Positions 1 through 34,621 of a DNA stretch of 34,621 nucleotides are shown here, piece by piece. Position numbers and translations under genes: made by a program. The first letter of the stretch is position 1. Every line of letters starts with the position of its first letter. The stretch covers positions 1 through 34,621 of IMG/VR virus record IMGVR_UViG_3300020470_001125. One strand, given 5' to 3'. A model generated the notes under the pieces. That model did not search any database, was not told the DNA's origin, and was given only the letters and a program-made list of their open reading frames with translations. The stretch is from a virus.

Positions 1-5
1 AACCT

Positions 6-224
6 ATGGTGGTTAGACCTCGTAGATTATTCACTCCAGAGTATGTAAAGGAGATGAAGATACTTATTAATGAAGTATTGGATGAGCGTGAGTATAAGAA
101 AAGAATGAAGGGTGAGTATGACGTTGGTGGATATGAACTACCTCCATCATATTTTGATTCAGAACACTTCAAACATTATGTTGGAGAAGAAGAACCACCT
201 TACGTATCTTGGGAACAACCATGA
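6..224 (+). CDS. Hypothetical protein, 5' end uncertain
   Basis: This 72-residue protein is rich in charged residues and has a Pro/Tyr-rich, acidic C-terminus ending in YVSWEQP. I do not recognise a family. The first visible ATG is 6 bases from the window edge, so the true start may lie outside. Its stop overlaps the ATG of the next gene in an ATGA arrangement, which points to translational coupling within a run of small same-strand genes. Confidence 0.6.
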   Translation: MVVRPRRLFTPEYVKEMKILINEVLDEREYKKRMKGEYDVGGYELPPSYFDSEHFKHYVGEEEPPYVSWEQP

Positions 225-397
225 AACAAGAAGTAATTGATGCTATTAAACAGTGGGAAAGTGAATACCTTACCATGAATAAGAACCTATCCAAGAGACA
301 GAAAGAAATTCTTGAGGGTGGTGAGATTAAATCTCATGAGGGTATGTTATTCGGTAGCATGTATGCTGACTGGAAGAAACAAAAAGGGTATGACTAA
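221..397 (+). CDS. Hypothetical small protein
   Basis: A 58-residue protein, mostly charged and predicted helical, with no family that I recognise. A TTG at 209 is in frame, but the ATG at 221 overlaps the preceding stop (ATGA) and begins a clean coding frame (MKQEVIDAIKQ), so I chose it. Its 3' end overlaps the next small gene by 8 bases. Confidence 0.6.
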   Translation: MKQEVIDAIKQWESEYLTMNKNLSKRQKEILEGGEIKSHEGMLFGSMYADWKKQKGYD

Positions 398-548
398 AAC
401 CATTAACGAACAGTTCTATGACTGGTTGTATACTTGTCCATGTAAGTTCAAGTACAACGATAAATGCACACATGGAAATAGTAAATGGATTGCTTACGAA
501 TTTAATTTAAACAAACCTCCTACACATAACAAAACAAATGACACTTGA
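390..548 (+). CDS. Hypothetical small Cys-containing protein
   Basis: A 52-residue protein starting MTKTINEQFYDWLY. It has Cys residues arranged TCPCKFKYNDKC, which could bind a metal, although no known zinc-ribbon spacing is clear. An in-frame ATG at 312 lies inside the previous gene, so the ATG at 390, 8 bases before the previous stop and just after AAAGGG, is preferred. The stop overlaps the start of the Nfu-like gene. Confidence 0.55.
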   Translation: MTKTINEQFYDWLYTCPCKFKYNDKCTHGNSKWIAYEFNLNKPPTHNKTNDT

Positions 549-849
549 AGGCACCATACATTGTTACATAGATGAGGAGGAAGTAGATTGTACAACTTGG
601 GAGAAGAAAGTGGAACTCAACGATTTAAATGTTAATAATGTTCTTGATGAGATCCGTCCCTACATAGAAGCAGACGGAGGATACCTAGAGTATGTGGCGA
701 TAGACTATACTAAAGATGGTCCTATTGTTATGATAAGATTGCTAGGTGCATGTGCTGGTTGCTCTATGAGTGCTGACACATTGAAACTAGGAATAGAAAG
801 ACTAGTTAAAGAAAAATTCCCTGAAGTTCAACAGGTTATATCAGTATGA
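538..849 (+). CDS. nfu: Nfu-type Fe-S cluster carrier (NifU C-terminal domain)
   Basis: This 103-residue protein matches the Nfu/NifU C-terminal domain, which holds a [4Fe-4S] cluster between two subunits and hands it to target enzymes. The domain spans about residues 28-103. It has the helix LDEIRPYIEADGGYLEY and the cluster-binding CAGC (Cys72, Cys75) in the context GACAGC. About 27 residues precede the domain and carry two extra Cys. It sits directly upstream of small genes and the purN-pyrE-purC run, so it may be expressed with them. One plausible recipient of clusters in that pathway is the host PurF, which can carry a [4Fe-4S] cluster, but that link is inference. Nfu-like genes are known in T4-like cyanophages. 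Confidence 0.88.
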   Translation: MTLEGTIHCYIDEEEVDCTTWEKKVELNDLNVNNVLDEIRPYIEADGGYLEYVAIDYTKDGPIVMIRLLGACAGCSMSADTLKLGIERLVKEKFPEVQQVISV

Positions 850-1013
850 AAATAACACAGAAGATTATTGATGACCTCACTGAGGCACTTGCTCATACCA
901 AGAAGGATGGTACTGAGAACTGGAAGGACGGTGATGAAATAGATGTGTGTCTTGGTGGCACCTTTGCTAATGATAAGTTCATTAGTTTAATCAATCGCTC
1001 TAAAGAGAAATGA
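846..1013 (+). CDS. Hypothetical small protein
   Basis: A 55-residue protein starting MKITQKIIDDLTEAL. It has an N-terminal amphipathic helix and a DGDEIDVCLGGTFANDKF segment. I do not recognise a family. It overlaps the Nfu-like gene by 4 bases (ATGA) and the purN start by 4 bases, so it is fully embedded in the same translational chain. Confidence 0.65.
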   Translation: MKITQKIIDDLTEALAHTKKDGTENWKDGDEIDVCLGGTFANDKFISLINRSKEK

Positions 1014-1537
1014 GAATAGGTGTCATGTGCTCTGGCAGTGGTACTAACTTTGAAAATATAGTTAAGAACTGTCCCGACCATGAGGTTGTGATGATGATTC
1101 ACAACAAGAAGAAGTGTGGTGCTATTGAACGAGCACATAGATTAGGTATACCATCTATTCGTATCGCACATAAAGATGAAGATCAAATGGTTCAAATGTT
1201 TCAAGCATGGAGAGTTGATCTTATAGTTCTTGCAGGATACATGAGACTGTTAACACCTAAATTAATTGAAGCATTTCCTAAACGTATAATTAATATACAC
1301 CCATCATTACTACCAAAGTTCAAGGGATTGAATGCTGTTCAACAAGCCCTAGATAGTGGGGATAAACAGACTGGTTGTACAGTACACTATGTTAATGAAG
1401 AGTTGGATGGTGGTGAGATAATTGATCAGTCTGTAGTGATGATTTGTCCTGGAGATACACCTGAAACATTACATCATCGTGTACAACAGGCAGAGCATCG
1501 TCTTTTACCTTTAGTTATTAATCAAATGATACTATGA
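1010..1537 (+). CDS. purN: Phosphoribosylglycinamide formyltransferase (PurN)
   Basis: The enzyme transfers a formyl group from 10-formyltetrahydrofolate to GAR, the third step of purine synthesis, in the cytoplasm. The 175-residue protein is slightly shorter than bacterial PurN (about 190-210). It shows the N-terminal phosphate-binding segment CSGSGTNF, the catalytic signature IINIHPSLLP with Asn95 and His97, and the catalytic Asp133 in ELDGGEII. These correspond to Asn106, His108 and Asp144 of E. coli PurN. The ATG overlaps the previous stop, and the 3' end overlaps pyrE by 4 bases. It is an auxiliary metabolic gene also reported from some cyanophages, and its active site looks intact. Confidence 0.95.
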   Translation: MRIGVMCSGSGTNFENIVKNCPDHEVVMMIHNKKKCGAIERAHRLGIPSIRIAHKDEDQMVQMFQAWRVDLIVLAGYMRLLTPKLIEAFPKRIINIHPSLLPKFKGLNAVQQALDSGDKQTGCTVHYVNEELDGGEIIDQSVVMICPGDTPETLHHRVQQAEHRLLPLVINQMIL

Positions 1538-2112
1538 CCAGTAATTTTTTCAGAACTACCTTGCTTAATCTATTGAAGGAGAGAGCATACAAGCGTGGAC
1601 ATTATACATTATCTTCTGGAAAAGAATCAGAGCATTATGTTAATTGTAAACCAGTAACACTATCATGTGAAGGTAACGCACTCCTATCACATCTAATGCT
1701 TAAGGAGATAGAACCTGAAGCAGTAGCAGTAGGTGGTCTAACATTAGGTGCTGACCCATTGGTATGTGGTATTGCACAGAAGGCATACTATAAAGGTAAC
1801 AAACATATAGATGCACTTATTATTCGTAAGAAAACTAAAGGATGGGGTACGAAAGAATTAATTGAGGGTAACAAACCACCTAAAGGATCAATTGTAACTG
1901 TCCTTGAGGATGTAACTACAACTGGTGGTAGTGCAATGACAGCAGTAAATGTGCTACGTGATGCAGGTTACATAGTTAATCGTGTTGTTGCTATTGTAGA
2001 TAGAATGGATGACCATAAGATATGGGAAGACAATAACATAGAATTCAGATCATTATATAAGTTAGAAGATATAACTTGTATGGAAACATTCGTTCCTGGA
2101 CTCCATGACTGA
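1534..2112 (+). CDS. pyrE: Orotate phosphoribosyltransferase (PyrE)
   Basis: PyrE joins orotate to PRPP to make OMP in pyrimidine synthesis. The 192-residue protein has the type I PRPP-binding motif VTVLEDVTTTGGSA at about residues 121-134. It also has the basic catalytic loop RKKTKGWG (about 98-105) and the substrate segment HYTLSSGKESEHY near the N-terminus, all typical of the family. Length is close to the bacterial norm (about 200). It overlaps purN by 4 bases (ATGA) and purC by 8, so one message probably carries both purine and pyrimidine steps. Confidence 0.94.
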   Translation: MTSNFFRTTLLNLLKERAYKRGHYTLSSGKESEHYVNCKPVTLSCEGNALLSHLMLKEIEPEAVAVGGLTLGADPLVCGIAQKAYYKGNKHIDALIIRKKTKGWGTKELIEGNKPPKGSIVTVLEDVTTTGGSAMTAVNVLRDAGYIVNRVVAIVDRMDDHKIWEDNNIEFRSLYKLEDITCMETFVPGLHD

Positions 2113-2803
2113 CACACAAATCTTTCAAGGTAAAGTAAAGACAGTGTTCAGTACTGCTGAACCTGATAAGATTCTCATACAGTATGAGGATAAAGTTACC
2201 GCAGGTAATGGTAGAAAGGTAGACTTCCCTGATGGTAAGGGTGAAGTATGTTGTCAGATATCTGAACTACTCTTCAAGAAGATGGAGGAAGCAGGAATCA
2301 AGACACATTATATTGATGCATATCCAAGAGCGATAATGTGTTGTAAGAAGTTAGACATCCTACCAGTAGAAGTTATTGTTAGAAACGTAGCAGCAGGTGG
2401 TATCTGTAGAGAGACTCCACTTCCAGAAGGTATGGAGTTTAAACCTCCTCTTGTAGAGTTTAATCTTAAGGATGATGACAAGAATGATCCACTCCTAACA
2501 CCTGATCGTGTGAGATTGATGGGCATTAATCCAGTTCCTTTAGCACAGAGTGCAATTAAAGTTAACTTCAACTTACAATCTCTGATGAGTGAGTGTGGTT
2601 TAGACTTAGTAGATTTTAAATTAGAGTACGGCTATGATGAACATGGCGACTTGATTCTTGCTGATGAATTAAGCCCAGATAACATGAGACTATGGAAGAA
2701 GGGTACTAAAGAAAAATTTGACAAGGATCTTTTCCGTAAAGATGAAGGAAATATCGTAGATGCATACAAGGAAGTGCTTGTCAAGTTAAGGCAGTTTACC
2801 TAG
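2105..2803 (+). CDS. purC: SAICAR synthetase (PurC)
   Basis: PurC condenses CAIR with aspartate, using ATP, to form SAICAR in purine synthesis. The 232-residue length matches the family (about 235). The N-terminal QGKVKTVFST is the ATP-binding beta-hairpin. EVIVRNVAAGGICR and the acidic substrate loop VEFNLKDDDKNDPLL follow at about 95-140, and ADELSPDNMRLW is the C-terminal signature. It ends the overlapping purN-pyrE-purC run. A late promoter box lies just 12 bases after its stop, marking the border with virion genes. Confidence 0.94.
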   Translation: MTDTQIFQGKVKTVFSTAEPDKILIQYEDKVTAGNGRKVDFPDGKGEVCCQISELLFKKMEEAGIKTHYIDAYPRAIMCCKKLDILPVEVIVRNVAAGGICRETPLPEGMEFKPPLVEFNLKDDDKNDPLLTPDRVRLMGINPVPLAQSAIKVNFNLQSLMSECGLDLVDFKLEYGYDEHGDLILADELSPDNMRLWKKGTKEKFDKDLFRKDEGNIVDAYKEVLVKLRQFT

Positions 2804-2814
2804 TGTCCTGCCTT

Positions 2815-2822
2815 TATAAATA
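2815..2822 (+). promoter_or_regulatory. T4-type late promoter box TATAAATA
   Basis: A perfect match to the T4 late consensus TATAAATA lies in the 53-base gap between purC and the next virion-like gene, 34 bases ahead of its ATG. T4-type late promoters consist of this single -10 element, read by phage gp55 with gp33 and the clamp. A gp33-like gene is in this window. Confidence 0.8.
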
Positions 2823-2856
2823 AATTCAGAGTAGTAATTGTGATCAAAATAAATCC

Positions 2857-3816
2857 ATGTCCCAATTAAATGTAGGAAAAGTTAATGTAACAGGGGATGG
2901 TGTTCAATATCCTCAGTATACTAACAGTAATAGACCAGCAGGTTCAACTGGACTTGTAATCTATAACACAGACGAAGCAAAACTGCAAGTCTATAATGGT
3001 AGTGCTTGGGAAAATATTGGTGCCTCATCTGGTGCTGGCGAAGTTGTTATCAGTGAAGGTAACAGGTCGCAGAGACCCAACGCTGGTCCTGACGGAGAAG
3101 ACCGTCGTAGAATTCTGAGGTACAACTCGGAAACGAGAACGCATGAGACATACTATCAGTTCTCTGACTCTGGATCTGGATCAAGAGATGGTTGGTATGC
3201 AATTGGTGGTTACCAAATGGTTTACCACATGTCAAACAGGACAGGTGCATGGAACTCATGGGATGCAAGATGGGGTACAACATATCACGGTGCAGACTAC
3301 TTCGGATACAAATATTACATTACTACTTCTGACCCCAACGGAAACGATAGGTTCTGGTTAAGATATTGGAGATCAGATAACAACTTATCAACTAATGGAT
3401 ACTACTTCTCAGGTGAGTGGTGGCACTCAAACGATGGTGGTAGAAGACAGAACTCACAAAACGACTCTTACTGGCCAATTACGGTTGTAAATGACAACTC
3501 TTACCGTATGCAGGCTAACGGTGAAGGAACCTATCAGGGTGAATTCTTCATGAGTAACACTCCTACTGGTACTCACGAAAGATGGAACTCATTCTGTAAT
3601 TACAACTACTGGTCTCAGCAGGAATGCGGAACTGGTTGGCAGGGATGTCAATGGAACGGTGCTACATTCTCTGGTACTGGTGTTCCCATATCAGGTATAA
3701 GAATTGGTCACCATGATGGTAACTCAGTTCGTGCAGTAAGTAGTGGTACTAATACTATCATTACAGTCTTCGGTGTCGCAGGATACGAAGCAAAAGAATG
3801 GTCTGGATCTTGGTAA
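2857..3816 (+). CDS. Tail fibre or adhesin-like virion protein
   Basis: A 319-residue protein driven by a perfect late box. The N-terminal part (about 12-55) resembles the short beta-rich segment seen in many phage fibres: NRPAGSTGLVIYNTDEAKL followed by QVYNGSAWENIG. The rest is very rich in Trp, Tyr, Asn, Ser and Gly with several Cys near 248-262, and ends in a hydrophobic beta-strand ITVFGVAGYEA. That composition suits an extracellular, carbohydrate-facing surface, so a host-recognition role is inferred. Codon use also shifts (more AAC and TAC) compared with its neighbours. I see no catalytic motif. Confidence 0.65.
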   Translation: MSQLNVGKVNVTGDGVQYPQYTNSNRPAGSTGLVIYNTDEAKLQVYNGSAWENIGASSGAGEVVISEGNRSQRPNAGPDGEDRRRILRYNSETRTHETYYQFSDSGSGSRDGWYAIGGYQMVYHMSNRTGAWNSWDARWGTTYHGADYFGYKYYITTSDPNGNDRFWLRYWRSDNNLSTNGYYFSGEWWHSNDGGRRQNSQNDSYWPITVVNDNSYRMQANGEGTYQGEFFMSNTPTGTHERWNSFCNYNYWSQQECGTGWQGCQWNGATFSGTGVPISGIRIGHHDGNSVRAVSSGTNTIITVFGVAGYEAKEWSGSW

Positions 3817-3834
3817 ACTTACGGAATTAAAACA

Positions 3835-4281
3835 ATGGCAGCAATTAGCACAAGCAAAAGAGAATACTATGAAAAACTATTTCCTCGTAAGGAAATGGTT
3901 GTTGGGTCAATGTCTGGTGATGGTGAGATGTCACAGACTGACTATGATTTCTGGTTAGCCGAGCAACCAGAACCTGAAGAGCATGCTCTTAGAGAGAATC
4001 AGGAGTTGTCTAAGGTATATTCCTTACGTCAACAGTTCTATCCTCGTGAAGAAGATCAAGTACATACAATCATCTCAGCATTTGAATACCTAAAATCAAA
4101 AGGTACTGATGTTGGACCAGATATGGATGCACTTCTTAAGACATTTGCAGATGTTAAGGCGAAGTTTCCTAAACCAGCTGGAACTGAAGACAAGTCTTAT
4201 CCTCAGACTACAAATCCAATAAACGATACAGCACTACAAGACACACCTGATATCAGCAAGGCAGATATTGCACTGTCCTAA
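3835..4281 (+). CDS. Hypothetical protein, possibly virion-associated
   Basis: A 148-residue soluble, acidic protein (MAAISTSKREYYEKLFPR). It has a central helical part (QQFYPREEDQVHTIISAFEYLKS cut into two helices) and a Pro/Thr-rich tail. I do not recognise a family. It begins 18 bases after the adhesin-like gene with no separate promoter, so it is probably co-transcribed and could be a fibre-associated or chaperone protein. Its stop codon forms part of the next late promoter box. Confidence 0.65.
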   Translation: MAAISTSKREYYEKLFPRKEMVVGSMSGDGEMSQTDYDFWLAEQPEPEEHALRENQELSKVYSLRQQFYPREEDQVHTIISAFEYLKSKGTDVGPDMDALLKTFADVKAKFPKPAGTEDKSYPQTTNPINDTALQDTPDISKADIALS

Positions 4282-4284
4282 ATA
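4277..4284 (+). promoter_or_regulatory. Late promoter box CCTAAATA overlapping a stop codon
   Basis: The TAAATA core is built on the TAA stop of the preceding gene and lies 19 bases before the ATG at 4304. It is less perfect than TATAAATA but matches the form that recurs at several gene borders in this window. Confidence 0.55.
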
Positions 4285-4303
4285 ATTTTGATGCGATTTT
4301 ATT

Positions 4304-4978
4304 ATGAACCTTGGAACTGTTCCACTGTTTACCACAAATTTAATTCAATACGAGAGACCTGATGAGCTAAACTTTAGCCCAGGTCTCGTTGAATATTTGT
4401 ACAAAGCAAGAATTAAAGTACCATACGAACCTGCCTTCTCTACAAGAGGTAATAACGCATGGCATTCCAAAGATAACTTACATGATCTAGACTTTGATTG
4501 GTCAAGAAAGTTAAGAGAGATGATCATGCAGGTATCAGGAGTATATTATACTGCTCTTACTAATGGTCAAGAGTTACCTGCTGGATTTGTACGTATAAAA
4601 TGTTGGGCATTAATTTTAGGACAATATTCATATTCCAACTATCATACACATCCTAACTCAGATATAAGTGGAGTGTATTGGGTTACTAAACCAGATCTAC
4701 CTGATTATGAAGGAAGATTCTGTGTACCTGATGTACGTGGTGGTGCTAATGGATCTCGTTTAGAAGGATCACAGATGCATTATCACATACCAGAACCAGG
4801 ATCAGGACTAGTATTCAGTTCATGGATGCCTCACTTTGTAGAACCACACTACCAAGAAGGTGATCGTATCAGTGTGTCTTGGAATCTTTTCATCAAGGAT
4901 CCACCAGACGATTACACAGGTCCAAGATCTATTTCACAAAATTCATGGAGAGATGAGGATGGAGAACACTGGGGTTGA
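4304..4978 (+). CDS. 2-oxoglutarate/Fe(II) oxygenase-like protein
   Basis: This 224-residue protein fits the double-stranded beta-helix oxygenases that T4-like cyanophages carry in several copies. The C-terminal half has the iron-ligand region YHTHPNSDISGVYWV (His114, His116, Asp120), then SSWMPHFVEPH (His177), and DRISVSWN (Arg188, the usual 2-oxoglutarate carboxylate ligand). The N-terminal 90 residues are less conserved. The substrate is unknown. Suggested roles for such enzymes are protein, nucleic acid or cell-surface hydroxylation. It overlaps the next oxygenase-like gene by 20 bases. Confidence 0.8.
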   Translation: MNLGTVPLFTTNLIQYERPDELNFSPGLVEYLYKARIKVPYEPAFSTRGNNAWHSKDNLHDLDFDWSRKLREMIMQVSGVYYTALTNGQELPAGFVRIKCWALILGQYSYSNYHTHPNSDISGVYWVTKPDLPDYEGRFCVPDVRGGANGSRLEGSQMHYHIPEPGSGLVFSSWMPHFVEPHYQEGDRISVSWNLFIKDPPDDYTGPRSISQNSWRDEDGEHWG

Positions 4979-5615
4979 ATGGACTCAACTATCTGATACA
5001 TTCGGATATTATACTGTAACTGTTGAAGGTATAGAAGAGTTTACTCCTAGACCATTTCCATCTGCACCAATTAATAATTGTTTTAAAGCATGGAAAGCAC
5101 CAGATGAATTAGAAAAGTTCATTGGTGACATAGTTGAAGAACTCATGCCAGAGAAAGAGAATATTGGTAGGAAGTGTTGGGGTAATTACTATGATAGAAT
5201 TAGACACAAATCATTTCAATTCAGTCATCTACCTCATATTGATGGCATGGGATGGGTTGGTAACCTATGGTTGACTGATCATCCTGAAGGTCAACGTGGT
5301 ACACAGTTCTATTCCTATAAAGATCAACACCTAGAGAATAAGTTTAGTTTTATGAAGGATGGTTTGAAACCATCTAGTAAGATTAAGGAAATGATTAGAA
5401 GACTACAGAGTACTGAAGAATTTTATTGGGAACAGTGGGACATAGGAGCAATAGAAGGGTATGGTTTCAAGTACGTTGGGACTGCACCATGCAAGAAGAA
5501 TACAATAACAGTATATAATTCTATGATGCCACACACTGCATACTGTGGACCAAAGGTGGACATCAGTTACAGTCAGCTAGTCAAGGTAGCGACTGGAGAA
5601 TATCATAACGAGTAG
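4959..5615 (+). CDS. Oxygenase-like protein, HxD subgroup (DUF6445-like)
   Basis: A 218-residue protein resembling the 2OG-type beta-helix proteins that bear an HxD pair. It shows HLPHIDGMGW (His93, Asp95), RGTQFY at about 113-118, and the late histidine in YNSMMPHTAY (His192). This spacing resembles the DUF6445 group, tentatively assigned. The frame is open from a GTG at 4860 deep inside the previous gene. I chose the ATG at 4959, which follows GGAGAG by 6 bases; the ATG at 4953 is also possible. It is coupled to the oxygenase-like gene upstream, and the function is unknown. Confidence 0.7.
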   Translation: MENTGVEWTQLSDTFGYYTVTVEGIEEFTPRPFPSAPINNCFKAWKAPDELEKFIGDIVEELMPEKENIGRKCWGNYYDRIRHKSFQFSHLPHIDGMGWVGNLWLTDHPEGQRGTQFYSYKDQHLENKFSFMKDGLKPSSKIKEMIRRLQSTEEFYWEQWDIGAIEGYGFKYVGTAPCKKNTITVYNSMMPHTAYCGPKVDISYSQLVKVATGEYHNE

Positions 5616-5661
5616 ACCCATATATTATTCAACTTTTAGTTTCAAAAAGTCGGTTCAAAAA

Positions 5662-5693
5662 ACGCGGGGTATTTTTTCGCGTGTAGGGTTTTT
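5662..5693 (+). terminator. Weak terminator-like hairpin
   Basis: ACGCG and CGCGT pair across an 11-base loop that includes six T. A further TTTTT follows seven bases after the stem. The stem is short and the U-tract is displaced, so termination is plausible but not assured. Confidence 0.35.
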
Positions 5694-5731
5694 GTAACAG
5701 CAATCTAAAATCATTATAAAAAAAGGGGCAT

Positions 5732-5759
5732 TTGTCAGCGTTTCCGTATAAAATAGTAT
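5732..5759 (+). promoter_or_regulatory. Sigma-70-like promoter TTGTCA-16-TAGTAT
   Basis: TTGTCA at 5732-5737 and TAGTAT at 5754-5759 are separated by 16 bases. Transcription would start about 12 bases before the ATG at 5778. Host-type promoters of this kind usually drive early genes in T4-like phages. Confidence 0.45.
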
Positions 5760-5777
5760 GGAACCCATCGCAGAACA

Positions 5778-5972
5778 ATGTCAGGAGATTATTTTACCCA
5801 CAATGATAGACAACCATGTATTTCAACTTATTCTACGTTGAAGTGGGAAATTACAGGTGAATTATCGGAATTTGATATGAACCGAATTCTTGCGTCTCTT
5901 AAGGAAAAGGATGTCACTCAAATGGGTCAATCTAATCCAGGGTGGAGAACCAATAGTCCTATGCAGGAATAA
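5778..5972 (+). CDS. Hypothetical small protein
   Basis: A 64-residue protein starting MSGDYFTHNDRQPC. It has a mixed alpha/beta-looking centre (STLKWEITGELSEFDMNRI) and a polar tail. No family recognised. It stands alone between a sigma-70-like promoter and the late box that overlaps its own stop codon, so it may be expressed early, separately from its neighbours. Confidence 0.6.
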   Translation: MSGDYFTHNDRQPCISTYSTLKWEITGELSEFDMNRILASLKEKDVTQMGQSNPGWRTNSPMQE

Positions 5973-5975
5973 ATA
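5968..5975 (+). promoter_or_regulatory. Late promoter box AATAAATA overlapping a stop codon
   Basis: The TAAATA core uses the TAA stop of the upstream gene and sits 20 bases before the GTG start of the 1096-residue virion protein at 5996. Confidence 0.65.
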
Positions 5976-5995
5976 CTTCTAAAGTGAAGTAGGAC

Positions 5996-8900
5996 GTGCC
6001 ATATCAACCTTTAGGAAGTTTCGGACCAACATGTGATCCTGCACAGCAGGTTGATGAAGTTTATGGCCCACCTGGTTCTGTAGGTAACCCTGCTACTCCT
6101 CAATATGAGCAGATTGGTATACCACAAGCATTTGTAGTAGAAAATCCAGCACCATATTCACCACTACCTACTGGTAATGCTGGTGATCCTGGTTATTTTG
6201 GTCCTTTATGTGATCCTTTAGTTGTGCAAGCACCTATGGGAGCGACTTTAACCGATCCAGCAGCAGAACGAAGAAGATGGCCACCTTTTCATGGTGACGA
6301 ACCAGAGTGGCCAAAGGATTTACCTAAAATACCGTTTTTTGACGGAAATTGGTGTAAGTGGGATCCTATAAAAAAGGAATATTACGATTGTGTTGGTAGA
6401 AACCGAGATCAGTACGGAGACCTAATAGACGATACTGACCCAAATTGCGTTGGAGACGATTGTTACAAATTTGTAGATAGACTGAATAATACCTATAAAA
6501 AGAATTTTCTTGGAGATCCTTATACTGGACCAGAATTTGATGAATTCTATTGTTTGGGATATTGGCCAGATGAGGAAATTGACCCAAGTATCTTTGAATT
6601 GACCACTCAGACAACTAATCTACAAATCGGATTAGCTGTAAATGAGAGTTTTGAGCATTTATTGTGTTCTAAGACATTATACAAAACTTGGCAAGCAGGG
6701 CGATATACTGGAAGTGACTATAATCAGTGGGCTAGAGATAATTTCGTCCATACGACCAATTATGATGCAAGACCAGGACAGTCAGAAACCTTCTATGTGC
6801 TTCATCCAGTAAGTCAGTCCAAATTAGGCACTCATCAGGTAAATTTCGGTGCTGATGATTCTGCCACAATGACTTGGAGTGGTAGAGAAGGTGAAAATAT
6901 CCCAGTTTTTACAAATAGTGGTAATTTCACTTCACCACCACAGACTGCATCTATCACTTTTACTGAACCAGGTTGGAAACGCTTTGAATTTACTATTTTT
7001 AACGGTTCTGGTAGTAATGCTTGGAATACTAATCCTGCTGGTCTAGGAGTTACTATTCCTACTTTAGATGGGTTCAATATGGCGACTTTTGCTATGTTTT
7101 ATCCAGGAGGTACTGGTAGACTTGGTAAAGACGTTAATGCTAAGATACTATGGACTGGTACTCAAAGATCTGGTGAGTTGGAATTAGAAGTTAACCATAA
7201 TAACCTATTTGCTGATCAGGGAACAGGTGATGCACCTCGTCAAATAGGTACAGTTTTAAAAAGATTTGTAGTTGAGAATGATTCTATTGCTATTACTGTA
7301 GGATCTAGGTTGGCAACAACTAATATTACGTCAAATGAAGGTGAAAACTATGACCAAGGTGATGCTGTTGTATGGATAGAGAATGTTGAGGTATTAAAAT
7401 CACCTCCATCATCATTTCACGGATTTGGTTCGTATATACTTGAATTACCTACAGGTAATGTATATGATGGTTCGGTTAATTATGCTCAATATGAAGCACT
7501 CAGTCCTACACCAGGAGCATGGGTTGATACTTGGATAGGTCAAAATATTTTAAAAGCATCTACAATGCCTACTGGTGGATATTTAAAATCCTATGGTAGT
7601 ATCATGTGTAATATCTTTGATTCTAATATTAACACTGTTGCTCAAAATTATGTCTTCCAGACTAAGACTAACCCATATACCTATGCAGTAACACATCCTC
7701 TATGGAGTGAATTTGCTAATAATCATATGTGTTGGGTTAACCCTGCCGTATGTACCCTACCTGCTGAATTGCAGACAATATACTACAGCATACAGTTCCC
7801 TGTTTCACAAGAATATGTTTGGGAAGTCTGTGGTGATGATGATGTTAAGTTCTTCTTAGATGGTATACAGATTGGTCCTGCTTCAGTAGGTTTTGCTACT
7901 CAAGGTGATACTGTATTCACTCAGTATGTCACTTCAGGTCCAAGAGTACTGATGGTTCAATGTACTAATACTAAGTGGAATGATACTACAGCATATCAGT
8001 GGGCGTATAATCCTGGTGGATGGGGATTTAAGATTAGTAGTACAGGTACTAATATTTCAAGTATTGATTCTGTAACCTTTGACAGTAATGGTAATCTAGT
8101 ATCTACTGGTAGTGGAAGTGCTAGTGTATCGTTGACTTTGACATGGAATGATAATCCTAATACTGCTGGTACTGCATTAGATAATGTACAGATAGGTAGT
8201 ACAACGTGGACTCAAACAGCAGGTGTACAGACTGGAACAGAAGGACATACTATTACAATAACTGGTGCTGGTACGACTAATGCAACATATACAGGAATTA
8301 CTGGTGGATTTACAGTAGAAGATAATGGTACGAGACTATGTTTAAAGGATAATGATGGTAGTGATTGTAATGCTAACTTTACTATTGATAGTATTACACC
8401 AATAGCATCTACTGGTACAGGTATACCTGAAGCATTTGAATTATTAAACATGTCAGGTGAATGGGAAGAGGTTGGATTTGAAGATCCTGTACAACGTGAG
8501 GATGATGGATCTGGTTGGGCAAATTTAGATCAGACTATTGAAGGTGATTATGGTATGATTGGTGGTAGTGGTAGTAATCTTGAATTGAATATGACTTTCC
8601 AACCTATTGCTGGTGGTAATGACACATATGATTCTTTGGTTGCTATTAACTCAATTAAGGTTGCTGGTACTGGGTATGAAGTAGGAGATATTCTTAATGT
8701 TTCTGGTCTAAGTCCAGGATATAGTTCTGTAGTTAGAATTGCTAAGGTTGGTGTTAATCTTGATAATGCTGCTGGTGAGATCTTTAACAGTCGTATGGGT
8801 GTTGGTCAAGCATTGTATAAGGAAGGTGAAGAGTCTACTATTAATGCTGGTCTTGCTGAGACCCAACCTTTATATGGTACTACTGGATTCTTAGAGGTTG

Positions 8901-9286
8901 TTCATGCACCAGGTGGATATCTTGGTAGTGGATGTTCCACTTATACTGATGCCACTAGCACTAGTGGTCAGGTTGATGTTATAGTACCTGATATTAATAA
9001 TTGTGTTATTAGACATGTAGGTGGTAATTCTGCTGGTTGCGGTAAGTTCCGTATTCGTGTTATAATAGATGGTACGGAAATTATAAATAGTGCGCGAGAC
9101 AACTGGCACATTCAAGATACATCTTTGACACAGACTATTGATCCCAAGTCTTCTATCCAAGTGGTCATAGATCAAGGCACTGAAGCCAATGCTGAAGAAG
9201 ATGTATTTACTAAGTTTGAAGTTATAAGTGCCACAACACAACAACGTGCTCTACTAATTACGTGTAGATTTGAACCAACATTATAA
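5996..9286 (+). CDS. Large virion structural protein, fibre-like
   Basis: At 1096 residues this is the largest gene in the window. It uses a GTG start that follows GAAGTAGGA and a late box. The N-terminus is Pro/Gly-rich with a repeated motif, GSFGPTCDP at about 7-15 and GYFGPLCDP at about 66-74. The middle has beta-rich segments, including WEVCGDDDVKFFLDG at about 610-625, which resembles a PA14- or lectin-type loop. The C-terminal third is Gly/Ser/Thr-rich with a fibre-like segment INSIKVAGTGYEVGDIL. A role as tail fibre or other virion surface protein is inferred. No enzyme motif is visible. The last base of its stop is the first base of the next ATG (TAATG). Confidence 0.7.
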   Translation: MPYQPLGSFGPTCDPAQQVDEVYGPPGSVGNPATPQYEQIGIPQAFVVENPAPYSPLPTGNAGDPGYFGPLCDPLVVQAPMGATLTDPAAERRRWPPFHGDEPEWPKDLPKIPFFDGNWCKWDPIKKEYYDCVGRNRDQYGDLIDDTDPNCVGDDCYKFVDRLNNTYKKNFLGDPYTGPEFDEFYCLGYWPDEEIDPSIFELTTQTTNLQIGLAVNESFEHLLCSKTLYKTWQAGRYTGSDYNQWARDNFVHTTNYDARPGQSETFYVLHPVSQSKLGTHQVNFGADDSATMTWSGREGENIPVFTNSGNFTSPPQTASITFTEPGWKRFEFTIFNGSGSNAWNTNPAGLGVTIPTLDGFNMATFAMFYPGGTGRLGKDVNAKILWTGTQRSGELELEVNHNNLFADQGTGDAPRQIGTVLKRFVVENDSIAITVGSRLATTNITSNEGENYDQGDAVVWIENVEVLKSPPSSFHGFGSYILELPTGNVYDGSVNYAQYEALSPTPGAWVDTWIGQNILKASTMPTGGYLKSYGSIMCNIFDSNINTVAQNYVFQTKTNPYTYAVTHPLWSEFANNHMCWVNPAVCTLPAELQTIYYSIQFPVSQEYVWEVCGDDDVKFFLDGIQIGPASVGFATQGDTVFTQYVTSGPRVLMVQCTNTKWNDTTAYQWAYNPGGWGFKISSTGTNISSIDSVTFDSNGNLVSTGSGSASVSLTLTWNDNPNTAGTALDNVQIGSTTWTQTAGVQTGTEGHTITITGAGTTNATYTGITGGFTVEDNGTRLCLKDNDGSDCNANFTIDSITPIASTGTGIPEAFELLNMSGEWEEVGFEDPVQREDDGSGWANLDQTIEGDYGMIGGSGSNLELNMTFQPIAGGNDTYDSLVAINSIKVAGTGYEVGDILNVSGLSPGYSSVVRIAKVGVNLDNAAGEIFNSRMGVGQALYKEGEESTINAGLAETQPLYGTTGFLEVVHAPGGYLGSGCSTYTDATSTSGQVDVIVPDINNCVIRHVGGNSAGCGKFRIRVIIDGTEIINSARDNWHIQDTSLTQTIDPKSSIQVVIDQGTEANAEEDVFTKFEVISATTQQRALLITCRFEPTL

Positions 9287-9624
9287 TGAAACTACCTGAG
9301 ATACCTAAAGACCAACTGCCTGAAGAGATTCAGGAGCAGATTGAAGGAGATACTGCCCAATTTGAACCGTTGGGTGAGACTGAGACTGCCATGCGTCATG
9401 TCCGTCAGAAGAAATCTGAATCGGAGATGAGACGTACTTTAGGTGAATTGGAGTCATTGAATAAACTCTTCAAGAAACGTAAAGAAATGGGACAACGTGA
9501 GTTTGTACGTAAGGTAAAGAAGAACCAGAAGTTTTATCGCAGCAATCTATTTCATATCAAAAACATAAATGAAGGACAGCAAAGCGGCGAAAAAGATAAT
9601 AAAGAGGGCAAAGAAACATCCTGA
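9286..9624 (+). CDS. Hypothetical charged coiled-coil protein
   Basis: A 112-residue, highly charged protein (MKLPEIPKDQLPEEIQEQ). It is mostly predicted helix, with a basic region around KKRKEMGQREFVRKVKKN. It starts on the stop of the large virion gene (TAATG), so it is translationally coupled and may be a chaperone or partner of that protein. No family recognised. Confidence 0.6.
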   Translation: MKLPEIPKDQLPEEIQEQIEGDTAQFEPLGETETAMRHVRQKKSESEMRRTLGELESLNKLFKKRKEMGQREFVRKVKKNQKFYRSNLFHIKNINEGQQSGEKDNKEGKETS

Positions 9625-9718
9625 TTGGTATAGTAAACAAGATGTTGCCTATGCAAAGGCAATCAGAAAGAGGTTGAAAGCAGAGAAAAAAGCAAAACTT
9701 GACGGTGCTCCAGAATAG
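9569..9718 (+). CDS. Short basic protein
   Basis: A 49-residue Lys/Arg/Ala-rich peptide (MKDSKAAKKIIKRAKKHPDW and so on) whose frame overlaps the end of the preceding gene by 56 bases. The composition is coherent and the ORF ends cleanly at TAG 9716-9718, but small basic ORFs can be spurious. If real, it may bind nucleic acid. The promoter of the glutaredoxin gene lies in its last 20 bases. Confidence 0.5.
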   Translation: MKDSKAAKKIIKRAKKHPDWYSKQDVAYAKAIRKRLKAEKKAKLDGAPE

Positions 9719-9727
9719 TGCTATAAT
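9699..9727 (+). promoter_or_regulatory. Sigma-70 promoter TTGACG-17-TATAAT
   Basis: TTGACG at 9699-9704 and TATAAT at 9722-9727, with the ideal 17-base spacer, match the host vegetative consensus in 11 of 12 positions. The start site would fall near 9734, about 30 bases before the glutaredoxin ATG, so early expression is likely. Confidence 0.8.
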
Positions 9728-9735
9728 CTTTCTGG

Positions 9736-9743
9736 AATAAATA
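9736..9743 (+). promoter_or_regulatory. Late promoter box AATAAATA
   Basis: It lies 20 bases before the glutaredoxin ATG and directly downstream of the sigma-70 promoter. The gene therefore seems to have both an early and a late promoter. Confidence 0.55.
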
Positions 9744-9763
9744 ATCCTTTAACCCATACAAGC

Positions 9764-10009
9764 ATGGATCAGAAGAATTTCACTGTATATTCAAGGGATG
9801 GTTGCCCTTACTGTGATAGAATTAAGACGGTACTGTCTGGAAGAGGATTAAACTTCCGTGAGTACAAACTCGGAGAACACTTTGATCGTGAAGCGTTTTA
9901 CCAGCAGTTTGGGAATGGAACTACCTTTCCTCAAGTTGTAATGAACGGTGAAAATCTAGGAGGTTGTTCCGAGGCTGTCACCTATCTCAGAAAGAACGCT
10001 ATAATCTAA
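9764..10009 (+). CDS. grx: Glutaredoxin
   Basis: An 81-residue dithiol glutaredoxin of typical phage/bacterial length, acting in the cytoplasm on disulfides such as that of ribonucleotide reductase. The active site is CPYC (Cys14, Cys17) in DGCPYCDRI, followed by the cis-Pro loop TTFPQV and the glutathione-binding GGCSEA, where many family members have GGCDD. It has its own strong promoter pair. Nearby thyX, purN, pyrE and purC suggest a shared role in deoxynucleotide supply, but the electron acceptor cannot be told from sequence. Confidence 0.93.
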   Translation: MDQKNFTVYSRDGCPYCDRIKTVLSGRGLNFREYKLGEHFDREAFYQQFGNGTTFPQVVMNGENLGGCSEAVTYLRKNAII

Positions 10010-10010
10010 C

Positions 10011-10018
10011 CCTAAATA
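10011..10018 (+). promoter_or_regulatory. Late promoter box CCTAAATA
   Basis: It lies just after the glutaredoxin stop, 23 bases before the ATG at 10042. A TATAAT at 10000-10005 overlaps the end of the glutaredoxin gene but lacks a convincing -35. Confidence 0.45.
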
Positions 10019-10041
10019 CTTCTGCCATATGGGAGGATGCT

Positions 10042-10266
10042 ATGATGATTGCAATGTTTGTATTGCTAACAATTGGTGCATTCATACTAGGGTTAGTCAC
10101 TAGTTGGCTAGCTAAAGGATACGTTGAGGACTACATTGAGAACGCAGCGTATACTAAAGCAGTTATCCACCCTGAGATGACTGACGTAGATGGTAACATC
10201 ATCCACGATGAACTTTTATACATGAGATTTAAAAATGACACTGATGACATTGATGACGAGGAGTAA
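10042..10266 (+). CDS. Small membrane protein, one N-terminal helix
   Basis: This 74-residue protein begins MMIAMFVLLTIGAFILGLVT, a single transmembrane helix, followed by an acidic soluble tail (NDTDDIDDEE at the end). The frame is open upstream into the glutaredoxin gene, but GGGAGG at 10031-10036 sits 5 bases before the ATG at 10042 and fixes the start. No family recognised. The protein would sit in the inner membrane. Confidence 0.65.
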   Translation: MMIAMFVLLTIGAFILGLVTSWLAKGYVEDYIENAAYTKAVIHPEMTDVDGNIIHDELLYMRFKNDTDDIDDEE

Positions 10267-10272
10267 TTAATC

Positions 10273-10728
10273 ATGGTTAAAGTAGTTGATGCAAATGCTT
10301 TGCTTATTAGTGAGGTGCTCAAAAAAGTATCTAACGCAAAAACCAAAGCAGAAAAGATTGATCTACTTAGATCTTATAACACTCAAGCACTTCGTTCTAT
10401 TCTTATTTGGAATTATGATGAAAGTGTTAAAAGTATGATTCCTGAAGGGGAGGTTCCATACACCCCAAATGATGCACCTGCTGGAACTGAGCATACTCGT
10501 TTAGCGAAAGAGTATAGAAACCTTTTCCGTTTCGTTAAAGGTGGACATGATAGTCTTCCTAATTTAAAACGAGAGACTCTGTTCGTTCAGTTGCTTGAAG
10601 GACTTCATCAGTCTGAAGCTGAAGTTATTTGTCTTGTTAAAGATAAGAAACTTCAGAAAAAATATCGTATTACTAAAGCAGTAGTATCAGAAGCATTTCC
10701 ACAAATAGAATGGGGTGAAAGAGGTTGA
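10273..10728 (+). CDS. Conserved cyanomyovirus-type protein of unknown function
   Basis: A 151-residue mainly helical protein (MVKVVDANALLISEVLKK) with a conserved-looking centre ALRSILIWNYDESVKSMIPEG and a C-terminal segment KYRITKAVVSEAFPQIEWG. Proteins of this look recur in T4-like cyanophages without assigned function; I do not assign a family. It starts 6 bases after the membrane protein and ends overlapping the next gene (TTGA). Confidence 0.6.
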   Translation: MVKVVDANALLISEVLKKVSNAKTKAEKIDLLRSYNTQALRSILIWNYDESVKSMIPEGEVPYTPNDAPAGTEHTRLAKEYRNLFRFVKGGHDSLPNLKRETLFVQLLEGLHQSEAEVICLVKDKKLQKKYRITKAVVSEAFPQIEWGERG

Positions 10729-11033
10729 GCTTCACTATTTTCAATGCTAAATGTGATCCGACTGCGGCACAAGATAAGACACTACCTACAAATTCATATC
10801 TCGTTGAGTATGAGGATGAGGGTGGTGTTTTATTGCATGATTTAGTAATTACTAATAAACAGGCAGATGTCTTTGATCATTACTATGACAAGTTCAAGAA
10901 AGGATTAAAGACTATCAAACAGTCTGAAGGAAGAGCAAATCCAAAGACTTGGCATCCACCTGGTGCTCCTAAAGAACAACCTGCACCACCTAAGAAACGT
11001 AAGAGACGTGACCTTCAACAAGACGATGAGTAA
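10725..11033 (+). CDS. Hypothetical protein with TTG start and basic tail
   Basis: A 102-residue protein that appears to start at TTG 10725, overlapping the previous stop as TTGA and preceded by GAAAGAGG. There is no in-frame ATG near the N-terminus. The N-terminal 65 residues are alpha/beta-like (NSYLVEYEDEGGVLLHDLV). The C-terminal part is Pro/Lys/Arg-rich (PPKKRKRRD) and could bind nucleic acid. Function unknown. Confidence 0.55.
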   Translation: MSFTIFNAKCDPTAAQDKTLPTNSYLVEYEDEGGVLLHDLVITNKQADVFDHYYDKFKKGLKTIKQSEGRANPKTWHPPGAPKEQPAPPKKRKRRDLQQDDE

Positions 11034-11301
11034 ACCTTCTTCAGTCTACTTTGATCCTAAACGTGCTCTTGAAGAAAAGAATCTTGAAGAGCAAGAAGCG
11101 TTAAAGGAAAAAAAGGAAAAAGACGAAGACATTGAAAGAGGAAAGATAGTCCTCAAGTATACGTATAAATTGTTTATAGAACCACTCATTCTTGTGTGGT
11201 TATGGAACTGGTTAGTACCAGGTCTATTTGGATTAGCGACTATTACTTACTTACAGTCGTTTGTTCTTTGTTGGATTACCCGCATATTATTTAAATCATG
11301 A
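11026..11301 (+). CDS. Small membrane protein with coiled-coil N-terminus
   Basis: This 91-residue protein has a charged Glu/Lys helix (about 14-42) followed by two hydrophobic segments (FIEPLILVWLWNWLVPGLFG and YLQSFVLCWITRIL). I chose the ATG at 11026 because the frame upstream lies inside the previous gene. The stop overlaps the thyX start by 4 bases. No family recognised; an inner-membrane location is likely. Confidence 0.6.
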   Translation: MSKPSSVYFDPKRALEEKNLEEQEALKEKKEKDEDIERGKIVLKYTYKLFIEPLILVWLWNWLVPGLFGLATITYLQSFVLCWITRILFKS

Positions 11302-12002
11302 GTAAAGTTTGTATGATTTCAGTCACTCCCGATGCGGAGAAGACTATTGGTTATATTGCACGAGTATCAAATCCAAATAATCAAGATAATCCTAAAGTAG
11401 CAGGTCTACTAAAATATTGTATCAAGCATGGGCACTGGTCAATTTTTGAACAGGCACATATGACTCTACAGATTGAGACAAATAGAGGTATTGCTGCACA
11501 GATATTACGTCATAGATCATTTACATTTCAAGAATTTAGTCAAAGATATGCTGACACTAAATTGTTAAGTGACGAGATACCACCACCAAGATTACGTAGA
11601 CAGGATCTTAAGAATCGTCAGAATAGTATTGATGATGTAGATCCTTATATAACTCAGAAGTATGATATTCTTATAAAGGATCATTTCAAAAATTCTATTG
11701 ACTTATATAATAGAATGTTAAATGATGGTATCGCTAAGGAGTGTGCTCGTTTTGTACTACCACTTTCTACACCTACTAAGATCTATATGACAGGTAGTGT
11801 TCGTAGTTGGATACATTATATTAATTTAAGAGGAGCACATGGTACTCAGTTAGAGCACCTAGAAATTGCTAACCTATGTAAGAGACATTTTGTTTGTCAG
11901 TTCCCTTCTACTGCTGAAGCATTAGGATGGTGTGAAACTCCTTGTGAGTGTAAAGAAGAAGAATACTGGGGTGATACCCAACCATGTTTGCGAATTGATT
12001 GA
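11298..12002 (+). CDS. thyX: Flavin-dependent thymidylate synthase (ThyX)
   Basis: ThyX methylates dUMP to dTMP with methylenetetrahydrofolate, FAD and NADPH. The 234-residue protein has the diagnostic motif RHRx7S (RHR at 71-73, Ser81) in RHRSFTFQEFSQRY. The preceding QAHMTLQIETNRGIAAQIL and the later GSVRSWIHYINLR substrate region also fit. Length is normal. It sits between a membrane protein (4-base overlap) and an oxygenase-like pair (shared stop/start bases), within the dense early/middle-type gene array. Confidence 0.95.
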   Translation: MSKVCMISVTPDAEKTIGYIARVSNPNNQDNPKVAGLLKYCIKHGHWSIFEQAHMTLQIETNRGIAAQILRHRSFTFQEFSQRYADTKLLSDEIPPPRLRRQDLKNRQNSIDDVDPYITQKYDILIKDHFKNSIDLYNRMLNDGIAKECARFVLPLSTPTKIYMTGSVRSWIHYINLRGAHGTQLEHLEIANLCKRHFVCQFPSTAEALGWCETPCECKEEEYWGDTQPCLRID

Positions 12003-12715
12003 TGGAATTCTTCACTGAAGAAGATTTTGCTGTTAATGATCAGTTTGACTTAGATGTCACTTTTATTGGTGGTGAGATGGTTACTTTTGTAGATAATTTC
12101 TACAAGTATCCTGATCGTGTTCGTGCTTATGTTGGTGCTATACCGATTAAAGATCAGCGATTACCTGATATTCAGTTAAGAGGATCACATGGTACTGAGT
12201 ACCTATGTGGTAAAGATTATTATGATGGTAAGTTCTATGTTGAAAGATGTCGTGGTCCTTCACCTACTGAGTGTAGATTGTATGATACTCTAGCAAAATT
12301 ATATGATACTGAACTAGATAACACTGGATCATTCCTCAAATGGAGAGCATTCAATCAATTCTTATCAGTCAATGATCATCCACCAGATAAACCATATTTT
12401 TGGCCACATACTGATGGTGGTTTTAATCTATTAGTTTTCTTAAATCCACATAACCATATGGGTGCTGGTACTACCTTATATAAGAAGGTTAGTGATAAGA
12501 CTCGTGGACAAGAACATGTTGATAGTTGGTGGGGAACCGATGATTATGAGGAGATTGGAACCATCCTAGATAGTTACAATACTCTTTGTATATTTCATGG
12601 TAGAATATGGCATGCTATGAGAATTATTAATGGTGTACATACTCAACATCCAAGAATAACTGGTATTAATTATTTTGGTGATGGTAGCAAAGAAAACTTA
12701 CCTAGTTCGTCATGA
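12002..12715 (+). CDS. Oxygenase-like protein, HxD subgroup, copy 1
   Basis: A 237-residue protein with the beta-helix iron motif YFWPHTDGGFN (His136, Asp138), then HMGAGTTLYKK, then RIWHAMRI (His204) and PRITGINYF (Arg218). This resembles the DUF6445/2OG-oxygenase type. A TTG at 11999 is in frame, but the ATG at 12002 shares its A with the thyX stop and is preferred. It is a clear tandem paralogue of the next gene: the same order of motifs and the same N-terminal EDFxxxDxFDxxxTFI pattern. Substrate unknown. Confidence 0.75.
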   Translation: MEFFTEEDFAVNDQFDLDVTFIGGEMVTFVDNFYKYPDRVRAYVGAIPIKDQRLPDIQLRGSHGTEYLCGKDYYDGKFYVERCRGPSPTECRLYDTLAKLYDTELDNTGSFLKWRAFNQFLSVNDHPPDKPYFWPHTDGGFNLLVFLNPHNHMGAGTTLYKKVSDKTRGQEHVDSWWGTDDYEEIGTILDSYNTLCIFHGRIWHAMRIINGVHTQHPRITGINYFGDGSKENLPSSS

Positions 12716-13470
12716 CAAAAAAATTCTTTAGTGAACATGATTTTGATGCGAGTGATACGTTTGACATAGAAATCACTTTTATTCAAGGTGAGATGTGTGC
12801 TTTCGTCAATAACTTTTTTAAGTATCCTGATCGTGTTCGTGATTATATCTCTACATGTCCTTTAAAGGATCATCGTTTAGAAGAACAACAGATAGAAAAG
12901 AGTATTTGTAAAGAGTATCAGAACGGTAAGAGTTTTTATGATGCTAAAGCATATCTTGAAAGAGTAAGTGAACCAAAAGATGCTGAGATACTATTATATC
13001 AAGAGTTAGCAAAGATATTCAGATCTAGAATGGATCCTCAGTTAATGTTTAACTGGAGAACCTTTAATCAGTTCTATGAAATAGAGACTCCACCTAAACC
13101 ATACTTTTGGCCTCATTTAGATGCTGGATATAATATTATGGTTTATCTTAACCCACATAATCATATGGGTGCGGGTACTACGTTCTATAAAAAGAAGACT
13201 GATGACTTATATAATGGTATGGAACATGCTGATAGTTGGTGGGATGATGAGCATTGGGAAGAGTGTGATACTATACTAGATCAGTATAATACCATGACAA
13301 TATTTCCTGGTAGTCTCTATCATTCTTGTAGAATTATACCAGGAGTTCATAAAGATGATATGCGTATTACCTTTATAAATTTCTTTGGTGCTAGAGAAAC
13401 CTTATCAGGTAACCCTCAAGGTAATATCATCGTACCAAAGGTAGTACCACAACATTTAAATTACTTCTAA
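12712..13470 (+). CDS. Oxygenase-like protein, HxD subgroup, copy 2
   Basis: This 252-residue protein repeats the plan of the gene before it. It has YFWPHLDAGYN (His135, Asp137), HMGAGTTFYKK, LYHSCRI (His204) and MRITFINFFG (Arg218), and the same FKYPDRVR segment near residue 36. The ATG overlaps the previous stop by 4 bases (ATGA). The C-terminus carries an extra tail of about 25 residues. The two copies arose by duplication, and both keep the ligand set, so neither looks like a decaying remnant. Function unknown. Confidence 0.75.
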   Translation: MTKKFFSEHDFDASDTFDIEITFIQGEMCAFVNNFFKYPDRVRDYISTCPLKDHRLEEQQIEKSICKEYQNGKSFYDAKAYLERVSEPKDAEILLYQELAKIFRSRMDPQLMFNWRTFNQFYEIETPPKPYFWPHLDAGYNIMVYLNPHNHMGAGTTFYKKKTDDLYNGMEHADSWWDDEHWEECDTILDQYNTMTIFPGSLYHSCRIIPGVHKDDMRITFINFFGARETLSGNPQGNIIVPKVVPQHLNYF

Positions 13471-13473
13471 ATA
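13466..13473 (+). promoter_or_regulatory. Late promoter box TCTAAATA overlapping a stop codon
   Basis: The TAAATA core uses the stop of the preceding oxygenase-like gene and lies 21 bases before the ATG at 13495. Confidence 0.5.
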
Positions 13474-13494
13474 ACTGTACGACTTAAACTAATC

Positions 13495-13725
13495 ATGCCC
13501 ACATACCCAGTAATAAATAAAACTACTCAAGAGAAAAAAGAAATCTCTATGACTATGAAGGAGTACGATCAGTGGAGAAAGGACAATCCCGAATGGGATA
13601 AAGATTGGTCAGCAGGTACTGGCGGTGTAACTTACGGTACTCCTAAAATGGATGATGGATTTAAAGAAGTAATGTCTAAAGTCCAAGATGCACATCCAAC
13701 AGCAAATCTATCACGATTTACCTAA
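13495..13725 (+). CDS. Small FmdB-like fold protein without zinc ligands, copy 1
   Basis: A 76-residue protein whose N-terminus (MPTYPVINKTTQEKKEI) looks like the beta-hairpin start of FmdB-type zinc-ribbon proteins, but it has no Cys at all. A helix MTMKEYDQWRKDNPEWDKDW follows. It resembles the next gene in layout (MPxY start, strand pair, then a helix ending in Asn-Pro). Function unknown. The last base of its stop is the first base of the next ATG. Confidence 0.55.
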   Translation: MPTYPVINKTTQEKKEISMTMKEYDQWRKDNPEWDKDWSAGTGGVTYGTPKMDDGFKEVMSKVQDAHPTANLSRFT

Positions 13726-13985
13726 TGCCTATTTACAAGTACAAAGATACTGAGACTGGTAAAATCTGGGAGGAATTTCAGACACTTGCTGGTCGTGAAA
13801 AGTTTCTGAAAGAGAATCCTCACGTCAAACAACAAGTTAACTGGTCTTGTGGTAGTATAGATGGAATTCTTGCTAAAGACAAACAGATGGCAGATGTTGC
13901 TAAACAACACTATAATTTTAGTGGCAATAAAGGCATCCAAAGCAGTCTTAAAGAATACCTACCTGATGGAGCGAGAGAGTTTTAA
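13725..13985 (+). CDS. Small FmdB-like fold protein without zinc ligands, copy 2
   Basis: An 86-residue protein beginning MPIYKYKDTETGKIWEEF, the opening typical of FmdB-like regulators, then LAGREKFLKENPHVKQQVNW. Only one Cys (CGSIDG) is present where a zinc ribbon would need four. It shares its plan with the preceding gene, and the two are probably diverged duplicates. It is coupled to phoH by a 1-base overlap (TAATG). Confidence 0.55.
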   Translation: MPIYKYKDTETGKIWEEFQTLAGREKFLKENPHVKQQVNWSCGSIDGILAKDKQMADVAKQHYNFSGNKGIQSSLKEYLPDGAREF

Positions 13986-14743
13986 TGCCAAGAGCACGTA
14001 AAAAATCTAACGGCAATGGGGTAAGTCATATGACTCCTAAGCAGATGAAACGTAGAAAACCAATAGATGATTCATATCTTAGTAAGATTGAACCTCTAAC
14101 AGATAATCAGAAAACTGTTTTTGATGAGTATGTTAAGGGTAAGAATCTCGTGCTTCATGGTGCTGCTGGAACTGGTAAGACATTCATTGTATTGTATAAT
14201 GCACTCAAAGAGGTCTTGAATCCTGACACTCCATATGATAAGATATACATTGTTAGGTCTCTAGTACCTACTAGAGAGATTGGTTTCTTACCAGGAGACC
14301 ATGAGGACAAGTCATACTTATACCAAGTTCCTTATAAGAACATGGTAAGGTATATGTTCAAAATGCCTGATGATAATAGTTTTGAAATGCTTTATGATAA
14401 TCTTAAAGCACAAGAGACTATCTCTTTCTGGTCAACCTCATTCATTCGTGGAGTCACATTTGATTCTGCTATCGTTATTGTAGATGAGTTTAGCAACCTG
14501 AATTTTCACGAGCTAGATAGTATGATAACTAGAATAGGGGACAACTCCAAGATTATGTTCTGTGGAGACATCTCTCAATCGGATCTCGTGCGAGAAAACG
14601 AAAAGAATGGTATAATGGACTTCATGCGGATCCTCGGTAACATGGACGAATGTTCAATTGTTGAGTTTGGCATTGAAGACATCGTGCGTTCTGGTCTAGT
14701 ACGTTCGTACATCATTAACAAATTGAATTTAGGTTATGGCTAA
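13985..14743 (+). CDS. phoH: PhoH-like ATPase
   Basis: A 252-residue P-loop ATPase of the PhoH family, widespread in marine phages. In hosts PhoH belongs to the phosphate-starvation regulon, but its molecular role in phages is unsettled; RNA-related helicase activity has been proposed for the family. Walker A is GAAGTGKT at residues 59-66. Walker B is AIVIVDEF at about 162-169. Between them lies VRSLVPTREIGFLPG, the conserved segment of PhoH. A basic N-terminal tail of about 25 residues precedes the core. It overlaps the next oxygenase-like gene by 8 bases. Confidence 0.92.
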   Translation: MPRARKKSNGNGVSHMTPKQMKRRKPIDDSYLSKIEPLTDNQKTVFDEYVKGKNLVLHGAAGTGKTFIVLYNALKEVLNPDTPYDKIYIVRSLVPTREIGFLPGDHEDKSYLYQVPYKNMVRYMFKMPDDNSFEMLYDNLKAQETISFWSTSFIRGVTFDSAIVIVDEFSNLNFHELDSMITRIGDNSKIMFCGDISQSDLVRENEKNGIMDFMRILGNMDECSIVEFGIEDIVRSGLVRSYIINKLNLGYG

Positions 14744-15368
14744 AGATGCACACACAGGTATGAAATTACCTGCTGATGGCAATTACATGCAGTTGTTCTA
14801 TGATCCTATCTACCATGTTAATGATGGTGGAAAAGAGATTGTGGATCAAGCACTTGTTATAAACACAAGAATTCTTCATCAAGAATCAAATCAGTTCAGT
14901 AATGTTGGTGGTTATCAATCACCTACTAATCCAAAGAATTTAGAAAAATTTGAACCACTGTTTAATTATGTTGAAGAACATCTTAACAAGTTCATGGATC
15001 ACTTGGGTTGTAGCAAACCTGCTCTAAAGTATGCTGGTGGAGGACTCTGGGTTAATATCAATGGTAGAGGTCATTATAACAAACCTCATAACCACCCTGA
15101 GACACATTTCTCTGGCATATATTATGTACAAGTTCCAGAACATTCTGGTGCATTATACTTTCAACGTCGCCAAATGCAATCGTTTCAAATAGAAGCATTG
15201 TGTGGTGATAGAAATCCTGAGTATGGTCCTCTCTTTGAGGTTATGCCTGAGAAAGGAGATTTATTCCTATTCCCATCTGAAATGTATCACGGTGTTTATC
15301 CTAACTTCTCAAGGCAGGATAGAATCAGTGTATCGTTTAACATAAATATCCACGGTTGGGCTGCTTAA
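14736..15368 (+). CDS. 2-oxoglutarate/Fe(II) oxygenase-like protein
   Basis: A 210-residue protein with the HxH type of motif: HYNKPHNHPETHFSGIYYV (His118, His120), KGDLFLFPSEMYHGVYP (His185), and DRISVSFNI (Arg196). The pattern is that of the FeII_Oxy_5 type seen in many cyanophage proteins. The N-terminal 95 residues would form the helical support. It begins inside the end of phoH and ends on the start of the exonuclease gene (TAATG). Substrate unknown. Confidence 0.82.
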   Translation: MAKDAHTGMKLPADGNYMQLFYDPIYHVNDGGKEIVDQALVINTRILHQESNQFSNVGGYQSPTNPKNLEKFEPLFNYVEEHLNKFMDHLGCSKPALKYAGGGLWVNINGRGHYNKPHNHPETHFSGIYYVQVPEHSGALYFQRRQMQSFQIEALCGDRNPEYGPLFEVMPEKGDLFLFPSEMYHGVYPNFSRQDRISVSFNINIHGWAA

Positions 15369-16042
15369 TGTTTAATTTTGTGACAGTTCCTTTAGAAATG
15401 GAGGAACCCATCGTCATCCAAAAGGACGGCGAACGTTATTATAAGTTCCCATCTGCTGAGGCAGAATATCCCTCAGTTACAACTGTTACTGGCATTCGTT
15501 CACGCAAATCTATTGCAGAGTGGCGTAAGAGAGTCGGTGATGATCAAGCGAATAGAATATCAGCAAGGGCAACGTCGCGTGGTAACGCATTTCATGCTAT
15601 AATAGAAGAGTACCTTCGTGGCACTCTGAATGAGCAGAATTATTCTAAAGACCCTTTAGCTCTACAACTATTCAAAGTAGCTAAGACAACTTTAAATAAA
15701 ATACAAAACATCCATGCATTAGAAACTCCATTGTTTAGTCACCTATTTGGTCTTGCTGGTCGTGTAGACTGCATTGCTGAGTATGAGGGTGAACTTGCTG
15801 TAATTGATTTTAAGACATCAACTAAGGAGAAACAAGAGAACTGGATTGAAAATTATTTTGTTCAAGAGTCTGCCTATGCTGCTATGTTTTTAGAGCGTAC
15901 AGGCATTGGAGTAAAGAAAATTGTCACACTCATTTCCACAGAAGAAGGTTCTGTTCAACTTTTTCAGAAGTACAATCTTGATGACTATCTACAACTACTT
16001 AAATCTTACAAGGAAGAATTCAATGCCCTCAAAGAGCACTAA
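15368..16042 (+). CDS. PD-(D/E)XK exonuclease, RecB/MGME1-like
   Basis: A 224-residue nuclease-like protein. RGNAFHAIIEEYL (His76) matches the RecB-family motif I. GRVDCIAEYEGELAVIDFKTS gives Asp134, Asp147 and Lys149, the metal and catalytic residues. QESAYAAMF (Gln166, Tyr170) is the QxxxY signature. Together these define a single-strand-type exonuclease related to RecB C-terminal, Cas4 and MGME1 nucleases. In this setting a role in replication, recombination or host DNA degradation is inferred. I chose the ATG at 15368, which overlaps the previous stop; an ATG at 15356 lies inside that gene. Confidence 0.85.
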   Translation: MFNFVTVPLEMEEPIVIQKDGERYYKFPSAEAEYPSVTTVTGIRSRKSIAEWRKRVGDDQANRISARATSRGNAFHAIIEEYLRGTLNEQNYSKDPLALQLFKVAKTTLNKIQNIHALETPLFSHLFGLAGRVDCIAEYEGELAVIDFKTSTKEKQENWIENYFVQESAYAAMFLERTGIGVKKIVTLISTEEGSVQLFQKYNLDDYLQLLKSYKEEFNALKEH

Positions 16043-16283
16043 GAAGGATGATAAACCTTTTATGACTCCTACTAAGTTCTCAGAGAAAATTGAGAATATG
16101 GTTAAGGAATCACATGGAGCAGTCAATTACATAGAGGCAATTGTTTGTTTCTGTGATGATAATGAAATTGAGATAGAATCTGTACCTAAACTACTTTCAA
16201 AACCATTGAAAGAAAAGGTTAAGAATGATGCTCAACAACTGAACTATATGAAGCGTACCTCTCGTGGGGTTCTACCTATATAA
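16023..16283 (+). CDS. gp33: Late transcription coactivator, gp33-like
   Basis: An 86-residue protein with a basic N-terminal tail and a helical core MTPTKFSEKIENMVKES, then YIEAIVCFCDDNEIEIESV and KPLKEKVKNDAQQLNYM. This plan resembles the T4-type late coactivator gp33, which bridges the sliding clamp and RNA polymerase at late promoters. The assignment comes from recognising the helix pattern and is less sure than for the enzymes. The many TAAATA late boxes in this window fit such a factor. The ATG at 16023 lies 20 bases before the stop of the exonuclease gene; the frame upstream of it is only overlap. Confidence 0.65.
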   Translation: MPSKSTKKDDKPFMTPTKFSEKIENMVKESHGAVNYIEAIVCFCDDNEIEIESVPKLLSKPLKEKVKNDAQQLNYMKRTSRGVLPI

Positions 16284-16290
16284 TCCTATC

Positions 16291-16797
16291 ATGCAAGTTT
16301 ATCAAGCAACAGAGGTGATACTGGACACATACCCAGTTGATCCTAAGTTACATGATATCATTGTTAAGAATGTAAATCCACCTGATTTTGGAGACGATGA
16401 ATGGAACTCTCGTCAGAAATATCAGATGTCACCTTGGGATTCATCCCACATAAAAGAGTTTAAACATATTGCTGAGGTTGCACTAAGTATTGCTAATGAT
16501 AATTGTGGATCCTATGAGATGAAGTTGACTGATGTATGGGGTCAACTGTATAATGAGGGAGACTTTCAAGAGACCCATAATCACATACCAAATAATTGGT
16601 CATTCTGTTATTATGTTAATACTCCTGAAGGTTCTGCACCTATGATATTTGATCATTCTAAGGCAGAGATACATCCAAGAGAAGGTATGCTTGTTGTATT
16701 CCCTGCTTGGTTAGACCATTCAGTACCAGAGAATAAGTGTAAAGGAAGATCTATAATTGCTGGAAGTTTCGCACACACGGAGAATCCTAATGAGTAA
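16291..16797 (+). CDS. 2-oxoglutarate/Fe(II) oxygenase-like protein, short
   Basis: At 168 residues this is the shortest oxygenase-like protein here. It shows ETHNHIPNNWSFCYYV (His96, His98), GMLVVFPAWLDHSVP (His143) and GRSIIAGSF (Arg153). The N-terminal support part is reduced to about 80 residues. I chose the ATG at 16291; an earlier in-frame ATG at 16264 lies in the end of the gp33-like gene. It overlaps the DUF1825-like gene by 8 bases. Confidence 0.78.
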   Translation: MQVYQATEVILDTYPVDPKLHDIIVKNVNPPDFGDDEWNSRQKYQMSPWDSSHIKEFKHIAEVALSIANDNCGSYEMKLTDVWGQLYNEGDFQETHNHIPNNWSFCYYVNTPEGSAPMIFDHSKAEIHPREGMLVVFPAWLDHSVPENKCKGRSIIAGSFAHTENPNE

Positions 16798-17116
16798 ATT
16801 TTTTGAATCTGATGAGGTTCAAGCAGAAATACGAAGTATATTTGAAAACTATCACACACTCGCTACGGCAACTGATAGGTTAAAATATCTTACAAAACCT
16901 AAACGTCTTGAGCATATAGATAAGACGAAAGCATTAATAGAAAAGCAGAAGATCTTCTTTACTAGATTATCATTAGCTGCTTCTGAGGATGAGGAAGCTG
17001 CTGATCTTAAGATTAGGATCACTGCAATGGCACAAACCTTTGGTTATCGTGACTTGCTAGACTGTTTTGATAAGATGTTTGAAACCCTAGTGAAAGCTGA
17101 AGAAAAAATCAGATGA
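16790..17116 (+). CDS. DUF1825-like protein
   Basis: A 108-residue, wholly helical protein beginning MSKFFESDEVQAEIRSIFENY. This opening and the later KTKALIEKQKIFFTRLSLA resemble DUF1825, a small protein family known mainly from cyanobacteria and with no assigned function. GGAGA at 16779-16783 lies 6 bases before the ATG. The gene overlaps its neighbours by 8 and 4 bases. It may be host-derived; the assignment is by eye. Confidence 0.65.
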   Translation: MSKFFESDEVQAEIRSIFENYHTLATATDRLKYLTKPKRLEHIDKTKALIEKQKIFFTRLSLAASEDEEAADLKIRITAMAQTFGYRDLLDCFDKMFETLVKAEEKIR

Positions 17117-17865
17117 TGCAACAAAAAGCCGCTGCTGTTGGGAATACTATTTTCCCATTTGGACCAGGAATCTATGCTAATAGACTGGAAGAACAGTTAG
17201 TGCAAGATATATTAGAACATGCTAGACAAGAACAGAGAGATGATGCCAAGAAGGGTTTGGTAGGTCAACTCGCTAGAGAGGTGTGGTTAACAAGTGAATT
17301 TGTAAAAGAAAAACTAGAGAAAGTATTACTTTGGAATGTTGAGCAGTATCTTGAAGAATGTAGTGCTGCTGGACGTATTGGTCCTTCAACCCCATTTGCA
17401 TATAATGTGATGAGGCATAGACAGATGAAGGAACAAGGTCTTGACACTTCTCCTGCTAATGCTGAATGTAGAATTACTAGTGCTTGGGTCAACTTTACTA
17501 AGCCAGGTCCAGATTTTAATCCTCCACATGTACATAATTCAGACTTAAGTTCTGTGCTATACTTAGAGTTACCTGATAAGATGGGATCTCTGTACAGTGG
17601 TGAAACACCTTGGCAGAATAATGGTCTAACAACCTTCTTATGTGGTAATGCAGCACCATTCTCATGTAGTGAGTTTGTAATTGGTAAACCTGTTACAGGT
17701 CTACTTTTAATCTTTCCTGCTAACTTGGTACACTTTGTTATGCCTTTCATGAACGAGTCAGGTGAGCATAGAACAACTGCTTCTATCAACTTCCAACTGT
17801 CCTCAGAAACTACCGTACCCCCTTGGAGAAGAAATTACGACTGGGAGTTGCCACATCCTAGGTAG
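17113..17865 (+). CDS. 2-oxoglutarate/Fe(II) oxygenase-like protein
   Basis: A 250-residue protein, the longest of the HxH group. NPPHVHNSDLSSVLYLELP gives His139 and His141, GLLLIFPANLVHFVMPF gives His207, and EHRTTASINFQ gives Arg220. The N-terminal 125 residues are mostly helical and unlike the other copies. Start at the ATG 17113 (overlapping the previous TGA); a second ATG follows at once. It closes the gene array, and the gp32 promoter begins within its last 18 bases. Confidence 0.8.
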   Translation: MMQQKAAAVGNTIFPFGPGIYANRLEEQLVQDILEHARQEQRDDAKKGLVGQLAREVWLTSEFVKEKLEKVLLWNVEQYLEECSAAGRIGPSTPFAYNVMRHRQMKEQGLDTSPANAECRITSAWVNFTKPGPDFNPPHVHNSDLSSVLYLELPDKMGSLYSGETPWQNNGLTTFLCGNAAPFSCSEFVIGKPVTGLLLIFPANLVHFVMPFMNESGEHRTTASINFQLSSETTVPPWRRNYDWELPHPR

Positions 17866-17876
17866 TGTGCTATAAT
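17848..17876 (+). promoter_or_regulatory. Sigma-70 promoter TTGCCA-17-TATAAT of gp32
   Basis: TTGCCA at 17848-17853 lies in the end of the oxygenase-like gene, and TATAAT at 17871-17876 just after its stop, with the ideal 17-base spacer. The start site would be near 17883, which gives gp32 a leader of about 230 bases. No late box is seen here, fitting the early/middle expression of a replication protein. Confidence 0.78.
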
Positions 17877-17885
17877 ATATACTAT

Positions 17886-18071
17886 GTTAGGTTAGCTACC
17901 TGACATGGGAGTGACTGAACAAACTTGCTGGCATAAGGCTAGTTAAGGTGATGAGACACAGGTGGTGCTGCTTCTTCGGAAGAACCGACATACCAGTCGG
18001 GTCTCAGACAGTGAGGTAAAAATCTACTAATGTAGCAATGCCCCTCACTTATTGGTATACATTAATCCAAT
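17886..18071 (+). ncRNA. Structured leader RNA upstream of gp32
   Basis: The 250-base gap before gp32 holds a chain of exact inverted repeats. GTTAGGT (17886) pairs with ACCTGAC (17898). CTGGC (17928) pairs with GCTAG (17938). TGAGAC (17952) pairs with GTCTCA (18001) and encloses CTTC-TTCG-GAAG (17971-17982) and CCGAC-loop-GTCGG (17985-18000). AGTGAGG (18010) pairs with CCTCACT (18043) and encloses CTAC-TAAT-GTAG. ATTGG (18051) pairs with CCAAT (18067). TGGT at 17963 can also pair with ACCA in the CCGAC hairpin loop, a possible pseudoknot. This looks like a cis-regulatory RNA: a gp32 autoregulatory site, or a riboswitch-like element. The family is not known to me. Confidence 0.65.
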
Positions 18072-18116
18072 CTCCCACCCCATACAACCAAATACAATTT
18101 AATACGGAGAATACGT

Positions 18117-19025
18117 ATGTCAATCAAAGCTCTAAAGAAGTCCAGTGCAAGCAATTTCGCTAGACTGACACAAGAGATAGATAAGATATCTAGTCCAGAA
18201 AAGTCAAAAGCAGGTGCAGATGAACGTCTGTGGAAACCACAACTTGATAAGTCAGGTAATGGTTACGCAGTAATCCGTTTTCTACCAGCACCTAACGGTG
18301 AGGATCTACCGTTTGCAAAGATCTGGTCTCACGCTTTCCAAGGTGCAGGTGGATGGTACATTGAGAACTCTCTAACAACCCTTAACAAAAAGGATCCTGT
18401 CGGAGAACTCAACCGTCAACTATGGAACTCTGGTTCTGAAGCAAATAAGGACATCGCTCGTAAGCAGAAGCGTAAGCTTTCTTACTACAGCAATATCCTA
18501 GTCGTTAAGGATTCAGTTAATCCTGACAACGAAGGTAAAGTATTCCTTTACAAATTTGGTAAGAAGATCTTTGATAAGATCATAGAAGCGATGCAGCCAC
18601 AGTTTGATGATGAGACTCCAGTAAACGTCTTTGACCCTTGGGAAGGTGCAGACTTCAAATTGAAGATTGTACTTAAGGATGGTTTCTGGAACTATGATAA
18701 GTCTGAGTTCGCAGCACCAACACCCCTTGCTGGTGGTGATGATGATGCCATTGAGGTACTATGGAAGCAAGAGCATTCGCTCACTGCATTCACAGATCCT
18801 TCAAACTTCAAGACTTTTGAGGAGTTGAGTGAGCGTTTAAACATGGTTTTAAACACTAAACCTGCTCCAGTCCGTCGTGATCTTGAGACTGAAGAACTAG
18901 AGACAGAGGAGACTAACTGGGGTCAAGAGGTTTCAGAATTTAGAAATAAATCTGTATCACCTGCTCCAGCAAAGGATGAAGAGGATGTAATGTCTTACTT
19001 CGCATCATTAGCATCTGAAGACTAA
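18117..19025 (+). CDS. gp32: Single-stranded DNA-binding protein gp32
   Basis: gp32 coats single-stranded DNA and organises T4-type replication, recombination and repair. At 302 residues it equals T4 gp32 in length. The basic N-terminal cooperativity segment (MSIKALKKSSASNFARL), the OB-fold core GNGYAVIRFLPAPNGED, the ILVVKDSVNPDNEGKVF block and the acidic Ser/Ala tail ending ASLASED are all present. The protein has no cysteine, so the zinc site of T4 gp32 (one His and three Cys) is absent. GGAGA lies 6 bases before the ATG. The long structured leader and the G-free tract before the ribosome site suggest translational autoregulation. Confidence 0.92.
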   Translation: MSIKALKKSSASNFARLTQEIDKISSPEKSKAGADERLWKPQLDKSGNGYAVIRFLPAPNGEDLPFAKIWSHAFQGAGGWYIENSLTTLNKKDPVGELNRQLWNSGSEANKDIARKQKRKLSYYSNILVVKDSVNPDNEGKVFLYKFGKKIFDKIIEAMQPQFDDETPVNVFDPWEGADFKLKIVLKDGFWNYDKSEFAAPTPLAGGDDDAIEVLWKQEHSLTAFTDPSNFKTFEELSERLNMVLNTKPAPVRRDLETEELETEETNWGQEVSEFRNKSVSPAPAKDEEDVMSYFASLASED

Positions 19026-19026
19026 A

Positions 19027-19479
19027 ATGAAGTTACTTCACATCTTACTGAGTGGTAGCACTCTCTTAGCAGGTATGCCAGCAGAGGCACACCATTATCA
19101 TTATAATGAACCTTATGTGATTGGGAGATGGCACTATTATAATGACTATGATCGTCACACCTGTACAAAACAGCGTGTTGATGTAACATCATGGAGTGAT
19201 GGTACAAAGATGGAGGATTTCGCAAGAGAACCAATGTGGTCATGTATTGAGTCTAAAAGACGACATACACACCACCATCACCATACACCAGTAAGACCTG
19301 CACCAACACCAAGAGAACCATCACCTGATGGTAACGAATGTATTGAGGGATCAGTACTAGGTGGGATTGCAGGAGGTGGACTCGGTGCTGCATTATCACG
19401 AGGAGAAGGTAGATGGTGGGCAATTCCCACTGGTATCGTCCTTGGTAGTGTAGTTGGATGTGATATAGACGGAGGATAA
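19027..19479 (+). CDS. His-rich exported protein with glycine zipper
   Basis: This 150-residue protein begins MKLLHILLSGSTLLAGMPAEA, a signal peptide with a likely cleavage after AEA. The mature part is rich in His and Tyr (HHYHYNEPY, then a THHHHHTP run near 80) and has four Cys. It has a Pro-rich linker and then a Gly-rich hydrophobic region (SVLGGIAGGGLGAALSRGEG) like the glycine zippers of small outer-membrane proteins. It starts 1 base after the gp32 stop and ends just before a strong terminator. A periplasmic or envelope role with metal binding is inferred. The function is unknown. Confidence 0.7.
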   Translation: MKLLHILLSGSTLLAGMPAEAHHYHYNEPYVIGRWHYYNDYDRHTCTKQRVDVTSWSDGTKMEDFAREPMWSCIESKRRHTHHHHHTPVRPAPTPREPSPDGNECIEGSVLGGIAGGGLGAALSRGEGRWWAIPTGIVLGSVVGCDIDGG

Positions 19480-19501
19480 ACCAAAACTAACTTCAGATAC
19501 A

Positions 19502-19534
19502 AAAAAACCCTCGCAATTTTCGCGGGGGTTTTTT
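19502..19534. terminator. Bidirectional intrinsic terminator
   Basis: The sequence AAAAAACCCTCGC (19502-19514) pairs with GCGGGGGTTTTTT (19522-19534), with one T-G pair, across a 7-base loop. The A-run before and the T-run after make it work on both strands. It separates gp32 and the exported protein from the convergent gp53. Confidence 0.92.
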
Positions 19535-19549
19535 CTTGTGTTTAGGTTT

Positions 19550-20377
19550 TTAGTAACTTCCTTCTGCTGCTTGTTGTCCTGTACTTGCGTCTGCTTGTAT
19601 TGTAGTTTCAGTAGTGACTCCCACTCCCATTGCTTCTGCTACTGCTTCTGCAACTAATGTTGAAACTGTTCTACCAGTTCCAGTGTAAGTAGAACTATAT
19701 TGACGACCAATACCACCACCAGTGCTAGTTCCAAGGAATCTCTCAGCAATTGATAGTTCAGTCTTCTTAACACCATTTTCATCTAATTCATCACTAGGTG
19801 CATATCCTATCAATTCTTCAAATTCTTCAATGAAGGATTCTAGTGCTTGAGGTTGAGCAATGTATATTTGACGTTTTTTCTCATTTTCATAATATTCATA
19901 TTCCCAGTTACTAATTGGTTCACGTATATTTGATCCAGTAAAGACTATACCATCAGGATTTTTAAAAGTGAATGTAGAATCTACTATAGTACCACCTTCT
20001 AATATAACGATATCCTTCCACTTCTTCTCAATAGTTTCATAGTGATGAACTGCATCAAGACTGTTATATTTCTCATTACAGTAATATTCTAGTTCTCTTC
20101 TACTTTTTGGCCAATGTTCTGCCTGATCAGTTATATTATTGGTTAATAGTACAACCCAGTCAAGTTCATCATCTCCATAGAAGTCTTGAGCGATTTGAAA
20201 TGGCATTTGACCATCTTGGATCTCATACTGTTCAAAGAACTCAGTAAATTTAGCAAGATCCTCTCTTGCCTTTACCCTACGGAATATATTCTTAACAACC
20301 TGATATTCTTGCTTAGTATCTGATGTAGTACCAGTACCAACGTAGATATTCGGTAAATATGAAAAATAACCAGCCAT
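19550..20377 (-). CDS. gp53: Baseplate wedge protein gp53
   Basis: A 275-residue protein whose N-terminal 160 residues match the T4-type baseplate wedge subunit gp53, which helps link wedges into the baseplate. Recognisable parts are MAGYFSYLPNIYVG at the start, then the DFYGDDELDWVVLLTNNITD block and HWPKSRRELEYYCNEKY. T4 gp53 is about 196 residues, so this copy has about 80 extra at the C-terminus, rich in Gly, Thr and Ala. It reads leftward, starting on the last base of the gp48 stop (TAATG), and ends at the bidirectional terminator. Confidence 0.85.
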   Translation of the reverse strand: MAGYFSYLPNIYVGTGTTSDTKQEYQVVKNIFRRVKAREDLAKFTEFFEQYEIQDGQMPFQIAQDFYGDDELDWVVLLTNNITDQAEHWPKSRRELEYYCNEKYNSLDAVHHYETIEKKWKDIVILEGGTIVDSTFTFKNPDGIVFTGSNIREPISNWEYEYYENEKKRQIYIAQPQALESFIEEFEELIGYAPSDELDENGVKKTELSIAERFLGTSTGGGIGRQYSSTYTGTGRTVSTLVAEAVAEAMGVGVTTETTIQADASTGQQAAEGSY

Positions 20378-21399
20378 TAGTACCCCACTACTGCTTTTTC
20401 TTGAGTAATGATAGATGTTTCTGTAAAATTCAGAGTAGCAGTAACTGCTGGAACATATACCATATTAGGTGCTTTACCCCTTTCTAGATTCTTAGCATCT
20501 GTATTACGGAGTGCATCCCTGTTGATATCTTTGTACATCCTTCTGAGTCTGTGACTCTTGATAGCAACATATTGACCATCTGGTGCATAATTTACTTGCA
20601 TTCCAGTTAGTACACAGAAGTCAATTTTAAAATGATCTAGGTTTGCTGCATACAGTGAACCTTCTCTCATTCTCATGAATTGAATTAAGAACTTATCAGG
20701 AACAGTCAACCATCTCCTACTAGCACCACCAGTTTTAGATAACATATCACCAAGACTTCCACCACCTTTATCACCACTTGAATATGCTGGTAACATACCA
20801 ACTTTAAACATTTCTAATATGTCTTGGATTGCTTTTGCTTCTTCTTCATTTCTAGCAAGCATTTTAAAATCAAAGGAGTGGGTTCTAAATCCAACACCTT
20901 GGAACACCTGCTCAGAGTATGGGTTCATTACCTTACCTGCACCAATAGCAGTTAAGACATTTGCATCAATACCTGAAGTGTTTAATCCTAATACACCACC
21001 AATACCTTGAATACCTTGTGCTAAAGTATTAAATGCTGCTTCTGGTAAACCTGATTGTGCTGCTTTTTGTAAGTTTGATACAACTTCTTCACTGTTTCTA
21101 CCATTAAATGCACCAGTAGCAGCCATACCTGCTGCACCTAGGTTTGCTTGTTGATAATTAGCACCATAAGATACTTGTAATGAACTTGGCATAGCAATGT
21201 ATGCTGACCTTACATGTGTCTTTCCTGCCTTGCTCCTATTATTAGGAACATTGAAGTAATTATTTCCACCACCACTATTGAATGAATATCTAGAGAATTT
21301 CACATAATCTGCTTCCACTGGTTCAAAGTCATCAGATGAATTTGGCCCTTGAGGAACATATGGTAATCTACTCGGATATGTTATTGTGCTACTCGCCAC
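20377..21399 (-). CDS. gp48: Baseplate tail-tube cap gp48
   Basis: A 340-residue protein resembling T4 gp48 (about 364), which forms the base of the tail tube together with gp54. It has the motifs GVGFRTHSFDFKMLARNEEEAK and YAANLDHFKIDFCVLTGMQVN (each cut by variable residues), and the C-terminal ITQEKAVVGY. The first in-frame ATG (21477) lies upstream of the apparent late box, so the GTG at 21399-21397 (VASSTITYPSRL, read with Met) is preferred; no strong ribosome site is seen there. It is transcribed leftward with gp53, divergent from gp4. Confidence 0.83.
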   Translation of the reverse strand: MASSTITYPSRLPYVPQGPNSSDDFEPVEADYVKFSRYSFNSGGGNNYFNVPNNRSKAGKTHVRSAYIAMPSSLQVSYGANYQQANLGAAGMAATGAFNGRNSEEVVSNLQKAAQSGLPEAAFNTLAQGIQGIGGVLGLNTSGIDANVLTAIGAGKVMNPYSEQVFQGVGFRTHSFDFKMLARNEEEAKAIQDILEMFKVGMLPAYSSGDKGGGSLGDMLSKTGGASRRWLTVPDKFLIQFMRMREGSLYAANLDHFKIDFCVLTGMQVNYAPDGQYVAIKSHRLRRMYKDINRDALRNTDAKNLERGKAPNMVYVPAVTATLNFTETSIITQEKAVVGY

Positions 21400-21407
21400 T
21401 ATAAATA
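21400..21407 (+). promoter_or_regulatory. Late promoter box TATAAATA for gp4
   Basis: A perfect late consensus, 23 bases before the gp4 ATG. It directly abuts the GTG start of the divergent gp48 on the other strand. Confidence 0.75.
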
Positions 21408-21425
21408 CATGTAATGGTCCAATTA

Positions 21426-21433
21426 TATTTATG
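21426..21433 (-). promoter_or_regulatory. Late promoter box CATAAATA for gp48
   Basis: Reading leftward, CATAAATA lies 26 bases before the GTG start of gp48. It covers the ATG of gp4 (21431-21433) on the opposite strand. The two late boxes face each other, 18 bases apart. Confidence 0.65.
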
Positions 21434-21856
21434 CGAAAATATGCCAAAGGGAAGTATAGACCAAAATTACCCAACAAATATGTTGGAGATACATCTAATA
21501 TAGTCTATAGATCCAGTTGGGAATATAAGTTTATGAAGTGGTGTGATTACACACCATCAGTTACAAAATGGGGTAGTGAAGAGATTGCAATACCATATAC
21601 TTCACCAGTTGACGGTAAGAAACACAGGTACTTTCCTGATTTTTACGTTGAAATAGCTGGTAAGAAATATATAGTAGAAGTGAAACCATTTAGACAAACT
21701 AAAGAACCAAAGACCCAGAAGAAAGTCACTAAGGCATATATTAATGAAGTCTTTACTTATGCTGTTAATAAAGCAAAGTGGACAGCAGCGGAGAAATTCT
21801 GTAAACAAACTGGTTTGAAGTTTATGTTAATCACTGAAAAAGAACTGAAAGTATAA
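21431..21856 (+). CDS. gp4: Head completion protein gp4
   Basis: A 141-residue protein like T4 gp4 (about 150), which completes the filled head before tail joining and has a nuclease-like fold. It starts MRKYAKGKYRPKLPNKY. The conserved centre is VYRSSWEYKFMKWCD, followed by HRYFPDFYVEIAGKKYIVEVKP, a PD-(D/E)XK-like pair (Asp, then Glu-x-Lys). The frame extends upstream to 21386, but a perfect late box at 21400 makes the ATG at 21431 the likely start. The stop shares a base with the gp54 ATG (TAATG). Confidence 0.85.
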   Translation: MRKYAKGKYRPKLPNKYVGDTSNIVYRSSWEYKFMKWCDYTPSVTKWGSEEIAIPYTSPVDGKKHRYFPDFYVEIAGKKYIVEVKPFRQTKEPKTQKKVTKAYINEVFTYAVNKAKWTAAEKFCKQTGLKFMLITEKELKV

Positions 21857-22836
21857 TGTCACGAATAACCTTTAAAGATAGAAGAACTCAAGACAATAGT
21901 TTTCAGGAGTTCCGTACCCATTTATTAAAGAAGAAGAGTACTACACCTTCTTTAAATAATCTATACGGGGTTCAATTTGGTTCTCCTAGAGTATTACGGG
22001 AAAGATATGATGAAAGGTTAACACCTGGTGGTAGGACATCGGATGCTTTACAGTTCATGTTAAGTTCAATGGCATCGGAGGTATCTACTCCTAGCAGAAA
22101 CTTAACTACGGCAACTGTTAATAATATAGGTTCTGCATATAAGTATGCTACTGGTCAAACTCATAGTGAACTTGCTATCACGTTCCTTATGCCCAGAAGT
22201 ACAAGATCCTATGTATTCTTTGAAAGGTGGATGAATCTTATTACTAATGATGCAGAGCAGTATGCTGATTATTTTGATTATTATACAACAGATCTCAACA
22301 TCTATAAGTTTGAAAGAGGTGGTGGTAAGAAAATAACCCACTCTCAAGATATGTTAATGGCAGAACAGGCAGCAAAGTTAAAAGAACAAGGAACTACTAG
22401 AAAAGCAACCTATAGCGAGAATACTATTACTGGTTGTTGGGCAATTAAACAGATATATCCATATAACCTAGGACAAGTTCAATTACAAAATGGTCCTGCT
22501 GGTTTAAGTCAATTTACTGTACAGTTCCAGTATAGTCGTTTTAGATACTTTGTTAATCCTCTACATGTACAACTTGCTGATTGGGAAGAACAGAGTAAGG
22601 ATCCTATTCAAAACTTCCTCAATTCTTTAAATCAGAAAGCAAGTGACTGGACTAAGAATATATTAGGCGGTAATGAGTATGCAGAATTCTTTAAGAATAC
22701 AAACTTTGATTTAAATTCATTATCAACTCCTAGGTTTGATTATACTCCAGATGCTACACCACCTGGAACAGTTGGTTTACATGATGGTAGTTTAGGTGCT
22801 AATGACCTTGCAGGAACTATGTCGGGAGTTGCCTAA
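21856..22836 (+). CDS. gp54: Baseplate tail-tube initiator gp54
   Basis: A 326-residue protein close to T4 gp54 in length (320), which sits on gp48 and starts tail-tube growth. The family segments seen are FLMPRSTRSYVFFERWMN in the middle and the beta-rich block GCWAIKQIYPYNLGQVQL with FTVQFQYSRFRYF at about 195-235. It begins on the gp4 stop and is read in the same late transcript. Its TAA stop is built into the late box of gp26. Confidence 0.85.
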   Translation: MSRITFKDRRTQDNSFQEFRTHLLKKKSTTPSLNNLYGVQFGSPRVLRERYDERLTPGGRTSDALQFMLSSMASEVSTPSRNLTTATVNNIGSAYKYATGQTHSELAITFLMPRSTRSYVFFERWMNLITNDAEQYADYFDYYTTDLNIYKFERGGGKKITHSQDMLMAEQAAKLKEQGTTRKATYSENTITGCWAIKQIYPYNLGQVQLQNGPAGLSQFTVQFQYSRFRYFVNPLHVQLADWEEQSKDPIQNFLNSLNQKASDWTKNILGGNEYAEFFKNTNFDLNSLSTPRFDYTPDATPPGTVGLHDGSLGANDLAGTMSGVA

Positions 22837-22839
22837 ATA
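22832..22839 (+). promoter_or_regulatory. Late promoter box CCTAAATA overlapping the gp54 stop
   Basis: The TAAATA core contains the gp54 stop codon. The box lies 21 bases before the gp26 ATG at 22861. Confidence 0.55.
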
Positions 22840-22860
22840 AGATTAATGAAGTGAATTTCT

Positions 22861-23568
22861 ATGGCATTACCTAAGTTAAATGTACCTAGATACTCTTTGA
22901 ATCTTCCGTCAAATGGTGTCAAGGTAAAATATCGTCCATTCCTTGTGAAAGAAGAGAAAATGCTCCTCTTAGCAATGGAATCTGAAGATCAAGAGCAGAT
23001 GGCAGAGACTATTACTAACTTAATTGAAAGTTGTACTAATCTTACCAATGTAAAGGATCTAGCAACCTTTGATATTGAATATTTGTTTTTACAGATTCGT
23101 TCTAAGTCAGTGGGTGAAACCGTTGATGTTATGATGACATGCCCTGATGATGAGGAAACTCAGGTCAAGGTAAATATACCATTAGATCAGATTGAATGTG
23201 TAACTGATCCAAAACATACCAGTGAGTTGAAACTAACTCCTGAAGTTGGTTTGGTTATGAAATATCCAAGTATGGAGATGTTCATCAAGAATAATTTCTC
23301 TGAGGAGAATCAGGTTGAGAACATTTTTGAAATGGCTGCTGATTGTATCGTGCAGATTTTTGAAGGTGAGGAAGTTTATGAGGCAAAAGAATCTTCTAAG
23401 ACTGAGTTGATTGAGTTCATTGAACAGATGAATACTCAACAGTTTCAGCAGGTTCAAGAGTTCTTTGAAACTATGCCAAAATTAAAGTATGACGTTAAGT
23501 TTACTAACCCTAAGACTAAGAAAAAGCATACAGTAACACTTGAGGGACTAGCAGCTTTTTTCGGTTAG
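22861..23568 (+). CDS. gp26: Baseplate hub assembly protein gp26
   Basis: A 235-residue acidic protein of the T4 gp26 family (T4: about 208), involved in baseplate-hub assembly. It opens MALPKLNVPRYSLNLPSNG, then KVKYRPFLVKEEKMLLLAM, then the FDIEYLFLQIRSKSVGE block, all typical. The C-terminus reads FTNPKTKKKHTVTLEGLAAF and stops at TAG 23566. The slippery run T-TTT-TTC lies two codons before that stop, and a coding-looking frame continues in the -1 frame, so a second, longer product is likely. The next full gene is a tape-measure-like protein, the usual place for such frameshift pairs. Confidence 0.85.
   Translation: MALPKLNVPRYSLNLPSNGVKVKYRPFLVKEEKMLLLAMESEDQEQMAETITNLIESCTNLTNVKDLATFDIEYLFLQIRSKSVGETVDVMMTCPDDEETQVKVNIPLDQIECVTDPKHTSELKLTPEVGLVMKYPSMEMFIKNNFSEENQVENIFEMAADCIVQIFEGEEVYEAKESSKTELIEFIEQMNTQQFQQVQEFFETMPKLKYDVKFTNPKTKKKHTVTLEGLAAFFG
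23556..23562 (+). other. Candidate -1 programmed frameshift site T-TTT-TTC
   Basis: The heptamer lies in the zero frame as GCT TTT TTC GGT TAG and fits the X-XXY-YYZ rule. GAGGGA at 23542-23547 lies 8 bases upstream, like the internal Shine-Dalgarno sequence that stimulates dnaX frameshifting. Slipping back one base gives an extension of 63 codons that ends at 23753. Confidence 0.7.
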
Positions 23569-23618
23569 CCCTGCTTCATACGAATTTGAAAGTATATTAT
23601 GAGACCAATTTTGCATTA

Positions 23619-23753
23619 ATGCATCATCATAAATGGTCTCCTGAATATCTTGATAATATTATGCCTTGGGAGAAAGAGATCTATGTTAGTCTTCTGATAG
23701 AACATTTGAAGGAAGAAGAGAAACGACATAAAGAACAACAGGCAAAACGCTAA
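23619..23753 (+). CDS. Tail assembly chaperone extension (gp26 -1 frame)
   Basis: In the -1 frame relative to gp26 an ORF runs through the gp26 stop to TAA 23751. Its sequence reads RLALLHTNLKVYYETNFALM, then HHHKWSPEYLDNIMPWEKEI and a charged coiled C-terminus (HLKEEEKRHKEQQAKR). The only ATG is at 23619, which alone would give 44 residues with no ribosome site. The stretch before the ATG, YYETNFAL, also looks coding, so I think the real product is a gp26 fusion made by frameshifting at 23556-23562. The ATG lies within a hairpin. It ends directly at the start of the tape-measure-like gene (TAAATG). Confidence 0.6.
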   Translation: MHHHKWSPEYLDNIMPWEKEIYVSLLIEHLKEEEKRHKEQQAKR

Positions 23754-25937
23754 ATGGCATCATCCAAAGTCAAACCTTACAGAATAGTCGCATCGTCGTT
23801 TAGATCGCCGATAAAACTTTCTACTGCCAGATCACGTGGGATACGTATTTCTGCGGCAAAGGTTTGTATGTCAGTAAATCGTCTTGGTGCTGTTTTTGAA
23901 TCTGTTGGACACATTGCTGCTGACATGCGTGACCATTTAGATGGTCGCAAGGACATGATCCATGCAATGCATCAAGATCTTAAAGAGAGTCTTCATCTTA
24001 CAAAAGATAAAAAGGCAGAGGAAGAAGCTGAGGGCGGTGAACAAAAACAAGAGATCACTGGTGGTGCTGATGATGCCATCAAGAAACAAGATAAGAAGAA
24101 GGGTGGTATTTTTGAGTGGTTAGGTAAATTTTTAAAACCTTTTGAAAATGTAATTGCATGGATTACTAGAACTACACTTGTTCGTGGTCTATTGAAGTGG
24201 ATTGCAGATGAGGGGAATAGAGAGAAGTTAGTCAGTATAATTGAGACCCTAGGAAGGGTCGGTAAGTTCATAATGAAATGGGCACAATTTGCTATTGGTG
24301 GAATATTAGATGGTTTAGCAGGTATTTTTGGTGGAATAGGTAAGATAAAGAATGGTAAGTTAGGTGGTGTTTGGGATTTAATAAAAGGAGTGGGATCACT
24401 ACTTTTAGGTATAGTAGCACTTAAAGGATTAGGATACTTACTCAATCCGTTCTCCCTCATTAATGACATCATGAATTTGATGGACATGAGGCAGCAAGAA
24501 CATCGGAGAAATAATCAGAATCAAAATCAAAGGAGTAGGAATCGTAGGACAAGGACACAGAATAATACTAGAAGAAGGATTAATACTAGGAATACTTCAA
24601 AAGCAACGAGATTAAGATATCAGAGGAGATTTGGTAATCAAGCTGCTAAGACTAGGTTTGCTAAACAGATTAAAGGACCAGGTGGATTAGGTGGTAAGAC
24701 AGTTAAACCAGGTAGTCAGTTAATAAAAGGTCCAGTAGGCAAGACTGTTACTAGAATTGGTACTAAGTTCCTAGGCAAGGGTGCAGTTAAAGCAATTAAA
24801 GGTATATTTGGTAGAATTCCTATCATTGGTTCTCTTATAACAGTTGTTGCATCATTATTGGCAGGTGAACCATTAGGTAAGGCACTCTTTAGAGGATTAG
24901 GTGCTGCATTAGGTGGTGTTATTGGTTCATTTATACCTGTTCCAGTATTGGGTACTATGCTTGGTGAAGCTGTTGGTATATTTACAGCAGACTTACTTTA
25001 TGAAGGATTCATGGGTAAGGGATGGAAAGCTGCTGGTGCTAAGTTAAAAGAATCTTTAATGGGTCTTGTAACTGGTGCAGGTAAGATAGGTAAAGCAATC
25101 ATCACTTGGTTATTTGGTGGTGGATTAATGAATCTACTGAAGAAAGCGGGTACTGGTATTGCTGAGTTCTTTAAGAAAGGAACTAAGAGATTTGTAGATA
25201 ACTTCCCTAAACGTAAGTTCCCAACTGGTAACATTGGGACAATGATAACTGGCATCTTTGATAAGTTGAAGATGGGTTGGTTACTTAATCCAAAAGTTAT
25301 TCCAAGAACTAAGAAAGAATGGAAGACTTGGAAGAACCCTGCTGGTGTTGGTACAGAAAGTGTAAGGAGTATATTAGAGAACGAACTTGACTTTAGTATT
25401 CCTCAAATGTTTGGATCTGCATTCAAATTTGTTGGAATGAAGGGTCTTGTAGATGATGATGGTGAAGTTAAGGGTATACCTGCTTTAGATCAATTGTTCA
25501 ACCCCATCTTTATGGCTAAGCATATTGCTAGTTCATTCTTTGGTGGTGGTGAAGAAGCAAAAGCAGAACCAGGTGGTAATGTAACACCTCAACCTAAGAA
25601 GAATCTCTTAGGTAAGGTAATGCCTGATGAGTTCCAGAGTGAGGAATATCTTAAACATAGAGATGGATCCGATAGTAATTCTGAGGCTCTTGCTCATGCT
25701 GATGGTGCAGGACATGAAGATGTCTTCTCCAATTATGCTAATGCTCCTGCTGAGGAGGAATCAGTTAAAGATGTATCATCTCAAGCAGCACTTGATAGTG
25801 CAACTGCTGATGTGGAAGAATCTGGTAGTGGACCAGTTCCTGTCATGCTTCCAGTAAGTAAAACAGTGACTATAAATAGCCAAGGGAAGGTTCCTACGGT
25901 TATCTTTAAGAGAAAACTCGCCGCATATATTGAATGA
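23754..25937 (+). CDS. Tape-measure-like tail protein, paralogue 1
   Basis: A 727-residue protein placed where the tail tape measure is expected, after the gp26 chaperone pair. Its N-terminal part (1-85) is helical. Residues 115-240 hold hydrophobic amphipathic helices (GIFEWLGKFLKPF, GLLKWIADEGNREKL, GGILDGLAGIFGGIG). A very basic Arg/Asn/Gln segment lies at 249-280. Another hydrophobic Gly-rich part with membrane-like segments (IPIIGSLITVVASLLAG, FIPVPVLGTMLGEAVGIF) lies at about 355-420, and the tail is acidic. It is paralogous to the next gene. T4 gp29 is the functional counterpart by position, but the similarity is not certain. It overlaps the next gene by 4 bases. Confidence 0.65.
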   Translation: MASSKVKPYRIVASSFRSPIKLSTARSRGIRISAAKVCMSVNRLGAVFESVGHIAADMRDHLDGRKDMIHAMHQDLKESLHLTKDKKAEEEAEGGEQKQEITGGADDAIKKQDKKKGGIFEWLGKFLKPFENVIAWITRTTLVRGLLKWIADEGNREKLVSIIETLGRVGKFIMKWAQFAIGGILDGLAGIFGGIGKIKNGKLGGVWDLIKGVGSLLLGIVALKGLGYLLNPFSLINDIMNLMDMRQQEHRRNNQNQNQRSRNRRTRTQNNTRRRINTRNTSKATRLRYQRRFGNQAAKTRFAKQIKGPGGLGGKTVKPGSQLIKGPVGKTVTRIGTKFLGKGAVKAIKGIFGRIPIIGSLITVVASLLAGEPLGKALFRGLGAALGGVIGSFIPVPVLGTMLGEAVGIFTADLLYEGFMGKGWKAAGAKLKESLMGLVTGAGKIGKAIITWLFGGGLMNLLKKAGTGIAEFFKKGTKRFVDNFPKRKFPTGNIGTMITGIFDKLKMGWLLNPKVIPRTKKEWKTWKNPAGVGTESVRSILENELDFSIPQMFGSAFKFVGMKGLVDDDGEVKGIPALDQLFNPIFMAKHIASSFFGGGEEAKAEPGGNVTPQPKKNLLGKVMPDEFQSEEYLKHRDGSDSNSEALAHADGAGHEDVFSNYANAPAEEESVKDVSSQAALDSATADVEESGSGPVPVMLPVSKTVTINSQGKVPTVIFKRKLAAYIE

Positions 25938-27919
25938 AAAAGCAAAAAGACGGAAGTAGTACTAAAATAAGGTTTTACAAGTTTGTTAACCCTCGTACCT
26001 CTGTGATGACTGAGAGTGAGGGTGTAGTTGCTGGCGACATTATTGCTCAGAAGACAGTTAAAGGTATTAATAGTTTAGGTGCCACATTTAACAGTTTTGC
26101 TGTTATAATGAAGGAGATGAAAGAGTCCATGATAAATGCTCATGGTGCTCAGAATGAACTTATAGATGACTTAGCACAATCTGCATTAGAACCAGATCCT
26201 ACTGATAATTTAACCCCTAAGAAAAAGAAAAAGTCTGGTTTTCAAGATTTTATTAAACCTGTTGTAGCAGGATTCTTTGAATCTCTTGCTAAATTGGGTG
26301 GATGGTTGTTCAAAGCATTCATAGGTCGTGCTATACTTAAGTGGTTTGCAGATCCCAAAAACATTGAAAAAATAGAGAAAATCTGGAACGGAATGATGGC
26401 ATTCACGAAGTTCCTGATGAAATTTGTTGGAGGTGTAGTTGGCAACATGCTGGATGGCATTGCTAAGATGTTTGATCCGAACGCAAGTTGGTGGGAGAAG
26501 ATAAAAGGGTTTGGTCAATTTTTCGTTGCACTGGGGGCAGGATTACTTGCACTCAGGTGGTTAAGAAATCCGTTGAAATTAGCAAAGGACTTTATCTGGG
26601 TGCTTAAAACACTATACACAAATCTAGTTAAAGGTATGAAACGCATGAAAATGCGTAAATTTGGAGGAAGAGGAGGATTAGTTAAAGGACTTGTTATGAC
26701 TGGTGCTACTGCTCTTACAGCAATGGCAGTAACTAGTGCTATGAGTGGTGGTAGTGAAGAAACTCAAGAAGGTGGAGTACCTGAAGTCACTGCAAGAGGA
26801 GATAGAACTGACTTAGAAAAGCAACAATTTAATACGATGATGGAAGAGAAGGGATTCTCTAAAGGTGGATGGATCTCAGGTCCAATGTCAGGTTATCCTG
26901 TATCTTTAACTGGTAAGGGTATTGACTTTATTGGTCATGGAACTGAGTATGTTGCAACTAAAGCAGAAGGTGGTAAGGTTAACGCACAGAAATTTGCTGG
27001 TGGTGGATTTGTAGTACCATTTAACACTCCAGCAACTAAGTCTAATCCTGGTTTAACATCACAACGTATGTTAGAAGCAGGTGGTATGGGATTTGATCTG
27101 GGTGGTATATACAATACTAAGAATATGCCAAGTTTCTCTGAAGGTGGTCTGATTGAAGGAACTAATGAAGAGAAGTGGGCAAAGGTTAAAGGTATGGCAG
27201 AGAAAGCAGGTGCTAAGTATCCTAATGTAGTTGCTGCACAGTTTGCTTTAGAATCTGATTGGGGTCGTGCAGTAGGTGCTAAGAATAATTTCTTTGGTAT
27301 TAAAGCAACTCCAAATGAAGCATCTACTGTTTCTAAGACTACAGAGGTTATAGATGGTAAGTCAGTTAATACTGAGGCAGCATTTAAGAGTTTTTCATCA
27401 CCTCAAGCATCAATTGATCATCTAGTTACTCAATGGTATAAAGATTATAAAGGATATAAAGGTGTTAATAATGCTCAGAATGCTATGGCAGCAGCATCAA
27501 TGCTTAGTTCTGAGGGATATGCTACTGATCCTGCCTATGCTTCAAAATTACAGCAATTGATTTCTAGATATGGTAAGATAGATGCTGTTGCACCTGTAGT
27601 ACCAAGAGATAAAGGTAGTAATGCTGTTAATATAACTCCTGGTAATACAGAATCCTTAGTTTCACAACAAACTGCAACAACAGGAAATGCAAAGGTTGAA
27701 GCAGTCGCCGCTAAGAAAGCAACTGCGGATGCCACAGTAACAGCAGCAACTGCTATTGCTACTTCTGTATCTGCTAAATCATCTCAGGATGCTACTAATG
27801 CTGCTCTTGCGGCACAAGGTGAGGGAGGTAGTACAGTTATCGTTCCTATGAACGAATTACCAGAAATTATACAATTCCGACCTAAGTTCGGACTATTTGG
27901 AGCAAGCGATGTCGGTTAA
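25934..27919 (+). CDS. Tape-measure paralogue 2 with glucosaminidase domain
   Basis: A 661-residue protein with two parts. Residues 1-230 follow the preceding protein (LGATFNSFAVIMKEMKES, AILKWFADPKNIEKI, GNMLDGIAKMF). Residues 415-550 form a FlgJ-type N-acetylglucosaminidase domain. Glu440 in VVAAQFALESDWGRA is the likely catalytic acid, and KNNFFGIKA and FKSFSSPQASIDHLV follow as in the family. The join is a Gly-rich linker. Such a domain would cleave peptidoglycan during DNA injection. It overlaps the gp27 start by 11 bases. The last 100 residues are Ala/Thr-rich. Confidence 0.8.
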   Translation: MKKQKDGSSTKIRFYKFVNPRTSVMTESEGVVAGDIIAQKTVKGINSLGATFNSFAVIMKEMKESMINAHGAQNELIDDLAQSALEPDPTDNLTPKKKKKSGFQDFIKPVVAGFFESLAKLGGWLFKAFIGRAILKWFADPKNIEKIEKIWNGMMAFTKFLMKFVGGVVGNMLDGIAKMFDPNASWWEKIKGFGQFFVALGAGLLALRWLRNPLKLAKDFIWVLKTLYTNLVKGMKRMKMRKFGGRGGLVKGLVMTGATALTAMAVTSAMSGGSEETQEGGVPEVTARGDRTDLEKQQFNTMMEEKGFSKGGWISGPMSGYPVSLTGKGIDFIGHGTEYVATKAEGGKVNAQKFAGGGFVVPFNTPATKSNPGLTSQRMLEAGGMGFDLGGIYNTKNMPSFSEGGLIEGTNEEKWAKVKGMAEKAGAKYPNVVAAQFALESDWGRAVGAKNNFFGIKATPNEASTVSKTTEVIDGKSVNTEAAFKSFSSPQASIDHLVTQWYKDYKGYKGVNNAQNAMAAASMLSSEGYATDPAYASKLQQLISRYGKIDAVAPVVPRDKGSNAVNITPGNTESLVSQQTATTGNAKVEAVAAKKATADATVTAATAIATSVSAKSSQDATNAALAAQGEGGSTVIVPMNELPEIIQFRPKFGLFGASDVG

Positions 27920-29276
27920 AAGACAAGCGGGTGAAACCTCGCTCAAAGTATATCTATTAGAAGATGATGCCAAGACACCACGTAAGGGAAAAGGTGGTGA
28001 GCAAAACTTGGTTGAACTTATATCCGAATTAAAAATTGTTGAGAGTATTAGTAGTCCTACCATCAGGGCAGAGATGGCAATGTTTGATGCTACTGATTTT
28101 ATTAACACACTACATGGTAATGATTACTGGAAGATTGTATTAGAAGCAGGTGATGTACAACATCAATATATTCTTCAATGTTATGAAATATCTTCTAGAC
28201 TACGAGAAGAGAAGAAGGAAGCATACGTTATCAATTTAGTATCTACTGAGTTCATATACAATGAAACTATTAATATATTTGGTGCTATGAAACCTATAGA
28301 TGGTGGGGTTCATGTCAAAAATATTCTTAAGGATGGTGAGAATAAAGGTTTAAACACTGGTAAGAATGTATATATTGAGAAGGCTAAGAAATTTAGATAT
28401 ACTGCTGTTAACTGGAGACCATTTGATGCTATTAATTTTATTGCTTCTAAGGTAACAAGATCAGGTTCTACTGGTGATACACCACAAGGTGCATTTGTTT
28501 TCTTTGAGAATGCTAAAGGATTTCATTTTAAGAGTATTGATCAATTGATTGAGGATATAGTTGATAACAAACAAAAACCAACATATGTGTATGGTCAGAA
28601 GAGTATTGAAGATAATCCTTTAAAGAATCAATTCCTTATTGATAGGGTATCATATCCAACATCATATAATTCTTTAAAGCAACTTAGACAGGGTGCATGG
28701 TCTGGATATATCATGGGAATTGATCCAACTACTCTACGTGAATCATTCTTACCAACTAGGAGTAAGTTTGTTACTGCTAGAACTGATACTTATCAGTATA
28801 CAAAAATATTTAAGAGTATGTCCATCTTAGAAAAAGGTGGCAACATGCCTATTGATACTTCTAACAGTCTTATGAAAGATCTTTTGAATAGACCTAAGAG
28901 AATTAAGTATCAGGTGTTGCCAACTCATTTATTTGATAAACCAAAGACACAAGCAGTTGCTCAGTGGGCATCAGAAAAGGCAGGTACATATCAAGGAAAG
29001 TTCTTAAATGATTATATGGATGTTGCTTCATATAATTATGTTAGAAAGAAATCATTAGAATCAATTCAGTTAGTTATTGAGGTTCCAGGTAATCTTGGAC
29101 TCTATGCTGGAGAGGGTGTAAAGGTTGAAATTCCTAGAATGTTAGCAAAAGGAAAAAAAGTAGAGCTTGACAAAATGTATAGTGGGAACTATCTTATTGG
29201 TGGTGTAGTACACACTTACAAAGTCACGAATACCCAGACTACACTACATTTACTCAAAGATAGCATCAAAGTTTAA
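27909..29276 (+). CDS. gp27: Baseplate hub protein gp27
   Basis: A 455-residue protein matching T4 gp27 (about 391), the trimeric hub cylinder that carries gp5. The N-terminus is MSVKRQAGETSLKVYLLEDD and is followed by LVELISELKIVESI. Further on, NEYLL-type variations give way to the family segment YILQCYEISSRLREEKKEAY and, at the C-terminus, MYSGNYLIGGVVHTYKV. The frame extends upstream to a TTG at 27897, but GGAG at 27899-27902 lies 6 bases before the ATG at 27909 and decides the start. It is read with gp26 and the tape-measure pair in a late transcript. Confidence 0.85.
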   Translation: MSVKRQAGETSLKVYLLEDDAKTPRKGKGGEQNLVELISELKIVESISSPTIRAEMAMFDATDFINTLHGNDYWKIVLEAGDVQHQYILQCYEISSRLREEKKEAYVINLVSTEFIYNETINIFGAMKPIDGGVHVKNILKDGENKGLNTGKNVYIEKAKKFRYTAVNWRPFDAINFIASKVTRSGSTGDTPQGAFVFFENAKGFHFKSIDQLIEDIVDNKQKPTYVYGQKSIEDNPLKNQFLIDRVSYPTSYNSLKQLRQGAWSGYIMGIDPTTLRESFLPTRSKFVTARTDTYQYTKIFKSMSILEKGGNMPIDTSNSLMKDLLNRPKRIKYQVLPTHLFDKPKTQAVAQWASEKAGTYQGKFLNDYMDVASYNYVRKKSLESIQLVIEVPGNLGLYAGEGVKVEIPRMLAKGKKVELDKMYSGNYLIGGVVHTYKVTNTQTTLHLLKDSIKV

Positions 29277-29308
29277 TAAATATTAGGGTATTCATAGGTA
29301 TTTTCAAC

Positions 29309-29536
29309 ATGACTACAATTGAGCAACATATTGAGCACGATAAAGAGCTCCTTGATGATCCAACTCTTAATCCTGCTGCACGTCGCCATTACAAAGAAGA
29401 ATTACATGATCTCCTTGAGTATGAAGAGCATCACCACGATGAGATTGTAGCTGGTGATCACCATGATCCAAACTGTTTAGAACTATTTTGCGACCAGCAT
29501 CCTGATGAACCAGAGTGCTTAGTGTACGACGATTGA
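29309..29536 (+). CDS. Small acidic His-rich protein
   Basis: A 75-residue protein rich in Glu, Asp and His (YEEHHHDEIVAGDHHDPN) with three Cys near the C-terminus. The composition suggests metal binding, but no family is recognised. A region ATTAGGGTATTC precedes it, without a clear late box. It follows gp27 after a gap of 32 bases. The sigma-70 promoter of the next small gene overlaps its stop codon. Confidence 0.6.
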   Translation: MTTIEQHIEHDKELLDDPTLNPAARRHYKEELHDLLEYEEHHHDEIVAGDHHDPNCLELFCDQHPDEPECLVYDD

Positions 29537-29561
29537 CAAATTGCTAAATAAGTGGTATGCT
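29533..29561 (+). promoter_or_regulatory. Sigma-70 promoter TTGACA-17-TATGCT
   Basis: TTGACA at 29533-29538 is a perfect -35, and TATGCT at 29556-29561 is 17 bases away. It lies just ahead of the short basic ORF at 29568, which would have a leader of only a few bases. The close spacing is unusual, so either the ORF starts at its second ATG or the promoter serves the downstream oxygenase-like gene. Confidence 0.6.
29543..29550 (+). promoter_or_regulatory. Late promoter box GCTAAATA
   Basis: It lies between the -35 and -10 elements of the sigma-70 promoter, 17 bases before the ATG at 29568. This makes a nested early/late promoter pair. Confidence 0.5.
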
Positions 29562-29567
29562 GGGCTC

Positions 29568-29699
29568 ATGATGAGACTCAAAAACCACGAAACTCCAAGA
29601 AAGATGGGTCGGAACAGCAAGTCCAAACTTGCATCCGCCCGTCTTCGTCAGCTCAAGAAGCGTACGAAAACTTTGATTAAGAAATTGAATTCACAATGA
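29568..29699 (+). CDS. Short basic peptide
   Basis: A 43-residue Arg/Lys-rich ORF (MMRLKNHETPRKMGRNSKSK and so on, ending KKLNSQ). It fills the gap between the small acidic gene and the oxygenase-like gene and overlaps the latter by 4 bases (ATGA), as most genes here do. That coupling supports it as a real gene. It could bind nucleic acid or act as a small regulator; nothing more can be said. Confidence 0.55.
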   Translation: MMRLKNHETPRKMGRNSKSKLASARLRQLKKRTKTLIKKLNSQ

Positions 29700-30256
29700 A
29701 CATTATACCAACCTTCCCTTATCCTGTATTCATTGATGAGTACGATATTAAGGAGAAGTTTATTGAGCAATTAGAAGAGCACTGGGATGAAACCATCAGA
29801 GAGAAAGATAATCCTTTATTCATGTTTAAGGGTAAAATGCATGAGTGCGATGAACTATATGATTTTGTGACAGAGAAAGCACAGTTTATGATTACGGAAG
29901 TAATGGGTCTGAAGGGTGAAGTTGATATGATTCACACTGAAACTCATGCTTCTAACTTTGGTACTATTATTCCACCTCATATACATCCTAACTCGTACCT
30001 GACAGCATATTATATGGTACAGTTTGATGAAGATAAAGGACATACTCCATTAGTAATTAATAATCCATTTTATCAAAGTAATGTTCCAGCGTTTCGTTAT
30101 GAGTCAACGAAACCAACAATGTGGTCTAGTGAGAATTTTATACCACCATTGAAAGAAGGTAATTTGATTATATTTCCTGCTAATTTGCAGCATTTCTTTC
30201 CTAAGCAAGATGCTGATGATCGTATCACAGTGACGTTTGATTTTGTGGCTAAATAA
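29696..30256 (+). CDS. 2-oxoglutarate/Fe(II) oxygenase-like protein
   Basis: A 186-residue protein of the HxH group. IIPPHIHPNSYLTAYYMV gives His95 and His97, EGNLIIFPANLQHFFP gives His166, and DRITVTFDF gives Arg176. The N-terminal part (1-75) is helical support. It sits in the late structural region between gp27 and gp5, whereas most other copies sit in the early-type array. Its stop lies in the late box of gp5. Confidence 0.8.
   Translation: MNIIPTFPYPVFIDEYDIKEKFIEQLEEHWDETIREKDNPLFMFKGKMHECDELYDFVTEKAQFMITEVMGLKGEVDMIHTETHASNFGTIIPPHIHPNSYLTAYYMVQFDEDKGHTPLVINNPFYQSNVPAFRYESTKPTMWSSENFIPPLKEGNLIIFPANLQHFFPKQDADDRITVTFDFVAK
30248..30255 (+). promoter_or_regulatory. Late promoter box GCTAAATA for gp5
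   Basis: It overlaps the last codons and stop of the oxygenase-like gene and lies 24 bases before the gp5 ATG at 30280. Confidence 0.6.
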
Positions 30257-30279
30257 TAAGAGACAATTAAAGTAGGTTC

Positions 30280-32784
30280 ATGGTTGCCACAGTTGATAAC
30301 ATCATAGGAGAATCAACGTCCGATTTTGTAGGTAAGGATGGTTTTTTCTGGTGGATTGGTGAGGTTGAAGATACTAGAGATCCTCAATTAATTGGTAGGG
30401 TTAAAGTTCGTGTGCTTGGATATTATACTGGTGCAGAAGCAGGATTTAGAAAAGATTTAGAAACAAAAGATTTACCTTGGGCACAGGTACTTCAACCAAC
30501 AGACCAACCAGGTTGTGAGGGATTAGGAAAGTCTTCTCACCAACTGAGACCTGGTGCTATTGTCATGGGTTTCTTCCTTGATGCTGAAGAAGCACAGTTC
30601 CCCATTGTTATGGGTGTTCTGAGGATGGGGAAGAATAAAGGCAAGTCAATGGATCCCAAGGAGAGTTCGTTTATATTTTCAGAAGGTCTTATCAGAGATA
30701 ATATCAACCCTACTACTAATAAGATTGGTGAGTCCACTGTTGGTGGTAAGCATCTTACAACTACAACTACTGCTGTTAAAGAAGCAGGTAATACTACTGC
30801 TGAGTTACCTAATGCTGCAAACCCTGGTACTGGATTAGCACACCAAACTGGTGTTGCTGGTTCTACTGCTAACTCAAGTAAACCAAAATTCCCAAGTAAA
30901 CCAATACCTGCTGCTAGTGGTGTAGGTGGTCCTTGGCAAACATTAGATTATAAGTTAACACAACTCGTAGAGGACATTGCTGCCACTGCTGGACAGGTAA
31001 TGAAGAATGAGAATGGTGACTTTGTTAGTGTGATAGAGAATAAGGTTGTTAACATGGAGGCATTGCTGGATAAAGCAGAGGCATTCCTTGGTGCAGTTAT
31101 GTCTCAGGTTATATCAGCATTTAAAGAGCAACTTACTATTATTGCTGGTAAAGTTTTAGCAATAGTTAATACGATAGCATCATTAACTGGTATTCCATTT
31201 GTAGTTCTAGCGATTGTACAGGCAGTTATTCAAGCATTACTAGGACAGATTTGTGGTCTGGATGGATTGATTGGAGGTATGCTCTCTAATCCTATGGGTG
31301 CTATCAATGGTATTATTGATAACATCATCGGGAAAGCTATGTCTGTTCTTGATGCTGCTACTGCTGGTATGCAGAAGTTAATTGAGTCAGTTACATGTGC
31401 AGTTCGTGAAGGTTTAGGTGTTGTTACTTCAGCATTGAGTCTTGTTAAAGCAGCAACATCTGTTGCTGAAGGATTCAGTAGTCTTTCAAAGGCATGGGAA
31501 AGTGGCAAGGATATTATGAGTGCTGCTACTGATATGAATAAGATTAACCTACAAAGTATAGGACAGTTAATCTCATTGATATTCAGTTTATTTGACTTTG
31601 GTGGTTGTGGAAGAGAAGCAGGTAAGAATGCACAGGATCCAATGGGATTCTATCCTTTACTAGGATCAACGCAATGTCCAGCAGATGATTTGGATGGATT
31701 GAAAGATAAGATAGGAGAGAAGTATGGTCCTTGTGGAGGTGGAGGTAAGTCTAACCTCTTTGATGCAATATATGCTGATGCTTCACCATATCTAACTGCT
31801 GCTCAGAACTTTATTAATGGTGCATATAATTTACAGTTAAGTACACCAGGTCGTGATGCAACTGTAGTTAAGACTGCTAGTGGACTAACAGTTCATAGTG
31901 TATCACTAGACAATAAACAACTCACAAGGTATAAAGCTCTTGTTGAGTCTGGAATGTCAGAAGAGGATGCTGCAAAGGAATCAACCAGAGTTAACCCAGA
32001 TCAGAAATCAGAAGCACCAGATCCATTAGTCGCTACTCACATTCAGGAACCTGGCAACTTCACAATGGATGTTGGTAAGGATAAAGCAACAACCACAGGT
32101 GGTCATTGGATTGAAACTGTTGATGGTGATATAAGATTAAAATGTTCAGGTGACTTCCACCTTGATGTTGGTGGTGGTCTCTTTGTTAATGCTCAGTGTG
32201 CCCCTAATAAAGGTGGTAACAAGAATCAGAAAGCAATGGTTAACATTGGTTCTGACTTATCAGTTGATGCTAAAGGACATATACAAATACAGGGTATTGG
32301 ATCTACTGTTGCTGGTAAGGGTGGAACTCAAGCACAGGTTATCAGTCCACAGGGTACTACTAAGATTGACGCAACATCATATGAAATTAATGCTGGTGAG
32401 ATAAAACTATCTGCTGCTAACTCAATTACAATGACTGCCCCTGCGGAGTATCATTTCATCAATACTATTACAGGCATCATTCCTAAAGCAAAGACAGGTA
32501 TATTCAGTACAGTTGGTGGTCCTGTTGACTATGTACTATTCCCTGCACCATCTGCTGATCCTATTCCAAGATTCTCAATTAATACAGTTGGTCCTTTCTT
32601 AGTCAACTGTGCTGCTGGTGGTGCTTTATTCACAGTCGCTGCTGGTGTATTCTCGGCAAACGTTGCTGCTGGTGCTGCTAATATTACTGCTAGTGCTGCG
32701 GTGACTATCACTGCTGGATTAGCAATGACTCTTACTGCTAAGGGAATTGTTAAGGTTTCTGGAGCATCTATCCAACTCAACTAA
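30280..32784 (+). CDS. gp5: Baseplate hub/tail needle gp5 without a visible lysozyme domain
   Basis: An 834-residue protein (T4 gp5: 575). Residues 18-105 form the OB-fold: FFWWIGEVEDTRDPQLIGRV, then KVRVLGYYTG, and LRPGAIVMGFFLDAEEAQFPIVMGVL. The C-terminal part, about 600-834, is a Gly-rich repeated beta-strand pattern like the gp5 needle (GHWIETVDGDIRLKCSGDF, and IDATSYEINAGEIKLSAANS). The middle (about 220-480) is hydrophobic and helical. I see no T4-lysozyme motif in it. The peptidoglycan-cleaving domain of this phage seems to be on the tape-measure paralogue instead. The product is the membrane-piercing spike that sits on gp27. Confidence 0.85.
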   Translation: MVATVDNIIGESTSDFVGKDGFFWWIGEVEDTRDPQLIGRVKVRVLGYYTGAEAGFRKDLETKDLPWAQVLQPTDQPGCEGLGKSSHQLRPGAIVMGFFLDAEEAQFPIVMGVLRMGKNKGKSMDPKESSFIFSEGLIRDNINPTTNKIGESTVGGKHLTTTTTAVKEAGNTTAELPNAANPGTGLAHQTGVAGSTANSSKPKFPSKPIPAASGVGGPWQTLDYKLTQLVEDIAATAGQVMKNENGDFVSVIENKVVNMEALLDKAEAFLGAVMSQVISAFKEQLTIIAGKVLAIVNTIASLTGIPFVVLAIVQAVIQALLGQICGLDGLIGGMLSNPMGAINGIIDNIIGKAMSVLDAATAGMQKLIESVTCAVREGLGVVTSALSLVKAATSVAEGFSSLSKAWESGKDIMSAATDMNKINLQSIGQLISLIFSLFDFGGCGREAGKNAQDPMGFYPLLGSTQCPADDLDGLKDKIGEKYGPCGGGGKSNLFDAIYADASPYLTAAQNFINGAYNLQLSTPGRDATVVKTASGLTVHSVSLDNKQLTRYKALVESGMSEEDAAKESTRVNPDQKSEAPDPLVATHIQEPGNFTMDVGKDKATTTGGHWIETVDGDIRLKCSGDFHLDVGGGLFVNAQCAPNKGGNKNQKAMVNIGSDLSVDAKGHIQIQGIGSTVAGKGGTQAQVISPQGTTKIDATSYEINAGEIKLSAANSITMTAPAEYHFINTITGIIPKAKTGIFSTVGGPVDYVLFPAPSADPIPRFSINTVGPFLVNCAAGGALFTVAAGVFSANVAAGAANITASAAVTITAGLAMTLTAKGIVKVSGASIQLN

Positions 32785-32792
32785 ATCTATGG

Positions 32793-32798
32793 TATAAT
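32793..32798 (+). promoter_or_regulatory. Extended -10 promoter TGGTATAAT
   Basis: TATAAT at 32793-32798 is preceded by TGG (the extended -10 motif). No convincing -35 is present. It would start a transcript just in front of the ATG at 32805, or slightly inside it. Confidence 0.45.
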
Positions 32799-32804
32799 AT
32801 CGCT

Positions 32805-32972
32805 ATGAACGATCTTTCAATGGAACGCCAACAACAACTAATGGAACTCAAGGAAATCCTTGAAGATACTATTCAGTATTTTTGTGACGAGAACATGGTC
32901 TCTGGTGAGACTGCATGGAACATGGTCGGTGCATTATCTGATGCAAAATTGAATGTTGAATTTGAACAATGA
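32805..32972 (+). CDS. Small hypothetical protein
   Basis: A 55-residue helical protein (MNDLSMERQQQLMELKEILE). It overlaps the next gene by 4 bases (ATGA). No family recognised. It follows an extended -10 promoter just behind gp5, so it probably starts a new early-type transcript that also covers the CpeT gene. Confidence 0.6.
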   Translation: MNDLSMERQQQLMELKEILEDTIQYFCDENMVSGETAWNMVGALSDAKLNVEFEQ

Positions 32973-33205
32973 AACAACCATTAGATTTACCGATAGAACG
33001 TCTGTACTCCAATATGGAGTTTGTGACAGATTTATGTTATGATCAACAACAACCATTCCGAATTGACCTAGGTAATGGTAAGATGGTCATGTTAGTACCA
33101 CTGGTTGAGAGACCAACTATTCCTACTGACATTGTTGAACAAGTGGAGGAGCACAAAAAAGAATGGATGGCACAGGTGGAATCCAAAACTTCCTCAACAC
33201 AATAG
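32969..33205 (+). CDS. Hypothetical protein
   Basis: A 78-residue protein with an alpha/beta-like core (IERLYSNMEFVTDLCYD, then PFRIDLGNGKMVMLVPLVE) and a charged helix at the C-terminus. I do not recognise a family. It overlaps the CpeT-like gene by 43 bases, so the two are probably co-translated. Confidence 0.6.
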   Translation: MKQPLDLPIERLYSNMEFVTDLCYDQQQPFRIDLGNGKMVMLVPLVERPTIPTDIVEQVEEHKKEWMAQVESKTSSTQ

Positions 33206-33612
33206 CAGGAGTTTGGAGTAATAAACAACAAGCACAATCTGACCCGACTGGTTATGTCTGGTCATGGATTCAGTGGGACTTATTAGGCGATTGTCGTCTT
33301 AAGTCTAAACAGTGGTATCAGAACGATGGTGTAGTCTATCGTGAAAGATGCTTTAATGCACATGAAGATACCAACGGTACAGTCATTCTTGACATACATA
33401 AGATAGACTGGACACCTATAGGTCATTCCCTTAAGTGGAGACCACATGGTGATGAGTGGCAGTTAGCAGGTGACTACGTTTACGAAGGAACCGATGTCTT
33501 TTATGAAGGCAGACTAACTAAAAATAATTATTTTTCTTGGGATCGTGGATTTAAGAATGGAAAACTCACCTATGGAAGCAACAAAGGAGCGTTCAAATTT
33601 GATAGAGTATAA
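33163..33612 (+). CDS. cpeT: CpeT-like phycobiliprotein lyase
   Basis: A 149-residue protein like CpeT/CpcT, the T-type lyase that attaches bilins to phycobiliproteins. IAGVWSNKQQAQSDPTGYVW at about 14-33 matches the family start (FSNxxQ...P), and the C-terminal SWDRGFKNGKLTYGSNKGAF is the DRG...G..G..F signature. Cyanobacterial CpeT is about 200 residues; cyanophage versions are shorter, as here. Host antenna remodelling is the inferred role. It is a strong host marker: it indicates a phage of a phycobilin-containing cyanobacterium. Phage CpeT homologues may bind bilin without full lyase activity, so activity here is open. Confidence 0.78.
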   Translation: MDGTGGIQNFLNTIAGVWSNKQQAQSDPTGYVWSWIQWDLLGDCRLKSKQWYQNDGVVYRERCFNAHEDTNGTVILDIHKIDWTPIGHSLKWRPHGDEWQLAGDYVYEGTDVFYEGRLTKNNYFSWDRGFKNGKLTYGSNKGAFKFDRV

Positions 33613-33613
33613 G

Positions 33614-34207
33614 ATGTATGACATAGAATTATGTCGTACCAAGCAAATTGAATTATGCAATACTCTATGTGAAATCTCTGGTCGTGTATCAGAGAAACTA
33701 GATAATGTCCACATTCCATCTCAAAAAGATCCTGAACTTAGACATGAACACAATGCTGAACGACCTAACGTCTCTTGGTGTTACGGATACTATAATATAT
33801 TTGGGTGTACTGCTGGTAATACAGTAATGTATGACCTGTACTGCCAAATGAGAGCAGCAATTAGAGATTATATTGGTAACAATAGTAGAGCATGGATGCA
33901 GTGTTGGGTCAATACTCATTCAGTAGATGACCTAATGGCATACCATAACCATTCTTATCCTATACATGGATATGTTTCAATCTATCCTCAGAATACATCA
34001 ACAGTATTCTATAAAGGTAAAGAAGAGACACATCGTATACAAAATGAGGTTGGTAAATTATACATAGGACAAGGTAAGACACCACATGAAGTTATATCAG
34101 ATGGTCCACCTGATGAACCAGATGCACCTCGTATAACGGTAGCATTTAATGTTATCACTGAAAACGACAATGGTACAGACTTATCTTTGTCATTCATCCC
34201 TATCTAA
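33614..34207 (+). CDS. 2-oxoglutarate/Fe(II) oxygenase-like protein
   Basis: A 197-residue protein of the HxH group: AYHNHSYPIHGYVSIYP (His111, His113), GQGKTPHEVISDG (His158) and PRITVAFNV (Arg173). The frame is open upstream to a GTG at 33545 and ATGs at 33557 and 33572 inside the CpeT gene. I placed the start at the ATG 33614, 1 base after the CpeT stop, but the ATG at 33572 is possible and would add 14 residues. The N-terminal part is mainly helical. Function unknown. Confidence 0.72.
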   Translation: MYDIELCRTKQIELCNTLCEISGRVSEKLDNVHIPSQKDPELRHEHNAERPNVSWCYGYYNIFGCTAGNTVMYDLYCQMRAAIRDYIGNNSRAWMQCWVNTHSVDDLMAYHNHSYPIHGYVSIYPQNTSTVFYKGKEETHRIQNEVGKLYIGQGKTPHEVISDGPPDEPDAPRITVAFNVITENDNGTDLSLSFIPI

Positions 34208-34208
34208 A

Positions 34209-34349
34209 ATGATGAAACTCAATCCAGATCGCATAGAAAAAAAATCTTTCACAAAGACTGATAAGAAAGGTCGTGAAGAGACTTGGGAGTGGGAAGAAGG
34301 ACCAGAACTACGTGCTTTCATAGAAAAGCAAAAGAAAGATGTCACCTGA
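34209..34349 (+). CDS. Small charged hypothetical protein
   Basis: A 46-residue protein (MMKLNPDRIEKKSFTKTDKK and so on) with a WEWEEGPELRAF centre. The frame is open upstream, but the ATG at 34209 lies 1 base after the previous stop and is the likely start; a second ATG follows. It overlaps the next gene by 11 bases. No family recognised. Confidence 0.55.
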   Translation: MMKLNPDRIEKKSFTKTDKKGREETWEWEEGPELRAFIEKQKKDVT

Positions 34350-34557
34350 GAAGACTCCCTTTCGTAAGTATTACGAAGAGTTTTGTGAAGTATTTGGTCA
34401 TCCTCTATGGCATATGCCTATGATGTTGATAGGATTATTTCTAATGATAGAAGTAATGCATACCAAATATCATATGGATGGTGAGAATGATGCACACGGA
34501 TTTTGTGCTCGTCAAGAGTGGGTAAAAGAATTAATGGAAGACGATGATGATTGGTAA
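34339..34557 (+). CDS. Small membrane protein
   Basis: A 72-residue protein with a single hydrophobic segment WHMPMMLIGLFLMIEVMHTK at about 24-43 and an acidic C-terminus (MEDDDDW). It would be an inner-membrane protein with an N-terminal charged part. No family recognised. It ends 17 bases before the late box of the next gene. Confidence 0.6.
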   Translation: MSPEKTPFRKYYEEFCEVFGHPLWHMPMMLIGLFLMIEVMHTKYHMDGENDAHGFCARQEWVKELMEDDDDW

Positions 34558-34574
34558 AATATAGTACACTCTAA

Positions 34575-34582
34575 CCTAAATA
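34575..34582 (+). promoter_or_regulatory. Late promoter box CCTAAATA
   Basis: It lies 20 bases before the ATG at 34603, the same distance as other late boxes here, and suggests that a new late gene starts at the window edge. Confidence 0.5.
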
Positions 34583-34602
34583 CAACAAACGATTCCCCAA
34601 AT

Positions 34603-34621
34603 ATGAGAATCCAACTTTGGT
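34603..34621 (+). CDS. Start of a gene cut by the window edge
   Basis: ATG at 34603 begins MRIQLW and then leaves the window. Only the spacing from the late box supports it. Nothing can be said about its product. Confidence 0.35.

Follow-up and report, generated by a model that had tools for sequence, protein, structure and literature searches.

A conserved slippery heptamer at the end of gene 26 points to a gp26-gp51 fusion made by −1 frameshifting in T4-like phages

In the T4-like, cyanophage-type tail region studied here, gene 26 very probably encodes two tail assembly chaperones (TACs): gp26 itself as the short form (TAC-N, "G") and, by programmed −1 frameshifting at a slippery heptamer near its 3′ end, a 297-aa gp26-gp51 fusion as the long form (TAC-NC, "GT"). 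This reading draws on the layout of the genes, the conservation and frame of the heptamer, domain homology and a predicted fold, from which we infer the occurrence and efficiency of slippage, the role of a stimulator and the protein contacts. The analysed stretch of DNA (the window) is a viral record of 34,621 nt (34.6 kb), IMG/VR IMGVR_UViG_3300020470_001125.

All features of the site lie on the plus strand. Gene 26 (22861-23568) encodes a 235-aa protein in the zero frame that matches PF12322 (T4_baseplate, E 1.4e-73) and PHROG 150 (E 4.9e-83). Its 3′ end reads GAG GGA CTA GCA GCT TTT TTC GGT TAG, with the heptamer T TTT TTC, the putative −1 slip site, in zero-frame phase at 23556-23562 and the TAG stop (23566-23568) one codon past it. 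The sequence GAGGGA (23542-23547), a Shine-Dalgarno-like (SD-like) candidate stimulator, is found 8 nt 5′ of the heptamer. From 23544 onward the −1 frame has no stop until a TAA (23751-23753) beyond the gp26 stop, giving 63 residues after the slip; this extension (23562-23753 including the stop) is a T-like gp51 domain. The TAA directly abuts the ATG of the next ORF (TAAATG, 23751-23756), which encodes 727 aa (23754-25937). An earlier note, made from this DNA alone, had described the heptamer, the GAGGGA and the open −1 frame, and all three are present as it said. Its fusion of about 298 residues comes to 297 aa when computed, with the expected junction peptide ...LEGLAAFFRLALLHT...

To follow the heptamer among relatives, junctions were gathered from IMG/VR by gp26 peptides, from IMG/VR by the −1 ORF, and from GenBank. 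In total we obtained 169 junctions, from which 78 remained after dereplication at 90% nucleotide identity; 40 of these 78 had been picked without reference to the slip site. All 169 loci, and thus all 78 dereplicated ones, carried T TTT TTC or T TTT TTT in the gp26 frame with gp51 in the −1 frame, although these counts are not independent events because the loci are related. Among the dereplicated set, TTTTTTC was found 61 times and TTTTTTT 17 times. Because the −1 ORF query includes the slip codons, the loci retrieved by internal gp26 peptides alone were counted separately, and the heptamer was present in 79/79 of those with complete ends. The combination of heptamer and −1 gp51 persisted down to about 30% gp26 identity.

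As a bare 7-mer the heptamer is not rare (14 copies in the window against 9.9 expected), and by itself it does not exceed chance; the weight rests on its frame, position and conservation. The codon preceding the Phe-Phe pair was always NNT in the 78 dereplicated loci, even though the encoded residue varies among S, D, N and A, and the first Phe was TTT in every case. Over the last 30 codons of gp26, identity was clearly above expectation only at these two positions, the codon before the pair (0.84 vs 0.35) and the first Phe (1.00 vs 0.58), which are codons 232 and 233. The earlier note had proposed as a check that the heptamer should be conserved while surrounding third positions vary, and this is the pattern found: the heptamer is invariant and the third positions of its neighbours are variable. 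Moreover, the zero-frame stop wanders from 0 to 8 codons past the slip site among relatives, whereas the heptamer stays fixed. These results confirm the observation, which lies far beyond what chance would produce.

The −1 frame itself behaves as coding sequence. Its domain matches PHROG 634, "baseplate hub assembly catalyst" (gp51), with an E of 4.9e-29. A further match is to the C-terminus of PHROG 150, so that this family contains fused members. The −1 ORF was uninterrupted in 78/78 dereplicated relatives, with a length of 55-68 aa, and conserved residues lie on both sides of the internal ATG (23619). As the earlier note had suspected, the peptide ahead of this ATG looks coding, with L9 conserved in 77/78, N16 in 69/78 and F17 in 75/78; it was also right that no Shine-Dalgarno sequence precedes the ATG. 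However, this is not the only in-frame ATG as stated there, as a second one is found at 23661 (MPWEKE). In 19/78 relatives a −1 stop lies at most 9 nt upstream of the heptamer, so that in these the whole domain can be read only by entry at the slip site. The two features that mark programmed −1 frameshifting, a phased X XXY YYZ heptamer and a −1 frame that is open and under selection, were thus both found.

Alternatively, the gp51 domain might be made as an independent small protein, beginning at ATG 23619 or TTG 23586 or through reinitiation by ribosomes that have terminated on gp26; GenBank annotates it as a separate protein for Syn33 (138 nt), P-SSM2, HTVC008M and others. An in-frame ATG that leaves at least 35 aa exists in 73/78 relatives, and in Cygsa01 and P-SSM2-like phages an ATG stands at or near the gp26 stop. 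The first of these facts counts against frameshifting, as does Pseudomonas phage Cygsa01 (locus L178, ~1262-1482), which keeps a −1 gp51 after gene 26 with a TAATG start and no heptamer; it was the only such relative seen and is a possible switch from frameshifting to reinitiation. Nevertheless, we regard a separate gp51 as very unlikely. A well-placed start of its own, which the earlier note had named as an outcome that would speak against its proposal, is missing from most homologues: an ATG with an SD-like sequence was found in only 10/78, and several loci (L099, L123 and others) lack any ATG yielding 35 aa. Independent translation also does not explain the conserved residues ahead of the ATG, the invariant in-frame heptamer, the synonymous constraint at the site or the fusion of T4 gp51 to a gp26-like domain.

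RNA polymerase slippage on the T run, rather than slippage of the ribosome, is less probable still. Every case does have a run of 6-9 T, but polymerase slippage usually needs runs longer than six T, and in 61/78 there are just six T before a C. It also needs no phasing, whereas what is conserved is a frame-phased T TTT TTC together with an SD-like element, as suits a ribosome. Least credible of all is that the Phe-Phe pair is kept for the sake of the protein, in the gp26 C-terminal ...LEGLxxFF, with the heptamer as a by-product. F233 and F234 are indeed invariant in the alignment, and T4 gp26 retains the pair (GLKEFFELL) without a heptamer. However, codon choice goes beyond what the amino acids require: synonymous codon resampling at the site gave the heptamer in 35 of 78 on average and 49 at most (2000 draws), against 78/78 observed, and other Phe-Phe pairs in the same genes formed it in only 6/94. 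T4, which has no −1 gp51 domain after gene 26, encodes its pair as TTC TTT. Ribosomal −1 frameshifting is the reading that we retain for the site.

We also looked for elements that could stimulate the shift. In dnaX an SD stimulator lies upstream of the slip site, and the GAGGG found here resembles it. An SD-like 4-mer precedes the heptamer in 68/78 dereplicated relatives, and the upstream Glu codon, which creates GAGGG, is GAG in 49/62 (79%) compared to 409/1700 (24%) elsewhere in the same genes. A search across the relatives for a downstream stem-loop or pseudoknot gave no conserved structure (the consensus fold was empty and the z of the folded segment was −0.91), which counts against frameshifting. 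For about 33 close marine relatives, the 37-nt segment spanning the slip site (23541-23577) averaged −11.3 kcal/mol vs −4.0 kcal/mol elsewhere in gene 26. In the marine cyanophage subset the slip site lies within an unusually stable local hairpin, where GAGGG could base-pair with a CCCUC farther downstream, itself similar to an anti-SD sequence; no covariation was found in this hairpin. It is conceivable, if improbable, that the hairpin of marine cyanophages masks the SD-like stimulator until a ribosome opens it, in which case frameshifting and, via the TAA-ATG, translation of the next tail gene would depend on ribosome traffic. Because the next ORF starts right at the −1 stop, ribosomes that have shifted might go on to translate it by coupling. 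Many relatives likewise place the following ATG no more than about 10 nt from that stop.

The gp26 and gp51 halves of the fusion were folded separately. The AF2 model of gp26 (pLDDT 86.7) had as its best PDB match the HK97 tail assembly chaperone gp13 (2OB9), with a Foldseek probability of 0.92 and a weak E of 0.3; the superposition gave a VIA Z of 7.6 and an rmsd of 3.8 over 82 aligned residues, where Z < 8 can reflect a common arrangement. The next matches, 3fgx and 3klu, were two small Bacillus proteins. This best match among solved structures covers residues 1-84 of the gp26 model; gp26 is about twice as long as HK97 gp13 and its C-terminal part lies outside the match. Taken alone, the predicted likeness is moderate evidence, but it fits the gene order and the listing of T4 gp26 and gp51 as hub assembly chaperones (PMC3004832). 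A fold search with the gp51 domain among viral models gave no match with E < 0.001, and sequence searches of solved structures with gp26 and gp51 gave chance matches only.

Immediately upstream of gene 26 we found a protein of the tail tube family (PHROG 45). The 727-aa ORF downstream matches PHROG 790/10479 and carries no tape-measure annotation in PHROGs; its position makes it a candidate tape-measure or tail structural protein. It is paralogous to the following ORF (25934-27919) over the first ~240 residues (26% identity, E 3e-16), and either of the two could be the tape measure. The ORF at 25934-27919 carries a glucosaminidase domain (PF01832, E 6.5e-21) and may be a virion-borne peptidoglycan hydrolase. 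Elsewhere in the region, the ORF at 21386-21856 matches both the head closure PHROG 218 and a TnsA-like endonuclease fold (PF08722, E 2.6e-21), and its 5′ end is overlapped by an antisense ORF.

Under the proposed mechanism, most ribosomes on gene 26 would terminate at the TAG at 23566 and release the short chaperone gp26, comparable to lambda gpG. With tRNAs on TTT TTC, a smaller share would move back by one base at T TTT TTC, probably assisted by pairing of GAGGGA with 16S rRNA. These ribosomes would then read CGG TTA GCC... in the −1 frame and terminate at the TAA at 23751, yielding a small amount of the 297-aa fusion, comparable to lambda gpGT. By analogy with G/GT, gp26 might coat the tape-measure protein, while the gp51 tail of the rarer fusion might recruit tube or hub proteins. 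The earlier suggestion of a tail assembly chaperone pair with a −1 frameshift is thus supported by the conservation of the heptamer, the survey of start sites and the predicted likeness of gp26 to the HK97 chaperone.

When searching other T4-like phages, T TTT TTN followed by a −1 gp51 was also found in Aeh1, the KVP40-type V09, Aeromonas 65.2, Stenotrophomonas Mendera, Acidovorax ACP17, Variovorax V45v66, Agrobacterium OLIVR6, Rhizobium IC12, the freshwater BUCT-ZZ01, P-SSM2 and HTVC008M. Variant heptamers with a −1 gp51 occur in Sinorhizobium phiM9 (TTTTTTG) and Pseudoalteromonas XG4 (TTTTTTA). Judged from these genomes, the putative slip site appears to be general among T4-like phages outside T4's own branch, being found in almost every relative checked. 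The gp51 domain is intact in the −1 frame yet unannotated in Aeh1 (locus L163, 4205-4384), Aeromonas 65.2 (L175) and ACP17 (L166), and a joined gene was missing from all 15 annotated records of this type that were inspected. Probably gp51 has been mis-started or omitted across hundreds of records. Sullivan et al. 2010 described cyanophage gp51 as ~20% of its normal length and gp51 as missing in Aeh1, with cyanophage and vibriophage gp51 being without the first ~200 residues (PMC3037559). The short gp51 and its "absence" from Aeh1 would both follow if the frameshift went unrecognised: the N-terminal part would be gp26, joined by the shift, and the Aeh1 domain is intact in the −1 frame.

The arrangement resembles that of lambda G/GT. 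In both, two overlapping frames are joined by a −1 shift (putative here) close to the 3′ end of the first gene, the pair stands after the tail tube gene and before the tape-measure gene (here presumed), and the second-frame stop abuts or overlaps the next start. The lambda slippery heptamer is G GGA AAG, unlike the T TTT TTC found here, and an HMM test of gp26 and gp51 against lambda G and T revealed no sequence similarity. The lambda frameshift is established (Levin 1993; Xu 2004, 2013, 2014, as summarised in PMC5009743), and a 2016 review considered G/GT frameshifting to be conserved in long-tailed phages except T4 (PMC5009743). A −1 frameshift with the motif GTTTTT has furthermore been described for the TAC of Vandenendeviridae and Andersonviridae (PMC12846349). 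As described, they share with the present case a myovirus TAC-N whose gene has a T-rich slippery run close to the 3′ end, a C-terminal domain encoded in the −1 frame, and a tape measure (presumed here) farther downstream.

Frameshifting of TACs is a known device in tailed phages, and its use in T4-like phages has reportedly been described already. Vladimirov et al. 2022 are cited in PMC12846349 for −1 signals of the polyT type in TAC-N genes of T4-like phages, and by PRFect (PMC10885494) for the statement that, instead of frameshifting, some of these phages have one short gene and one long, fused gene. Going by these citations, that paper may already contain some or all of what is presented here. 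The earlier note had called the device notable for a T4-like phage; the device is very probably present, but the description was too strong, as the site is general outside T4's branch and T4-like TACs are already credited to the 2022 paper.

T4 itself is homologous but differs in how the two forms are made. PF12322 covers both T4 gp26 and residues 1-201 of T4 gp51, and residues 147-246 of gp51 match PHROG 634, the family of the −1 frame domain. The short and long forms of T4 come from two paralogous genes, 26 and 51, which are divergent, as in Acinetobacter 133, and no slippery heptamer follows gene 26, where the Phe-Phe pair is coded TTC TTT. By its domain content, T4 gp51 is a ready-made fusion of a gp26-like domain with the same C-terminal domain, the architecture that the frameshift would produce. 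Read from this distribution, T4 looks like a derived case in which duplication supplied a paralogous fused gene beside the short one in place of the frameshift; the slip site has been retained in cyanophages, pelagiphages, KVP40- and Aeh1-like phages and the T4-like phages of rhizobia.
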